Below, one piece after another: positions 1 to 36,625 of a DNA stretch of 36,625 nt (its first letter is position 1; the number at the start of each line of letters is the position of its first letter). This DNA is from Steroidobacteraceae bacterium (lineage in GTDB: Bacteria > Chloroflexota > Limnocylindria > QHBO01): assembly GCA_025935615.1 (NCBI GenBank), contig JAICUY010000010.1:1-36625 (forward strand). The letters are read 5' to 3'. The translations under genes were made by a program, and so were the position numbers. Below the pieces are notes generated by a model, which saw only the letters and a list, made by a program, of their open reading frames with translations, searched no databases and had not been told where the DNA came from.

Positions 1-2
1 AG

Positions 3-149
3 CAGCTCACGCACCTCTACGCGCTGAACCGAGGGATCCTGCTGACCCCCTTCCACAACATGGCGCTCATGTCGCCGGCGACGACCGAGACCGATGTCGC
101 GCGGCATACCGCCGTCTTCGCCGAGATGGCGCGCGAGCTGTCTGCCTGA
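3..149 (+). CDS. C-terminal end of class-III aminotransferase (glutamate-1-semialdehyde aminomutase-like), partial
   Basis: The reading frame is open from the window edge and ends at TGA 147-149, giving 48 residues ending in MARELSA. The stretch GILLTPFHNMALMSPATTE followed by D-V-x-R-H-T-x-V-F resembles the extreme C-terminus of class-III, PLP-dependent aminotransferases of the glutamate-1-semialdehyde aminomutase group, where it closes the small domain. No catalytic residue lies in this part, so the exact substrate cannot be judged. The ORF track misses it because the start lies outside the window. Identification is from memory of the family's C-terminal pattern; another class-III aminotransferase is equally possible. 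Confidence 0.6.
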   Translation, partial: QLTHLYALNRGILLTPFHNMALMSPATTETDVARHTAVFAEMARELSA

Positions 150-161
150 GAAGCGGGAAAT

Positions 162-208
162 ACACAACATATCCACATCGGGCAGGCCAAAGCACCACAT
201 GTTGTGGA
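162..208. promoter_or_regulatory. Paired inverted half-sites upstream of thyX (possible NrdR boxes)
   Basis: CACAACAT (163-170) and ATGTTGTG (199-206) form a perfect 8-bp inverted repeat. Each lies in a box-like element, ACACAACATATCCACA (162-177) and CCACATGTTGTGG (195-207), whose centres are about 31-32 bp apart, i.e. three helical turns. That spacing and the ACAC-A-AT core recall tandem NrdR boxes, the operators of the repressor of ribonucleotide reductase genes; a thymidylate synthase would be a logical dNTP-supply target. The right halves match the consensus poorly. TGTGGATAA at 203-211 is also a perfect DnaA box, so the site could serve either factor or neither. Confidence 0.35.
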
Positions 209-239
209 TAACGCCGCTCTGTGACGGGCGGCTGCGCGG

Positions 240-245
240 TACACT
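240..245 (+). promoter_or_regulatory. Putative -10 box (TACACT) of thyX
   Basis: TACACT sits 9 nt before the thyX ATG, close enough for a leaderless or nearly leaderless transcript. No Shine-Dalgarno is visible before this start. It is one of eleven TAnnnT-type boxes in the window at this distance from a first-in-operon start codon. Confidence 0.4.
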
Positions 246-254
246 CCAGCCGAC

Positions 255-1190
255 ATGCCGGCAGCTTCCACCGACCTCTCGGCTCGCCTGATCTTCCCGA
301 CCAAGGAGATCGTGGAGGAGTACTACCTGCCGATCATCTACACCGCCTGCCGCACCTGCTACAGCGAGCAGGTACCCGAGCAGATCTGGGACAAGGCGGT
401 GTCGCGCCAGGTCGCCGATGAAAAACAGCAGAACCTGGTGCGCAAGGTGATGGAATCGGGCCATGGCTCCACCATCGAGCACGTCAACTTCACCTTCGCC
501 ATCTCGGGCGTGACCCGGACCCTGTCCCATCAGCTGGTTCGGCATCGGGCGGGGACCGCCTTCGACCAGCAGTCGCAGCGCTACGTGTCGTTCAAGAAGC
601 GGGACAACTACACCGTCCCCGAGTCGATCACCAAGGGCGAGCTGCCCGACGACCTGGCCGGCCGCTTCCAGCAGGCGATCGATGACAACCTGGAGCTGTA
701 CGGGCAGCTGCTGCAGGCCGAGGTACCGGCCGAGGACGCCCGCTTCATCTTCCCGAATGCCATGCAGACCAACCTGATCATGACCGTCAACCTGCGGCAG
801 CTGATCCATATGTCCGGGCTGCGGCTGTGCACCATGGCGCAGTGGGAGATCCGGCAGTTGTTCAAGCAGATCCGGCACGAAATCTTCCGCGTGTCGCCGT
901 TCTTCGGCTCGTTCCTGGCGCCGAAATGCGTGGCGCTCGGCTATTGCGATGAGATGGGCAACCGCGACGAGCACTGCCGCATCCGCCCGCACCGCGACAA
1001 CGTGATGGCGGTCTGGGAGGCCTACCGCGGCGGACGCCTGTCCGAGACCGATGGACCGGTGGTCGCCGAGACCTCCCCCTTCCGCCCGCGACCGCGGCGC
1101 GTTCCACTGCCGGTCACCGGCGACGACGTCGTGCCCGAGCGCCCCGTGGCGGTGGCCAGCGAGTCGGCAGGAGACGCGGACCGCGTCTAG
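255..1190 (+). CDS. thyX: FAD-dependent thymidylate synthase ThyX
   Basis: Catalyses reductive methylation of dUMP to dTMP using methylene-tetrahydrofolate, NADPH and FAD, the cytosolic alternative to ThyA. The 311-residue product has the ThyX signature RHRAGTAFDQQSQRY at about residues 96-110, preceded by GHGSTIEHVNFTFAI (substrate/FAD pocket) and followed by NLRQLIHMSGLRLCTMAQWEIRQL, the conserved Arg-rich dUMP/FAD region. Between RHR and the serine there are eight residues rather than the commonest seven, a variant that I recall being allowed in the family motif. It is longer than the usual 220-260 residues; the last ~75 residues (proline/arginine-rich) are a divergent tail. The start at 255 is the first ATG, just downstream of the TACACT box. 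It stands alone, followed by a 190-bp gap. Confidence 0.95.
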   Translation: MPAASTDLSARLIFPTKEIVEEYYLPIIYTACRTCYSEQVPEQIWDKAVSRQVADEKQQNLVRKVMESGHGSTIEHVNFTFAISGVTRTLSHQLVRHRAGTAFDQQSQRYVSFKKRDNYTVPESITKGELPDDLAGRFQQAIDDNLELYGQLLQAEVPAEDARFIFPNAMQTNLIMTVNLRQLIHMSGLRLCTMAQWEIRQLFKQIRHEIFRVSPFFGSFLAPKCVALGYCDEMGNRDEHCRIRPHRDNVMAVWEAYRGGRLSETDGPVVAETSPFRPRPRRVPLPVTGDDVVPERPVAVASESAGDADRV

Positions 1191-1381
1191 TCCTCGGGCT
1201 GATGGCCGTCGCCTGGCCGCGGCGCCGCGCCGAAAATGACTGAGGGTTCTATGTTCGACGATTGTCGGCGCAGAACCGTCGCTCGCATAACTCTCGGTTC
1301 ATAGCGACAGCCGCTCTACGCCGGAATCGGTCAAACGTAGAACGGTGGGTCATGACCGACGCGCCGCCGCGGAGGATTCAT
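1191..1381. other. Gene-free convergent gap containing an imperfect inverted repeat
   Basis: No credible gene lies between thyX (+) and the minus-strand gene ending at 1382. The gap holds an imperfect inverted repeat: GTTCTATGTTCGACGATT (1246-1263) against the reverse complement GTTCTACGTTTGACCGATT of 1325-1343 (16 of 18 positions plus one gap). Nested inside the left part are GGTTCT (1245-1250)/AGAACC (1272-1277) and CGAC-gatt-GTCG, and GTCGCT/AGCGAC (1278-1283/1313-1318). With no T-run on either strand it is not a standard terminator; it might be a folded RNA 3' end or a small palindromic element. Confidence 0.45.
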
Positions 1382-1828
1382 TTACCAGTCGGGCCCGGCG
1401 TGGCCCTCATTGAGCGCGAACGAGCGCAGCTCGTCATCACAGGCAGCCAGCAGCCGGCGCGCCTCCGAGACGAAGAACGCGCTCATCTTCGAGGAGTCGA
1501 CGATGAGCAGCGTGTGGCCCCGCTCGTTGCGGTCGAGGATGATGCGGTCCTCGCCGTGGTAGCTGATCGCCCAGTTGGCCTGCAGCTGCACCAGCTCGGC
1601 GAGGAGCACCTTCTCGTTGAAGGCCCAGTCGAGGAAGGCCGCGTTCAGCGCCACCACCACGTCCCGCAGCTGGTGCGTGCTGTTTCGATGCAGCCGCGAC
1701 AGGAAGTGGACCATCCGGAGCTGAGCGAACGGGTCGCCGGCGCGCGCCACCTGTGGCGGCGCCAGGTCGGGATCCGGCATCCCCTCCGGAGCCGGCCCGA
1801 CCAGGGTGGAGGCGGCCGTATCGGTCAA
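1382..1828 (-). CDS. Conserved-looking hypothetical protein, sulfurtransferase operon
   Basis: I do not recognise this ~148-residue cytoplasmic protein. The core, from LRMVHFLSRLHRNSTHQL through FLDWAFNEKVLLAELVQLQA to DRIILDRNERGHTLLIVDSS, looks like an all-helical N-terminal half followed by a short strand region; there are no cysteines, signal peptide or membrane segments. The chosen start is the TTG at 1828, whose TTGA overlaps the stop of the upstream sulfurtransferase by 4 nt, the coupling style used repeatedly in this window. The ATG at 1780 (preceded by GGAGGGG but very close) and the track's ATG at 1888 are alternatives; the latter would overlap the upstream gene by 64 nt and encode an Arg-rich, non-natural-looking N-terminus. 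The tight overlap implies co-expression with the sulfurtransferase. Confidence 0.6.
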   Translation of the reverse strand: MTDTAASTLVGPAPEGMPDPDLAPPQVARAGDPFAQLRMVHFLSRLHRNSTHQLRDVVVALNAAFLDWAFNEKVLLAELVQLQANWAISYHGEDRIILDRNERGHTLLIVDSSKMSAFFVSEARRLLAACDDELRSFALNEGHAGPDW

Positions 1829-2706
1829 TTCTGCGAGCCGTCGCCGGTCTCGATCGGAACGCCGACCAGCGAGCCGTACTCGGTCCACGATCCGTCGTAG
1901 TTGCGCACGTTCGGATAGCCGAGCAGCTGCGACAGCACGAACCAGGTGTGGCTCGAACGCTCACCGATGCGGCAGTAGGCGACGATCTCCTTGTCGGCGG
2001 TGATCCCCCGATCGGCGTAGAGCGACCGCAGCTCGTCGAGCGGCTTGAAGGTGCCGTCCTCGGCGACCGCCGTCGACCACGGCACGTTGACGGCACTCGG
2101 GATGTGGCCCTTCCGCTGCGCGGCCTCCTGGGGCAGCCCTTCCGGCGCGGCCAGCTCGCCGCGGTACTCCGCCGGCGACCGCACGTCGACCAGTCCGCGC
2201 TGTGCCTGACCGATGCCGGCCAGCACCTCGTCCCGGTAGGCGCGCAGCTCCTCGCGGGTCGCCTCACCGATCGAGATGGTGCCTTCGCCGTGAGCGGGCG
2301 TATCGGTCACCAGGGGGAGGCCGGCGGCCTCGATCTTGGCTCGCCCGCCATTCAGCAGGCGAACGTTGTCGATGCCGTGGTAGCGCAGCTGCCAGTAGGC
2401 CCAGGCCGCGAACCAGTTGTGGTTGTCGCCGTACAGCACGATGAGGGTGTCGTCATGAATGCCGCCGGAGCGGAGCAGCTCCTCGAGCTCGGAGCGCGGC
2501 ACGAGGTCGCGGCGCACCGAATCGGTGAGCTGGGTGCGCCAGTTGACGGCGACTGCGCCCGGCAGGTGGCCTGTGTCGTAGGCGCGGGTGTCGACGTCCA
2601 CCTCGAGGAAGCGAACCGCCGGGTCGTCGAGGTGCTCGCGCGCCCACTCGACGCCGACGAGCGCGGCGGGCAGCGAACCGGTGGTAGCGGTGGAGACAGC
2701 GGACAT
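1825..2706 (-). CDS. sseA: Thiosulfate/3-mercaptopyruvate sulfurtransferase (tandem rhodanese)
   Basis: Transfers sulfane sulfur from thiosulfate or 3-mercaptopyruvate to acceptors such as cyanide or thiols. The 293-residue protein has two rhodanese domains: an inactive N-terminal one (about residues 15-130, with DVDTRAYDTGHLPGAVAVNW) and a catalytic C-terminal one (about 155-290, with LVDVRSPAEYRGE and GHIPSAVNVPW). The active-site loop AYCRIGERSSHTWF places the persulfide cysteine at about C245. The CRxGxR-[ST]-S loop is the type seen in thiosulfate sulfurtransferases of the CysA/SseA group; mercaptopyruvate enzymes usually have CG[ST]G, so thiosulfate is the likelier donor. ATG at 2706 is the first start. 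It heads a two-gene minus-strand operon and has a palindromic operator about 80 nt upstream. Confidence 0.93.
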   Translation of the reverse strand: MSAVSTATTGSLPAALVGVEWAREHLDDPAVRFLEVDVDTRAYDTGHLPGAVAVNWRTQLTDSVRRDLVPRSELEELLRSGGIHDDTLIVLYGDNHNWFAAWAYWQLRYHGIDNVRLLNGGRAKIEAAGLPLVTDTPAHGEGTISIGEATREELRAYRDEVLAGIGQAQRGLVDVRSPAEYRGELAAPEGLPQEAAQRKGHIPSAVNVPWSTAVAEDGTFKPLDELRSLYADRGITADKEIVAYCRIGERSSHTWFVLSQLLGYPNVRNYDGSWTEYGSLVGVPIETGDGSQN

Positions 2707-2785
2707 GGGGTGAATCGAGACTCCTTCGAGTCCAGGGACGACGGGCGCGCGGGCTGTTGCCGCGCGGGCGGATGTGGTGCGGTCG

Positions 2786-2811
2786 AATCCCGACCGATTT
2801 GGTCGGAGTAT
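2786..2811 (-). promoter_or_regulatory. Palindromic operator upstream of the sulfurtransferase (Rrf2-type-like)
   Basis: CCGACC-gattt-GGTCGG (2790-2806) is a perfect 6-bp inverted repeat with a 5-nt spacer. Read on the minus strand, ATACTCCGACCAAATCGG leading into TCGGGATT resembles operators of Rrf2-family regulators (IscR/SufR/CymR type), which control sulfur and iron-sulfur genes. It lies 80-105 nt upstream of the sulfurtransferase ATG, in the correct place for an operator or promoter-overlapping site. The palindrome is directly visible; assignment to an Rrf2 regulator is inference, and no such regulator is in the window. Confidence 0.5.
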
Positions 2812-2853
2812 GCCGCGCCGAGCCCCGGGCTACAAGCCGGGCCGCCGGTTCAG

Positions 2854-3399
2854 CTAGTCGCGGTTCTGGCCGGGGGCGGTATCGCGACCGCGTCCCCCGG
2901 CGTGCGCCTCCGCGCTGTTGCCGTGCCCGCCACTCATGATCCAGCCGATCCCCGGCGACAGCCCCAGTGAGCCATCGGCGTCAAGGTCGTGGGCGATCTG
3001 GCCCCAGCCCGTCCCGTCGGCATGCATCTGCTGCAGGTCGGCGACCGACCGGCCGCTCGCATCGGCCCAGGCCAGCAGCCGGACCGCGCCACCGACGCCG
3101 TTCGCCTCGATCAGCGCGGTGAGGGTCGCGTCGTCGGTGTCCAGGCCTGCCGTCGCCAGGCGATCGTGCAGCTTGGCCAGCAGCTCCGCGCTGGGTGTGC
3201 CGCCGTCCGTCTGGTCCTCGGGCTCATCCTCAGACTCAGGCCCGTCGACGTCGGCTGCATCGGACGATTTCGGTGCGTGCGAAGCGGCCACGGGTGAGCG
3301 GTGGTCGAAGCCTGCCGGGTTGCGCACGGCAAACGCGGTGCCTGCCACGAGCAGCAGGAGAGCGAGGACGGCGAGGATGGGACGGGCGGTTCGGGTCAT
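2854..3399 (-). CDS. Secreted or membrane-anchored hypothetical protein with acidic linker
   Basis: About 181 residues from the ATG at 3399. The N-terminus MTRTARPILAVLALLLLVAGTAFA is a classic signal peptide or anchor: two arginines then a hydrophobic run. It is followed by an Asp/Glu/Ser/Pro-rich linker (DAADVDGPESEDEPEDQTDGG) and a helical domain (LLAKLHDRLATAGLDTDDATL to SVADLQQMHADGTGWGQIAHDLD), ending in GIGWIMSGGHGN and an Arg/Gly/His tail. The G-W-G-x-I-A-x-D-L stretch followed by a G-rich end recalls small exported bacterial proteins of unknown function. The track's earlier ATG (3465) would put a charged, proline-rich stretch before the signal peptide and is less likely. An inverted repeat lies just upstream (3411-3437). 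Function unknown; location outside the cytoplasm is inferred. Confidence 0.72.
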   Translation of the reverse strand: MTRTARPILAVLALLLLVAGTAFAVRNPAGFDHRSPVAASHAPKSSDAADVDGPESEDEPEDQTDGGTPSAELLAKLHDRLATAGLDTDDATLTALIEANGVGGAVRLLAWADASGRSVADLQQMHADGTGWGQIAHDLDADGSLGLSPGIGWIMSGGHGNSAEAHAGGRGRDTAPGQNRD

Positions 3400-3410
3400 G
3401 TCGTGAGGTT

Positions 3411-3437
3411 GTAACGCATTTCCAGGCCTCGCGTTAC
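3411..3437 (-). promoter_or_regulatory. Inverted repeat GTAACGC-N13-GCGTTAC before the secreted protein gene
   Basis: GTAACGC (3411-3417) and GCGTTAC (3431-3437) are perfect 7-bp inverted repeats with a 13-nt spacer containing the palindrome AGGCCT. It ends 11 nt from the start codon at 3399 (minus strand), so it could be an operator overlapping the transcription start or a 5'-UTR hairpin. No regulator can be assigned. Confidence 0.35.
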
Positions 3438-3480
3438 CCCCTGCAGGCAAGATTCGGTGCAGCATGGCACCGCGCTAGTA

Positions 3481-3506
3481 CTCTCGTCTGGTTCTCTCGT
3501 TCGGTT
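3481..3506. repeat. Tandem 13-bp direct repeat upstream of gene 3584
   Basis: CTCTCGTCTGGTT (3481-3493) is followed directly by CTCTCGTTCGGTT (3494-3506), identical at 11 of 13 positions; a further CTCTCG occurs at 3515-3520. It lies ~80-100 nt before the TTG start at 3584, in the expected promoter zone, and might be a tandem operator. Chance duplication is not excluded. Confidence 0.4.
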
Positions 3507-3571
3507 GGGGATGACTCTCGGGGCGGGTACGGTGCGCAGCACGAGCCGCGGAGTGCCCGTGGTGGTTCCCC

Positions 3572-3578
3572 AAGGAGG
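3572..3578 (+). promoter_or_regulatory. Strong Shine-Dalgarno deciding the TTG start at 3584
   Basis: AAGGAGG with 5 nt spacing to TTG 3584 is the clearest ribosome binding site in this part of the window. It identifies TTG, not a later ATG, as the start of the 193-residue ORF. Confidence 0.75.
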
Positions 3579-3583
3579 GACGG

Positions 3584-4165
3584 TTGACTTTCTGGAACTG
3601 GCGCCGCGGAACTGCCGCCGGCGCGACGGTGGGATCCGCCGCCGTTGCCCTGTCCCCGGAGCTGGCGCCCATCGAGCTCTACACTGCGGATGCCCGGGTG
3701 GTGGGGTGGATCGAGGCCAACGGGCGCCGCGTCACCGACCTGCTCAACGAGCAGGACGAGCTGCGCCTGTGGCAGCCGCGCCCCGGACCGATGGGCGCGG
3801 AGCCTGCCGGCGCGACGCCCCCGCCGGCCGATGCTGATGCGGATGCCGAATGGCAGTCACTCCTGACCGAGTCCATGATCCTGGCCATGCCCCCAGAGTG
3901 GCGGTCCAGCCGACAGCTTCGGCTCCACAAACGGCTGCGCCGCGTCGCGCTCAGCGCCGGCCCGTTCCGCGTCACCGGTAACCTGCACCTGCACCCCGGC
4001 ACCGAGGTCGGTGCGCATCTCCTGACACGCGGCCCGCGCTTCCTGCCGCTGACCGACGCCTACATCCTGCATGAGGGCGAGCCGCCGTTCGAGCACGTTG
4101 TGTCGGTCGTGATCGTGAACACGGCACACATCACCAGCCTCATGTCGCTGGTCACGCTCGCCTGA
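3584..4165 (+). CDS. Conserved hypothetical protein, possible ligand-sensing fold
   Basis: The 193-residue product is not a family I can name. It begins MTFWNWRRGT, then has an Ala/Val-rich stretch too weak to call a membrane segment. The first half contains IELYTADARVVGWIEANGRRVTDLL, reading like a small beta-rich unit. A Pro/Ala/Asp spacer (ATPPPADADADAEW) follows, then RVTGNLHLHPGTEVGAHLLTRGPRFLPLTDAYI and VVSVVIVNTAHITSLMSLV, strand-rich and with the same 'x-G-x-h-x-h' rhythm, so the protein may be two related halves. There are no catalytic-looking residues. TTG start is fixed by AAGGAGG at 3572. It converges on the stress-protein gene ending at 4197, with 31 bp between. Confidence 0.7.
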   Translation: MTFWNWRRGTAAGATVGSAAVALSPELAPIELYTADARVVGWIEANGRRVTDLLNEQDELRLWQPRPGPMGAEPAGATPPPADADADAEWQSLLTESMILAMPPEWRSSRQLRLHKRLRRVALSAGPFRVTGNLHLHPGTEVGAHLLTRGPRFLPLTDAYILHEGEPPFEHVVSVVIVNTAHITSLMSLVTLA

Positions 4166-4196
4166 CGACGGGCCACATCCCGCCAACGCCCCCGCC

Positions 4197-4835
4197 CTAG
4201 GACCGCTCGCGGTCCGCGGCGAGCACCTCCTCGCGCATCGCCTCCGCTTCGTCGGGCTGCACGCCCTGGGCGTCCTCCTCGCCGAGGTCGACCTCGATCG
4301 CGCCGGCATTCGACAACAGCCGCCCGGCGACCTCCGGCTCGGAGGTGCGGACGGTGATCAGGGAGCGGCCCTGGCGCAGCTGTTCCTCGTGGTACTCGGC
4401 CTTGTGGCGAGGGATCCCGAGACCGAGCAGACCGCCCAGCACGCCACCACCCAGCGCTCCCGCGCCCGCGCCGATCAGCGTTGTCCCGATCGCGCCGGCG
4501 GCCAGGAACGGGCCGATCGCCGGAATGGCCGTCAGCCCCAACCAGGCCAGCGTGCCACCGGCTGCGGCACCGGTCACCACGCCGCCCAGCGCGCCGGGGC
4601 CGGCGGCGTTGCCATGCTCCTCGACCAGCAGCCGGTCGCCCTGCTCGTCGCGGCGGGCGAATCCGATCTGCTCGCGGTCATACCCGGCGTCGCGCAGCTG
4701 GTCGATGGCCGCCTCGGCTGCATCTTGGTCGGCGAAGCTGCCGACCACCACGCGCGGCGCGTCGTAGGCAGGGCTCGCGGCGTAGCCCGGCGTATCGGTC
4801 CTGTCAGGCCGATCGCGCTCGAAGTCCTCGTTCAT
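4197..4835 (-). CDS. General stress protein 17M-like / glycine-zipper protein
   Basis: Of 212 residues, about 27-75 (RVVVGSFADQDAAEAAIDQLRDAGYDREQIG) match the YflT/general-stress-protein-17M-like domain, a small alpha-beta unit found in stress-induced bacterial proteins. The middle (about 80-140) is a long Gly/Ala run, GGVVTGAAAGGTLAWLGL through GAGAGALGGGVLGGLLGLG, a glycine-zipper membrane-inserting or self-associating segment. The C-terminus (ITVRTSEPEVAGRLLSNAGAIEV) resembles a ligand-free ferredoxin-like repeat seen after such segments. The start ATG 4835 has AGGAGA about 6 nt upstream. A role in envelope or osmotic/oxidative stress is usual for this architecture, but no direct biochemical function is known to me. 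Confidence 0.8.
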   Translation of the reverse strand: MNEDFERDRPDRTDTPGYAASPAYDAPRVVVGSFADQDAAEAAIDQLRDAGYDREQIGFARRDEQGDRLLVEEHGNAAGPGALGGVVTGAAAGGTLAWLGLTAIPAIGPFLAAGAIGTTLIGAGAGALGGGVLGGLLGLGIPRHKAEYHEEQLRQGRSLITVRTSEPEVAGRLLSNAGAIEVDLGEEDAQGVQPDEAEAMREEVLAADRERS

Positions 4836-4923
4836 CTTGGTTCTCCTGCTGTATCGGTCCGAAGCCGGGCCGATCGGGGTCGGTGGGGCAGGTTCGATGC
4901 CAGCCCTCCGGACGCCTCAGGCC

Positions 4924-4929
4924 CATAAT
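4924..4929 (+). promoter_or_regulatory. Putative -10 box (CATAAT) of the carboxyltransferase gene
   Basis: CATAAT lies 8 nt before ATG 4938. A transcript starting about 7 nt downstream of it would have essentially no leader, although GGAG is also present within that spacing. Confidence 0.45.
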
Positions 4930-4937
4930 CCGGAGCG

Positions 4938-6522
<1,585 letters not shown>

Positions 6523-6533
<11 letters not shown>

Positions 6534-9500
6534 CCGGGGCGATCTGCAGGTCCGCTTCGAGCCTGGCCACGCGATCGAGGTTGTCGGTGGTCGCCGCGCC
6601 GGCTCGAGCCATGAGGCGGATCGCCTTGGCCGCGCCCCACGGTGCCGGCAGCGCATCGAAGGCGGCCAGTGACGCGCGCGCCAGGTCCGCGGCCGCCGGG
6701 GCGTCGCCGCGAACCAGCGCCAGCCGGCCACGCACCAGCGACTCACTGCCGGTGCGGTACGGCGTCATCCAGCCGGGGCTGCCGTTCCAGGAGTCCATGC
6801 GCTCGACGGCCGCGTCCACCAGGTCGAGCCGTCCGTCGTGCAGCCAGGCATCCAGCACCGTCTCCATCGCCGCGAAGAACGAGGCCATGCCCGGAGCCTC
6901 GGTCCAGATGTCGAGCAGGTCCGGGCCAGGCTCGAACGCCGGAAGCAGGCCGGCCGCCACGAAGCGCAGGTCCATGGCGGCGTGCATGAAGCGTCCGAAG
7001 GGCGAGTCAGGGAAGGTGCCACGCTTGGGGTCGAGCCAGGCCTTGGCCCGCGCCAGCGCATCGGTCCGGCCCTGGGCCAGGGCGATGGGGGTCAGCACCG
7101 TCCAGGTGCGGACCACCGGCCGGTGGTAGGCGTTCGCCTCGCCGATGGCGACGGCGCGCTCACCGGCCGCCCAGGCGAGGATCCAGTCGCCGGTCACGAG
7201 CGTCGCCTCGGCGCGGTCGTAGGCGACCCACGCCTCGTCCTCGCGGACGCCGTGCGCGGTGGCAAGGTCCTCGGCGCGGTCGAGCAGCGGACCGACGTTC
7301 GCCGGGTCGGTCTCGACGCTGAGCATCGCCGCCGAGCGCAGCGCCGCTCCCGCGCGGCGTGGATTGCCGGCCTGCAGCGCCAGCTCGACCAGGCGCAGGC
7401 TGCCGTCCACCAGCTCGTCGCGACCGATGCGGCCGAGCTCGATCAGCACGCCGTCGCGCTGGAACTCGGCGTCGAGCTGCAGGCCGGTCTCGCCCGCCCG
7501 CTCGGCGATGCGGATGACGCGCTCCAGCTCGTCGACCACATCCGTGCTGCCCTGGTACGCGATGCGCGCCCAGGCCCGCGTATAGAGCAGGCGGGCTGTG
7601 GCCAGATCGTCGGCCTCGCCGATGCGCGCCAGCGCCTCCTCCGCCGCCTGCTCGGCGGGCACGAACTGGAGCTGCTCGATCAGCACCTCGCCCAGCGCGC
7701 TGACGCTGCGAGCGAACCCGTCACGCGCCGCGGCACGCGTTTCGCCACCGGCCTCGAGCCGCTCGGCAAAGGCGGCCGCTGCGGCACGGTAGGCAGCCAG
7801 CGCCTCGTCCATGTCGCCGCTGAAGGCGGTCGCGTCGCCCAGCCGATGCAGCCGGCGCGCGGTGACCAGCGGCTCGTCCTCGGCCGCCAGTTCGAGTGCG
7901 CGTCGCAGCTGCGCGGCCGCGGTCAGCGGCGCGGCTGTGGCGAGTGCCTGCTCGGCCGCCCGCTCGAGCCAGGACGCGGCGAGCACGACGAGGTCCGGAC
8001 GGGCCAGGCCGCCCGGGAGGCGAGGCGTCAGCGCCGGGAGCGCCGCGAGTGCATCGTCGAGATGGTGCGCGATCTCGGCCGCGATCAGCGCCACCCGCTC
8101 CCCGGCCGCCTCCTCGAGCCAATGCGCCAGCCGGACGTGGAGGTCGGCGCGCTCCAGGCGAGCGAGGCTCGCATAGCCGGCGTCGCGCAGCAGCGCATGG
8201 CGATACGCGTAGCCGTCACCCAGGAGCGCGGGACGCGGCCCGACCAGCAGGGCGCGGGTGCGCAGCTCATCGAGGGCTGCCGCATCGTCGGCCTCGAGGG
8301 CGGCGAGCGACTGCTCGACGAAGCGCCGTCCGGCGACCGAGGCACGTCGCGCCAGGCGGCGGGCATTCGCGGGCAGGTCGTCGAGCTGGGCGGCGTAGAT
8401 GGCCTGCACCGTCGAGGGCAGCGGCGCATCGGCCGGAGAGGTTGTGAGGCGCCAGCCACGGTCATCGGCGGCCAGCACGCCGACGCTGATCCACGACCGC
8501 AGCAGCTCCTCGATGAACAGCGGGGTGCCGTCCGAGCGCTCGACGATGCGGTCCACCAGCGGCGCCGGCAGCGCCTCGCCGACCAGGTGGGTGACCAGGT
8601 CGCGGGCGTCAAGCGCGGCCAGCGGAGCCAGCTCGAGCCGCTCGACGCAAGGCTCACCGCGCGGCTCGCACCATGGCCCGGCGCGCTCGAGCAGCGCCGG
8701 TCTGGTCGTAACCACCATGGGCCGGCCGGCGTCGAGCGCCGCGTCGAGGAAGGCGAGCAGGTCCGGCTCGGCCCAGTGGACGTCCTCGATCATCCAGGCC
8801 GAGCGTGCGTGTGGCGCCTCCAGGCCGCCGAGGACCTCGAGCCAGGCCGCGAAGCGCTCGTCGCGATCCGTGGGTGGGGCGGCGGCGGCCGAGGGACGCA
8901 CGAGGGCGAGCGCCGCGTCGACCAGGACGGCGCGCCGTGCCTCGCGGATCGCGGCGGCCTCGAGGGCGGTGTGCAGGGCGGCGCGCAGCTCAGCGTCGGT
9001 CGCAGCCCCGGACAGGGCGAGCGCGTCGAGCAGCAGCTGGGCCACCGGCTCAAAGGCCGATGCGCCGTCGGGCCTGACGGAGGCGCGACGAACCTTCACG
9101 CCGCCAGCGTCGAGCGATTCCGCGATCGCGGCCAGCAGCCGGCTCTTGCCGACGCCCGGAGGCGCGACGATCAGCCAGCGCACGCCGGCGCGAGCGGCGG
9201 CAAGGCTGCCGCGGATGCGTTCCAGCTCGGCATCGCGGCCGATGAGCGGAGCACGCAGCGCACCCATCGCCCGGCTGCGCTCGGGACGTGGCAGCAGGCG
9301 GACCGCCACCGCGGCGCGAACCGGCTCGGACTTCCCCTTGAGCGCCACAGCTTCGACCGGCTGCAGCTCGGCCGATGCAGCCAGCGCGAAGGCCGTGAGC
9401 TCGCCGACCAGCACCTGCGACGGCTCGGCGGCGGCCTGCAGTCGCGCGGCGACGTTGACCGTGTCGCCCGTCACGCGGCCGACATCCGGGCCGGATTCGG

Positions 9501-9858
9501 CGGCCACCACCTCGCCGGTGTTGATCCCGACTCGGACCTGGAGGCGGCCGGGCTCGAGGCCGAGCTGCGCGCCCAGCGCCTCGACGGCCGCGATCAGCGA
9601 CAGCCCAGCCGCGACGGCGCGCTCCGGATCGTCGTCGCGGCCACGGGGCAGCCCGAAGACCGCCATGGCTGCGTCACCGATGAACTTCTCGAGCTGCCCG
9701 CCGTGGCGCCGCATCACGTCGCGGACTGCCGCGAAATAAGCATCCTGGATGGTCGCCACGTCCTCCGGGTCGAGCCCTTCGGAGAGCGGCGTGAAGCCGA
9801 CCAGGTCGGCGAACAGAACGCTGACGATGCGGCGCTCGACGAAATTCGGCGGCTGCAT
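6523..9858 (-). CDS. Class III adenylate/guanylate cyclase-AAA ATPase-TPR regulatory protein
   Basis: A 1111-residue multidomain signalling protein. Residues ~8-190 form a class III nucleotide cyclase domain: [16 protein letters not shown] supplies the first metal Asp, [13 protein letters not shown] the second Asp and a purine-selecting Lys, then GINTGEV and [13 protein letters not shown]. Residues ~205-480 are an AAA/STAND-type ATPase: [13 protein letters not shown], Walker [12 protein letters not shown], Walker B-like [14 protein letters not shown]. The remaining ~600 residues are Ala/Leu/Glu-rich helical repeats, probably TPR-like, for protein or ligand sensing. No membrane segment, so cytosolic. 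Such cyclase-ATPase-TPR proteins are common in high-GC soil bacteria; ligands are mostly unknown. It follows the VOC gene by 6 nt, so they are probably co-transcribed. cAMP receivers (29507 and the MFS C-terminal domain) are elsewhere in the window. Confidence 0.9.
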
Positions 9859-9864
9859 GGCTGC

Positions 9865-10635
9865 CTACGGAGGCGAAGGCACCGCCTGGTCGATCGCGAA
9901 GCGCACGCCGAACAGCTCGGCGCTGCGGGCAGCGGCATCGGCCGCCAGGGACACGACCACCGGGGCCTCTGCACCCATCTCGGGCAGGAGGCGGACGACA
10001 TGCCCACCCGAGCTCCAGCTGTAGGCATCGCCCACCTTCTGGAAGGACATGCCGAGCTGCTTGGCGTGTTCGGCGGCACTCGCCGCCGGGTCGGCCACGG
10101 CGAGATCGAGGCGCACCAACCGCGCCGGCGAGCCGATCGGATGCCGGTAGCCGGCACGCTCGGACAGCGCCTCCGCGCCCCACTCCGCGCCGGCGCGAAC
10201 GTGCTCGATCAGGAACGGCACTCCATTCGGGCCGATCCGCGGCGGCAATGCCGTCCACCAGCGGACCACGTCGCCGTCAGGGCGACGGCGTGAGCCGGCA
10301 ACCGGGTCACCGATGTCGCTGCCATAGCCCTGCAACGTGCGGACGTCGGGTTCGAGCGGGCGCGCGTCGAGCGCGTAGGCCGCCAGCCCGCCGCCGCGTG
10401 CCAGGGCGGCGACCGCGGCCTCGCCCATCGGCCAACGACCAGCCGCAGCGTCGTCCTCGACGCCGATGAGCTCGAGGTAGGAACCATCGGCCAGCCAGGC
10501 AAGGCGGTTGACCGTCCCGAAGCCCTCGTGCCGGCCGCCGCCGGTGGCAGCCACGCCGAGCACGCGCTCGAGCTCGGTCGCGGCGGCATCCGGATCGGGG
10601 ACGGCGATCGCGAGGTGGTCGATGCCGTGGATCAC
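9865..10635 (-). CDS. VOC superfamily / glyoxalase-like domain protein
   Basis: The 256-residue protein starts MIHGIDHLAIAVPDPDAAATELERVLG, the opening beta-alpha-beta of a vicinal-oxygen-chelate fold, with the first metal-ligand-position His in GIDHLAIAV, and SYLELIGV supplying the Glu-type position. The middle has PNGVPFLIEHV and a second beta unit (ARLVRLDLAVADPAASAAEHAKQLG). It resembles the Glyoxalase_3 (glyoxalase-like) subgroup, whose substrates are unknown, rather than glyoxalase I. The start is GTG 10635, six nt downstream of a TAGCAT box. It is first in the operon with the cyclase gene and is divergent from the SseB-like gene with only 42 bp between the two start codons. Confidence 0.8.
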   Translation of the reverse strand: MIHGIDHLAIAVPDPDAAATELERVLGVAATGGGRHEGFGTVNRLAWLADGSYLELIGVEDDAAAGRWPMGEAAVAALARGGGLAAYALDARPLEPDVRTLQGYGSDIGDPVAGSRRRPDGDVVRWWTALPPRIGPNGVPFLIEHVRAGAEWGAEALSERAGYRHPIGSPARLVRLDLAVADPAASAAEHAKQLGMSFQKVGDAYSWSSGGHVVRLLPEMGAEAPVVVSLAADAAARSAELFGVRFAIDQAVPSPP

Positions 10636-10641
10636 GGCCGG

Positions 10642-10647
10642 ATGCTA
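10642..10647 (-). promoter_or_regulatory. Putative -10 box (TAGCAT) of the VOC-cyclase operon
   Basis: On the minus strand TAGCAT precedes GTG 10635 by 6 nt, predicting a leaderless mRNA. It faces the SseB-like gene's TAGGCT 18 bp away, so each -10 occupies roughly the other promoter's -35 position. Confidence 0.45.
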
Positions 10648-10665
10648 GCACCGGGTCGCATCGGG

Positions 10666-10671
10666 TAGGCT
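10666..10671 (+). promoter_or_regulatory. Putative -10 box (TAGGCT) of the SseB/LiuC/biotin carboxylase operon
   Basis: TAGGCT precedes GTG 10678 by 6 nt with no clear Shine-Dalgarno, another leaderless-type arrangement, facing the VOC promoter. Confidence 0.45.
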
Positions 10672-10677
10672 GCGAGG

Positions 10678-11490
10678 GTGACCTCCCGTTCCAGCGATGC
10701 CGTGCCGCAGTCGGCACCCGCGCCGGGCTCGCACGATCGCGGCACGCCGACCGGGTCGCTCGAGCTGAGTGCCGCCACGCTGTTCGAAACGATGATCGCC
10801 GCGCGCGACGCCGAGGGTACCGACAGCGGCGCGCTGCACGAGTTCTATCGGGCCCTGATGCAGTCGACCCTGCTGCTGCCGGTTCCGCCCGATCACGGCG
10901 AGGACGCCAAACGCGCGCTCGCCTCCGCGGTCAATGACGATGCCGAGGTCGAGATCAGCGTCATGCTGGCTCGCGATCCGGACGGGCAGCCGACGAGCGT
11001 CCTGTTCGCCTCGTTCGCCTCACTCTCCGCCTGGGCACCGTCGGGCACCGGCAACCTGCCACTGCCCGGCCGAATCGTCTTCGGCAACCTGGCGGCCTCC
11101 GGCCTGCCGGCGATCATGGATCCGGCCGGACCGATCCCCTACCGCTTCGAACCAGACGAGCTCGCCGCCCTTGCCGCAGGGCGCGTTCCGGGCAGCGACG
11201 AACCCCTCCTGCAGCCGACCACCCGCTCATCGCTTCGCCTGCGGCTGCCTGGTCCGGACAGCCTTCCGCTCGAGTCCTCCCTGACCGATACGCTGCGCGG
11301 CTCCGGCGTGACCGAGGCCTATCTCGTCCTGTCCGAAACCGATATGGGCTCGCGCCTGATGCTCGGACTCGTCGGCGACGAGGGCGCCGCCGTCACGGTC
11401 GACGTGCCCGAGGGCACCGACGTGGTGTGGCTCGAGGAGCCGCTCCTGTCGTCGGTGCGAGCCCTGGTGCAGCCGTTCTTCGCGGCGTGA
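10678..11490 (+). CDS. SseB-like (enhanced serine sensitivity) domain protein
   Basis: 270 residues. After a disordered Ser/Pro-rich N-terminus, residues ~55-150 (LHEFYRALMQSTLLLPVPP, then GQPTSVLFASFASLSAWAP) match the SseB N-terminal domain pattern, in which 'lp' and 'FTS...L..w' elements recur. The C-terminal ~80 residues (DSLPLESSLTDTLRGSGVTEAYLVLSE, SSVRALVQPFF) resemble the SseB C-terminal domain. The molecular function of SseB proteins is not established. The GTG start at 10678 is placed by the TAGGCT box; the stop overlaps the GTG of the hydratase gene (GTGA, 11487-11490), so it heads the leucine catabolic operon, which is an unexpected partner. Confidence 0.65.
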   Translation: MTSRSSDAVPQSAPAPGSHDRGTPTGSLELSAATLFETMIAARDAEGTDSGALHEFYRALMQSTLLLPVPPDHGEDAKRALASAVNDDAEVEISVMLARDPDGQPTSVLFASFASLSAWAPSGTGNLPLPGRIVFGNLAASGLPAIMDPAGPIPYRFEPDELAALAAGRVPGSDEPLLQPTTRSSLRLRLPGPDSLPLESSLTDTLRGSGVTEAYLVLSETDMGSRLMLGLVGDEGAAVTVDVPEGTDVVWLEEPLLSSVRALVQPFFAA

Positions 11491-12281
11491 GCGCCGTGCT
11501 GTCCGTTCGGCGCGACGGACCGGTCGCGCGCGTCAGGCTGGATCGGCCCGAGGTCCACAACGCGTTCAACGCGGAGCTCATCGCCGAGTTGACCGAGGCG
11601 TTCGCCGCCTTCGCCTCCGAGCCGGCGGACCGGCTGCGCGCCGTGGTCGTGGCAGGCAGTGGGCCTTCGTTCTGTGCCGGCGCCGACGTTGCGTGGATGC
11701 GCGCCTCGCTCGACCTTTCCGTCGACGAGAACGAGGCCGACGCCCGGCGGCTGGCCGACATGCTGGGCACGATCGACGCCTGCCCGGCCCCGGTCGTCGC
11801 GCGCGTGCAGGGCGCCGCGCTCGGCGGCGGCATGGGACTCTGCGCGGTGTCGGACATCGTGCTGGCCACGGCCGACTGCCGCTTTGGCTTCACCGAGACC
11901 CGCCTGGGCATCATGCCGGCCGTGATCTCGCCGTTCGTACTGCCCAAGATCGGCGAGTCGGCGGCGCGCGCGCTGTTCCTCACCGGCGAGCGATTCGGCG
12001 CCGAGCGCGCGCGCCAGATCGGGCTGGTGCACGAGGTGCTGCCCGACGAGGCTGCGCTCGATGCTCGGCTGGACGCGGTGGTTGGCGATCTGCTGGCCGG
12101 CGGTCCGACGGCTGTCCGCGCGGCAAAGGCCGTCATCCGTGACCAGCGCGGGCTGGATGCTCGGGAGGCACAGGGGCTGACGGTCGAGCGGATCGCCGCG
12201 CAGCGCAACGGCGCCGAGGGCCAGGAGGGCCTGAGCGCCTTTCTCGAGAAGCGCGACCCGTCCTGGCGCCCGTCGCGTTGA
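11487..12281 (+). CDS. liuC: Methylglutaconyl-CoA hydratase (enoyl-CoA hydratase family)
   Basis: Hydrates 3-methylglutaconyl-CoA to HMG-CoA in leucine degradation. The 264-residue crotonase-fold protein has the first oxyanion loop in GSGPSFCAGADVAWM, the second in QGAALGGGMGLCAVSDIVLA, and the catalytic Glu in FGFTETRLGIMPAVISPFV. The MPAVISPFVLPKIGE stretch is particularly like bacterial LiuC proteins. The first-shell Glu position within GGGMGLC is a Gly/Leu rather than Glu, as in several LiuC-type hydratases, so activity should rest on the Glu in FTETRLG. The track starts at 11427, but GTG 11487 overlapping the upstream stop (GTGA) is preferred because the extra residues do not fit the family. 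Followed 31 bp later by the biotin carboxylase gene. Confidence 0.88.
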   Translation: MSAVLSVRRDGPVARVRLDRPEVHNAFNAELIAELTEAFAAFASEPADRLRAVVVAGSGPSFCAGADVAWMRASLDLSVDENEADARRLADMLGTIDACPAPVVARVQGAALGGGMGLCAVSDIVLATADCRFGFTETRLGIMPAVISPFVLPKIGESAARALFLTGERFGAERARQIGLVHEVLPDEAALDARLDAVVGDLLAGGPTAVRAAKAVIRDQRGLDAREAQGLTVERIAAQRNGAEGQEGLSAFLEKRDPSWRPSR

Positions 12282-12298
12282 CGCGGAGCGCTTCACCT

Positions 12299-12312
12299 GC
12301 GACATTCGCGAC

Positions 12313-12325
<13 letters not shown>
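12299..12325 (+). repeat. Three tandem GCGACA-type 9-mers across the biotin carboxylase start
   Basis: GCGACATTC, GCGACATGA and GCGACACTC follow one another at 12299-12325, sharing GCGACA at a 9-bp period and straddling ATG 12313. No Shine-Dalgarno is visible, so the repeat occupies the initiation region. It could be a binding site, for example for the HTH domain encoded immediately downstream, or coincidence in a GC-rich, Asp-rich context. Confidence 0.4.
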
Positions 12326-14324
<1,999 letters not shown>

Positions 14325-14328
<4 letters not shown>

Positions 14329-15230
14329 GCGACGACGGCGTGCGGATCTACGAGGTCGGGCCACGCGACGGGTTGCAGGCCGAGGAGACGGTCGTGGCGA
14401 CCGACGCGAAGCTGACCTTCATCGGGCTGCTGGCTGACGCGGGGTTGCGCGAGATCGAGGCGACCTCGTTCGTCTCGGCGCGCGCCATACCCCAGCTGGC
14501 CGACGCCGACGCGCTGATGTCCCGGCTGCAGCGACGAGCGGGCGTGCGCTACCCGGTGCTGGTCCCGAACGAGCGCGGCATGCAGCGCGCGATCGAGGCG
14601 GGCGTCGACGCCATCTGCCTCTTCACGGCCGCCACCGAGAGCTACGCGCGCCACAACATCAACATGGGCATCGACGAATCGCTGGCCGCCTTCGCGCCGG
14701 TCGCCGCCACCGCCCGCGAGCGCGGCATGTGGATCCGTGGATACGTCAGCACCGCCTTCGGCTGCCCGTACGAGGGCGAGGTTTCGGCCGCCGCCGTGGT
14801 CGACGTCTCGCAGCGCCTGCTGGAGCTTGGCGTGGACCAGCTCGGCATCAGCGACACCGTCGGCGTGGCCACCCCGCGCGACGTGCGCAGGGTCATCGGG
14901 GCGCGGCGCGACGCCGGCATCCCCCCAGCAGCCATCGCCTGTCACTTCCACGACACGCGCGGAACGGCGCTGGCCAACGTGATGACGGCGCTCGAGCTCG
15001 GAGTGCGCTGCTTCGACGCCGCGGCGGGTGGCACCGGCGGATCGCCGTATGCGCCGGGAGCCGCCGGCAACCTGGCCACCGAGGATCTCGTCTACCTGCT
15101 CGATCGCGAGGGCCTCGACAGCGGGGTCGAGCTCGATGGCGTCATCGAGGCCGCGCGCTTCATCGGCCAGCAGCTGCATCGGTCCGTCAGCTCGAAAGTC
15201 GGTCGCGCAGGCGGTTGGCCGCTCGGCTAG
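14325..15230 (+). CDS. mvaB: Hydroxymethylglutaryl-CoA lyase
   Basis: Cleaves HMG-CoA to acetyl-CoA and acetoacetate, the last step of leucine degradation. The 301-residue TIM barrel has YEVGPRDGLQAEE (metal Asp and catalytic Arg), EATSFVSARAIPQLAD, SDTVGVATP, and the metal-binding HFHDTRGTALAN. The signature loop reads AAAGGTGGSPYAPGAAGNLATEDLVYLL; in most characterised lyases the position after GG is the catalytic Cys (GGCPYA), here Ser (codon TCG). The rest of the loop, including the metal Asn in AGN, is intact, so activity may be altered rather than lost. Start ATG 14325 overlaps the upstream stop and has GGAG just before. The nearest alternative, another DRE-TIM aldolase or lyase, fits the context less well. 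Confidence 0.88.
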
Positions 15231-15233
15231 GAT
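15228..15233 (+). promoter_or_regulatory. Putative -10 box (TAGGAT) of the nucleoside hydrolase gene
   Basis: TAGGAT overlaps the end of the lyase gene (stop TAG 15228-15230) and precedes GTG 15241 by 7 nt, giving a possible leaderless promoter independent of the leucine operon. Confidence 0.4.
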
Positions 15234-15240
15234 CAGCCAC

Positions 15241-16215
15241 GTGAGCGCGGGAACCAGCGGTCGCCCGGTCATCCTCGACGTCGACACCGGGATCGACGAC
15301 ATGATCGCCCTGCTCATCGCCGCCACCGCGCCCGAGCTCAACCTGCGCGGCGTGACCTGCGTCGCCGGCAACGTCGAGATCCACAACGTGGCGCGCAACA
15401 CCGGCAAGATCCTGCGCATGGTGGGGCGCGGCGACGTGCCGGTCAGCATCGGTGCCGCCAAGCCGCTGATGCGGCGGCTGCGTACCGCGCCGGACACGCA
15501 TGGGCCGACGGGCACCGGCTACGTCGAGCTGCGCGGCGAGGACCGCCAGCTGGGGACGACCGAATACACCGCCATCCCGGCCAGCCGCTACCTGGCGGCC
15601 CACGTCAATCGCCACCCGCGCGAGATGACGATCGTGGCCCTCGGACCGCTTACCAACCTCGCCGCGTCGGTGATGGCCGGCACCGACCTCGAGCACGGCG
15701 CGCGCGAGGTGATCTGGATGGGCGGCACGCTGGAGGAGCGTGGGAACACCACCGAGACCGGCGAGTGGAACGCCTGCGTGGATCCCGAGGCCGCGGAGGA
15801 GTGCCTCAGCCACAGCGCCCTCGACCAGATGTTTCCGCTCGACGCGACCCAGGACGTGCTCTTCACCATGGACGACCTGCGCGCCCTGCCGGAGACCCAT
15901 CTCGCGGGCATCGTGCGCGACGCGGTCCGTTTCTACGTGGCCTTCCACCAGAAGGCCGATCACATCGACGGCGCCTATCTCCACGATCCGGTGGCGCTGA
16001 TCGGCGGACTGCTGCGTCCCGACCTGGTGACCGATGCGGTGGACGAACGGCTGGCGTGCGACACCAGCAACGACGTCTACGCCGCCGGCAGCCTGTATCG
16101 GTCCGATGCCGACGACCGCCAGCCGGTGCGCGTGGCGACCGCGCTGGACGCCGAGGGGATGAAGGCCGAGCTCATCGAGCGCCTGTCGCGCGCGGTTGCC
16201 AGCCCTTACGACTGA
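15241..16215 (+). CDS. Inosine-uridine preferring nucleoside hydrolase family protein
   Basis: Hydrolyses N-glycosidic bonds of ribonucleosides to free base and ribose in salvage. The 324-residue protein begins, after a short tail, with VILDVDTGIDDMIALLIA, the calcium-binding DTDxGxDD-type motif of the family. Further hallmarks are GVTCVAGNVEIHNVARNT, DTHGPTGTGYVEL, IVALGPLTNLA, and the C-terminal LHDPVALIGG whose His is the usual general-acid position. The track start at 15028 is inside the lyase gene in another frame; GTG 15241 is preferred. Its last 10 bp overlap the convergent ECF ATPase gene. With the facing ECF transporter it suggests nucleoside uptake and cleavage; exact base preference cannot be read. 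Confidence 0.88.
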   Translation: MSAGTSGRPVILDVDTGIDDMIALLIAATAPELNLRGVTCVAGNVEIHNVARNTGKILRMVGRGDVPVSIGAAKPLMRRLRTAPDTHGPTGTGYVELRGEDRQLGTTEYTAIPASRYLAAHVNRHPREMTIVALGPLTNLAASVMAGTDLEHGAREVIWMGGTLEERGNTTETGEWNACVDPEAAEECLSHSALDQMFPLDATQDVLFTMDDLRALPETHLAGIVRDAVRFYVAFHQKADHIDGAYLHDPVALIGGLLRPDLVTDAVDERLACDTSNDVYAAGSLYRSDADDRQPVRVATALDAEGMKAELIERLSRAVASPYD

Positions 16216-17030
16216 CCCGCCGCGCGGCGCGCCGCCTCGATCAGCGACGCCTCGGTCGGCGTCGAGCCCAGCCCCATCCGGACCCCGATGCGCGCCGCAA
16301 GCGGCGGGTGCACGAAGGTTGACGCCAGCATCGGCCAGCTGGCCTCCGCGAAGACGTCGTTCGGTGAGCCGTCGAGGACGATCCGACCGGCACGCATCAC
16401 CACGACTCGTGGGAAGTTCTCGGCCACGAACCGCATATCGTGGCTGATGGCGATGACCGTCCGGCCCATTTCGGTCAACGCGTCGACGATGGCCCGCACC
16501 CGAGCGACGCCGCGCGCGTCCTGGCCGGTGGTCGGCTCGTCGAGCACGACGATCGGCGTGCGCATGGCCAGGATGGAGGCCAGGCCCAGGAGCTTGCGCT
16601 GCGAATAGCCGAGGTCGTATGGGTTGGCCGCGCGACTCTCCTCCAGCCCTACCGCGGCGAGCGCGGCGTCGACCCGAAGATCGAGATCGTCGCCGCTGAC
16701 GCCGAGGTTGCGGGGACCGAATCCGACCTCGCGCACGACGGAGGCCGCGAAGATCTGGCGATCCGGGTTCTGAAAGGCGATGCCGACCGCGCGCGCGAGA
16801 TCGGCGACGTGGCGGCCGCCGACCGGTTCCCCGTTGACATTGACGGTGCCCTCTGTGGCGCGCAGCAGGCCGTCGAAGTGGCGCACCAGGGTCGATTTGC
16901 CGGAGCCGTTTTGCCCGATGATCGCCACTCGCCCGCCCGTGTCGATCGACAGGTCGACCGCCTCCAGCGCACGGGTGCCGTCGGGATACGCGAATCCGAG
17001 CCGATGCGTCTCGATGGCGGGTTCGCTCAC
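16206..17030 (-). CDS. ecfA2: ECF transporter ATPase (EcfA2) with degenerate signature motif
   Basis: 274-residue ATP-binding subunit of an energy-coupling factor importer. Walker A GQNGSGKSTLVRHFDG and Walker B PIVVLDEPTTGQDARG are intact, the Q-loop is FQNPDRQIFAASV, and the H-loop is ISHDMRFVAENFP. The ABC signature, normally LSGGQ, reads LGYSQRKLLGLAS, so one ATP site of the A1/A2 dimer is probably non-canonical; that sequence is in the right place (after NPYD). The start is GTG 17030, overlapping the EcfA1 stop (GTGA); the track's 496-residue version merely runs upstream out of frame through EcfA1. Last gene of the ECF operon. The C-terminal extension past residue 230 is typical of EcfA proteins that contact EcfT. 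Confidence 0.9.
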   Translation of the reverse strand: MSEPAIETHRLGFAYPDGTRALEAVDLSIDTGGRVAIIGQNGSGKSTLVRHFDGLLRATEGTVNVNGEPVGGRHVADLARAVGIAFQNPDRQIFAASVVREVGFGPRNLGVSGDDLDLRVDAALAAVGLEESRAANPYDLGYSQRKLLGLASILAMRTPIVVLDEPTTGQDARGVARVRAIVDALTEMGRTVIAISHDMRFVAENFPRVVVMRAGRIVLDGSPNDVFAEASWPMLASTFVHPPLAARIGVRMGLGSTPTEASLIEAARRAAGQS

Positions 17031-17833
17031 GCCACGTTCTCCGCGGGAAGGCGGACGCCGGCGGCCTTCGCGGCTCGCTGCAGCCGAACTCCGGAAGGCG
17101 GTTCGACGCCCCATTCGTCGAGCCGTTCGTCGGCGAGCACCTCCTCCGCCCTGCCGTGAGCGAGCACCTGGCCGTTGCCCAGCACGACGACCTCGGCGGC
17201 GAGCCGTGCCAGCAGATCCGTCTTGTGCTCGGCGACGAGTACACCGGCGCCGCTCTGCTCGGCTAGCGCGGCGATCGCGGTCGCCACCAGGTCGGTGCCC
17301 TGCGGATCGAGCTGGCTGGTCGGCTCGTCCAACACGAGATAGGCCGGGCGCATGGCGAGCACCCCGGCCAAGGCGACGAGCTGCGCCTGCCCGCCCGAGA
17401 GCCGCTCCGGATCGCGCGCAGCCAACTCGATGATGGCAAGGGCATCCAGCGCCCACGCCACCCGATCGGCAACCTCGGTGATCGGCATCCCGAGATTGCG
17501 TGGCCCGAACGCGACCTCCTCCCATACGCTGGCCGTGGTCCCGGACAGCTGCGTCGCCGCATTCTGGAAGACGATGCCGCAGCGCTGAGCAAGCTCCCAC
17601 GGCCTGGCGGAGCGGGTCGCCACCCCGTCGATCGTCACCTCCCCGCTCAGCTCGCCGCCGATCGTCGCCGGCGCCAGACCGGCCGCCACGAGGCACAGCG
17701 TCGACTTGCCGGCCTGGTTGGCACCCACGATGCCCAGGACCCGCCCGGCCTCGAGATCGAGGCTGACATCAGTGAGGGCGGTGCGCGCCGCGCCGGCGTA
17801 GCGGTACCCGACCTCGCGAAGTGACAGGCTCAC
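17027..17833 (-). CDS. ecfA1: ECF transporter ATPase (EcfA1)
   Basis: 268-residue partner ATPase. It starts MSLSLREVGYRYAGAARTAL, with Walker A GANQAGKSTLCLVAAG, Q-loop FQNAATQLSGTTASV, canonical signature LSGGQAQLVALAG and Walker B AYLVLDEPTSQLDPQG; the H-loop is VAEHKTDLLARLA. Together with the degenerate-signature EcfA2 it should form an asymmetric dimer having one consensus and one non-consensus ATP site. It lies 7 bp after ecfT and overlaps ecfA2 by 4 bp. The start ATG 17833 follows the ecfT stop at 17841. Confidence 0.92.
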   Translation of the reverse strand: MSLSLREVGYRYAGAARTALTDVSLDLEAGRVLGIVGANQAGKSTLCLVAAGLAPATIGGELSGEVTIDGVATRSARPWELAQRCGIVFQNAATQLSGTTASVWEEVAFGPRNLGMPITEVADRVAWALDALAIIELAARDPERLSGGQAQLVALAGVLAMRPAYLVLDEPTSQLDPQGTDLVATAIAALAEQSGAGVLVAEHKTDLLARLAAEVVVLGNGQVLAHGRAEEVLADERLDEWGVEPPSGVRLQRAAKAAGVRLPAENVA

Positions 17834-17840
17834 CGCAGGC

Positions 17841-18662
17841 TCACGGCAGGAACTCGAGCCGGCCCGTCACGGAGAGGCCGACCACCATCACCAGAACCAC
17901 AAGCAGTACCCAGCGCGCGCCTCGCTGCGCGCCGCTGTCCGGGAACGCACGCAGCACGGTGCGCCGCCCGGGCGCCGAGAAGGCACGCGCCTCGAGTGCC
18001 ATGGCCTGCTCCTCGACCTCCGTCAGCGCGCCGAAGATGAGCGGGCCGGCCAGGGGAATCACGCCGCGCACGCGGCGCCACAGGCTGCCCTCGGTGTCCA
18101 TCCCGCGCGCGCGCTGCGCCTCGGTGATCTCGCCGGCTCGCTGCAGGATGCGCGGCACCGTCCGCAGCGTGGCACTCACCACGAAGCCGACCCGGCGGTT
18201 CAAGCCCCGGCGTTCGAGGTCGGCCACCAGGTCGTCCGGCCGAGTCGTCAACCCGAAGACCGCCACCGACAGCGCGAAGGCCACCACCCGCAGTGCCGCC
18301 TGCACCGCGAATTCGAGCCCGGTCCACGTCGGCGCGAACGGACCGATGTGCACGATCGCATCGGTCGCACCCGGATAGAGGAAGGTGTTGACCAGCAGGA
18401 TCGAGGCGATCAGGGGGATGGTCGCGAGCACAAAGGGCAGCATGGCCCGACCGATACGGGCCACCACCGCCGTGGCGACCACCACCGCCAGCACGACGAG
18501 GAGCCCCGTCCAGCCGCGCAGCACGAAGGCGATGAGCGCCTCGACCACCGCGATGACGAGCTTGGTGGTCGGATTCAGCGATCGATAGGCGCCCGTGGGC
18601 GGCTGCTGCACGAAGGCCGGCACCGCCGGCCGCAGGTCGGACCGGTGGCCGGCGGTCGTCAT
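17841..18662 (-). CDS. ecfT: ECF transporter transmembrane component EcfT
   Basis: 273-residue membrane protein coupling the ATPases to the substrate-binding subunit. After a cytoplasmic N-terminus (PTGAYRSLNPTTKLV, the conserved 'HxLxPxTK' position) come hydrophobic segments such as LVIAVVEALIAFVLRGWTG, LLVVLAVVVATAVVARIG and LPFVLATIPLIASILLV, and a C-terminal segment WVLLVVLVMVVGLSVTG. The coupling helices carry the diagnostic Ala-Arg-x motifs in ITEAQRARGMDTEG and ALEARAFSAPGRR, which dock into the two ATPases. Start ATG 18662 chosen over the track's 18995, which lies inside ecfS. Second gene of a four-gene operon. Confidence 0.9.
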   Translation of the reverse strand: MTTAGHRSDLRPAVPAFVQQPPTGAYRSLNPTTKLVIAVVEALIAFVLRGWTGLLVVLAVVVATAVVARIGRAMLPFVLATIPLIASILLVNTFLYPGATDAIVHIGPFAPTWTGLEFAVQAALRVVAFALSVAVFGLTTRPDDLVADLERRGLNRRVGFVVSATLRTVPRILQRAGEITEAQRARGMDTEGSLWRRVRGVIPLAGPLIFGALTEVEEQAMALEARAFSAPGRRTVLRAFPDSGAQRGARWVLLVVLVMVVGLSVTGRLEFLP

Positions 18663-18694
18663 GAAGCGGCGCCGGCCCTCGAGGCAGTGAGTGG

Positions 18695-19522
18695 CTACGC
18701 GGACATCGACTCGGGGCTCACCACCCGTTCGCCGAGCGGGTAGCGGGCCACGACCCGGCGCGACAGGCTGGCCAGGACGATGAAGACCACGAAGCTGGTG
18801 ATCGTCTTGTCGATGGGGTCGCTGAACAGGCCCTGCCCCAACGACGCGTTGAAGACGTCCGTGCCGCCCTGCCTGAGTGCGGCGACGAGCACGTCGCTGC
18901 CGCTGCCGGTCACGCCGCCGAAGACGTACGCCGAGATGGGAGCCGAGATGATCGCGGCAACGATGCCGGTGATCGCGCCGGCGACCGCGACCCACGCGCC
19001 TGCCGCGTCACGCCGCGCCAGGATGAAGCCGGCCACCACGACGGCGGCCACGATGGTGATCACAACCGCGGCCACGAAGACCCACTCCGGGTAGCCGCCG
19101 ACGTTCGGGTCGGTGTAGGCCTGGTTGCCATAGATGCGAGACGCGAGCAGGACGATGATGGCCACCGCCACGGCCGCCGCGAACCACAGGCGCGATCCTT
19201 CGGCCGGCCGCGGACGGTAGACGCCGAGATAGCCCCACAGGCCGGCCAGCAGGCCGATCGCGGCGGCGGTGATGGCGAACGGACCGATCGTTCCGCCGCC
19301 AATTCCCGGGGCGTACTGCCAGATCAGATTCGACGCGGCGCCGGTCAGTGCCCCCGCGATCGGTCCGGCCAGCACGCCGACCAGGATCGTGCCGATCGAG
19401 TCGAGGTAGATGGGAAGCTTGAGAACGGTCTGGACGGTGTAGCCCAGCACGATGTTGATGGCGATGGCGACGGGAATGAGCGCGATGACGCGTGTCGGGA
19501 ATTGGTTGGTGAGCCAGGACAT
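18695..19522 (-). CDS. ECF transporter S component (substrate-specific, possibly nucleoside)
   Basis: 275-residue polytopic membrane protein, larger than the usual ~180-200-residue S component. It starts MSWLTNQFPTRVIALIPVAIAINIVLGY, then LPIYLDSIGTILVGVLAGPIAGALTGAASNLIWQ, a stretch typical of ECF S subunits in which LDS-IGT and the GP-G-G-N pattern recur. Two extra-membrane loops (YGNQAYTDPNVGGYPEWV and VLVAALRQGGTDVFNASLGQG) look like insertions. Ends LGERVVSPESMSA. Start ATG 19522 has GGAGG ~6 nt upstream, better than the track's 19552. Substrate is inferred from the convergent nucleoside hydrolase; vitamins remain possible. Confidence 0.82.
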   Translation of the reverse strand: MSWLTNQFPTRVIALIPVAIAINIVLGYTVQTVLKLPIYLDSIGTILVGVLAGPIAGALTGAASNLIWQYAPGIGGGTIGPFAITAAAIGLLAGLWGYLGVYRPRPAEGSRLWFAAAVAVAIIVLLASRIYGNQAYTDPNVGGYPEWVFVAAVVITIVAAVVVAGFILARRDAAGAWVAVAGAITGIVAAIISAPISAYVFGGVTGSGSDVLVAALRQGGTDVFNASLGQGLFSDPIDKTITSFVVFIVLASLSRRVVARYPLGERVVSPESMSA

Positions 19523-19581
19523 TGCGCCCTCCGAACGACTGCCGCGCCCCACCCGGGCGCCGGATCCGCCCCGGCGCTAGG

Positions 19582-20028
19582 TTAGTAGAAGCCGGGAGGC
19601 GGTGGAAGCGGGTTTCCTTCGGCGTCGACACGCTCGGCGGGAGGCAGGTCATCGCGGTGCCGACGCCCCCCGGTCGGACCCGATATCGGCTCGGCCATAA
19701 CGCTCGACGCCACCTCGTCCAGGCGCTGGTCGATGCCGCGCAGGCCCAGCCGCCGCAGAGCCGGGGCGAAGCGTTCCGCGAAGGCGGCATCGCTCAGGAG
19801 CCCGAAGATGAGGGACGGGGCCGCGCGATTCAGCAGCTCGACACCACGCATCGCCGCCGAGGTGCTGATCCGGTTCAAGCCCAGCTGCCCTTCGAGCATG
19901 TCGAGGGCCCGGTTCGCCTCGCGCCGGGTCGAAGGGGTCAGGTGCGGGGTGCGGTTGACGAGCAGCCTCGTCCGATACAGTGCGCTGCGCACCCGATCCT
20001 CGCGGCTCTCATTGCCCTGGAGCGTCAT
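19582..20028 (-). CDS. Hypothetical helical protein with proline-rich tail
   Basis: A 148-residue protein I do not recognise. It is soluble and largely helical (REDRVRSALYRTRLLVNRTPH, REANRALDMLEGQLGL, GVELLNRAAPSLIFGLLSD, FAERFAPALRRLG), with no cysteine, and ends in the low-complexity tail AEGNPLPPPPGFY. The start is ATG 20028; a TAAGAT box lies 7 nt upstream on the minus strand, inside the divergent Nudix gene. The track version from 20241 adds Arg/Gly/Ser-rich sequence that is the shadow of the Nudix gene. The start codons of the two divergent genes overlap (CATG at 20026-20029). It is 59 bp upstream of ecfS but has no link to it that I can see. Confidence 0.65.
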   Translation of the reverse strand: MTLQGNESREDRVRSALYRTRLLVNRTPHLTPSTRREANRALDMLEGQLGLNRISTSAAMRGVELLNRAAPSLIFGLLSDAAFAERFAPALRRLGLRGIDQRLDEVASSVMAEPISGPTGGRRHRDDLPPAERVDAEGNPLPPPPGFY

Positions 20029-20683
20029 GGACCAGATCTTACGCGGTCGACCCGGATGGCAGGCGGCGATCGCCTCCGCGCTGGCTCGTGCCCCAAGACC
20101 GATTCCGGTCGACCCGCGGTTCACGCCTCGCGCGCGCTCCGTCGTGGTCCCCGACCGAGCGTCCGCGCCGACGCCACGGCCCGCATCGACCCTGCTGCTG
20201 ATCCATCCCGGAGCGGAGGGCGAGCTGGTCGTGCCACTCACCCTGCGTCACGCCGATCTTCGCGCCCATGCCGGCGAAGTGTCGCTCCCCGGAGGAGCCG
20301 TTGAGCCCGACGACCCGAGTCGCGAGGCGGCCGCGCTCCGCGAGGCCTCGGAGGAGGTCGGCCTGAATACCGCGGCCGTCCAGGTGATCGGCGTCCTCGA
20401 TGATGTCTGGATTCCGGTCTCGAACTTCGAGCTCCGGCCCTACGTGGCCGTCTCCGCGTCCCGCCCGGCTCTCACGCCGCAGACCTCCGAGGTGGCTGCC
20501 ATCCTCGAGCTGCCCCTGCGCCTCCTTCTGACCGATGAGATCATCGGCGAGGAGGAATTCTCCGGTCCGGGCTGGCGACTGCGGGCCGGCGTGTACCGAT
20601 ACGGCGGCCAGCTCATCTGGGGCGCCACCGCCCGCACGCTGGCGATGCTCGCCACGGTCCTCAGCGACGCCGACAAGAGCTAG
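20027..20683 (+). CDS. Nudix hydrolase, CoA pyrophosphatase (NudL)-like
   Basis: 218 residues. The Nudix box GGAVEPDDPSREAAALREAS followed by EEVGL fits GX5EX7REUXEEXGU approximately, and the preceding LTLRHADLRAHAGEVSLPGG is the extension specific to the coenzyme A pyrophosphatase subgroup (HxGxVSxPGG). The enzyme would split CoA or acyl-CoA to 3',5'-ADP and 4'-phosphopantetheine using Mg2+. Downstream, LLLTDEIIGEEEFSGPGWRLRAGVYRYGGQLIWGATARTLAML is also typical of NudL proteins. GGAG ~4 nt before ATG 20027 supports that start; the track's 19733 overlaps the divergent gene. Its stop overlaps the convergent inositol monophosphatase by 4 bp. Confidence 0.88.
   Translation: MDQILRGRPGWQAAIASALARAPRPIPVDPRFTPRARSVVVPDRASAPTPRPASTLLLIHPGAEGELVVPLTLRHADLRAHAGEVSLPGGAVEPDDPSREAAALREASEEVGLNTAAVQVIGVLDDVWIPVSNFELRPYVAVSASRPALTPQTSEVAAILELPLRLLLTDEIIGEEEFSGPGWRLRAGVYRYGGQLIWGATARTLAMLATVLSDADKS
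20036..20041 (-). promoter_or_regulatory. Putative -10 box (TAAGAT) of the 19582-20028 gene
   Basis: On the minus strand TAAGAT precedes ATG 20028 by 7 nt. It lies inside the first codons of the Nudix gene. Confidence 0.4.
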
Positions 20684-21501
20684 GTCCGCTCCCGCTCCCT
20701 GGCGCCCGCCGCAGTCAGGATCTCGAGCAGCTCCCCGTGGTGGCGCTGCGGAGCGGCAACGATGCTCACCGTCCTGCCGCGGCTGGCCATCTCCCACCAC
20801 TCCCCGCCTTGAAGGTCCGTGACGCGCGCTCCGCTGCGTTCGGCAATCAGCCCGGCTGCCGCCACGTCCCACGGTGAAAGCCCCCCGTTCTGCACGAACG
20901 CATCGAATCGCCCCGATGCCACGTATGCGAGCGATAGCGCCGCACTCCCCATCCGCCGCGGAATTCGCACGGCGCGACTCACCCGCCGCTCCGCGGTCAG
21001 TCCCCCTCGCCCCACGATCGCCAGGCTGATCACCCAGTCCCCCAGCTGGTCCTTGTCCGACGCCTCGACCGCCTCTTCGTTGAGGCACGCCGGTCCGTCG
21101 GCGGTCGCGGTGAACAGGTCATCGCGCGCCGGATCGAAGATCACGCCGACGGCCGGCCGTCCATCGACCACCAGACCGATGCTGACGCAGTAGTACGGGA
21201 TCCCGTTGGCATAGTTCACCGTCCCGTCGAGGGGATCGATGATCCACAGCCGCTGTGCCCCGCGGGCCCCTGCCTTGCTCTCGTGCTTCCCGGATTCCTC
21301 GGCCAGGATCGCATCGGTCGGATATTCCTGGCGAATCGCGTCCAGGACGAGTGCCTCGCTCCGAAGGTCAACGTCGGTGACGACATCGCGCTTGCTCTTG
21401 TAGTCGATCCGCTCGACCTTCTCGTAGCTGTCGCGCAGGAGGGCGCCGGCCTGTCTCGCCAGGTTCACCGCGAAGTCGAGATCCTCCCGCACGCCAATCA
21501 C
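20680..21501 (-). CDS. suhB: Inositol monophosphatase family protein
   Basis: 273-residue Mg2+-dependent sugar-phosphate phosphatase of the IMPase/SuhB family. Metal site 1 residues lie in AILAEESG, the hallmark WIIDPLDGTVNYANGIPYYCVSIGL gives the D-P-L-D-G-T motif, and SPWDVAAAGLIAERSGARV supplies the C-terminal WD motif. Substrates could be myo-inositol-1-phosphate, histidinol phosphate or others, not decidable here. The start is GTG 21501 (VIGVREDLDFAV), 7 nt after a TAGCAT box. Stop is TAG, overlapping the Nudix stop. Monocistronic on the minus strand. Confidence 0.9.
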   Translation of the reverse strand: MIGVREDLDFAVNLARQAGALLRDSYEKVERIDYKSKRDVVTDVDLRSEALVLDAIRQEYPTDAILAEESGKHESKAGARGAQRLWIIDPLDGTVNYANGIPYYCVSIGLVVDGRPAVGVIFDPARDDLFTATADGPACLNEEAVEASDKDQLGDWVISLAIVGRGGLTAERRVSRAVRIPRRMGSAALSLAYVASGRFDAFVQNGGLSPWDVAAAGLIAERSGARVTDLQGGEWWEMASRGRTVSIVAAPQRHHGELLEILTAAGARERERT

Positions 21502-21508
21502 CCGACCG

Positions 21509-21514
21509 ATGCTA
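21509..21514 (-). promoter_or_regulatory. Putative -10 box (TAGCAT) of the inositol monophosphatase gene
   Basis: On the minus strand TAGCAT precedes GTG 21501 by 7 nt, a leaderless-type spacing. Confidence 0.45.
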
Positions 21515-21570
21515 CCCGCTGGCTACCGGTGGCGGATTCCGTGACGCCTGACGCCGACCGACCAATCGCA

Positions 21571-21603
21571 GTAAGTCCCTGGTAAGGAGCTGGTAAGACC
21601 TCT
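21571..21603 (+). promoter_or_regulatory. Three GTAAG direct repeats at 11-bp spacing before the GntR gene
   Basis: GTAAG occurs at 21571, 21582 and 21593, exactly one helical turn apart; the last two are within the perfect 8-bp direct repeat CTGGTAAG (21579-21586 and 21590-21597), and all sit 19-51 nt upstream of ATG 21622. Direct repeats on the same helical face are a typical cooperative binding arrangement. Autoregulation by the GntR protein is the natural guess, although GntR/FadR operators are usually inverted repeats. Confidence 0.5.
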
Positions 21604-21621
21604 CCTGGCAGACTTCAAAGA

Positions 21622-22359
21622 ATGAATGCCACATGGCAAGAGCTGGAACTCTTTCGTCCGGTTGAGCATCGGCTGCTCGTGCCACAGGTGGTAGACGCCA
21701 TACGCGCCCACATTCAGCTTGGCCAGCTCCGCGACTACGAGCGGTTGCCGCCCGTCGAAAAGCTCGCGAGTCTGCTGGGAGTAAGCGTTGGAACGGCGCA
21801 CAACGCACTCCGGGTGCTGGCCTATCTCGGAATGGTCGAGGCGCGGCCGGGCCGCGGCACGTTCGTGGTGCCGCATCAGCCGGCGATGCGAGCCCAGGCG
21901 GTTGCTCTCGGCCGGGCGAACGTCAGCGAGCTCGTGGAACTGCGTCGCATGATCGAGGTCGAAGCCGCGCGAAAGGCCGCCCGCAACACGGATGGGGCGA
22001 CGGCGATCAAGGTGTTTGACGCGGAGTGGCAGCTGCGGTTTGCGCGGTCGGGCGGCGGCCCACGCGCGGTGCACAAGGCTGACGTGGCATTCCATCGCGC
22101 GGTAGTGGCCCACAGCGGCGAGCCCCTGTTGAGCGCGCTGCACGGCCTGGTCATCGCCCGCTTGGAGCCGATGCTTCTCGTCGGCGCACGACGCTGGGCC
22201 AGGGGACCGGCCAAGGAGGCGATGGTCGAGCTGCACGACCGGCTGGCGTCGATCGTCCATGACGTCGGGCGCGATGGCGACGAGCGTCGCCCCACGCCTG
22301 CCAGCGCAGCGCGCGTCGCGCGACAGATCGCTGATCTGGAGCAGCCGCGCGGACCGTAG
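21622..22359 (+). CDS. GntR family (FadR subfamily) transcriptional regulator
   Basis: 245 residues. The N-terminal winged HTH (about 10-80) has VVDAIRAHIQLGQLRDYERLPPVEKLASLL and VSVGTAHNALRVLAYLGMVEARPGRGTFVV, the diagnostic GntR pattern. The C-terminal helical domain (about 90-230) is FCD-like: LVELRRMIEVEAARKAAR and KADVAFHRAVVAHSGEPLLSALHG, the latter with the H-x3-H-like metal/ligand positions. FCD ligands are usually carboxylates. The gene is followed after 28 bp by purine nucleoside phosphorylase and then HPPD, so tyrosine or nucleoside catabolism is the likely regulon. The promoter region holds the three GTAAG repeats; no Shine-Dalgarno is clear. Confidence 0.9.
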   Translation: MNATWQELELFRPVEHRLLVPQVVDAIRAHIQLGQLRDYERLPPVEKLASLLGVSVGTAHNALRVLAYLGMVEARPGRGTFVVPHQPAMRAQAVALGRANVSELVELRRMIEVEAARKAARNTDGATAIKVFDAEWQLRFARSGGGPRAVHKADVAFHRAVVAHSGEPLLSALHGLVIARLEPMLLVGARRWARGPAKEAMVELHDRLASIVHDVGRDGDERRPTPASAARVARQIADLEQPRGP

Positions 22360-22373
22360 GGGTGTGACGGCGG

Positions 22374-22379
22374 TACGCT
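22374..22379 (+). promoter_or_regulatory. Putative -10 box (TACGCT) of the phosphorylase-HPPD pair
   Basis: TACGCT is 8 nt before ATG 22388, so the pair could have its own leaderless promoter after the GntR gene. Confidence 0.4.
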
Positions 22380-22387
22380 ACGCGCAG

Positions 22388-23155
22388 ATGCCTCAGATCC
22401 ATCTCCACGCCGAGCCGGGTGATTACGCCCAGCGGGTGCTGCTGCCTGGCGACCCGAATCGGGCGCGGCGTATCGCAGAGCGATTCGACGGCGGTGCGGA
22501 GGCGGTCGAGGCGGGAGAGACGCGGCTGGTGAACGAGAACCGCGGCATGCTCGGCTTCACCGGCACCTACGAGGGCCAGCCGGTGAGCGTGCAGACGACC
22601 GGAATGGGAACCCCGAGCCTCAGCATCGTGGTCGAAGAGCTGCTGCGGCTTGGGGCGAGCGAGTTGATCAGGGTCGGGACCTGTGGCGCGATCGCGCCCG
22701 GGCTGAAGGCCGGCGACCTGGTGATCGCCAGCAGCGCGGCGGCGACCGATGGCGCGACGCAGACCTATCTCCACGGCGAACCGTACGCGCCGGCCCCCGA
22801 TTTCGTGCTGACCGATGCCCTGTACCACGCGGCCCAGGCGGCGGATATTCCGGTGCGGGTGGGCCAGGTCGCATCGGTCGACGTCTTCTACAACCCGGAC
22901 CAGGACTATGCGCGGCGGTGGCGGGAGCGCGGCGTGCTCGCGTTCGAAATGGAGGCGTCGGCCCTCTTCTACCTGGCGGCACGGGCCGGCGTTCGTGCCG
23001 CCGCGCTGCTGACGGTGAGCGACGTGCTCAGCGACGAGGTGGGCTCCGAGGAGAGCTACCTTCCTCCCGGAGAGCTGAACGCGGCCGTCGAGCGCATGAT
23101 CACGCTGGCGCTCAGCGTGCAGACGCTGGACCCAGACAAGGAGGCGACCGGATGA
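22388..23155 (+). CDS. deoD: Purine nucleoside phosphorylase, DeoD type
   Basis: Phosphorolyses (deoxy)ribonucleosides to base and ribose-1-phosphate. The 255-residue protein begins PQIHLHAEPGDYAQRVLLPGDPNRARRIAERF, with the phosphate-binding GDP loop, then TTGMGTPSLSIVVEELLRLG, IRVGTCGAI, AFEMEASALFYLA (the Met-Glu pair contacting the ribose) and LTVSDVLSDE (Asp of the purine site). All fit trimeric/hexameric DeoD-type enzymes; uridine phosphorylase is a close alternative but usually lacks the SDxLSD form. ATG 22388 agrees with the family's short N-terminus, although GTG 22364 is in frame. Its stop overlaps the HPPD start (ATGA), coupling purine salvage and tyrosine catabolism. Confidence 0.9.
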   Translation: MPQIHLHAEPGDYAQRVLLPGDPNRARRIAERFDGGAEAVEAGETRLVNENRGMLGFTGTYEGQPVSVQTTGMGTPSLSIVVEELLRLGASELIRVGTCGAIAPGLKAGDLVIASSAAATDGATQTYLHGEPYAPAPDFVLTDALYHAAQAADIPVRVGQVASVDVFYNPDQDYARRWRERGVLAFEMEASALFYLAARAGVRAAALLTVSDVLSDEVGSEESYLPPGELNAAVERMITLALSVQTLDPDKEATG

Positions 23156-24318
23156 CCGATACCCTGACGCGCGGAGCCGCAAACCAGGCGGGCGCGCATG
23201 TCAACCCGAACGCCGCGGCCGAGGCGCAGGACTTCCTGCCCCTGAAGGGAATCGACCACGTCGAGTTCTGGGTGGGGAATGCCAAGCAGGCAGCGGCCTA
23301 CTACCGCGCCCTGTGGGGCTTCACTCCGGTGGCGTATGCCGGTCTGGAGACTGGAGTCCGGGATCGGGCGAGCTATGTCCTCGTCCAGAACGACATCCGT
23401 TTCGTCTTCACCGCCCCTCTCACGCCCGACGGTGAGCTGGCCGAGCACGTACGACAGCACGGCGACGGCGTGCACGACATCGCCTTCGCGGTGGACGACG
23501 TCGCATCGGCCTGGGAAGAGACGACCAAGCGCGGCGCGCGATCGGCCCTGGAGCCCACCGATTACGCGGGCCAAAAGGGCACGCTGCGGCGAAGCGCCAT
23601 CCACACCTACGGCGAGGTCATTCACTCCTTCATCGACCGCTCCGACTACCACGGAACGTTTGCGCCGGGCTATCACAAGATCAAGACCCCGGCGGCCGCG
23701 GCGACGGGGCAGAGCCTGCTCGAGGTCGACCACTGCGTCGGAAACGTCGCGCTGGGTGACATGAATCGGTTCGTCGATTTCTACAAGGACGTGCTCGGCT
23801 TCAGCCAGCTCATCCATTACGACGACAAGGTGATCCACACCGAGTACAGCGCTCTGATGTCGAAGGTGATGCAGAACGGCAACGGCCGCATCAAGTTCCC
23901 GATCAACGAGCCAGCGGCCGGCAAGAAGAAGAGCCAGATCCAGGAGTTCCTCGACTGGTACCTCGATGAGGGGACTCAGCACATCGCCCTCCGCACCGAG
24001 GACATCGTCGGCACCGTCCGCGCGCTGAAGGCGCGCGGCGTCGAGTTCCTGGGCATGCCGCACGCCTACTACCAGTCGCTGCCCGAGCGGGTGGGTGACG
24101 TCGGTGTACCGATGCAGACGCTCGAAGAGCTCGGCATCGAGGCCGATCGCGACGAGGAGGGCTACCTGCTGCAGATCTTCACCAAGCCGGTGCAGGATCG
24201 GCCGACCTTCTTCTTCGAGATCATCGAGCGGCACGGGTCGCGCGGCTTCGGCGTCGGCAACTTCAAGGCGCTGTTCGAGGCGATCGAGATCGAGCAGGCC
24301 AAGCGCGGCAACCTGTAG
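23152..24318 (+). CDS. hppD: 4-hydroxyphenylpyruvate dioxygenase
   Basis: Converts 4-hydroxyphenylpyruvate to homogentisate (non-heme Fe(II), O2), the second step of tyrosine degradation. The 388-residue protein has two VOC-type halves: residues ~33-160 (LKGIDHVEFWVGNAKQAAAY) and ~190-365. Iron ligands are visible at H194 (EVDHCVGNV), H277 (EGTQHIALRT) and E356 (PTFFFEIIER). The C-terminal NFKALFEAIEIEQAKRGNL is the conserved closing helix. Start ATG 23152 is preceded by AAGGAGG at 6 nt and overlaps the phosphorylase stop. Homogentisate is presumably then handled by the dioxygenase at 33641. Confidence 0.95.
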   Translation: MTDTLTRGAANQAGAHVNPNAAAEAQDFLPLKGIDHVEFWVGNAKQAAAYYRALWGFTPVAYAGLETGVRDRASYVLVQNDIRFVFTAPLTPDGELAEHVRQHGDGVHDIAFAVDDVASAWEETTKRGARSALEPTDYAGQKGTLRRSAIHTYGEVIHSFIDRSDYHGTFAPGYHKIKTPAAAATGQSLLEVDHCVGNVALGDMNRFVDFYKDVLGFSQLIHYDDKVIHTEYSALMSKVMQNGNGRIKFPINEPAAGKKKSQIQEFLDWYLDEGTQHIALRTEDIVGTVRALKARGVEFLGMPHAYYQSLPERVGDVGVPMQTLEELGIEADRDEEGYLLQIFTKPVQDRPTFFFEIIERHGSRGFGVGNFKALFEAIEIEQAKRGNL

Positions 24319-24330
24319 CCGCGGCGTCGC

Positions 24331-25353
24331 TCAGCGCCAGCCGAGCTCCGGAGCGACGTAGCGCAGGATCGACTCGATGGCGTGGGCGTTGTAGTCGACG
24401 CCCAGCTGGTTCGGTACCGTGAGCAGCAGCGTGTCGGCCGCGGCGATGGCAGTGTCCTCGCGCAGCTGGTCGACGAGGATGTCGGGCTCGGCCGCGTAGC
24501 TCCGTCCGAAGACGGCCCGCGTCTTCTCGTCGATGTAGCCGATCTGATCGGTCTCCTGCTGGCCGCGGCCGAAGTACATCCGGTCGCGGTCGTCGACCAG
24601 CGCGAAGATGCTGCGGCTGACCGAGACCCGCGGCTCGCGCTCATGCCCCGCTGCGCGCCATGCCTCGCGGAACGCCTCGATCTGCTCGGTCTGTTGGATG
24701 TGCAGCGGAGCGCCGCTCTCGTCGAACTTCAAGGTCGAGGTCTGCATGTTCATCCCGAGCTGCGCGGCCCAGGCTGCCGTCGCGTTCGATCCGGCACCCC
24801 ACCAGATCCGCTCCCGCAACCCCGGGGAGTGGGGCTCGAGGCGCAGCAGGCCGGGCGGGTTGGGGAACATCGGTCGCGGGTTGGGCTGCGCGAAGCCCTC
24901 GCCTGACAGCAGCGACAGGAAGACCTCGGCATGGCGACGGGCCATGTCACCGTCGTCCTCCCCCTCGGCCGGCAGGTAGCCGAAGTGCCGGTACCCGTCG
25001 ATCACCTGTTCCGGTGAGCCGCGGCTGATGCCGAGCTGCAGCCGCCCGCCGGCGATCAGGTCCGCGGCACCCGCGTCCTCGACCATGTAGAACGGGTTCT
25101 CGTAGCGCATGTCGATGACGGCGGTGCCGATCTCGATCGTCTTCGTCCGCGCACCGACCGCCGCCAGCAGCGGGAACGGCGAGCCGAGCTGCTGCGCGAA
25201 GTGGTGGACGCGGAAATAGGCGCCGTCGGCGCCGAGCTCCTCGGCCGCCACCGCCAGCTCGATCGACTGGATGAGCGCATCGGATCCCGAGCGGACCTGC
25301 GAGTACGACGACGCCGACCAGTGGCCGAACGACAGGAACCCGATGCGCTTCAC
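24331..25353 (-). CDS. LLM-class flavin-dependent oxidoreductase (luciferase-like monooxygenase)
   Basis: 340-residue TIM-barrel flavoprotein. RIGFLSFGHWSASSYS at the start and FRVHHFAQQLGSPFPLLAAVGARTKTIEIGTAV, then ADLIAGGRLQLGISRGSPEQVIDGYRHFG, fit bacterial luciferase-like monooxygenases (FMN or F420). IWWGAGSNATAAWAAQLGMN is the conserved second flavin segment. The substrate is unknown. The start is GTG 25353, 7 nt after a TAGAAT box; the track's 25608 extension runs through the divergent gene. It is the first and only gene of its unit and is divergent from the fumarylacetoacetase-family operon with 43 bp between starts. Confidence 0.88.
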   Translation of the reverse strand: MKRIGFLSFGHWSASSYSQVRSGSDALIQSIELAVAAEELGADGAYFRVHHFAQQLGSPFPLLAAVGARTKTIEIGTAVIDMRYENPFYMVEDAGAADLIAGGRLQLGISRGSPEQVIDGYRHFGYLPAEGEDDGDMARRHAEVFLSLLSGEGFAQPNPRPMFPNPPGLLRLEPHSPGLRERIWWGAGSNATAAWAAQLGMNMQTSTLKFDESGAPLHIQQTEQIEAFREAWRAAGHEREPRVSVSRSIFALVDDRDRMYFGRGQQETDQIGYIDEKTRAVFGRSYAAEPDILVDQLREDTAIAAADTLLLTVPNQLGVDYNAHAIESILRYVAPELGWR

Positions 25354-25360
25354 GCTCCCG

Positions 25361-25366
25361 ATTCTA
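25361..25366 (-). promoter_or_regulatory. Putative -10 box (TAGAAT) of the LLM monooxygenase gene
   Basis: On the minus strand TAGAAT precedes GTG 25353 by 7 nt. It faces the hydrolase gene's TAGACT 16 bp away. Confidence 0.5.
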
Positions 25367-25382
25367 CGTTCGTGCCCGGCGC

Positions 25383-25388
25383 TAGACT
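25383..25388 (+). promoter_or_regulatory. Putative -10 box (TAGACT) of the FAH-family operon
   Basis: TAGACT lies 8 nt before ATG 25397. The overlapping face-to-face pair of promoters could allow mutual exclusion. Confidence 0.5.
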
Positions 25389-25396
25389 CAGGATCG

Positions 25397-26395
25397 ATGA
25401 AGATTGCCCACGTCAGGCAGCGCAATGCGCCGGCCGGCGCTGCCTGGCGCCTGGCCGCGGCGCTCGACGACGAGGCGCGCTCCTGGCTGGACCTCGAGGA
25501 GGCACGGCTGGCGTTGGTCGCGGCCGACGCGCGCCGAGCCCACAACTCGCCGCTCTTCCGCCAGCCGCTGACAACCCTGGACGCGCACCTCGCCCGCGGG
25601 CTGCGCATCGAGGCGCTGCGCGAGCTCGTCGATGGCGCCGGCCAGACCGATGCCGATGCGCGGCAGGACGCAGGCGACCTCGATTTCGGGCCGCCGATCC
25701 TCCATCCGCCAAGCCTCAGGGACTTCTACGCCTTCGAGGGTCACGTTCGGACGATGTGGGAGCGCCGCGGCGGGACGGTTCCCGAGGCGTGGTACCGGCT
25801 GCCCATCTTCTATTTCAGCAACGTGAGCGAGATCCGCGGCCCCGGCGACCCGGTCTGGGCGCCGCGCGGCAGCCAGGAGCTCGACTACGAGCTCGAGGTC
25901 GCGGCACTGATCGACACGCCGGTGCGCGATCTCGATGCGTCGCGGGGCGAGGAGGCGATCGGCGGCTACATGATCTTCAACGACTGGAGCGCGCGCGACC
26001 TGCAGCGCGACGAGACGACCGTCCGGCTGGGGCCGGCCAAGGGCAAGGACTTCGCCAGCAGCATTGGCCCATGGCTGGTGACGACCGACGAATTGACCGA
26101 TGCGACGGCGGGAAACGGCTACGACCTGGCCATGACGGCCGCCGTCAACGGCGAGGAGACCAGCCGCGGGACGTGGTCGGCGGCGCAGTTCAGCTTCGGG
26201 CAGATGGTCGAGCGCGCCAGCGCCGACGTGCGACTACGGCCCGGCGACCTGCTGGGCAGCGGGACGGTCGGCAGCGGCTGCCTGCTCGAGATCCGTGAGC
26301 AGACACTGGGACGCTACCTGGAGCCGGGCGACGAGGTGACGCTGCGCATCGAGCGGCTCGGGGAGCTGACGACGCCCATCGTGGAGCGAGGATGA
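25397..26395 (+). CDS. Fumarylacetoacetate hydrolase family protein
   Basis: 332-residue enzyme; fumarylacetoacetase cleaves fumarylacetoacetate to fumarate and acetoacetate, the last step of tyrosine breakdown. The catalytic domain (about 110-330) has RDFYAFEGHVRTMWERRGG, then IFYFSNVSEIRGPGD, ELDYELEVAALID with acidic metal ligands, and GGYMIFNDWSARDLQRDE and GPAKGKDFASSIGPWLV, the canonical D-x-S-x-R-D and K-G-K-D-F-x-S positions. Other family members hydrolyse other 1,3-diketo acids, so fumarylacetoacetate is inferred from HPPD and homogentisate dioxygenase in the window. The start ATG 25397 (MKIAHVRQR) is preferred over the track's 25271, which lies in the divergent gene. Stop overlaps the next ATG (ATGA). 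Confidence 0.87.
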   Translation: MKIAHVRQRNAPAGAAWRLAAALDDEARSWLDLEEARLALVAADARRAHNSPLFRQPLTTLDAHLARGLRIEALRELVDGAGQTDADARQDAGDLDFGPPILHPPSLRDFYAFEGHVRTMWERRGGTVPEAWYRLPIFYFSNVSEIRGPGDPVWAPRGSQELDYELEVAALIDTPVRDLDASRGEEAIGGYMIFNDWSARDLQRDETTVRLGPAKGKDFASSIGPWLVTTDELTDATAGNGYDLAMTAAVNGEETSRGTWSAAQFSFGQMVERASADVRLRPGDLLGSGTVGSGCLLEIREQTLGRYLEPGDEVTLRIERLGELTTPIVERG

Positions 26396-27825
26396 ACGAG
26401 TACACCGCGCGGCTCGCATCGGTCGAGCACGGATTGCGCGGTCATGCGCGAGCCGGGTTGCCGGGAGGCCTGACCGAGCCCGATCCCGGTGGGGAGGAGC
26501 GCTGGGACGCAGGCCAGGTCTGGGCGCACGTGGCGGAGTTCGGCCCGTTCTGGTTGCGTGAGGTGCGCAAGCTGGCCGACGCGCACAGCGACGAGCCGGT
26601 CCCCTTCGGCCGCACCAAGGCCGATGCCGAGCGCGTGGCGGCCATCGAGCGCGACCGCGGCCAGCCGACCGACGTGCTGCTGGAGCGGATCGTCGGGTCG
26701 ATTGGCGAGGTGCGCGAGACGTTGGCGGCGCTGCCCGACCAGGCGTGGACAGCACGAGGACTGCACTCGCGACTTGGGGAGATGACGATGCCGCAGGTCG
26801 TGGAGCGCTTCCTGGTCGGCCATCTCGAAGAGCATGCCGCGCAGCTCGATCGGCTGGCAGGGCTCGTCTCGCTCGACGACATGCGCGCCGCGCGGCAGCG
26901 AATCCGCGGAGTGGCGGTCCACACCCCGCTCCTGTACTGGGACGACACGACCTGGCTCAAGCCGGAGAGCCTGCAGCCGATCGGCGCCTTCAAGATGCGC
27001 GGCGCCTACAACCGGCTCGCATCCATGGAGGCAGAGGAGCGCGCGCGCGGCGTGATCACCTACTCGAGTGGCAACCACGGGCAGGCCGTGGCCCGCGCGG
27101 CCAGGCTGCTCGGCATGCCGGCGGTGATCGTCATGCCCGCCGACGCGCCGCCCATCAAGGTCGAGGGCGTGCGCCGCGATGGCGCCGAGGTGGTGTGGTG
27201 CGAGACGCCGTCGTCCGACGAGCGGGAGAGGATCGCGCGCGACCTGGCGACCGAGCACGGCTATACGGTCGTGCCCCCGTATGACGACCCCGCCGTCATC
27301 GCCGGCCAGGGAACGGCGGGCCTGGAGATCGCCGAGGACCTCCCCAACGTGACCAGCGTGCTGGTGCCGACCTCGGGCGGCGGCCTGCTGGCCGGGATCG
27401 CCGCCGCGGTCGGGCGCCTCGCGCCACGGGCGCGGATCGTCGGCGTGGAGCCGGAGCTGGCCGCCGACGCCGCCGAGTCGTTGCGCCGCGGCGAGCTGGT
27501 CAGCTGGCCGTCGGAGCTCACGGCGCGGACCATGGCCGATGGCCTGCGGACCCAGAGCCTGGGCCGCCTTCCGTTCGAGCACATTCGCCGCTTCGTCGAC
27601 GACATCGTCACCGTCGCCGAGGACGAGCTGCTCGAGGCGATCCGGCAGGCCGCCGCGCGTGCGCGCCTGGTGGTCGAGCCGAGCGGCGCGGCCGCGCTGG
27701 CGGCGCACATTTCCGGTCGCGTTCCTCGATCCGCCGACGATAATGCGCGCGTGGTCGTGATCAGCGGCGGGAATCTCGACCCGGTCCGCTTCGCCGAGAT
27801 CCTGACCGCCGCCAACGGAGGCTAG
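26392..27825 (+). CDS. DinB-like domain fused to threonine dehydratase (PLP fold type II)
   Basis: A 477-residue fusion. Residues 1-155 look like a DinB-superfamily four-helix bundle with a plausible metal triad H46 (VWAHVAEF), H144 and H148 (VGHLEEHAAQL). Residues ~158-477 are a threonine/serine dehydratase-like enzyme: LDDMRAARQRIRGVAVHTPLL at its normal N-terminus, PLP lysine K201 in IGAFKMRGAYNRL, SSGNHGQAVA and TSGGGLLAGIAAAVGRLAP. The frame is uninterrupted. The PLP half should deaminate Thr or Ser, or racemise Ser. The DinB family also contains thiol-dependent isomerases such as mycothiol maleylpyruvate isomerase, notable because this gene overlaps the fumarylacetoacetase-family gene and no maleylacetoacetate isomerase is present here. 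ATG 26392 overlaps the upstream stop. Confidence 0.85.
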   Translation: MNEYTARLASVEHGLRGHARAGLPGGLTEPDPGGEERWDAGQVWAHVAEFGPFWLREVRKLADAHSDEPVPFGRTKADAERVAAIERDRGQPTDVLLERIVGSIGEVRETLAALPDQAWTARGLHSRLGEMTMPQVVERFLVGHLEEHAAQLDRLAGLVSLDDMRAARQRIRGVAVHTPLLYWDDTTWLKPESLQPIGAFKMRGAYNRLASMEAEERARGVITYSSGNHGQAVARAARLLGMPAVIVMPADAPPIKVEGVRRDGAEVVWCETPSSDERERIARDLATEHGYTVVPPYDDPAVIAGQGTAGLEIAEDLPNVTSVLVPTSGGGLLAGIAAAVGRLAPRARIVGVEPELAADAAESLRRGELVSWPSELTARTMADGLRTQSLGRLPFEHIRRFVDDIVTVAEDELLEAIRQAAARARLVVEPSGAAALAAHISGRVPRSADDNARVVVISGGNLDPVRFAEILTAANGG

Positions 27826-27831
27826 AACGCC

Positions 27832-29502
27832 CTGGGCGTCCTGCGCACCTATCGACGCCTGCTCTCCAACCCGGACCTGACCCGGCTGCTGGCCGGGGAG
27901 TTCGTGTCCGGCATCGGTGACTGGCTGTACCTGGTGGCGCTGCTGGTGGTCGTTTACCAGCGCGAGGGCTCGGCGATCGTGCTCGGCATCGTCGGCGCGG
28001 CACGCGTCACGCCCTACATCCTGCTGTCCGTACCGGCCGGGATCATCGTCGACCGGTTCGACCGCCGCATGGTGCTGATCGTCACCGACATCGCGCGCGG
28101 GCTGACCATGCTCGGGCTGGCGGTGCTGGTGGTGATCGAGGCACCGCTGTGGCAGATCGTGCTGCTCACCATCCTGGCCGCCTGCTTCTCCACCTTCTTC
28201 GGTCCTGCCATCGGCGCCCTGCTGCCGAGCCTGACCCGCGACGAGTCGGAGCTCGGGCCGGCCAACAGCGCCTGGGCCACGCTCGACAACCTGGCCTTCG
28301 TCATCGGTCCCGCCCTGGGTGGCGTCCTGATCGCAGCCGGCGGCCTGGCATTCGCCTTCATCCTCAATGCCATCAGCTTCGCGCTGGTGGCGGTGGTGCT
28401 CTGGCAGCTGCCGCGGCGCGTCCCGTCGGCGACGGCGACGGCCCTGGAAGCTGCCGCCGGCGAGCGCGAGGAGCAACCGAAACGGCCATTCCTCGAGGAG
28501 GTGCGCAGCCGGCTGCGCCCGCTGTCCGGCATGACGCTCATCAACGCCGTCGACAGCTTCGTCTTCGGCGGCCTCAGCGTGCTGACGGTGGTCATCGCCG
28601 TCGACGTGCTGCGGCAGGGCGACGCTGCGACGGGCTATCTCAACGCCGCGGTCGGACTCGGCGGCATGCTGGGCGCCATCGCTTCCGGCGTGCTGGTCCT
28701 CGGCCGGCGCCTTGCGCCGCCGCTGCTGGCCGGCGGGATCGTGCTCGGTCTCGGCCTCATCCTGCTCGGACCTTCCGGGAGCCTGATCCCGGCGCTGGTC
28801 GCCATGACGGTGGCAGCCGCCGGCAGCCTGCTGGTTGACGTGGTGAGCACCACGCTGTTTCAGCGCACCGTGCCGGACGAGATCCGGGGACGCACGCTCG
28901 GCATGCTCAACACGGTGTCCGTCACCGCCTATGCCGCCGGCTCATTCCTGCTGCCCTTCTTCTCCGACGTGGTCGGCGTGGTGCCGGTGCTGATTACCGC
29001 CGGGGGACTGATGGTGGTCGCCACCGTGGTCGGCGTCTTCCTGATCGGCCCCGCCGCCATCCGGCCACTTTCGCTGACGCCCGAGCAGGAGCGCTTTGCT
29101 CGGCTGAGCGCCTTCTCGGGCCTGCCGACCGGTCGGCTCGAGGCAGCAGCGCAGCAGGGCCAGGAGGTGGTCGTCGCGCCCGATACGGTGGTGGTCCGCC
29201 AGGGCGACGCGGCCGATCGGTTCTACTACATCCTCGAGGGCAGCTTCGAGGTGACGCAGGTGCCCGATGGTGGCGTGAAGCCGGTCAGCCTGCGGCAGAT
29301 GGGACCGGACGAGGTCTTCGGCGAGATCGGGCTCATCTCCGGCGTGCCGCGGACGGCGACCGTGACGGCAACCACCACCGGCCGCCTGCTGGCACTCGAT
29401 GGCGACGCGTTCCTGGACCTGGTCGGCAGCGCATCGGGCTCGTCGGCCCGCTTCCTGGACCTGCACCGCGGCAGCGTCCCGAGCCGGGCGGCGGCAGGCT
29501 GA
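27832..29502 (+). CDS. MFS transporter with C-terminal cyclic-nucleotide-binding domain
   Basis: ~556 residues. The first ~420 are a major-facilitator transporter with many hydrophobic segments (LYLVALLVVVYQREGSAIVL; IVLLTILAACFSTFFGPAIGALL; LVAMTVAAAGSLLVDVV), with loop motifs such as GIIVDRFDRR and PDEIRGRTLGML. About 430-545 is a cNMP-binding domain: VVVRQGDAADRFYYILEGSFEV and MGPDEVFGEIGLISGVPRTATV, whose GEIGL-x-PR-x-A resembles the phosphate-binding cassette. The MFS family start LGVLRTYRRLLSNPDLTRL needs a CTG at 27832, since the TAG of the upstream gene is in frame and no ATG/GTG/TTG occurs before GTG 27904; GGAGG lies ~10 nt upstream. GTG 27904 would lose the beginning of helix 1. 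It precedes a CRP/FNR gene by 4 bp. Confidence 0.85.
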   Translation: MGVLRTYRRLLSNPDLTRLLAGEFVSGIGDWLYLVALLVVVYQREGSAIVLGIVGAARVTPYILLSVPAGIIVDRFDRRMVLIVTDIARGLTMLGLAVLVVIEAPLWQIVLLTILAACFSTFFGPAIGALLPSLTRDESELGPANSAWATLDNLAFVIGPALGGVLIAAGGLAFAFILNAISFALVAVVLWQLPRRVPSATATALEAAAGEREEQPKRPFLEEVRSRLRPLSGMTLINAVDSFVFGGLSVLTVVIAVDVLRQGDAATGYLNAAVGLGGMLGAIASGVLVLGRRLAPPLLAGGIVLGLGLILLGPSGSLIPALVAMTVAAAGSLLVDVVSTTLFQRTVPDEIRGRTLGMLNTVSVTAYAAGSFLLPFFSDVVGVVPVLITAGGLMVVATVVGVFLIGPAAIRPLSLTPEQERFARLSAFSGLPTGRLEAAAQQGQEVVVAPDTVVVRQGDAADRFYYILEGSFEVTQVPDGGVKPVSLRQMGPDEVFGEIGLISGVPRTATVTATTTGRLLALDGDAFLDLVGSASGSSARFLDLHRGSVPSRAAAG

Positions 29503-29506
29503 CGCG

Positions 29507-30202
29507 ATGCTTCCCAACGGGCAGGGCCTGACCCAGCTGCGCTCCTCGCCGCTCTTCAACCAGTGCGGCGATGACGTGCTGAGGGAGGTCGAGCGACGGC
29601 TGCGCCGCCGCCAGTTCCGCCGCGGAGAGGTGATCTTTCACCAGGGCGACCCCGGCGACGCGCTGCACGTGGTGGGCACTGGATCGGTCAAGATCGTCCT
29701 GCCGTCGTCCGAAGGGGACGAGGCGATCATCGCCACCCTGCGGCCCGGCGATTTCTTCGGGGAGCTGGCGCTGCTCGACAGCGCCCCGCACTCCGCCACC
29801 GCGGTGGCGGTCGAGCCGACCGAGACGTTCACCCTGCCGCGCGATGTCTTTCTCGAGCTGCTCGGCGAGCAACCCGCCCTGCGGGACGCGCTGCTCAAGG
29901 GACTTGCCGTCGAGCTGCGGCGCCTGACCGGGCATGTCGAAGAGCTGCACTTCCTCGACCTCGCCGGGCGATTGGCCATGCGCCTCGCGCGCCTCGCCGA
30001 GGAGCAGGGACGCGACCCGTCGGGCGAGGTGAGCCTCGACTGGCCATATACGCAGTCGGACCTGGCGGCCATGATCGGCGGGACGCGCCAGAGCGTGAAC
30101 CGGCTGCTCAGCGAGCTGGTCGACGACGGCCTGGTGCGCATCGAGCGCGACCGGCTGATCATCGGCGATCTCGATGAGCTCGCGCGGCGAGCCGAGCGCT
30201 GA
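29507..30202 (+). CDS. CRP/FNR family transcriptional regulator
   Basis: 231 residues. About 10-120 is a cyclic-nucleotide-type beta barrel with VIFHQGDPGDALHVVGTGSV and LRPGDFFGELALLDSAPHSATAVA; the GELALLD-x-x-PHSATA cassette is close to cAMP-binding CRP (GELALLDxxPRxAT) but has His-Ser in place of Arg-Ser. A long dimerisation helix follows, and the HTH is at about 165-205: YTQSDLAAMIGGTRQSVNRLLSEL. No cysteine cluster suggests it is not an Fe-S FNR. The start ATG 29507 is 4 bp after the transporter gene, so the MFS-cNMP transporter and CRP are probably one unit. Confidence 0.93.
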   Translation: MLPNGQGLTQLRSSPLFNQCGDDVLREVERRLRRRQFRRGEVIFHQGDPGDALHVVGTGSVKIVLPSSEGDEAIIATLRPGDFFGELALLDSAPHSATAVAVEPTETFTLPRDVFLELLGEQPALRDALLKGLAVELRRLTGHVEELHFLDLAGRLAMRLARLAEEQGRDPSGEVSLDWPYTQSDLAAMIGGTRQSVNRLLSELVDDGLVRIERDRLIIGDLDELARRAER

Positions 30203-30352
30203 GCCTGTCGGCGAATTGACATCGAGCGCGTCACCGAACCGATTCATCCCCTTGCATCGGCTCGGTAAGGTGCAGAGCAACAGGCGGTCGCCCAGCCGGC
30301 GGCCATGAAGCGAACAAACGCTCAGCCCAAACAGAGGAGAGGAATCAAACCA
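30203..30352 (+). promoter_or_regulatory. Leader and promoter region of the repeat peptide gene
   Basis: A non-coding stretch noticeably richer in A than its surroundings toward its 3' end. It contains TTGACA at 30216-30221, without a convincing -10 at standard spacing, and TAAGGT at 30266-30271 as a possible -10, giving a ~75-nt leader. AGGAGAGG ends ~10 nt before ATG 30353 and is a good ribosome binding site. An in-frame ATG at 30305 is used by the track, but the intervening codons (CGA, ACA, AGG, AGA) are atypical of this genome, so I read it as leader. Confidence 0.4.
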
Positions 30353-30616
30353 ATGGGTAATCTGAAGAGCGGCAACCTGAAGGCCACCGGCGATGACGAC
30401 GTGCAGGGTCACGGCAATCTGAAGTCGGGCAACCTGAAGGCGACCGAGGACGATGACGTCGCCGGTCACGGCAACCTGAAGAGCGGCAACCTGAAGGCCA
30501 GTGAGGACGATGACGTCACCGGTCACGGCAACCTGAAGAGTGGCAACCTCAAGGCGACCGACGACGACGACGTCGAGGGTCATCAGGCCTCGTTCCGCAG
30601 CCACAAGATCAAGTAG
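30353..30616 (+). CDS. Four-repeat small peptide, putative precursor or protease substrate
   Basis: An 87-residue protein of four tandem 19-residue units of the form GNLKSGNLKAT-x-DDDV-x-GH, then the tail QASFRSHKIK. Only four positions vary between the units. Each unit is itself an internal duplication, GNLKS-GNLKA, which echoes pentapeptide-repeat style (x-N-L-x-x) but is too short for a beta-helix. There is no signal peptide, membrane segment or cysteine. The 57-bp units differ at synonymous sites (GGT/GGC, AAT/AAC, AGC/TCG/AGT, CTG/CTC), so selection has preserved the peptide. It is followed by a terminator-like hairpin, then GAF and S8 protease genes. A multi-core precursor or a protease substrate is my best guess; no family is recognised with certainty. 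Confidence 0.85.
   Translation: MGNLKSGNLKATGDDDVQGHGNLKSGNLKATEDDDVAGHGNLKSGNLKASEDDDVTGHGNLKSGNLKATDDDDVEGHQASFRSHKIK
30356..30583 (+). repeat. Four tandem 57-bp repeats within the peptide gene
   Basis: Repeats at 30356-30412, 30413-30469, 30470-30526 and 30527-30583, each encoding 19 residues beginning Gly-Asn-Leu-Lys and ending Gly-His. The copy borders are exact at the codon level. Copies differ mainly at third positions. Confidence 0.95.
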
Positions 30617-30628
30617 CCCGAGCGCAGG

Positions 30629-30662
30629 GCGGGGCCATCGTTGAACCGATGAGCCCCGCTTT
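30629..30662 (+). terminator. Rho-independent-terminator-like hairpin after the repeat peptide
   Basis: GCGGGGC (30629-30635) and CATCG (30636-30640) pair with CGATG (30647-30651) and GCCCCGC (30653-30659) around a TTGAAC loop, a 12-bp stem with a single bulged A (30652), followed by TTT. The T-run is short, so termination may be partial, making high peptide and lower GAF/protease expression possible. The GAF ATG is at 30666, immediately downstream. Confidence 0.7.
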
Positions 30663-30665
30663 CGC

Positions 30666-31442
30666 ATGACCAGCGCCGATCGGGCGAATCTCGAAGCGAC
30701 GGTCGCCTCCCTCAGGGAGGCGACTCTGCGCGCCGCGGTGGCGGGGCGGCTGCATCCCGACATGGAGCAGCGGCTGCTCCAGTCGATCGTGGACGCCACG
30801 GTGCGTCTGTTCGACGCCGAGGCATCCTCGATCGCGCTCTTCGAGACCGATCCGGACCGGCTCGTCTTCCGTGTGGCGGCCGGCGCGCAGGGTGCCGGCG
30901 CCATCGGCATGTCGATTCCGCCGACCCAGGGCATCGCCGGCTACGTCTTCTCGACCGGCCAGGCCCTGGCCCTCTCCGACGTCGCCTCCGATCCGCGCTT
31001 CAACCGCGCGGCCGCGGAGAAGACCGGCTACGTGCCGCGCTCGATCGCGGCCGTCCCGCTGCTCGACGAGAACGGCACCGTCGGCGTGCTGCAGGTGCTC
31101 GACAAGCGGGGCGAGCCGGCCTTCACCCTGCGCGACATGGATCTGATGGGCGTCTTCGCCCGCCAGGCCGCCACGGCCATCGCCGCCACCCGCGTGCAGC
31201 GCGACCTGCCGTCGCTGCTGCGGGCGGCCCTCAGCGAGCTCGACGGGGAGCTGAACGACGAGCAGCTCGACGAGCTCGTGGGTGCGGCGGCAGCCGAGCT
31301 CGACGCCGCCGAGGAGTCGCCGCTGTGGCGCATCGCCGACGCGGTGGCACGCACCCGCGCCCTCGGCGAGTCTGAGCAGGCTCTGGTGGCTCAGATCCTC
31401 GAGGCGATCGCCGCGCACGCGCGCCAGCGCCGCCGACGCTGA
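30666..31442 (+). CDS. GAF domain protein paired with S8 protease
   Basis: 258 residues. About 33-180 is a GAF sensor domain: LLQSIVDATVRLFDAEASSIALFE, VAAGAQGAGAIGMSIPPTQGIAGYVFSTGQ and the closing PRSIAAVPLLDENGTVGVLQVLDK, the typical GAF ending. The C-terminal ~75 residues are helical and acidic (RAALSELDGELNDEQLDELVGAAAAELDAAEE), then a short basic tail RQRRRR. There is no output enzyme, HTH or kinase, so it probably binds a small ligand and a partner protein. It has no Shine-Dalgarno (the hairpin sits there) and its TGA overlaps the protease ATG (TGATG), arguing for coupled translation. Confidence 0.85.
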   Translation: MTSADRANLEATVASLREATLRAAVAGRLHPDMEQRLLQSIVDATVRLFDAEASSIALFETDPDRLVFRVAAGAQGAGAIGMSIPPTQGIAGYVFSTGQALALSDVASDPRFNRAAAEKTGYVPRSIAAVPLLDENGTVGVLQVLDKRGEPAFTLRDMDLMGVFARQAATAIAATRVQRDLPSLLRAALSELDGELNDEQLDELVGAAAAELDAAEESPLWRIADAVARTRALGESEQALVAQILEAIAAHARQRRRR

Positions 31443-32335
31443 TGCCTCCCGAAGAGGAGGAGCCACTCGCCTGGTCGGAACCGTTCGCCGTCGCCGCACG
31501 GCTGGCCCGACAGTCGAGCCTGCGGACCGTCGACCGCAACTGGGCCTGGGGCGGCGCCACCGGCAAGGGCGTGACGGTGGCGATCATCGACAGCGGTGTC
31601 GAGGGCACGCACCCCATGGTGCGGGGCCGGCTGATCGAGAGCGTGGCGGTGCGCGTCACCGAGGAGAGCGACGTGGTGGTCGAGCCCGAGCCGGATGGCA
31701 CCGACCTGTTCGGACACGGCACGGCCTGCGCCGGGATCATCGTCGGCATGGCACCCGAGGTCGAGATCGTGTCGGTCCGCGTGCTGGGCGCTGACCTGAA
31801 GGGCAAGGGCGCGGCCTTCGCGGCGGGCCTCGAGTGGGCCATCGAGCGCGGGGTGCAGGTGGCGAACCTGTCGCTGTCATCGAAGTCGGAGTCGCTCTTC
31901 CCGATCTTCCACGAACTGGCCGATGACGCCTACTTCCGCAACACGGTGCTGGTCTCGGCCGCCAACAACGTGCCCGTGCCGAGCTACCCGTCGCTCTTCG
32001 CATCGGTCATTTCGGTGGCGGCCCATGCCGAGCCTGATCCGATGCGCTTCTACTACAACCCCTCGCCGCCGGTCGAGTTCGGCGGCTGGGGTGTCGACGT
32101 GCCGATCGCCTGGAAGGACGGCACGCAGATCGTCGCCACCGGCAACAGCTTCGCGGCGCCGCACATCGCCGGGCTGGTGACGCTGATCGTGTCGAAGCAC
32201 CCGGGACTCACGCCATTCGAGGTCAAGACCATCCTGACCGCCACGGCCGACAACCCGATCGGGCCTCAGCCCAGCGACGTCGCGAGCCCGCCCAGGAAGC
32301 CGACGGCCGACTCGCCCAGCACCTCGACCGCGTAG
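31442..32335 (+). CDS. Subtilisin-like (S8) serine protease, apparently intracellular
   Basis: 297-residue S8 peptidase with a complete triad: D50 (VAIIDSGVEGTHP), H92 (LFGHGTACAGII) and S236 (ATGNSFAAPHIAGL), plus the oxyanion Asn near N175 (VSAANNVP). There is no signal peptide, pro-region or membrane anchor, unlike ordinary secreted subtilisins, so it should act in the cytoplasm. The order repeat peptide / GAF / protease, with the GAF stop and protease start overlapping, points to the peptide as substrate and the GAF protein as control. The last 70 bp overlap the convergent deacetylase gene, and the C-terminal ~23 residues (Pro/Ser-rich) may be non-essential. S8 proteases also mature cyanobactin-type multi-core precursors, a known precedent. 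Confidence 0.93.
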   Translation: MPPEEEEPLAWSEPFAVAARLARQSSLRTVDRNWAWGGATGKGVTVAIIDSGVEGTHPMVRGRLIESVAVRVTEESDVVVEPEPDGTDLFGHGTACAGIIVGMAPEVEIVSVRVLGADLKGKGAAFAAGLEWAIERGVQVANLSLSSKSESLFPIFHELADDAYFRNTVLVSAANNVPVPSYPSLFASVISVAAHAEPDPMRFYYNPSPPVEFGGWGVDVPIAWKDGTQIVATGNSFAAPHIAGLVTLIVSKHPGLTPFEVKTILTATADNPIGPQPSDVASPPRKPTADSPSTSTA

Positions 32336-33333
32336 CCGCCCTCCTGCACGACGACCACGCCGCGTCGTCCATGACCGATGCGGTCCCCCAATCGCACATA
32401 GTCCGGTGTCTGCAGCGAGAAACCGCCGATCGGATCCGCGACGTGGGTGTCGAAGCCGAGTGAGACGACCAGCGGGGCGTCCGGCGCGAACGCGTCGATC
32501 CGCCGCAGGGCCGCGTCGAGAGCCTCGGCATACCGAGCCAGTTCGGTGCCGGGCGGCAGCGGAATATTGACCGTTGCTCCTTCTCCCGGCCCGCCGCCGG
32601 TCTCGGCCACGCGGCCGCTGAAGTACGGGTAGCCGTGCTCCGGATCGGCGTGCAGCGAGACGTACAGCACGTCGCCCCGCTCCCAGAACAGCTGCTGCGT
32701 GCCGTTGCCGTGGTGGTAGTCGATGTCGAGGATCGCCACCCGCTCGAAGCGGGCGCGTCGCAGCCACTCGGCCACGATCGCGGCGTTGTTGAAGAAGCAG
32801 TAGCCGCCGTACATGCGCCGCGCGGCGTGGTGCCCCGGCGGCCGGCACAGCCCGTAGGCCAGCGGCGCGCCGTCGACCACCTGCTGCGCGGCGGTCAGGG
32901 CCACGTCGACCGCTGCCCGGGCGGCTGCGTAGCTGCCCCCGACGATCGGGGTGGCGGTGTCGAAGCAGAAGGCGCCCAGCCGCTCCAGGCCGCCGCGCGG
33001 AAGCGCGGTCGGCATCGGTCCCGGATAGGCGCTCAGCAGGAAGGTGTCAGGGATGAGCGGACCCTGATGACCGGCGGCCGCTGCCAGCGGCCACGCGTTC
33101 TCGAGGACCTCGATCAGCTCCGCGTCGTGCACCGCCAGGATCGGCGCGCTGCCGTGGTCGTCAGGCGAGCGGATGCTAAAGCGGCCGTCCGCCTGCAGAG
33201 CTGCCAAGATGGCCTCCGCCCGCTCGGGCGATTCGTAACACGGAACGGTGCGGCCGGCGACGACCTCGGTCAGCCCGCTGTGCGCCAGATGAGCATCCGA
33301 CGCGACGACCGGAACGACCGAGGCCGCCTCCAT
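32266..33333 (-). CDS. Histone deacetylase / acetylpolyamine amidohydrolase family protein
   Basis: 355-residue zinc amidohydrolase. Catalytic His pair in CRPPGHHAARRMYGGYCFFNNAA, zinc ligands in AILDIDYHHGNGTQQ (Asp and His) and SLGFDTHVADPIGGF (Asp), and the transition-state Tyr in VQEGGYAVEVLG. The N-terminus VVASDAHLAHSGLTEVVAGRTVPCYESPERAEAI fits the acetylpolyamine amidohydrolase group more than class I deacetylases. Substrates may be acetylated polyamines or small amides, such as acetoin-type molecules. Start ATG 33333 is preferred over the track's 33402 because the family begins near VVPVVASDAH. The 3' end overlaps the protease gene by 70 bp on opposite strands. Confidence 0.9.
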   Translation of the reverse strand: MEAASVVPVVASDAHLAHSGLTEVVAGRTVPCYESPERAEAILAALQADGRFSIRSPDDHGSAPILAVHDAELIEVLENAWPLAAAAGHQGPLIPDTFLLSAYPGPMPTALPRGGLERLGAFCFDTATPIVGGSYAAARAAVDVALTAAQQVVDGAPLAYGLCRPPGHHAARRMYGGYCFFNNAAIVAEWLRRARFERVAILDIDYHHGNGTQQLFWERGDVLYVSLHADPEHGYPYFSGRVAETGGGPGEGATVNIPLPPGTELARYAEALDAALRRIDAFAPDAPLVVSLGFDTHVADPIGGFSLQTPDYVRLGDRIGHGRRGVVVVQEGGYAVEVLGESAVGFLGGLATSLG

Positions 33334-33443
33334 GCCGCGGTCAGGCCGGAACGCCGCAGGCGCCCCAACGGGCAACCTCGGCGTCGAGATCGAGCGGCAC
33401 AACGGTCGCCGGGTGGTTGAGGCGGGTGATGGTCATCGGGCCG
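33334..33443 (-). other. Short gap with a 31-residue unrecognised reading frame
   Basis: On the minus strand 33341-33436 encodes MTITRLNHPATVVPLDLDAE and 11 further residues before TGA. It is out of frame with the deacetylase and resembles no family that I know. It could be a small protein, an upstream peptide of the deacetylase gene, or debris like the neighbouring remnant. Confidence 0.3.
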
Positions 33444-33593
33444 CTACGGCTCGAGCTTCCAGGCCGAGGTCCAGTTCCAGCCGTTCTTGGCGTTGAGACC
33501 GATGTTGAGGTACGCCATGCCGTCAAGATAGCGCGCCGCGCTCAGCGGGCCGACATCGATGGGCGTCATGCCGATCGACTGCGCCAGGCTCAT
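33444..33593 (-). pseudogene. C-terminal remnant of a NADPH-F420 reductase-like protein
   Basis: 49 residues from ATG 33593 to TAG: SLAQSIGMTPIDVGPLSAAR, then YLDGMAYLNIGLNAKNGWNWTSAWKLEP. The pattern lG-x-p-x-D-x-G-P-L-x-x-A-R-Y-L is the C-terminal region of NADP-dependent F420 reductases and related dinucleotide-binding proteins. The N-terminal Rossmann domain is absent: upstream on that strand lies the homogentisate dioxygenase gene. I read it as a truncated remnant left by rearrangement; a small functional fragment is less likely. Confidence 0.5.
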
Positions 33594-33628
33594 GGCCCGT
33601 GACGACCACACCGCGTCCGCCGAACCGG

Positions 33629-33634
33629 GATAAT
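33629..33634 (+). promoter_or_regulatory. Putative -10 box (GATAAT) of homogentisate dioxygenase
   Basis: GATAAT lies 6 nt before GTG 33641; transcription starting on or near that GTG would be leaderless. It supports GTG 33641 rather than GTG 33599. Confidence 0.5.
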
Positions 33635-33640
33635 CGGGAC

Positions 33641-34864
33641 GTGTTCTACGTCCAGCGCGGCCAGGTGCCGCACAAGCGCCACACCCAGTTCCGCAAGCCC
33701 GACGGATCGCTGTATGCCGAGGAGCTGTTCGGGGTCGAGGGCTTCGCCGGCCGCAGCTCGCTGCTCTACCACCACACGCCGCCGACCCAGGCATATGGGA
33801 TCGAGAAGGTGGCCGACGTCGCGCTCGAGGCGTCCGACGAGGACCGCACCGGCCCGCACCGGCACCACCTCGTCAACACCAGGGACCTGGCGCCCCGCGG
33901 CGACGCGGTCAGCGGGCGCGTGCCGCTCTTCTTCAACAACGACGTGACGTTCGGCGTGGTGCTGCCCGCCGAGCCGATGCGGACCTACTACCGCAACGGC
34001 GAGGCGGACGAGATGTTCTTCGTCCACACCGGCAGCGGCGTCCTGGACACGAACTTCGGGCCGATTCCCTACGGCCCGGGCGATTACCTCGTCATCCCGA
34101 TCGGCACGACGTACCAGCTGCGTCCCGGCGACGACGAGCAGCGGATGCTGTGGCTGGAGTGCCCGTCCGAGATCGAGCCGCCCAAGCGCTACCGCAACGA
34201 TTACGGGCAGCTGCTCGAGCACTCGCCCTACTACCAGCGCGATATCCGACCACCCGACGAGGCCGCCGCGCACACCGAGACCGGCGACTTCGTGGTCGAC
34301 GTGAAGACCCGCGGACGGATCACCGCCTACCACTACCGGCACCACCCGTTCGACGTGGTCGGCTGGGACGGCTACCTGTGGCCCTTCGCCTTCAACATCG
34401 GCGACTTCGAGCCCATCACCGGGCGCATCCACCAGCCGCCACCGGTGCATCTCACCTTCCAGCCGCGCAACTTCGTGGTCTGCTCGTTCGTGCCACGCAA
34501 GTTCGACTACCACCCGCTGTCGATCCCCGCGCCGTACAACCACAGCAACATCAACAGCGACGAGGTCATCTACTACGTCGCCGGCAACTTCATGTCGCGA
34601 CGCGGCGTCGACATCAGCTCGTTCACGGTGCACCCGGCCGGCATCGCTCACGGGCCGCACCCCGGGACGGTCGAGGCCAGCATCGGCAAGGAAGGCACCG
34701 AGGAGCTGGCGGTGATGATCGACACCTTCCATCCGCTGCACCTCACGCCGCAGGCATCCGACCTCGAGGACGATCGCTACCCGTACAGCTGGATCCCGCC
34801 GGAGGACGCCGGCGAACACGCTCGAGAGCTGTCGGAACGCGGACCGGAGGCATTCCCGGACTGA
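33641..34864 (+). CDS. hmgA: Homogentisate 1,2-dioxygenase
   Basis: Opens the homogentisate ring to maleylacetoacetate with Fe(II) and O2, third step of tyrosine catabolism. About 407 residues from GTG 33641 (VFYVQRGQVPHKRHTQFRK), the usual family beginning; the track's GTG 33599 adds 14 odd residues. The N-terminal cupin half has FGVEGFAGRSSLLYHHTPPT and YYRNGEADEMFFVHTG. The C-terminal half has candidate iron ligands in APYNHSNINSDEVIYYVAGN and VHPAGIAHGPHPG. Spacing of His to Glu is one residue longer than in the human enzyme, which may reflect an Asp ligand or loop difference. It is far from HPPD (9 kb) and on the same strand, with its own promoter. Confidence 0.92.
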   Translation: MFYVQRGQVPHKRHTQFRKPDGSLYAEELFGVEGFAGRSSLLYHHTPPTQAYGIEKVADVALEASDEDRTGPHRHHLVNTRDLAPRGDAVSGRVPLFFNNDVTFGVVLPAEPMRTYYRNGEADEMFFVHTGSGVLDTNFGPIPYGPGDYLVIPIGTTYQLRPGDDEQRMLWLECPSEIEPPKRYRNDYGQLLEHSPYYQRDIRPPDEAAAHTETGDFVVDVKTRGRITAYHYRHHPFDVVGWDGYLWPFAFNIGDFEPITGRIHQPPPVHLTFQPRNFVVCSFVPRKFDYHPLSIPAPYNHSNINSDEVIYYVAGNFMSRRGVDISSFTVHPAGIAHGPHPGTVEASIGKEGTEELAVMIDTFHPLHLTPQASDLEDDRYPYSWIPPEDAGEHARELSERGPEAFPD

Positions 34865-34888
34865 GCCCGCGGTAGCATCGGTCTTGCT

Positions 34889-34894
34889 AGGAGG
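34889..34894 (+). promoter_or_regulatory. Shine-Dalgarno AGGAGG of the Hsp20 gene
   Basis: AGGAGG is spaced 6 nt from ATG 34901. Upstream TAGCAT (34873-34878) is a possible -10 giving a ~20-nt leader, so this gene is leadered unlike many neighbours. Confidence 0.7.
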
Positions 34895-34900
34895 TCTCCC

Positions 34901-35299
34901 ATGACCGATGCGACCGCCATCCCCATCAACCTCTTCGAGAGTGACCGCGACCTGGTGGTCGTCGCGCCGATGCCCGGCGTCGAGGCGCACGACATCAGCG
35001 TCGAGATCACGGAGGACGGCCAGATGACGCTGCGCGCCAACCAGCACGGGGCCGGCCAGGAACGGATCGACTACCTGCTGCGCGAATGGAGCTACGGGCC
35101 GTACGACCGCACCATCGAGCTGCCGCGCAGCGTCGATGCGCGGCGCGCGAACCTCAGCTTCGACAACGGCGTGCTGACCGTGGCGCTTCCGAAGGTCCTC
35201 GGCGGCGTGCCGGCCACGCTGCACCTCGATGACCGTGGCAACGGCCGCGGCATCACGCGCGGGCACGTCGGCTCGCGAGGCGGCGCGGCGGCGGATTGA
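34901..35299 (+). CDS. Hsp20 family small heat-shock protein
   Basis: 132-residue alpha-crystallin-type chaperone that holds unfolding proteins. The core runs from INLFESDRDLVVVAPMPGVEAHDISVEI through YLLREWSYGPYDRTIELP to ARRANLSFDNGVLTVALPK, with the conserved G-V-L motif. N-terminus is short and the C-terminal tail (GNGRGITRGHVGSRGG) lacks an obvious I-x-I motif, so oligomer assembly may differ. Start ATG 34901 follows AGGAGG; the stop overlaps the SixA start (TTGA). Heat-shock regulation is probable, but no CIRCE or other element was seen. Confidence 0.92.
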   Translation: MTDATAIPINLFESDRDLVVVAPMPGVEAHDISVEITEDGQMTLRANQHGAGQERIDYLLREWSYGPYDRTIELPRSVDARRANLSFDNGVLTVALPKVLGGVPATLHLDDRGNGRGITRGHVGSRGGAAAD

Positions 35300-35778
35300 T
35301 CCTCTACTTCCTGCGTCACGGCGCCGCCGAGGAGCGCTCAACAGGCGGAGTGGATCGAGACCGCCGGCTGACGGCCGACGGCGAGGCCGAGCTGCGGGCG
35401 GCGGCAGCGGTCTGGCGGCGGATCCAGCTGCGCCCCGACGTGGTCCTCTCGTCGCCCTTCCCACGCGCGCTGCGCACCGCGGAGCTGGTGGTGGAAGGCC
35501 TCGGCCTCGACGACAAGCCCGTGGCCGACGAGCGGCTGGCGCCGGGAGCAGCCTGGAGCTCGTTCGCCCAGGCGCTGGCCGAGTACCCGGCCGATCGACG
35601 GGTCATGTTCGTCGGCCACGAGCCGGATCTGTCGTCAGCGATCGAGCTGCTGACGGGGGCCGCATCGGTCCGCATGCGGAAAGCCGGCGTTGCTTGCCTC
35701 GAGTTCTATGGAGTGCCGGAGGCAGGTGGCGGCGAGATCGCCTGGCTGCTGGATCCTGACCTGTACGCTGACAACTGA
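35296..35778 (+). CDS. sixA: SixA-like phosphohistidine phosphatase
   Basis: 160-residue phosphoglycerate-mutase-superfamily phosphatase. The N-terminal YFLRHGAAEE carries the phosphoacceptor RHG motif, SSPFPRALRTAELVVEGL is the second Arg segment, and MFVGHEPDLSSAIELL has the catalytic GHEP. Length and order fit SixA, which removes phosphate from histidine phosphotransfer domains. TTG 35296 overlaps the Hsp20 stop (TTGA), so translational coupling sets the start. A general RHG phosphatase is the alternative. Confidence 0.88.
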   Translation: MILYFLRHGAAEERSTGGVDRDRRLTADGEAELRAAAAVWRRIQLRPDVVLSSPFPRALRTAELVVEGLGLDDKPVADERLAPGAAWSSFAQALAEYPADRRVMFVGHEPDLSSAIELLTGAASVRMRKAGVACLEFYGVPEAGGGEIAWLLDPDLYADN

Positions 35779-35779
35779 C

Positions 35780-36190
35780 ATGGCCGGCCTGGAGCTGCAC
35801 TCCCTGCTGCTGTGCGACTACGCCCTGACCGCCAAGGACGGCAAGATCAGCGCGGTCGGCATCTTCAGCCAGATCAACGTCCCGCAGCTGCCTGCGGTCC
35901 ATGGCAGGCTGTTCGTGGTCGCGGTGCTGGGTGCGGATCCAGGTCCCTATCCGCTCATGCTCCAGATCGTGGCACCCAGCGGCGTCGACATTCTTCCCAA
36001 CCCGCCGCGGCTGCAGATCGAGGTGCCGCCGGCGACGACGACGGCGAACGTCATCGCCGACCTCAATGGCCTCGAGGTGCGCGAGATCGGGCGGCATCAG
36101 CTCGAGCTGCGCAGCGGCGATCAGGTGCTGGGCACCGCGCCCTTCACCGTCAACCTCATCTTCCGGCAGTCGCAGCCCGGCAACGCCTGA
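35780..36190 (+). CDS. Conserved protein of unknown function (DUF6941-like)
   Basis: 136-residue beta-rich protein. LHSLLLCDYALTAKDGKISAVGIFSQI, then PLMLQIVAPSGVDILP and LNGLEVREIGRHQLELRSGDQVLG, resemble, from memory, the DUF6941 family of small beta proteins; function unknown. It starts one nt after the SixA stop, with TACGCT 10 nt upstream. There are no catalytic residues or signals. Confidence 0.7.
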   Translation: MAGLELHSLLLCDYALTAKDGKISAVGIFSQINVPQLPAVHGRLFVVAVLGADPGPYPLMLQIVAPSGVDILPNPPRLQIEVPPATTTANVIADLNGLEVREIGRHQLELRSGDQVLGTAPFTVNLIFRQSQPGNA

Positions 36191-36259
36191 GCCGCTTCGC
36201 TCCAATCACTCTCCGCTGGCCGACCTCACGGATCGACGCTTCGCGCCGTTGAACGGGTG

Positions 36260-36625
36260 ATGACCTATTCCGCCGTCACCACCACCCGCATCTTCTGCCT
36301 CCCTTCCTGCTCGGCGCGACCGCTTCCCGAGCACGTCATCGCGTACGAGAGCGCGGAGGCCGCCCTGTCGGACGGCTTCAGACCATGCCTGCGCTGCCGC
36401 CCGCTCCCCGAGGCCACGGTGGTGGCCGCAACGCTCCACACGCCGTTGGGACCGATGCTCGGCGCCGCGACCGATGCCGGCGTCTGCCTCCTGGAGTTCC
36501 TCGACCGCCGCATGCTCCCGACGCAGCTCGCGATCGTGGAGCGGCGCCTGGGACGGACCGTCCCGGGACGCCACGCCCATCTCGAGCGAGTGCAGGCGGA
36601 GCTCACCGAGTACTTCGCGGGCAGC
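36260..36625 (+). CDS. ada: Ada-type zinc domain fused to methylated-DNA-cysteine methyltransferase, partial
   Basis: Open to the window edge: 122 residues from ATG 36260 (GTG 36257 is also in frame). Residues ~5-50, TRIFCLPSCSARPLPEHVIA then SDGFRPCLRCRPLPE, are the Ada N-terminal Cys4 zinc domain (C..C...C..C), which repairs methyl phosphotriesters by transfer to a Cys. Immediately after, ATLHTPLGPMLGAATDAGVCLLEFLDRR and LTEYFAGS are the N-terminal part of the MGMT/Ogt domain. The AraC-type HTH that links these in E. coli Ada is missing. The active-site PCHRV motif would lie beyond the window. Absent from the ORF track because it is not closed. Confidence 0.85.
   Translation, partial: MTYSAVTTTRIFCLPSCSARPLPEHVIAYESAEAALSDGFRPCLRCRPLPEATVVAATLHTPLGPMLGAATDAGVCLLEFLDRRMLPTQLAIVERRLGRTVPGRHAHLERVQAELTEYFAGS

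Follow-up and report, generated by a model that had tools for sequence, protein, structure and literature searches.

The locus examined here raises the question of what a small peptide built from near-identical units is doing beside a GAF protein and a subtilisin-like protease. The earlier note on this DNA had proposed signal-controlled cleavage of the peptide into repeated small products or, alternatively, a peptide acting as an inhibitor or decoy of the protease. The genes and elements concerned lie in a 36,625-nt stretch of DNA, analyzed as a whole and referred to below as the window, which is part of a 68%-complete genome bin. They are as follows, all on the forward strand.

27904..29502 (+): MFS transporter with a C-terminal cNMP-binding domain, putative peptide exporter (PF07690, E 3.6e-37; PF00027, E 2.6e-19)
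29510..30202 (+): Crp/FNR-type regulator with a cNMP-binding domain and an HTH (PF00027, 3e-28; PF13545, 1.2e-16)
30334..30343 (+): strong ribosome-binding site of the peptide gene, GAGGAGAGGA (from sequence)
30353..30616 (+): putative repeat precursor peptide, 87 aa (from sequence and TRF), without a Pfam or NCBIfam family
30356..30412 (+): peptide unit 1, GNLKSGNLKATGDDDVQGH
30413..30469 (+): peptide unit 2, GNLKSGNLKATEDDDVAGH
30470..30526 (+): peptide unit 3, GNLKSGNLKASEDDDVTGH
30527..30583 (+): peptide unit 4, GNLKSGNLKATDDDDVEGH
30626..30664 (+): stable RNA hairpin between the peptide and GAF genes (-32 kcal/mol, z -4.7)
30666..31442 (+): GAF protein with a C-terminal helical region, putative sensor or partner of the protease (PF01590, E 9.7e-20)
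31442..32335 (+): S8 subtilisin-like protease, cytoplasmic, putatively precursor-processing, with triad D50/H92/S236 (PF00082, E 6.7e-30)

The repeat peptide and its neighbors

Translation and TRF agreed on the four 19-residue units that had been described in the 87-residue peptide. The units are near-identical, with the form GNLKSGNLKA(T/S)xDDDVxGH, and are followed by a C-terminal tail, QASFRSHKIK; in the DNA, the repeat has a 57-bp period and 3.7 copies with 82% matches. Because the ribosome-binding site sits at 30334–30343, the ATG at 30353, and not position 30305, was taken as the start. The codon differences among the units comprised 32 synonymous and 14 nonsynonymous changes, indicating that the peptide sequence has been kept, beyond the DNA. 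Searches of Pfam and NCBIfam returned no curated family for the window peptide or for the peptides of any relative, the weak Pfam matches to the repeat sequences being judged composition artefacts, and a plasmid search with the window peptide as the query gave no match. The hairpin that follows the peptide gene may uncouple expression of the peptide from that of the protease. Hairpins of comparable strength and different sequence follow the peptide genes of the two closest relatives (L031 and L032); the hairpin is confined to these loci and the window and is absent in more distant loci, and it was therefore rejected as a general feature of the module.

The protease is a member of peptidase family S8 (subtilase) by both its triad and its fold. 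Asp50, His92, and Ser236 were invariant among 33 aligned relatives, and the AlphaFold2 model contained a subtilisin fold over residues 32–274, without a pro-domain, which matched subtilisins with Z ~27 and an rmsd of 2.4–3.0 over ~220 aligned residues. Together with the PF00082 match, these results bear out the intact Asp/His/Ser triad noted earlier, as well as the absence of a signal peptide and a pro-region: no hydrophobic segment was found, and the fold begins near the N-terminus, at residue 32, as expected of a cytoplasmic S8 enzyme. The stop codon of the GAF gene and the start codon of the protease gene do share one base (TGA/ATG at 31442). From the other side, a histone-deacetylase-family gene (window 32266–33402, minus strand) converges on the protease gene, with a coding overlap of 70 bp.

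The GAF protein was recognized by profile and by fold; of the GAF domains that its model resembled, those of the cyclic-nucleotide type in phosphodiesterases were closest (Z ~20). Because the MFS and Crp-type proteins also carry cNMP domains, this structural likeness suggests control by a second messenger. The peptide and the GAF protein matched no defense family in PADLOC, which elsewhere gave generic subtilase and cNMP-domain matches only, and the locus was not assigned to a known anti-phage system. Contrary to the earlier statement that no transporter is adjacent, the MFS-cNMP gene and the Crp-type gene lie directly upstream on the same strand, and both are conserved in the module. The true start of the MFS gene is probably upstream, within 27826–27904. 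The protein encoded at window 6523–9858 (minus strand), ~18 kb from the MFS-cNMP gene, joins an adenylate/guanylate cyclase domain to an AAA ATPase and is a possible source of a nucleotide signal.

Conservation of the module and its motif

When the peptide was used as a query among 177 genomes of the class, 10 further genomes were found, and the peptide, GAF, S8, and MFS-cNMP genes occurred together in all 10, in varying gene order. The module proteins of the window and these first relatives were mostly 47–74% identical, and relatives of the Crp protein (60–71% identity) were present in nine of the loci; the contig of the tenth is truncated. A scan of named genome contigs with an S8 alignment yielded 80 loci, nearly all in Chloroflexota, including Candidatus Limnocylindrales, Anaerolineales, Caldilineales, Thermomicrobiales, and Ktedonosporobacter rubrisoli. 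De novo clustering of the ORFs around the 80 loci and the window showed only four families to be widely conserved: S8 (81 members), GAF (79), Crp (56), and MFS (51). From this distribution, the window most likely belongs to Chloroflexota, close to the CSP1-4/Limnocylindrales group. At the level of sequence, the peptide, GAF protein, S8 protease, MFS-cNMP protein, and Crp regulator constitute a conserved five-gene module, in which a small precursor gene is kept beside an intact S8 protease across genomes. An S8 match in Gemmatirosa was discarded, its ORF listing showing no GAF or motif peptide nearby.

The motif shared by these peptides is (E/D)(D)(D/E)(V/T)E(G/A)H with a small residue after it, in two to eight copies, and the stretches between the motifs are wholly different between genomes and alike within one gene. 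Acidic residues at -5/-6 and the small residue at +1 are conserved outside the search pattern and sharpen the candidate site. Among 96 non-redundant loci, a GAF gene was found near S8 in 92, and ORFs with at least two [DE][VT]x[GA][HY] motifs lay within 3 kb of S8 in 45; with the reversed motif, the count was 0. Labelling of the motifs was automatic, and some chance hits are included. In about half of the S8 relatives, the surrounding 3 kb contained no multi-motif ORF, in part owing to contig ends, and many module members come from fragmented MAGs. In Anaerolineae, the peptides consist of a conserved N-terminal leader, RLxKKLSALRATLxxxERxLLD, repeated EVxAH motifs, and a conserved tail. In a sister family, one motif precedes a basic, helix-like tail. 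Among the 177 genomes of the class, 33 encode such single-site peptides; 32 of those 33 also encode S8, which is itself present in 60 of the 177 (Fisher p ~2e-17).

The cassette also extends to Actinomycetota. The cultured actinomycete Miltoncostaea oceani has the S8 protease (48% identity), a GAF gene overlapping it by four bases, and an MFS gene, together with the hypothetical protein WP_217924931.1 (185 aa), in which xTEAH or a close variant occurs eight times. In a survey of 296 genomes from the phylum to which locus L107 belongs, submitted as Actinomycetota, the S8 subfamily occurred in 10, and GAF adjoined S8 in every one; two of the ten had peptides with repeated EVEAH/DVEAH or EVVAH, and one had a single EVQAH. 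The actinomycetotal repeat peptide at L190:16169-16825, EVVAHSASNVAWCGVHQE, has a Cys in every unit, whereas the Chloroflexota units are Cys-free. The triplet of peptide, GAF, and protease genes singled out in the earlier note thus recurs in dozens of genomes and extends to a second phylum. A literature search, with most subscription-journal papers outside its scope, found no published account of the cassette, the motifs, or the pairing of GAF with S8, and GAF is not mentioned in a review of leader proteases (PMC10885120).

GAF-S8 pairs in lanthipeptide clusters and the S1 pocket

The LANTHIPEPTIDES link comes from more distant GAF-S8 pairs, which sit inside RiPP clusters. In ten loci, a RamC/LanKC-type synthetase (class III/IV) directly adjoins the GAF-S8 pair (at L146, without a detected GAF), with the LanKC domains confirmed by Pfam in two of the ten, L102 and L094. 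The precursors of these loci carry an NHLP-like leader (weak NCBIfam matches), then [DE]V[SAEQT]GY, and then a Cys/Ser/Thr-rich core, as in EELSGEVSGY-LVGNCTVTCILTECTITSL. Because the motif directly precedes the core ([DE]VxGY immediately before it in 10 loci), it marks the border between leader and core.

Variations on this arrangement were seen at individual loci. A second lanthipeptide-like precursor upstream of LanKC (L102:3275-3952) has an EVQGF border; therefore, P1 may also be Phe. Two LanKC-GAF-S8-MFS clusters (L158:3034-4959 and L154:3627-4838) each have four to six lanthipeptide-like precursor genes, with [DE]VxGY before each core and GF in one. At L089:8908-10067, three tandem precursor-like genes with a FRSTLxPxEQRxLDAM leader, a [DE]VQGYG border, and Tyr/Pro/Trp-rich tails lie beside GAF-S8, and no LanKC was found on the contig. 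At L104:4133-9544 (QHXA01000225.1), in a MAG labelled Acidobacteria, GAF-S8-MFS stands beside two YcaO genes, a B12-binding radical SAM gene, TfuA, and an Os1348/Frankia-type precursor.

The proteases were also compared according to whether the motif ended in His (H-type) or Tyr (Y-type). The columns that best separated the two were 127, 129, 167, and 151, all at the S1 pocket, in subtilisin BPN' numbering (the alignment places D32, H64, and S221 on the triad). All 13 Y-type loci have Gly127, and 55 of the 57 H-type loci have Ser127. The label of one exception, L153, is put down to chance, its motif hits lying inside long ORFs of doubtful coding frame; the other, L075, carries both motif types. 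Because the Y-type proteases are essentially one clade, this covariation is not independent of ancestry, which weakens it as proof of specificity and leaves it suggestive. Three GAF-S8 pairs with Gly127/Trp167 at the S1 pocket region (L185, L186, and L188) have no recognizable precursor nearby; their proteases perhaps use another P1 residue or a remote substrate.

Among known enzymes, ElxP has the site (D/E-5)(L/V-4)X2(Q-1), PatA-like S8 enzymes cut after G(L/V)E(A/P)S, and AmyP reads an EVE motif (PMC10885120). Because of the position of the motif at the border and the register of these S8 leader proteases, we propose that the S8 enzyme is a leader or unit protease that cuts after His or Tyr.

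Proposed peptide maturation and relation to known systems

On the basis of the module, its conservation, the motif, and the position of the motif at the lanthipeptide leader/core border, we consider it probable that the locus is a peptide-maturation cassette with a multi-unit precursor, S8 processing, GAF gating, MFS export, and Crp control. The 87-aa protein would be the multi-unit precursor. The cytoplasmic S8 protease would recognize the acidic (D/E)(V/T)x(G/A)H at the unit ends and cut, most likely, directly after His, releasing MGNLKSGNLKATGDDDVQGH, three GNLKSGNLKA(T/S)xDDDVxGH peptides (~19 residues), and QASFRSHKIK. The GAF protein, which is translationally coupled to the protease, probably gates or scaffolds S8 on binding a small ligand. 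Export of the products is the likely task of the MFS-cNMP protein, and expression is probably under the control of the Crp-type protein. The products may finally serve as signals, antimicrobials, or metal-binding peptides. MFS export of peptides is uncommon, and the window module has no dedicated modification enzyme and no typical peptide exporter. Of the cleavage model put forward earlier, the cutting into units gains from the identity of the repeated motif with the border motif of lanthipeptide precursors beside the same protease, while control by GAF stays a presumed step.

Alternatively, the peptide might be a true multi-core RiPP, cut only after modification by an enzyme of unknown kind or one whose gene lies elsewhere; the GAF-S8(-MFS) cassette is found in lanthipeptide and YcaO/TfuA clusters, and the Lys, Ser/Thr, and Asp/Glu of the units could conceivably be cross-linked. 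However, LanC was present in 0 of the 177 genomes of the class and YcaO over its cut-off in 1 of 177, no family beyond S8, GAF, MFS, and Crp is widely conserved around the loci, and the scanned window genes included no radical SAM or other RiPP enzyme. The sole ATP-grasp match among them was a biotin carboxylase, and the idea of a graspetide was therefore rejected. Because LanC is absent and YcaO almost nil in the class, the window product is probably unmodified; the window peptide, with no modification enzyme in its cluster, is probably not a classical RiPP, and a LanC-like cyclase or LanKC, absent from the class, occurs only at the distant GAF-S8 loci. We therefore regard a modified multi-core product as unlikely.

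If the repeat peptide were a detached pro-region, serving as an inhibitor, chaperone, or decoy that is freed or degraded on a GAF signal, its units would be binding sites; an S8 protease without a pro-domain fits this, and a cytoplasmic protease would presumably need restraint. The inhibitor or decoy role, put forward in the earlier note as well, is weakened by the occurrence of the same motif just ahead of the core in lanthipeptide precursors next to the same protease, where the end of a leader is its best reading, and by the separate conserved leader of the Anaerolineae versions. Moreover, variable products fit better than an inhibitor because the inter-motif sequences differ between genomes while the units are alike within a gene, and we judge restraint of the protease to be quite improbable. 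It is slightly harder still to credit that the repeat protein is itself functional, as an acidic, His-containing metal-binding or disordered stress protein whose lifetime alone is set by S8. DDDDVEGH-like segments could bind metal, and the Crp, GAF, and cNMP domains suggest second-messenger control, but the sharp Val/Thr-x-Gly/Ala-His/Tyr motif, its placement at the lanthipeptide leader/core border, and the conserved exporter gene speak against this. The acidic/His motif could also act in some other way, for example in metal binding or docking.

Within the preferred maturation reading, a bolder and distinctly tentative version is prohormone-like: species-specific, unmodified tandem-unit peptides would be cut by a GAF-gated subtilisin at (D/E)(V/T)x(G/A)H, exported by a cyclic-nucleotide-responsive MFS protein, and used as signals, in a system common to Chloroflexota and Actinomycetota whose cassette is also the leader peptidase of Chloroflexota lanthipeptides. 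If the maturation reading is true, this is a peptide-maturation cassette that is widespread, has as yet no name, and cuts at a predictable site, its protease has a short, testable recognition motif, and the peptide products of many uncultured Chloroflexota can be read from sequence. The motif alone could locate precursors outside all current family models, and we propose the protease as the missing leader protease of Chloroflexota class III/IV lanthipeptide clusters.

Compared with known systems, the module would work like S8-dependent processing of multi-core precursors and not like a cyanobactin or lanthipeptide system. The best NCBIfam match of the window protease was to the type VII secretion mycosins (TIGR03921, E 4.7e-35; 121 vs 279 bits), which are membrane-anchored. 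The second best was to QhpE (E 7e-30; 104 vs 165 bits, below the curated cut-off), a compact S8 protease that trims the leader in quinohemoprotein amine dehydrogenase maturation; unlike in QhpE systems, no Qhp genes were seen here. In cyanobactin maturation, PatA/PatG likewise act as S8 proteases on multi-copy cassettes, at a site, G(L/V)E(A/P)S, similar to the (D/E)VE(G/A)H found here (PMC10885120). The cyanobactin analogy drawn earlier therefore stands for the protease step with its PatA-like cut site, but not for modification: LanC and YcaO are nearly absent from the class, the module has no macrocyclase or cyclodehydratase, and the TIGR03895 match is weak (E 0.002; 16.9 bits against a cut-off of 421).

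Leader removal by subtilisin-family enzymes, as proposed here, is performed by the cytoplasmic ElxP in class I lanthipeptides and by AmyP in class III, and the register of the ElxP site is that of [DE][VT]x[GA][HY] (PMC10885120). Unlike in those systems, P1 here is His or Tyr, the protease is coupled to a GAF protein, and many tandem-repeat precursors occur without any modification enzyme. The Chloroflexota class III/IV lanthipeptide clusters (in Ktedonosporobacter and others, with NHLP-like leaders) differ from the window in their LanKC synthetase and single-core precursors, neither of which the window has, but share with it the same GAF-S8(-MFS) cassette and the [DE]VxG(Y) border motif.
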